12,395 bases of DNA from Chryseobacterium sp. UBA6632 (lineage in GTDB: Bacteria > Bacteroidota > Bacteroidia > Flavobacteriales > Weeksellaceae): contig DKLU01000068.1 in assembly GCA_002455915.1 (NCBI GenBank), positions 1 to 12,395 of the forward strand, in the 5' to 3' direction. The position numbers were made by a program, and so were the translations under genes. Of the stretch, positions 1 through 12,395 are shown in pieces; the first letter of the stretch is position 1, and every line of letters begins with the position of its first letter. Under the pieces are notes generated by a model. It searched no databases. It was not told the origin of the DNA and saw only the letters and a program-made list of their open reading frames with translations.

Positions 1-2
1 GA

Positions 3-1964
3 TTTAATGTGAGTGAAATCAGTACAGATCCTGAGTTTATTGAATTTTCTAATGGACAGTTTTTACAATCCGGTCAAACATTAGGTGGTGTAAATGATAC
101 TGATATCAAGAGAAAGTTGATTGCTAAAACCATACAGGAACATCTCGACAAGGAAGTAAAACTGAACCCAAAAGGAATAAAAGTTCTGAGTTTATTTTTC
201 ATTGATAAGGTAGCTAGATATCGAGAATATGATGAGGAGGGTAATAAATTAAATGGTGAATATGCTCAAATTTTTGAAGAAGAGTATAATAGAATCATTC
301 AGTCACCTAAGTATAAACTGTCTCTTTTTAAAGAAGTACAAGATTTAGAAGTCAATGTTTCCGATGTTCACAAAGGATATTTTTCTACCGATAAAAGATC
401 GAAAAAGTCTAACTCAAAAGATAAATTTGAAGCCTTTAAAGATACCTCAGGTTCTGTAAAAGCAGATGAGGATACTTATCATCTGATCATGACAGAAAAA
501 GAAAAACTACTCAGTTTTGACTCACCGGTACGTTTTATTTTCTCCCACACTGCATTACGAGAGGGGTGGGACAATCCAAACGTTTTTCAAATTTGTTTAC
601 TAAAAGAAATGGGTGCCTCAGAAATAAGAAGAAGGCAGGAAATAGGTCGTGGATTGAGAATTTCTGTTGACCAAACCGGAAATCGAGTTTATGATGAAAA
701 CGTAAATATTTTAACAACGGTTGTTAATGAAAGTTTTAAAGATTTTGTGGAAGAATATCAAAAAGAACTTACTGAAGATACAGGGATAACGTTTGGTCAT
801 CTTGCTATAGAATCATTTAATACCGTAGTTACCTCCGTTGACGAAAATGATGAACCCGTTTATTTGGGACAGGAAACATCTTCTCAAATTTATCAAACTT
901 TTATTGAATTAGGATATATTGATAAAAAAGGTAAGATTCAAGACGGCTTAAAAATCCACTTAAAAGAGGAAACTGTTGACTTAGGTCAGGAATTTAGTGA
1001 AACTGTCTCAAAACAGATTTATAACATCTTAAAACAAGTTGCGGGTTCTTTGGAAATCAAAGACAATGATAAAAAAGTTGAAATTAATATCAACAAAGAA
1101 GTTTTTCTATCGGAAGACTTTAAAAAACTTTGGGATACTATAAAGTACAAAACAGTATATCAGGTAGAATTTGATTCTGAAAAATTAATTGAGAACTGTA
1201 TTAAGACGATCAACAACAATGTTTTAAATCAACAGGCAAAAATAGAATTTGTAAAAGGCAAACTAGCTGTTGGAAAAGGTGGTATTGAGACAGATGGTGA
1301 ATTGAAAACTTATGTTGAAAATTTGGAGGTCGAAGTAAGAAATTTACCAGACATTATAACGTATCTTCAAAATGAAACTGATCTTACAAGAAAAACAATT
1401 GTACTTATCCTAAAGGGATTAGAAGCAAGAGTGTTAAAATATTTTAAGACCAATCCACAAGCTTTTATCGAAAAGTGTATTGATGTTATCAATATTCAAA
1501 AAAGATTATTTATTGTTGACGGTATTAAATACCAAAAAATTGGTGATCACGATTATTACGAGCAAAAAGAATTAGAAAAAACCGATGCAATTGGTTATCT
1601 GAGTAAATATATGGTTGAAGCCTCCAAATCAGCATTTGATTATACTTTATGTGACTCTGATGTTGAATTAAATCTCGCTAGAGAGTTTGAAGGTAGCGAA
1701 AATGTAATTTTGTACACCAAATTACCGGGTTGGTTCAAGATTGCGACACCACTAGGAAATTACAATCCCGATTGGGCAATTCTATACAACAAAGGCGAAG
1801 GAGAGAAACTGTATTTCGTAACAGAATCTAAAGGGACAATTTTTGACGAAGGATTGAAGCCAATCGAGACCGGAAAAATAAAATGTGGTAAAGAACATTT
1901 CAAGGCAATTGGTAGTAGGATGATTGTTGCACATACGATGGATGATGTTTATAATCAAGTATAA
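3..1964 (+). CDS. Type III restriction enzyme Res subunit, 3' part (5' end outside window)
   Basis: This is the ATP-dependent translocase and nuclease subunit of a type III restriction-modification system, which cleaves unmodified DNA together with a Mod methylase. The frame is open to the left edge, so the GTG at 9 is an internal codon and the protein is truncated at the N-terminus; the Walker motifs are missing. Counting from that GTG, helicase motif V (TALREGWDNPN) lies near residues 181-191 and motif VI (QEIGRGLRI) near 210-218. At the end is the PD-ExK nuclease: the PLGNYNPDWA segment places the Asp at 588, and ESK follows at 606-608. This layout is typical of Res C-termini, and a full Res is usually about 900-1000 residues. 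The next gene starts 17 nt downstream, so it probably heads or continues a defence operon. The mod gene is not visible and is expected upstream. Confidence 0.93.
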   Translation, partial: FNVSEISTDPEFIEFSNGQFLQSGQTLGGVNDTDIKRKLIAKTIQEHLDKEVKLNPKGIKVLSLFFIDKVARYREYDEEGNKLNGEYAQIFEEEYNRIIQSPKYKLSLFKEVQDLEVNVSDVHKGYFSTDKRSKKSNSKDKFEAFKDTSGSVKADEDTYHLIMTEKEKLLSFDSPVRFIFSHTALREGWDNPNVFQICLLKEMGASEIRRRQEIGRGLRISVDQTGNRVYDENVNILTTVVNESFKDFVEEYQKELTEDTGITFGHLAIESFNTVVTSVDENDEPVYLGQETSSQIYQTFIELGYIDKKGKIQDGLKIHLKEETVDLGQEFSETVSKQIYNILKQVAGSLEIKDNDKKVEININKEVFLSEDFKKLWDTIKYKTVYQVEFDSEKLIENCIKTINNNVLNQQAKIEFVKGKLAVGKGGIETDGELKTYVENLEVEVRNLPDIITYLQNETDLTRKTIVLILKGLEARVLKYFKTNPQAFIEKCIDVINIQKRLFIVDGIKYQKIGDHDYYEQKELEKTDAIGYLSKYMVEASKSAFDYTLCDSDVELNLAREFEGSENVILYTKLPGWFKIATPLGNYNPDWAILYNKGEGEKLYFVTESKGTIFDEGLKPIETGKIKCGKEHFKAIGSRMIVAHTMDDVYNQV

Positions 1965-1981
1965 TAAAGCAGTTAATTCAT

Positions 1982-2530
1982 ATGAATTTAAATTCAGAAT
2001 TTTCAATAAATGAATTTATAGATTATCTCAAAAATTTGGATCATAATAAACAAAAAAGAATGTTATTTATGATTGAAGCAGAACTTACAATTTTTGATGA
2101 TTTCGATTATAATACAAACTTTGGGGTATATCCCAATTATCAACATATTGCATTTGACAAAGTTATACGTACTCCATATTACAAAAATTATAATTTACTG
2201 TATGCTTATCTCGCTGATGGAAATCTTTTAAGTGTTCCAGATGATAGTATGAGAGAAAAATGGAATGTTTTAAAGGATCAATTTTTAACTGAATTAAATC
2301 TTGATCAGTCAATGTTTGATCATGAATATGAAACTTTCAAATTTGGTTTAAGATTAAAAGAATTGAGGCAGTATAAAAATATTTCAAAATCGGAGTTTTC
2401 TAAAATATCAGGTTTAAGTAAACAAAAAATCACCCAAATTGAAGATTTTGGGTTTTTATCGAAGATATCGGAAGTAAATCAATATATAGTTGACGGATTA
2501 AAAATGGGTTTAAATTTAAATGTGAAATAA
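1982..2530 (+). CDS. Small protein with C-terminal XRE-like helix-turn-helix
   Basis: A 182-residue protein. Residues about 121-155 (GLRLKELRQYKNISKSEF, then KISGLSKQKITQIED) have the pattern of an XRE/Cro-type helix-turn-helix, so DNA binding is likely. Residues 1-110 are acidic and aromatic-rich, and I do not recognise the domain. The gene sits between the Res gene (17 nt upstream) and the GmrSD-type gene (15 nt downstream), so it is co-transcribed and may be the controller protein of this restriction operon; that role is inferred from position. A decayed paralogue lies about 2.7 kb downstream (4673-5021), which argues that this family travels with accessory modules at this site. The ATG at 1982 has no clear Shine-Dalgarno sequence, which is normal for Bacteroidetes. 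There is no membrane segment or signal peptide. Confidence 0.8.
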   Translation: MNLNSEFSINEFIDYLKNLDHNKQKRMLFMIEAELTIFDDFDYNTNFGVYPNYQHIAFDKVIRTPYYKNYNLLYAYLADGNLLSVPDDSMREKWNVLKDQFLTELNLDQSMFDHEYETFKFGLRLKELRQYKNISKSEFSKISGLSKQKITQIEDFGFLSKISEVNQYIVDGLKMGLNLNVK

Positions 2531-2545
2531 AAGAGTTGATAAACA

Positions 2546-4471
2546 ATGCAGGCAATAAATTTATTTAAAGTTTTTAATTTGGGTTTTTTCAGAATTCCTG
2601 ATTATCAACGTGGATATTCATGGACAGATAAGCAACTTACTGAATTATGGGATGATCTGGATGAAATTCAAGAGATAAATGGTGAATTAAAAAAACATTA
2701 TACAGGAACAATTTTTTTAGAAAAAACAAAATCAATCGAACATGAAAGATGGATTGATGATGATTTCTTTTTTGTTGTTGATGGACAACAGAGATTAACC
2801 ACAATAAGTATATTACTATTCGAACTCTTAAGATATGAGACAGGGTATTCAAATAAAAATAAAGAACTTTTAGTTGATACTTTTCTACATGTCAAAAGTG
2901 AAACCGGAAATAGTAGAGTTGAACGTTTTGGCTATCAAGAAACGGATAAAAATTATCAATTTTTATATAGAGTTATCTTCGAAGATCAAAATATTTTAAT
3001 ACCAACAGCGCAAACGAATCTTTACTCTAAAAATTTGAGTTATGCTAAAACTTTTTTTCGTGAAAAGTTAGAAAATCTAACCGAAGATGAACGAAGATTA
3101 ATTTTCAAAAAACTGACTACATGTCTTGTTTTTGATATTCGAAAAATAGAAAAAGACTTAGACGTACAAGCAGTCTTCGAAACAATGAATAATCGAGGTA
3201 AACCATTAACAGTTCTAGAGAAATTAAAAAATAGATTAATTTTTCTTAATGAAAAACTCGCTCAAAGTGATTCTGATAAAACTATTCTAAGGACAAGTAT
3301 AAACACAGCATGGGGAAAGATTTATAATTCACTCGCTCAAAATCCTGATCATTTTCTTGATGAAGATGAGTTTTTGTCAGCGCACCTTTCACTATATCGC
3401 AAACCAAAAGAATCTGTTTTCTCTGAAAAATTAGCAGAAGAAAAAATCTTCGAAATGTTTTGTAATAAATCTGAAAAATTTAACGAAGATGAGACAGAAA
3501 AGAAAGAATCACCGGTTACATTTAGTAAGATTAGTCAATATATTCATAATTTATCTGATACAGCACCCATATGGTATAATGTCAACTTTTCAAAAAACAT
3601 TATGGTTCAGAAAATCTTAATTATGAATAGTAGCAAGGATGTTAAGATCTTTCTAACTGCAATTTTCAATAAAATAAACGATCCTTCCATCCAACAAAAT
3701 ATGCTAATTGTATTAGAAAAAATTATGTTCAGAAATAGAGTTCCAGGACTCTGGGTTATGGATGAAAGGAATACTTCTACATGGGCAAGAAATTTATATA
3801 CAAGTAAAGATATCTCTAAATCTATTTTTGATATTGAGTTAGAAATGAACGAATATTTGCTGAAGAAAATTAATAATGAAGACATGATCAATGGTTTTAA
3901 ATCTTTATTTACTTATGTAAGAGGTGTAGTAGGATTTCATAGATGGGGCAACTTAAAATATTTTTTGTTCGAGTATGATGAGAAATTAAAAACAGAATTT
4001 AAAGAGAGTAATGATAAGGTTTCTTTGAGTGATTATGAATCAACATCAGTAGAACATGTAATCCCTAGAGATTATGAAAGTCATTGGTCAACGGAACTTG
4101 ATGAGATTGTAAATCATTTTGTTGGCGATAATGAAAGGCTTTTATCCCAAAAAGTAGTTATAAATTCTTTAGGAAATCTAACAATCTTGAAAAATGGTAA
4201 GAATTCATCATTAAAAAACTATGGATGGGATGTTAAAAAAAACCGATATAAAACTGGATCATACAACGAGATTGAAATTTCAAAAGAATTTCACTGGTCA
4301 AAAAAAGAAATATATGTAAGAGGACATAAATTACTAAACTTTTTAATGGAAAAGGTAGATGGACTTAATTTAAGCGATGATGAAATAAACCATTGTCTGT
4401 ACTATAATAATGACATAATTAATGTTGCTACCAATATTACAATGACATCTATTATATCTGGTGAAGCCTAA
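2546..4471 (+). CDS. DUF262/DUF1524 (GmrSD-type) modification-dependent restriction protein
   Basis: A 641-residue single-chain protein of the GmrSD/type IV restriction class. Characterised members cleave phage DNA with modified cytosines, using an NTP-dependent DUF262 half and an HNH-like DUF1524 half. DUF262 signatures are IPDYQRGYSW at 17-26, HYTGTIFL at 51-58, the DGQQR motif within VVDGQQRLTT at 77-86, and FETMNNRGKPL at 211-221. The DUF1524 nuclease shows EHVIP at 503-507, NSLGNLTIL at 540-548 and NSSLKN at 553-558, so the His and Asn nuclease residues appear intact. It follows the HTH gene by 15 nt and is the last gene of the operon; transcription meets a hairpin about 18 nt after the stop. 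The first residues lead straight into the IPDYQRG motif, so the N-terminus is short but plausible. Its substrate (glucosylated, hydroxymethyl or other modified DNA) cannot be read from sequence. Confidence 0.92.
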   Translation: MQAINLFKVFNLGFFRIPDYQRGYSWTDKQLTELWDDLDEIQEINGELKKHYTGTIFLEKTKSIEHERWIDDDFFFVVDGQQRLTTISILLFELLRYETGYSNKNKELLVDTFLHVKSETGNSRVERFGYQETDKNYQFLYRVIFEDQNILIPTAQTNLYSKNLSYAKTFFREKLENLTEDERRLIFKKLTTCLVFDIRKIEKDLDVQAVFETMNNRGKPLTVLEKLKNRLIFLNEKLAQSDSDKTILRTSINTAWGKIYNSLAQNPDHFLDEDEFLSAHLSLYRKPKESVFSEKLAEEKIFEMFCNKSEKFNEDETEKKESPVTFSKISQYIHNLSDTAPIWYNVNFSKNIMVQKILIMNSSKDVKIFLTAIFNKINDPSIQQNMLIVLEKIMFRNRVPGLWVMDERNTSTWARNLYTSKDISKSIFDIELEMNEYLLKKINNEDMINGFKSLFTYVRGVVGFHRWGNLKYFLFEYDEKLKTEFKESNDKVSLSDYESTSVEHVIPRDYESHWSTELDEIVNHFVGDNERLLSQKVVINSLGNLTILKNGKNSSLKNYGWDVKKNRYKTGSYNEIEISKEFHWSKKEIYVRGHKLLNFLMEKVDGLNLSDDEINHCLYYNNDIINVATNITMTSIISGEA

Positions 4472-4488
4472 TAGCTAGTAATTAAATT

Positions 4489-4525
4489 AAAAACCCACTC
4501 TATATTCTTAATGTAAAGGGTTTTT
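4489..4525 (+). terminator. Bidirectional hairpin terminator after the restriction operon
   Basis: AAAAACCC at 4489-4496 pairs with GGGTTTTT at 4518-4525, giving a hairpin with a T run on the plus strand and an A run on the other side. It starts 17 nt past the stop codon of the GmrSD-type gene and would end its transcript. It overlaps the segment that aligns with the ssrA terminator at 7205-7238, so the operon seems to use a captured or duplicated copy of the tmRNA terminator. Confidence 0.75.
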
Positions 4526-4567
4526 AAATTTTAAAACGCATTATAACCTTTTATACCCGTGGAATTT
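4498..4567 (+). repeat. Diverged direct copy of the ssrA 3' end and terminator (putative att remnant)
   Basis: These 70 bases align without gaps to 7211-7280, with 53 identities by hand count. The match covers the right part of the terminator hairpin, the ATAACCTTT stretch, and the GTGGA block that corresponds to the acceptor end of tmRNA; similarity stops just inside the acceptor stem. Direct repeats of a tRNA or tmRNA 3' end are the usual trace of tyrosine-recombinase integration. This copy would be the distal att site of the islet running to ssrA. It is too diverged to be a recent duplication, so the integration is old or the copy came from another strain's ssrA. Confidence 0.65.
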
Positions 4568-4590
4568 GTGTGTACGGAATATACACACAA
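4566..4590. repeat. Perfect 9-bp inverted repeat next to the att remnant
   Basis: TTGTGTGTA at 4566-4574 and TACACACAA at 4582-4590 are exact inverted repeats with a 7-nt spacer. The element starts where the similarity to the ssrA 3' end stops. There is no T tract, so it is not an obvious terminator. A recombinase or regulator binding site is possible, but its function is unknown. Confidence 0.5.
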
Positions 4591-4672
4591 TTTTCTGTAC
4601 TATAACAGGATGAAAGTTGTATACTATTGGTGGCTTTTATAATCAGGTTTTACATCTTAAAAAAAAACATAA

Positions 4673-5021
4673 ATGACAAATATAGATTCTGAATATTCGG
4701 TAGAACATCATTTGTTTGTGGTGGGAATGTTATCAATAAATCTGATGATGTAAGTAAAAAAAAAGAGGGATTATTTTGAGACTATTTTTCTTCAAGAATT
4801 AACAGTATCAGAAACAATGTTCGGTGATAAATATAAGTTTTTTAAAGAGGGTTTAAAACTAAAAGAATTTAGAAGTTTTCCAAAAAAAGAGTTTTCGGAA
4901 AAATCAGGTTTGAGCTTATATAAGATCACACAAATTGAAGATTTATGGATTTAGATCAAAAAAGGCTGAATTAGACCAATATTGGAAGGGTTTAAAAATA
5001 CAGGACTTGATAGAACATTAA
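4673..5021 (+). pseudogene. Decayed paralogue of the HTH gene at 1982-2530
   Basis: Conceptual translation in shifting frames matches the 182-aa HTH protein. The N-terminus MTNIDSEYSVE (from ATG 4673) resembles MNLNSEFSINE. GGNVINKSDD (from 4720) resembles DGNLLSVPDD. FLQELTVSETMFGDKY resembles FLTELNLDQSMFDHEY. LKLKEFR and KSGLSLYKITQIED (to about 4942) match the HTH. GFRSKKAELDQYWKGLK up to the stop at 5019-5021 matches the tail. Three lesions are visible: an internal deletion of about 65 codons after the first 13 or so, a frameshift at or near the A9 run at 4756-4764, and a 1-nt insertion near 4943-4946 that creates TAG at 4952. The HTH is broken and no full product is expected. Confidence 0.8.
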
Positions 5022-5083
5022 TATTTGGAAAACTAAAAAAGAATTTTTAATCTTCATTTTTTTAACATATTGTAGACATAAAT

Positions 5084-5539
5084 ATGAAAGATATTAAGTA
5101 TTATAAACTAGAGGAGATCATGATTAGCGATAAGTATATTGAAAAAACCATTAATGAAATTTTAAAATGGCAAAAAAAATATTTGCAAACAAATAACAAA
5201 AAGGATCTTCGTCAAATGACATTGCAAAATATTTCTGATCTTACAGATATCGATAAATCTGTTATATCACGTATTTGTAAGTCAGTAAAAATAGAGTTAC
5301 TTGATAAATTCATTGACTTAAAATCACTGTTTCATTCAGGTGGTATAGATGGTAATTCAGCTTTTGAAATTTCGAGTATAATGCTTGATTTAATAGTTAA
5401 TGAAGATCCAAAACATCGATATACCGATACCTTACTATGCGAGATTTTAAATGCTAGTGGATATCCAATTTCAAGAAGAACGGTATGTAAATACCGTGAG
5501 GCTCATCTTAAATATCCCAAATATAACAAAAGACATTAA
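5084..5539 (+). CDS. Stand-alone sigma-54 (RpoN) DNA-binding-domain protein
   Basis: A 151-residue protein that matches only the C-terminal part of sigma-54. Residues 45-66 (MTLQNISDLTDIDKSVISRI) correspond to the RpoN helix-turn-helix, which usually reads like MTLxDIA...STVSRV. LKSLFHSGG at 79-87 matches the LKxFFSSG segment. SRRTVCKYRE at 130-139 is the RpoN box (consensus ARRTVAKYRE), which reads the -24 promoter element. The region I activator-contact segment and most of the core-binding region are absent, and there is no room for them upstream, where the HTH pseudogene ends 62 nt away. The reading frame is clean. It could be a regulator that binds -24/-12 promoters without recruiting polymerase, or a fragment still open by chance. 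ATG at 5120 is an alternative start. It is convergent with the minus-strand pair, with 27 nt between the stops. Confidence 0.75.
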   Translation: MKDIKYYKLEEIMISDKYIEKTINEILKWQKKYLQTNNKKDLRQMTLQNISDLTDIDKSVISRICKSVKIELLDKFIDLKSLFHSGGIDGNSAFEISSIMLDLIVNEDPKHRYTDTLLCEILNASGYPISRRTVCKYREAHLKYPKYNKRH

Positions 5540-5566
5540 GGTCCAGCGATACAAGTTTCTTATGTT

Positions 5567-6487
5567 TTAAATCTCCACAATTTCTAACAATTCATAATCT
5601 GTACGTTCATTCAATGTTTTAAATTTTGTCTTATAAACTCGTAAATGAATTCTACAATATTTGTTCAAAAATTTCTTATCATATTCGATCAATTGTTCTT
5701 CATCAAGATCATGACTTATTGATCCTGAAATTTGTTGCCCCTCATCATCAAGAATATCGAATCTATTAGAATTTAATAGCACTCCACGAAAAGTACCGGT
5801 AATAAAAATTTCATTATCCTCTTTAAGTGCAAATGATACTCTACTAGCTGCCTTATCTATTTTTTCCTTTGATAATTCAATATGTACATTACCACTATCC
5901 ATCTTTAAGATAGATCTTTCATTTGAAACCTCCTGTAAAAACCTTTTAAGATTATTTAGGTTTCTTTTTGGAGTTGTTTCGATTGTACTCTCAAATAATT
6001 GGTCACTCCCGGTAGTATTTGCAATCAGGGTAATAACATCTTTCATTGCATCAGAAGTGTCAACTATATCATACAAGTCTTCCTCATCAAAATCTAATCG
6101 TGATAGTTCAATCCCGAAAGATCCTTTTGGTAAGGCAGTTAAAAATAATTCGGCATTGGAACTTTTTCTTGCCCTTCCACGCCTTCCAACTTTTCCATAT
6201 TTGTTAAATGCTAATTGGGTTTTTACTAAACCTTCGAGTGGAGGCATGATCTTACTTAAAAAAGTTGATTTTATACCTTGTGAACCTAAGACCGCATCAC
6301 CACTGAACAGAAATTGAAGAGATGGTTCAAATGATTCTAATGGAATCGATTTAAGTTCATTCTCTATCATTTCAATTCTTTCTTTAAGTCCTTCTGCCAT
6401 TAATGGATGATCACCAACTTTTTCTAACAGTCGCTTTAAATCTATTAGTTGCGTATTTAAATATTGAATTCTATTGTGTAAACTCAT
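5567..6487 (-). CDS. Unrecognised 306-aa partner of the nucleotidyltransferase-like protein
   Basis: I do not recognise this family. The start ATG shares one base with the TGA of the upstream gene (TGATG at 6485-6489), so it is translationally coupled to the nucleotidyltransferase-like protein and probably made in fixed proportion to it. Residues 1-50 are heptad-rich and predicted helical, consistent with a coiled coil. Residues 60-92 follow (FLFSGDAVLGSQGIKSTF, then PPLEGLVKTQLA), with a strongly basic patch at 96-108 (KYGKVGRRGRARK) that could bind nucleic acid. ALPKGSFGIEL lies at 118-128. A beta-rich C-terminal part (about 226-306) has alternating hydrophobics and DDEGQQISGSI, which could form a small barrel. 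There is no signal peptide or membrane helix, so it is cytoplasmic. An antitoxin, effector or substrate-binding role is possible, but none is shown. Confidence 0.8.
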   Translation of the reverse strand: MSLHNRIQYLNTQLIDLKRLLEKVGDHPLMAEGLKERIEMIENELKSIPLESFEPSLQFLFSGDAVLGSQGIKSTFLSKIMPPLEGLVKTQLAFNKYGKVGRRGRARKSSNAELFLTALPKGSFGIELSRLDFDEEDLYDIVDTSDAMKDVITLIANTTGSDQLFESTIETTPKRNLNNLKRFLQEVSNERSILKMDSGNVHIELSKEKIDKAASRVSFALKEDNEIFITGTFRGVLLNSNRFDILDDEGQQISGSISHDLDEEQLIEYDKKFLNKYCRIHLRVYKTKFKTLNERTDYELLEIVEI

Positions 6488-7038
6488 CAGAGTGACTTTA
6501 GATAGTTTAACGCATTTTCATCATCTTTCACTGTATTTAAAGGGATTTTCAACATTCCCTTCCAAATTCCATTCCTCTTGTGAGTGAATAGCTGTAACCA
6601 ATATCTTGTTTGGTCTATAGTAACGTCGGGATCAAAATTAAAGTCAATGGCATAATGATCTACTAAAAATTTCTCTCTTGCCATTTTAGGGCTGAAGAAT
6701 TCTGGAAAAAACGTCTTTGCCATAAATTGATCATTCATTGTTAGTCCACCATAAAAGGTGACAACATCTAAGTCATTCGGATTCCTACCCTCAGATTCTT
6801 CAATATTCTCTAAAAAACTTCCATCTAACCATTGGAAACCCACTTTTATACCACTATTAACAGTCCTTTTTCGAAAATCCAAAAATTTTTGTAAAATCTC
6901 AATTCTTTCTTTTGATGTACTAAATTTTTGACATAATTCAAATGTTGTACACTCAAAAGGAGAAACATCACTTCTATTTGACGGATCTCCTAAGTGTGGT
7001 GGTATGACGTGATTGTGATCAAAATCAGGAATCGGCAT
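6487..7038 (-). CDS. Small nucleotidyltransferase-fold protein (DUF6932-like)
   Basis: A 183-residue protein counted from the ATG at 7036-7038. GSF at 73-75 followed by DLD at 89-91 and AID at 130-132 gives the GS-x(n)-DxD-...-D layout of the pol-beta / MNT-type nucleotidyltransferase fold, so G73, S74, D89, D91 and D132 would form the active site. The opening PIPDFDHNHVIPPHL, followed by a GSF...PNDLDV core, resembles the DUF6932 family, which I recall as NTase-like; this is recognition by eye, not a search. The chemistry is unknown; related folds transfer NMPs to protein, RNA or antibiotics. It is the first gene of a two-gene operon with the 306-aa partner. A longer frame reaches 7191, but its extra 51 residues run over the promoter and repeats, so I reject it. 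Confidence 0.78.
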   Translation of the reverse strand: MPIPDFDHNHVIPPHLGDPSNRSDVSPFECTTFELCQKFSTSKERIEILQKFLDFRKRTVNSGIKVGFQWLDGSFLENIEESEGRNPNDLDVVTFYGGLTMNDQFMAKTFFPEFFSPKMAREKFLVDHYAIDFNFDPDVTIDQTRYWLQLFTHKRNGIWKGMLKIPLNTVKDDENALNYLKSL

Positions 7039-7053
7039 AACTAATTTAAAGGT

Positions 7054-7073
7054 TATTTGTTTTATCAAATATA
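7054..7073 (-). promoter_or_regulatory. Promoter -7 box and overlapping inverted repeat for the NTase operon
   Basis: On the minus strand TATATTTG (7073 to 7066) matches the Bacteroidetes -7 element TAnnTTTG, 27 nt before the ATG. It overlaps a 6-bp inverted repeat, TATTTG at 7054-7059 and CAAATA at 7066-7071, which could be an operator for autoregulation. The -33 TTG is not convincing. Confidence 0.5.
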
Positions 7074-7138
7074 CATATAATACATAAAATGGATAATAAT
7101 GAGGAAAATATTTATGACATAATATAAGATTTATTCTT

Positions 7139-7160
7139 GTTACCACCAGTGTTACCACCA
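7139..7160. repeat. Tandem 10-bp direct repeat GTTACCACCA
   Basis: GTTACCACCA occurs at 7139-7148 and again at 7151-7160, a 12-bp period. It lies between the ssrA terminator and the NTase promoter and abuts the palindrome at 7161-7186. The spacing, about one helical turn, and the position at the edge of the islet fit integrase arm-type sites or a regulator binding site. Function is inferred only. Confidence 0.55.
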
Positions 7161-7186
7161 ACATAATATCTAATGAGATATTATGT
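7161..7186. repeat. Perfect 11-bp palindrome at the islet edge
   Basis: ACATAATATCT at 7161-7171 and AGATATTATGT at 7176-7186 are perfect inverted repeats with a 4-nt spacer. They directly follow the GTTACCACCA tandem repeat and end about 20 nt from the ssrA terminator. There is no T tract, so this is more likely a protein binding site (recombination directionality factor, integrase or NTase-operon repressor) than a terminator. Confidence 0.55.
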
Positions 7187-7204
7187 AACAAAAAGGATCA
7201 TTAA

Positions 7205-7238
7205 AAAAACCTCTATATCATTGATATAAAGGGTTTTT
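7205..7238 (-). terminator. Rho-independent terminator of ssrA
   Basis: AAAAACC at 7205-7211 pairs with GGTTTTT at 7232-7238, with an inner TATATCA/TGATATA stem (7214-7228). Read on the minus strand the stem is followed by a T run, about 35 nt past the tmRNA 3' end. The same structure is found in the diverged copy at 4489-4525. Confidence 0.75.
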
Positions 7239-7280
7239 AGTTGCTAAAAGGTGTCATAACCTTTCATTCCGGTGGAGTTG
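7211..7280 (+). repeat. ssrA 3' end and flank, proximal att-like direct repeat
   Basis: This is the intact partner of 4498-4567: 53 of 70 positions agree in an ungapped alignment. It includes the acceptor strand of tmRNA (7274-7280), the discriminator, the spacer and most of the terminator. As the copy attached to a functional ssrA, it would be the regenerated att site that keeps tmRNA intact after integration. Confidence 0.6.
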
Positions 7281-7672
7281 GAGGGATTCGAACCCTCGTC
7301 CAAACAAGCAATACATAAGCTTTCTACATGCTTATTCTACTATTGATTTTTCGACCGGAGGCAGAGAGTAGACACCCAACTTCCGGCTTATCTTCTGAGG
7401 TTTTCGAGTTTTAGCCAAAGTGTCTAAAACCTTATTTCCGCATTCCTATATCCCAGGATCAAACGCCGCAGAACAGAGCATTTGTGGAATATCTTGCTCC
7501 CTTACTAAAGTCTTCGGGGAAACGCTTGATCTACTATACTTCGATATTAAGCTGCAAGAGCGAACTCTTCGTTGCCAGTTAAAATTTTGTAGCAAGGGAT
7601 TAAAGAGATCGCGCTACGGTTCTCTGCATGCTTACTTACCCATTGACCTTGCTGTCGAAACCAGTCAACCCC
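7273..7672 (-). ncRNA. ssrA: Transfer-messenger RNA (tmRNA)
   Basis: tmRNA rescues stalled ribosomes and tags the nascent peptide for proteolysis, acting with SmpB. The 5' end GGGGTTGACTGGTTTCGACAG (7672 downward) is the classic tRNA-like start. Its acceptor GGGGUUG pairs with CAACUCC (7274-7280) with one G-U. The T arm is seen as GAGGG-TTCGAAT-CCCTC (7281-7297), and the discriminator is A at 7273. The next encoded bases are CCG rather than CCA, so the CCA end must be completed enzymatically. An internal tag reading frame is at 7547-7576. Size is about 400 nt, as usual, and it appears complete. It serves as the integration target for the islet to its left. Confidence 0.95.
7547..7576 (-). other. 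tmRNA proteolysis-tag reading frame
   Basis: Minus-strand codons from GGC (7576) to TAA (7547-7549) encode GNEEFALAA then stop. The ALAA end is the normal signal for ClpXP-type proteases, and the frame sits centrally in tmRNA. The resume codon is inferred as GGC (Gly). Confidence 0.85.
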
Positions 7673-7688
7673 ATAAATAAAGTGAATG

Positions 7689-7696
7689 CAAAGATA
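7689..7696 (-). promoter_or_regulatory. ssrA promoter -7 box
   Basis: TATCTTTG on the minus strand matches TAnnTTTG and lies 16 nt before the mature tmRNA 5' end, which leaves a short leader that RNase P would remove. A clear -33 TTG is not seen. Confidence 0.6.
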
Positions 7697-7784
7697 AGAC
7701 TTTTGTTTAAATTATGATTAATATTGATGGTCGCTTTTTTGATATTAATTATTTCTGAGAGCTTAATTCAATTCATATCAATAA

Positions 7785-7814
7785 AAAAGTGCCGAAAATA
7801 ATCTCGACACTTTT
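7785..7814 (-). terminator. Terminator of the large surface-protein gene
   Basis: AAAAGTG at 7785-7791 pairs with CACTTTT at 7808-7814, with an inner CGA/TCG (7793-7795 with 7804-7806) and one mismatch. On the minus strand the stem is followed by a T-rich tract. It begins 5 nt after the stop codon of the surface-protein gene. Confidence 0.75.
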
Positions 7815-7819
7815 AATAG

Positions 7820-10800
7820 TTAATCTCTGTTTTTCAATAATACCCAGCCGTTTAGCATGATTGTCTTTTTGGTAACAGGGTCTTCCCATGATAATTTATA
7901 CCAATAAGTGCCTGTTGGGGCTTCTCTTCCAATATATTTTCCGTCCCAAATGGTGTTTTTAGCACTCGCTTTGAAGATTTCCTTTCCGTATCGGTCAAAA
8001 ATGCTTCCTGTAAAATTTTTGTATTTGCTTAATGGAGTTAAATCAAGCACATCATTTATTCCATCTCCATTGGGCGTGATCGCATTTGATAGAACAAAAG
8101 TGTAGTATTCTGTATAAGCATCACATAAAATACCTCTGTTTCTTACTCTTATAGGATATTGAGTGTTTTTTAAAACATTAGTAAATACATTTGAAGCTTG
8201 CCATATCACTCCATTGTCAATTGAATATTCTAATGGAAGAGGGCTGTTATTTTTAGCTTTAATCGTTAAAGAATTATTATTGTAAACAATTTCTAAAATT
8301 TCAGGAACAATAGTGTATGAAACTTTTGCACTGAAAGTTTTAGAACAGAAACCATTACTTATAGTCACAGAATAGGTTCCTGCCGCGGTCGGGTGAATAA
8401 CCTGTGTAGTTTCTCCTGTACTCCAAGAATAAGTATAACTCGGCCCAGATAGAGCGGTTCCTGCATCTAAATTGGCTTTGTGTCCTTCACAAATTTCAGT
8501 ATCCTGTAAAATGGATGTAATTTCTGGAACAACGTTGATCGTTATGGTTGTAGGGGCTGATGATATACAACCGTTTGCCCCAGTTCCTGTTACGGAATAG
8601 GTTGTGGTCGTTAATGGGGTTACAGTCTGTGTGTTTCCTGAGCCTGATAATCCTGCCCAAACATAGTTTACCGCTCCGGATGCTGTAATGATTGCAGATT
8701 CTCCTTTACAGATGGTCATTTTAGAGCTTGTAAGAATTATGGTGGGTGGAGAAGTATTTTTTACAACATTTACACTCGCTTGTTTTACACATCCGTTCGG
8801 TGTTGCACTTGTGATTTTTAAAGTATAAGTTCCTCCGTTATTTACAGTCGGAGTTAAAGTATTGGCTCCTGAAACAATATTTCCACCTCCCGAAGCTGTC
8901 CATAAATAAGTTGCTCCTGCTTGGTATACCGATGAGGTTGCATCCAACATAATTTGAGGATTTGTACATGTAATTTGCGCCGGATTGGCAATATTCACAA
9001 CAATTAAAGGATCCATTGTCACCGTTACAGATTTTTGATATTGACATCCTAAAGACGTTGTTACGGTTACTGTATACGTTCCCGGAGATGTTATGGTTGC
9101 TGTGGCGCCCGTCGTTCCGTTCGACCATGAAAAAGTATTTCCGGTTCCTTGGGCAGTAGCAGTGAGAATAGTGGATGAATTTTCACAGAACGTCAAATTT
9201 CCTGTTATCTGAAGATTAGGGTCAACCCCGTTTACCACCGTGAAACTCGCTGCACTACTTGTACATGTACCATTGTTATTGGTTAAAGTGTAGGTTCCGG
9301 CAGTCGTAACGGTAATAGATTGTGTTGTTGCTCCCGTAGACCATACATTTCCTGTTGATGCATTAGATGTTAAAGTTACTCCATTACCATTGCAGATGGC
9401 TGGCCCGGAAGCAGTGATTGTAGGAGCTGCATTTGTATTAATCGTTAATTGCAATTGCGCCACTTTCGCACATGTCGCCGATTTTACTCTTACATAAATC
9501 GTTGTATTTCCAGAAGTATAAGTTGTTGGATTATTAATTGTGTTTGAATTTCCCGCCACTGCATCAGCTTGATTCAAATAAAAATCAAATGTCACACCTG
9601 AAGTCGTACTAATCGCAGTTTGAGCAGAAGTAAGATTAAATATCGCGGTTGAAGAATTCGAACATTGACTTAAACTCGAATTTTGCACCACTGGAACCAC
9701 GCCCTGTGTCACCGTGATAGATTTTTGATATTCACAGTTTGCTGGTGTTTTCACTGTCACTGTATATGTTCCCGCTGTTGAAACTGAGATTGTATTTCCT
9801 GTAGATCCATTCGACCAAGTGTAAGTATTTCCTGTTCCAGAAGCAGAGGCTGTTAATTGAGTAGGAGATTCACATAAGACGGTATTTCCTGTAATTTGAA
9901 CATTAGGATTACTTTCTGCAGTAATCGTGATGCTTGCCGGAGCACTTGTACATCCACCGTTAGTATTAGTCACTGTATACGTTCCGGGCGTTGTCACGGT
10001 GATGGATGGCGTTGTAGCACCTGTAGACCAAGTGTTTCCTGTTGCTTGACTTGATGTTAAGGTGACGTTTCCGCCAAAACAGATAGTATTTGAGGAACTT
10101 GTAATCGTAGGAGGAGAAAGGGTAGTAGTGTTAAGTTGTATTTGAGCTTCAGTGTCACATAGGGTAGAAGTAGGATCTTTTATGATGACCTTTATTGTTG
10201 TATTTGTTGAGTATTGAAAATTAGTGGGGTTACTTATAGGTGTTGAGCTTCCCAATATATAGTAAGTAAAGATATAATTGGCTGGATTGCTGACCAATTG
10301 AGAATTAAAGGATGTTAAGTCTACCGTTGCGCTAGAAGAAGCATTTACGCATTTTGTTGCCGTAATAGTATTTTGTAAAAGAGATACTTTATCCACATAA
10401 ATTTTTGCATTTTTAATTGAATGTCGTGATGTTGCACCACCTGTTGAAGCTGAAAAACCAAAATATCCCTGTGTCATATTTACCGCTCCGCCTGACGGTT
10501 GAAAAGATTGGCTGACGATCTGCTGGTTATCTATTTTTACGGTAATAATCCAATTGGCTGCATTGGCAGGATCAATTTCTCCGTTCACTTCTACATGACG
10601 ATAATTTCCGGTAATAAAAGGAATGGTAGATAAAAGATCATTAGAATGATAGGTACTTCCTGTCGTATTATTCATTTCTATATTGGAGCTCACATTATTT
10701 GTGCCATATAGTATATGAACTTTACTCATTAATGACTCTGTGTAATTATTATAAGTATCAAAGCCTATCATAAGGCCTTCTGCATTATTTGGAATTCCTA

Positions 10801-11146
10801 AGCCCCCTCCTGAAATGTACGAAGTCGGCGGATTCGTAATATACCAAAAGGCAAGTCCGTCTCCTTTTCCATAAGTAGGATTTCCGGCACCATCAATTCT
10901 GAAGTCAAATTCTACTTTCCATTTGTTGCAGTATTTAAGGTTGATAGGTGCATTCAGTTTAATACCTCCGGAGGTATTAGTTTGATTATCAGTAAGCCGA
11001 ATAAAATCACCGCTTACAATGGCGGAAGAGACAAGGCTCCAGCCGGTAGTATTTACAGGATTCCCTGAAAGTTGATACGTTTGTGAAAAAAGGTTGCCGC
11101 ATAGTGATACTAATATGGCAACAATAAATAAATATTGCTTTTTCAT
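7820..11146 (-). CDS. Secreted L-type-lectin-like, Ig-repeat surface protein with T9SS type B sorting domain
   Basis: A 1108-residue protein, probably exported by Sec and then to the surface by the type IX system, acting as an adhesin. Residues 1-22 (MKKQYLFIVAILVSLCGNLFS) are a signal peptide, which is why I start at the ATG at 11144-11146 rather than 6 codons upstream. Residues about 23-255 look like a bacterial L-type (legume) lectin domain: GDGLAFWYI, GLMIGFDTYNN and GYFGFSASTGGAT are typical. Residues about 257-940 are Cys-containing Ig/PKD-like repeats with GTYTVT strands, including a duplicated three-module unit. The C-terminus (about 1021-1108) carries NAITPNGDGINDVLDL, FDRYGKEIF, W.GKY and TGTYWYKL, the gliding-motility-associated (TIGR04131/CHU_C) type B T9SS signal. 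The sugar or partner bound is unknown. A hairpin terminator follows the stop. Confidence 0.9.
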   Translation of the reverse strand: MKKQYLFIVAILVSLCGNLFSQTYQLSGNPVNTTGWSLVSSAIVSGDFIRLTDNQTNTSGGIKLNAPINLKYCNKWKVEFDFRIDGAGNPTYGKGDGLAFWYITNPPTSYISGGGLGIPNNAEGLMIGFDTYNNYTESLMSKVHILYGTNNVSSNIEMNNTTGSTYHSNDLLSTIPFITGNYRHVEVNGEIDPANAANWIITVKIDNQQIVSQSFQPSGGAVNMTQGYFGFSASTGGATSRHSIKNAKIYVDKVSLLQNTITATKCVNASSSATVDLTSFNSQLVSNPANYIFTYYILGSSTPISNPTNFQYSTNTTIKVIIKDPTSTLCDTEAQIQLNTTTLSPPTITSSSNTICFGGNVTLTSSQATGNTWSTGATTPSITVTTPGTYTVTNTNGGCTSAPASITITAESNPNVQITGNTVLCESPTQLTASASGTGNTYTWSNGSTGNTISVSTAGTYTVTVKTPANCEYQKSITVTQGVVPVVQNSSLSQCSNSSTAIFNLTSAQTAISTTSGVTFDFYLNQADAVAGNSNTINNPTTYTSGNTTIYVRVKSATCAKVAQLQLTINTNAAPTITASGPAICNGNGVTLTSNASTGNVWSTGATTQSITVTTAGTYTLTNNNGTCTSSAASFTVVNGVDPNLQITGNLTFCENSSTILTATAQGTGNTFSWSNGTTGATATITSPGTYTVTVTTSLGCQYQKSVTVTMDPLIVVNIANPAQITCTNPQIMLDATSSVYQAGATYLWTASGGGNIVSGANTLTPTVNNGGTYTLKITSATPNGCVKQASVNVVKNTSPPTIILTSSKMTICKGESAIITASGAVNYVWAGLSGSGNTQTVTPLTTTTYSVTGTGANGCISSAPTTITINVVPEITSILQDTEICEGHKANLDAGTALSGPSYTYSWSTGETTQVIHPTAAGTYSVTISNGFCSKTFSAKVSYTIVPEILEIVYNNNSLTIKAKNNSPLPLEYSIDNGVIWQASNVFTNVLKNTQYPIRVRNRGILCDAYTEYYTFVLSNAITPNGDGINDVLDLTPLSKYKNFTGSIFDRYGKEIFKASAKNTIWDGKYIGREAPTGTYWYKLSWEDPVTKKTIMLNGWVLLKNRD
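9014..9700 (-). repeat. Second copy of a three-module repeat unit in the surface protein
   Basis: It encodes a C-N-S-S-T-A-x-F-x-L module, then PTITASGPAIC...GTYTLTNN..CTS, then NLQITGNLTFCENSS...GTYTVTVTTSLGCQYQKSVTV. Each of the three modules has a counterpart in the same order in the unit at 9707-10378. The DNA copies are clearly diverged, so this is an old tandem duplication. Confidence 0.7.
9707..10378 (-). repeat. First copy of a three-module repeat unit in the surface protein
   Basis: It encodes a C-V-N-A-S-S-S-A-T-V-D-L module, then PTITSSSNTIC...GTYTVTNT..CTS, then NVQITGNTVLCESPT...GTYTVTVKTPANCEYQKSITV. The partner unit is at 9014-9700. Length is about 224 residues against 229 for the other copy. 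Confidence 0.7.
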
Positions 11147-11253
11147 TACATGTGTTTTGCGCAAGTGTAATGAAAATATTGAATAGGTTGGTATAGAATT
11201 TATTCAATTTTAAATCCTCATTTTTAATTTTTTAGCATTTGTCATAGAATAAT

Positions 11254-11284
11254 TTTGTGTTTTAATAAAAAAGTTTTATTTTTG
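11254..11284 (+). promoter_or_regulatory. rpsU promoter (TTTG-N19-TAnnTTTG)
   Basis: TTTG at 11254-11257 and TATTTTTG at 11277-11284 are separated by 19 nt, an exact match to the Bacteroidetes housekeeping promoter. The -7 box ends 23 nt before the rpsU ATG, so the 5' UTR is short. On the other strand, a weak TACACTTG-like box lies near the start of the surface-protein gene but is not convincing. Confidence 0.8.
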
Positions 11285-11295
11285 CAATCCAAAAT

Positions 11296-11301
11296 GAGAT
11301 G
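11296..11301 (+). promoter_or_regulatory. Shine-Dalgarno-like GAGATG before rpsU
   Basis: GAGATG ends 6 nt before the ATG, the right spacing for a Shine-Dalgarno sequence, and differs from GAGGTG at one position. Most genes in this window lack any such element, as usual in Bacteroidetes, whose ribosomes hide the anti-SD with the help of bS21. An SD in front of the bS21 gene therefore fits autoregulation. Confidence 0.45.
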
Positions 11302-11307
11302 TAATAT

Positions 11308-11505
11308 ATGTTAATAATTCCAGTAAAAGACGGAGAGTCTATCGACAGAGCATTAAAAAAATATAAAAGAAAATTTGATAAAACGGGTACAGTGCGTCAA
11401 TTAAGAGCTAGACAAGCGTTTATCAAGCCTTCAGTAACTTTAAGACAAGCTAGATTGAAAGCTGCTCACAAGCAAAGAAATCTTAGCAAAGAAGAACAGG
11501 CTTAA
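11308..11505 (+). CDS. rpsU: 30S ribosomal protein bS21
   Basis: A 65-residue bS21. It opens MLIIPVKDGESIDRALKKYK and is rich in Lys and Arg, with RQLRARQAFIKPSV and RQARLKAAHKQR in the usual positions; the length is normal for Bacteroidetes. bS21 sits on the 30S platform near the 3' end of 16S rRNA and in flavobacteria helps sequester the anti-Shine-Dalgarno. It has its own promoter (11254-11284) and a hairpin terminator 25 nt after the stop. The following gene is a Xer-type recombinase, the common flavobacterial order, which marks this side of the window as core chromosome. Confidence 0.97.
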   Translation: MLIIPVKDGESIDRALKKYKRKFDKTGTVRQLRARQAFIKPSVTLRQARLKAAHKQRNLSKEEQA

Positions 11506-11529
11506 GAAAAATTTTCTTAAACACATACT

Positions 11530-11577
11530 AAGTTCACTTTTTAAATAGTTATATTTGAAGAGTGAACTTTTGTTTTT
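11530..11577 (+). terminator. rpsU terminator
   Basis: AAGTTCACT at 11530-11538 is a perfect 9-bp inverted match to AGTGAACTT at 11561-11569, followed by a T-rich run (TTGTTTTTATA). The loop is long (22 nt), but the stem and tail are convincing. Confidence 0.75.
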
Positions 11578-11746
11578 ATACATTGATGATATTTAAAGTG
11601 ATAATTTACTACATAATACCAATTCACCGAGATCTTTGTTAAGCAGAGCGCCTTTGTAAGCCTTAAAAACAAATAGGAGTAAAAAGAAAACTTAGTGTTC
11701 TTTGTGTTAAAATATTCAAGCACAAAATAATATTCAAAAAAATAAC
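11578..11746. other. Intergenic stretch with CTTTGT-rich degenerate repeat
   Basis: There is no gene in this stretch. It carries CTTTGTTAAG (11634), CTTTGTAAG (11652) and CTTTGTGTTA (11700) around GCAGAGCGCCTTTG, with CTTAGTGTTCTTTGTG near the end. This resembles the CTTTG/CTTAG-rich dispersed intergenic repeats I associate with flavobacterial genomes, but that is recollection rather than a search. No clear TAnnTTTG promoter for the downstream recombinase is seen. Confidence 0.35.
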
Positions 11747-12395
11747 ATGCTGAACAAATTTTTAGAATATTTACAATTCGAAAAGAGGTATTCTCCTCAT
11801 ACCATTACAAGCTATAAAAAAGATCTTGAAGATTTTTCTCATTTCTATCTTAAAACAGAATCCTCAGAAGATATTTCTAAAGCAGATAAAAAAATCATCC
11901 GAAACTTTATTGTTGAACTCAGTGAAAATAATATTTCTAAAAGAAGTATTAATAGAAAATTATCATCGCTTCGCAGTTTTTATCTCTTCCTTTTGAAAAT
12001 TGGTGAAATAAAAGTTTCTCCCGCTGAAAGTATTTCATCATTAAAATTTTATCCGGAAAGGCAAGTTCCTATGTCTACAGACGAGATGCAAGTGCTTGAA
12101 GAAAAGGTTTTTACTCAAATCACAGATGTGCTGGAAAAATGTATTGTTGAGGTTCTCTACCAAACAGGAATTCGAAAAGGAGAGCTTTGTGGTATGATGT
12201 TTGAGAATGTAAATATAGACGAAAACGAAATAAAAATAATAGGGAAGGGAAATAAACAAAGAATGATTCCCATTTCCGCAGATTTATCAAATTTGCTGAA
12301 AAGCTATTTAGAAATACGCCAGCCGCAAACAGAATATAAATCATATTTTTTTGTAAATAAGAAAGGGAAAAAACTCACCGAAAAATTTGTTTATG
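11747..12395 (+). CDS. XerC/XerD-family tyrosine recombinase, 5' part (3' end outside window)
   Basis: The first 216 residues of a site-specific tyrosine recombinase, starting MLNKFLEYLQFEKRYSPHTI and open to the right edge. Residues 1-90 are the SAM-like core-binding domain (SPHTITSYKKDL, then RSINRKLSSLRSFYLFL). The catalytic domain begins near 107, with QTGIRKGEL at 139-147 giving the box I Arg at 143, and GKGNKQRMIPI at 166-176 supplying the conserved Lys turn. The HxxR box and the nucleophilic Tyr would lie past the edge. Xer proteins resolve chromosome dimers at dif. The position directly after rpsU is the conserved flavobacterial locus, so I take it as the housekeeping enzyme, not the integrase of the ssrA islet. 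XerC versus XerD cannot be settled here. Confidence 0.92.
   Translation, partial: MLNKFLEYLQFEKRYSPHTITSYKKDLEDFSHFYLKTESSEDISKADKKIIRNFIVELSENNISKRSINRKLSSLRSFYLFLLKIGEIKVSPAESISSLKFYPERQVPMSTDEMQVLEEKVFTQITDVLEKCIVEVLYQTGIRKGELCGMMFENVNIDENEIKIIGKGNKQRMIPISADLSNLLKSYLEIRQPQTEYKSYFFVNKKGKKLTEKFVY

Follow-up and report, generated by a model that had tools for sequence, protein, structure and literature searches.

An overlapping nucleotidyltransferase and partner gene pair in a Chryseobacterium ssrA islet: a putative divergent variant of the candidate system PDC-M63

What is the two-gene pair that lies at the 3' end of the ssrA gene of Chryseobacterium sp. UBA6632, and could it take part in phage defence? 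We analysed a stretch of 12,395 nucleotides (in the following, the window) in which gene A (6487..7038, minus strand) runs from the ATG at 7038 to the stop codon ending at 6487 and encodes 183 amino acids, and gene B (5567..6487, minus strand) runs from the ATG at 6487 to 5567 and encodes 306 amino acids. The stop codon of A and the start codon of B overlap by one base in a TGATG junction (6485..6489, minus strand). The initial annotation of this DNA had taken the junction as translational coupling, and this reading is borne out: the junction is present, and among 55 distinct pairs, a number of them almost the same in sequence, A and B overlap in 47. In all 55 the start of B, taken as the one nearest to the profile start, lies at an offset between -38 and +19 nt from the end of A.

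Gene A encodes a DUF6932 protein, covered in a Pfam profile search by PF22014 with 92.4 bits (curated cut-off, 27). Its active-site motif comprises LDGSF (71-75), P87-x-D89-L-D91 and D127, within the overall layout GSF...PxDxD...D127...WKG. G73, S74, F75, P87, D89, D91 and K160 are invariant in 55 of 55 distinct pairs, and D127 is present in 53; the GSF...DLD nucleotidyltransferase (NTase) layout noticed earlier is thus intact and conserved. The structure predicted for A (pLDDT 95) has NTase folds as its top matches, with modest scores, so the fold of the 183-aa protein does appear to keep the NTase site; a PDB sequence search with the A profile gave zero matches. Reading frame, profile matches, model and conservation together suggest that A is probably a nucleotidyltransferase with an NTase-type fold and a conserved active site, for which catalysis is predicted.

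The partner is harder to place. The model of B has a helical hairpin (residues 3-47), a mixed middle part with a GSFG motif (122-125) and a C-terminus rich in beta structure, as had been expected from the sequence; the informative fold search was that of residues 223-306, which came out as an OB-like domain. B matched no Pfam or NCBIfam family at E ≤ 1, and these searches revealed no recognised DNA-binding domain in it, in line with the earlier statement that no characterised pair with this partner is known. Strongly hydrophobic segments are absent from both A and B, in the window as well as in the E. coli prophage locus L106 (maximal 19-residue hydropathy 0.92). The basic patch attributed to B is real (GKVGRRGRARK, residues 98-108) but is not a general feature: among ten aligned B sequences, the window protein and the three nearest to it have the patch, one verrucomicrobial protein has part of it and the other five lack it. 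A PDB search with the B profile gave 155 weak matches, of which the best 60 all carried the name of a single viral fusion protein (E 0.005 at best), and these were dismissed as chance. Residues 109-261 weakly match PADLOC PDC-M32A, another defence candidate (E 3.4e-4), so this portion of B may be common to a second uncharacterised system.

Homologues of the two genes occur together almost without exception, which answers another question raised by the initial annotation. Of 83 locus entries in which A scores at least 90 bits (a limit that excludes the shorter DUF6932 subfamilies; repeated entries for a single place are counted), 80 have B immediately after A. The three entries lacking B are L004, on a plasmid with a transposase-like ORF after A, and a single contig end that was entered twice (L034, L097). 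The A profile found 38 loci on viral contigs, and in all 38 B is located directly 3' of A, once cut by the contig end. Furthermore, pairwise distances among the A proteins track those among the B proteins with r = 0.92 (best of 500 permutations, 0.10); as linked genes have a common history, this means joint descent rather than contact. A and B are a near-obligate two-gene module.

The pair was thought to be undescribed, yet both proteins have catalogued relatives. Window A matches the PADLOC model PDC-M63A (E 3.5e-13; no curated cut-off is given for this model), as do 18 of the 18 viral A members scanned. Window B matches no PDC-M63B model at E ≤ 1, and among 32 B relatives three models matched one protein each (E 0.0025-0.0063). 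In hhalign, the window B family and the PDC-M63B family align colinearly over 287 columns (97.3%, E 1.7e-11), and a second alignment made of distant B proteins gave nearly the same result (97.0%, E 1e-10). In the other direction, a PDC-M63B-family profile finds the B protein of L028 at 8.5e-11 and further ones at no better than 1e-4. Locus L033, with a shorter DUF6932 protein, exemplifies the catalogued form (PDC-M63A, E 4e-56; six PDC-M63B models, best E 8e-118): a DUF6932-type NTase gene is followed by an overlapping gene for a partner of ~310 aa, as in the window, whereas window A is longer (183 versus ~150 aa) and window B is missed by the PADLOC models. The profile-profile matches thus place the window pair in PDC-M63 as a divergent subfamily, with a B that these models fail to detect, and make it a putative variant of a catalogued, uncharacterised candidate system. 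PDC stands for phage defence candidate (PMC11514479). A prophage-borne PDC-M63AB, possibly of another subfamily than the window pair, has been assayed: its deletion in E. coli NILS69 caused no change for ten phages (PMC12409345). A full-text search of the open-licence literature found PDC-M63 in this paper only and no mention of DUF6932. Defence software lists PDC-M63 without a mechanism and half-misses the form seen in the window, and this form is a near-obligate, widely mobile enzyme-partner module.

The surroundings of the pair in the window point to mobility. The ssrA (tmRNA) gene (7271..7672, minus strand; ARAGORN, Rfam RF00023) borders it with its 3' end and points to the pair. The ssrA 3' end with its terminator (right boundary repeat, 7200..7279) recurs as an imperfect copy at 4486..4566 (left boundary repeat; 69-nt ungapped core, 77% identical), so that ~4567-7270 is an islet of ~2.7 kb at the ssrA 3' end. 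The repeat is direct and reaches a local alignment score of 65, compared with at most 29 in 60 mononucleotide shuffles, which supports the ssrA-flanked islet proposed before. The pair is not alone in it, as had been claimed: an ORF on the opposite strand (5084..5539, plus strand) encodes 151 aa, in which the sole domain is of the sigma-54 DNA-binding type (PF04552, E 1.4e-21). No integrase was seen inside the islet. The type III restriction-modification and GmrSD-type genes said to adjoin it were confirmed with Pfam and PADLOC (type III Res and a GmrSD-like gene). Judged by eye, a 182-aa control-type protein encoded at 1982-2530 seems to have a degraded second copy of its C-terminal HTH region at 4760-5050 (plus strand).

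In 60 genomes of the genus, a DNA search with the A-to-ssrA query matched 59, nearly all through ssrA. Most of gene A was matched in one of the 60 only (G102), and 64 bases of it in another (G626); note that a diverged pair could escape a search at the DNA level. In G102, A and B are 90% and 92% identical to those of the window and the pair is located ~6 kb from ssrA, with copies of the ssrA end at 4679-4757 and, adjoining the pair, at 8889-8919 (locus L100), an arrangement that looks like tandem accretion of islets. Extra ssrA 3'-end fragments, some of them near ssrA, can be found in several genomes of the genus (G606, G611, G627, G636; L100, 2285-8919), as if islets had entered at ssrA repeatedly in this genus and accreted in tandem. 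Among 395 Bacteroidota genomes, 24 have a match above the DUF6932 cut-off.

A first sign of a phage association may be seen in the matches to PHROGs families, both with function not assigned (phrog_9194 for window A, E 5e-28; phrog_18731 for window B, E 5e-20). In contrast to the 38 viral-contig loci of the A profile, the B profile retrieved one locus, and B alone gave 11 pattern matches and no relative. Searching 50,697 phage records with tblastn gave no match to window A, window B or two prophage B proteins, so the module is one of IMG/VR contigs and bacterial prophages rather than of those phage records at that sensitivity. Plasmids carry it as well: long A matches were found on five, in four of them with B (Methylobacterium, Paraburkholderia, Bradyrhizobium, Pseudomonas), whereas the Rhizobium lusitanum plasmid lacks B and has, next to A, an ORF that by eye resembles a transposase; a sixth plasmid (Pigmentibacter), with A matched over 15% only, was not counted. 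The 96 neighbours of 13 chromosomal loci include, by PADLOC models, mad2 (5), one type I methyltransferase model (3), mad3 (3) and type I specificity models (2); these are raw counts with no enrichment claimed, and 13 of 18 loci were used, four plasmid loci and L011 being left out. Near the viral loci, the commonest family is the repressor family phrog_4 (9 of 99 neighbours, taken from 125 at 17 of the 38 loci after short and overlapping ORFs had been dropped).

A repressor gene also adjoins the pair in E. coli. Among 5,426 E. coli genomes, 26 (many apparently clonal) carry the pair of locus L061 with 98.8-99.1% identity. The stretch from cI to A lies directly beside the pair in 25 of them, and in the remaining strain, W21, the annotation shows it. 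Three prophage regions that were read have the gene order cII-cro-cI-A-B-...-gamL-bet-exo, with ~310 bases between cI and A in L106. The slot after cI is what we take, from the gene order of lambda, to be the place of rexA-rexB. On viral contigs, the genes upstream of the pair at ten loci, one picked by hand at every locus and not the closest predicted ORF in L063, L065 and L068, were seven CI-type repressors (phrog_4), two endolysins and one without match. In 19 of 38 viral loci, a CI profile detected a same-strand repressor gene no more than 0.9 kb upstream of the pair; the profile was built from seven of these 19, which are hits by construction, and four loci have less than 0.9 kb upstream. 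One more match lies 5 kb away on the other strand. The window itself has no visible cI, the rex-like position being that of the E. coli prophage relatives.

Seven regions of pair-less prophages with the same cI or downstream flank have other contents in this slot: a KilA-N protein (DY612), a 293-aa ORF next to one for a HipA-like kinase that narrowly misses the Pfam cut-off with E 1e-5 (JNQH497 and YZMc10-2), small ORFs (EC20), small ORFs with another repressor (cS100a), or nothing, again with another repressor (EC5); in B18271 the immunity region is absent. In the four compared, the flanks are 86-97% (cI side) and 86-93% (other side) identical to those of the pair-bearing prophage. The slot after cI (L106, 8294-10816; L109, L110, L111, L112) is an exchange site between similar flanks. 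Among the open-licence papers listed in our searches, none reports this pair in the place of rexAB, which of all exclusion slots in phage biology is the most familiar. Its presence there in lambda-like E. coli prophages means that K-12 and the usual phage collections would allow a clean test.

Like lambda RexAB, the pair of these prophages is a two-gene cassette after cI on the same strand and a candidate for lysogen-linked exclusion; unlike RexAB, it has no RexB-type membrane protein, and A is an NTase. A RexAB-type system of P. putida consists of a DNA-binding RexA and a membrane protein RexB (PMC12894663). RexA is not among the fold matches listed for B, nor MenT or AbiEii among those listed for A and B, and these absences exclude nothing. 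The HEPN RNase motif is a conserved R...H. In B the column richest in histidine reaches 35% of 55 rows, so that there is no conserved His and hence no HEPN RNase motif. MntA/HepT is also a two-gene module of a minimal NTase and a partner (PMC7641770), but B is a different protein from HepT. Membership was rejected, as B has no HEPN motif or Pfam match and A does not match the Pfam MNT family NTP_transf_2 (at E ≤ 1 only DUF6932). In AbiE and MenAT an NTase acts as the toxin next to a partner (PMC10435456 and PMC7725324), to which B is unrelated by profile; AbiE was rejected as well, since neither AbiEii nor AbiEi matched A or B at E ≤ 1 in Pfam and PADLOC. The likeness to MntA/HepT and AbiEii drawn in the initial annotation stands at the level of the broad fold and fails at that of family membership.

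Partners of other DUF6932 subfamilies bear on the roles of the two proteins. A hairpin-like ORF of 60-85 aa lies directly 3' of seven shorter DUF6932 relatives (L014, L017, L020 with an internal stop in A, L022, L030, L038, L042), and five loci (L023, L025, L029, L031, L035) have a partner with a hairpin-like stretch and an XRE HTH, all hairpins and the HTH of L035 being judged by eye. All three HTH partners scanned match an IrrE-type peptidase domain, in L023 below the Pfam cut-off. PDC-M63B is the partner at L033, and a 337-aa protein of similar look at L043; L036, L044 and L052 have no clear partner. This survey leaves out weak partial matches (L045-L051, L053) and six listed places without a locus.

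Since the pair travels across distant bacteria and sits in the rex slot of some E. coli prophages, it is probably a mobile anti-phage or toxin-like switch; activity in defence or as a toxin is a plausible candidate role for it. We chose A as the effector mainly because the NTase is constant while the partner is variable and regulator-like. A and B would then act as one two-protein module, possibly a complex, in which A, an active minimal nucleotidyltransferase, is kept inactive by the N-terminal helical hairpin of B. The OB-like domain of B would sense phage-made nucleic acid, nucleoprotein or another sign of infection, whereupon A would move nucleotides onto an essential target, most likely an RNA such as tRNA; growth would halt and the infection abort. 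In prophages the module may serve to exclude superinfecting phages, and in bacterial islets it may be defence cargo. The preserved active site, the co-made dedicated partner, the patchy mobile distribution and the lysogen-linked position fit such a conditional effector restrained by its partner. We put this reading forward tentatively, as the likeliest mechanism but at somewhat less than even confidence. If the NTase is the effector, the pair would be an exclusion system in the rex position that works via nucleotide transfer and not via membrane damage.

The roles could also be reversed, as in MntA/HepT, with B as the toxin and A as an antitoxin that nucleotidylates B; the missing HEPN motif of B and the short or HTH-bearing partners elsewhere, which suit regulators and not toxins, make this unlikely. 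Equally unlikely in our estimate is a stable two-subunit enzyme with no built-in toxicity, in which A acts on nucleic acid brought by B, and what it makes is of use to the prophage or cell, for example in RNA end modification or regulation, instead of to defence. Such an enzyme would agree with the almost constant joint retention of active site and B, with the OB-like domain and with the phage-neutral NILS69 deletion (PMC12409345), but its patchiness (one of 60 genus relatives at the DNA level, 24 of 395 Bacteroidota) and mobility suit conflict systems better than housekeeping. A pure addiction module, with toxin A and antitoxin B stabilising prophages, plasmids and islets and giving no phage protection, seems quite improbable. 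Carriage on just these elements, the two overlapping genes and the HTH-bearing partners of other subfamilies speak for it; against it, window B lacks a recognised DNA-binding domain, and sister prophages hold other cassettes in the slot after cI.

Returning to A as a partner-held effector, we asked how far the hairpin is common to DUF6932 partners. The stand-alone hairpins align with the N-terminus of B at a score of 19.8, which none of 100 permuted controls reached (best, 14.5), and with a second B set at 12.2 (none of 100; best, 11.5). When they were aligned with the HTH partners and with the PDC-M63B hairpin, 15 and 16 of 100 controls did equally well. As permuting columns breaks up heptads and so gives coiled coils of every kind an advantage, a hairpin module common to these partners is kept as a hypothesis only. 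On a wider view, DUF6932 proteins might form a general effector class with exchangeable partners (a hairpin alone, a hairpin with HTH and IrrE-type peptidase, or a hairpin with a middle part and an OB-like domain). The window pair would then be a soluble NTase superinfection-exclusion device of the last form, placed in the rexAB slot and in Bacteroidota islets, where nucleic-acid sensing by the OB-like domain would free the NTase onto RNA; we regard this generalisation as rather doubtful. The loci in which DUF6932 is followed by a hairpin-like/XRE HTH/IrrE-type peptidase protein (L023, L025, L031) are possibly a separate toxin-antitoxin-like class. In L044 (1465-2652), a DUF6932-type domain starts an open frame of 396 aa, the later part of which resembles, by eye, an alpha/beta hydrolase.
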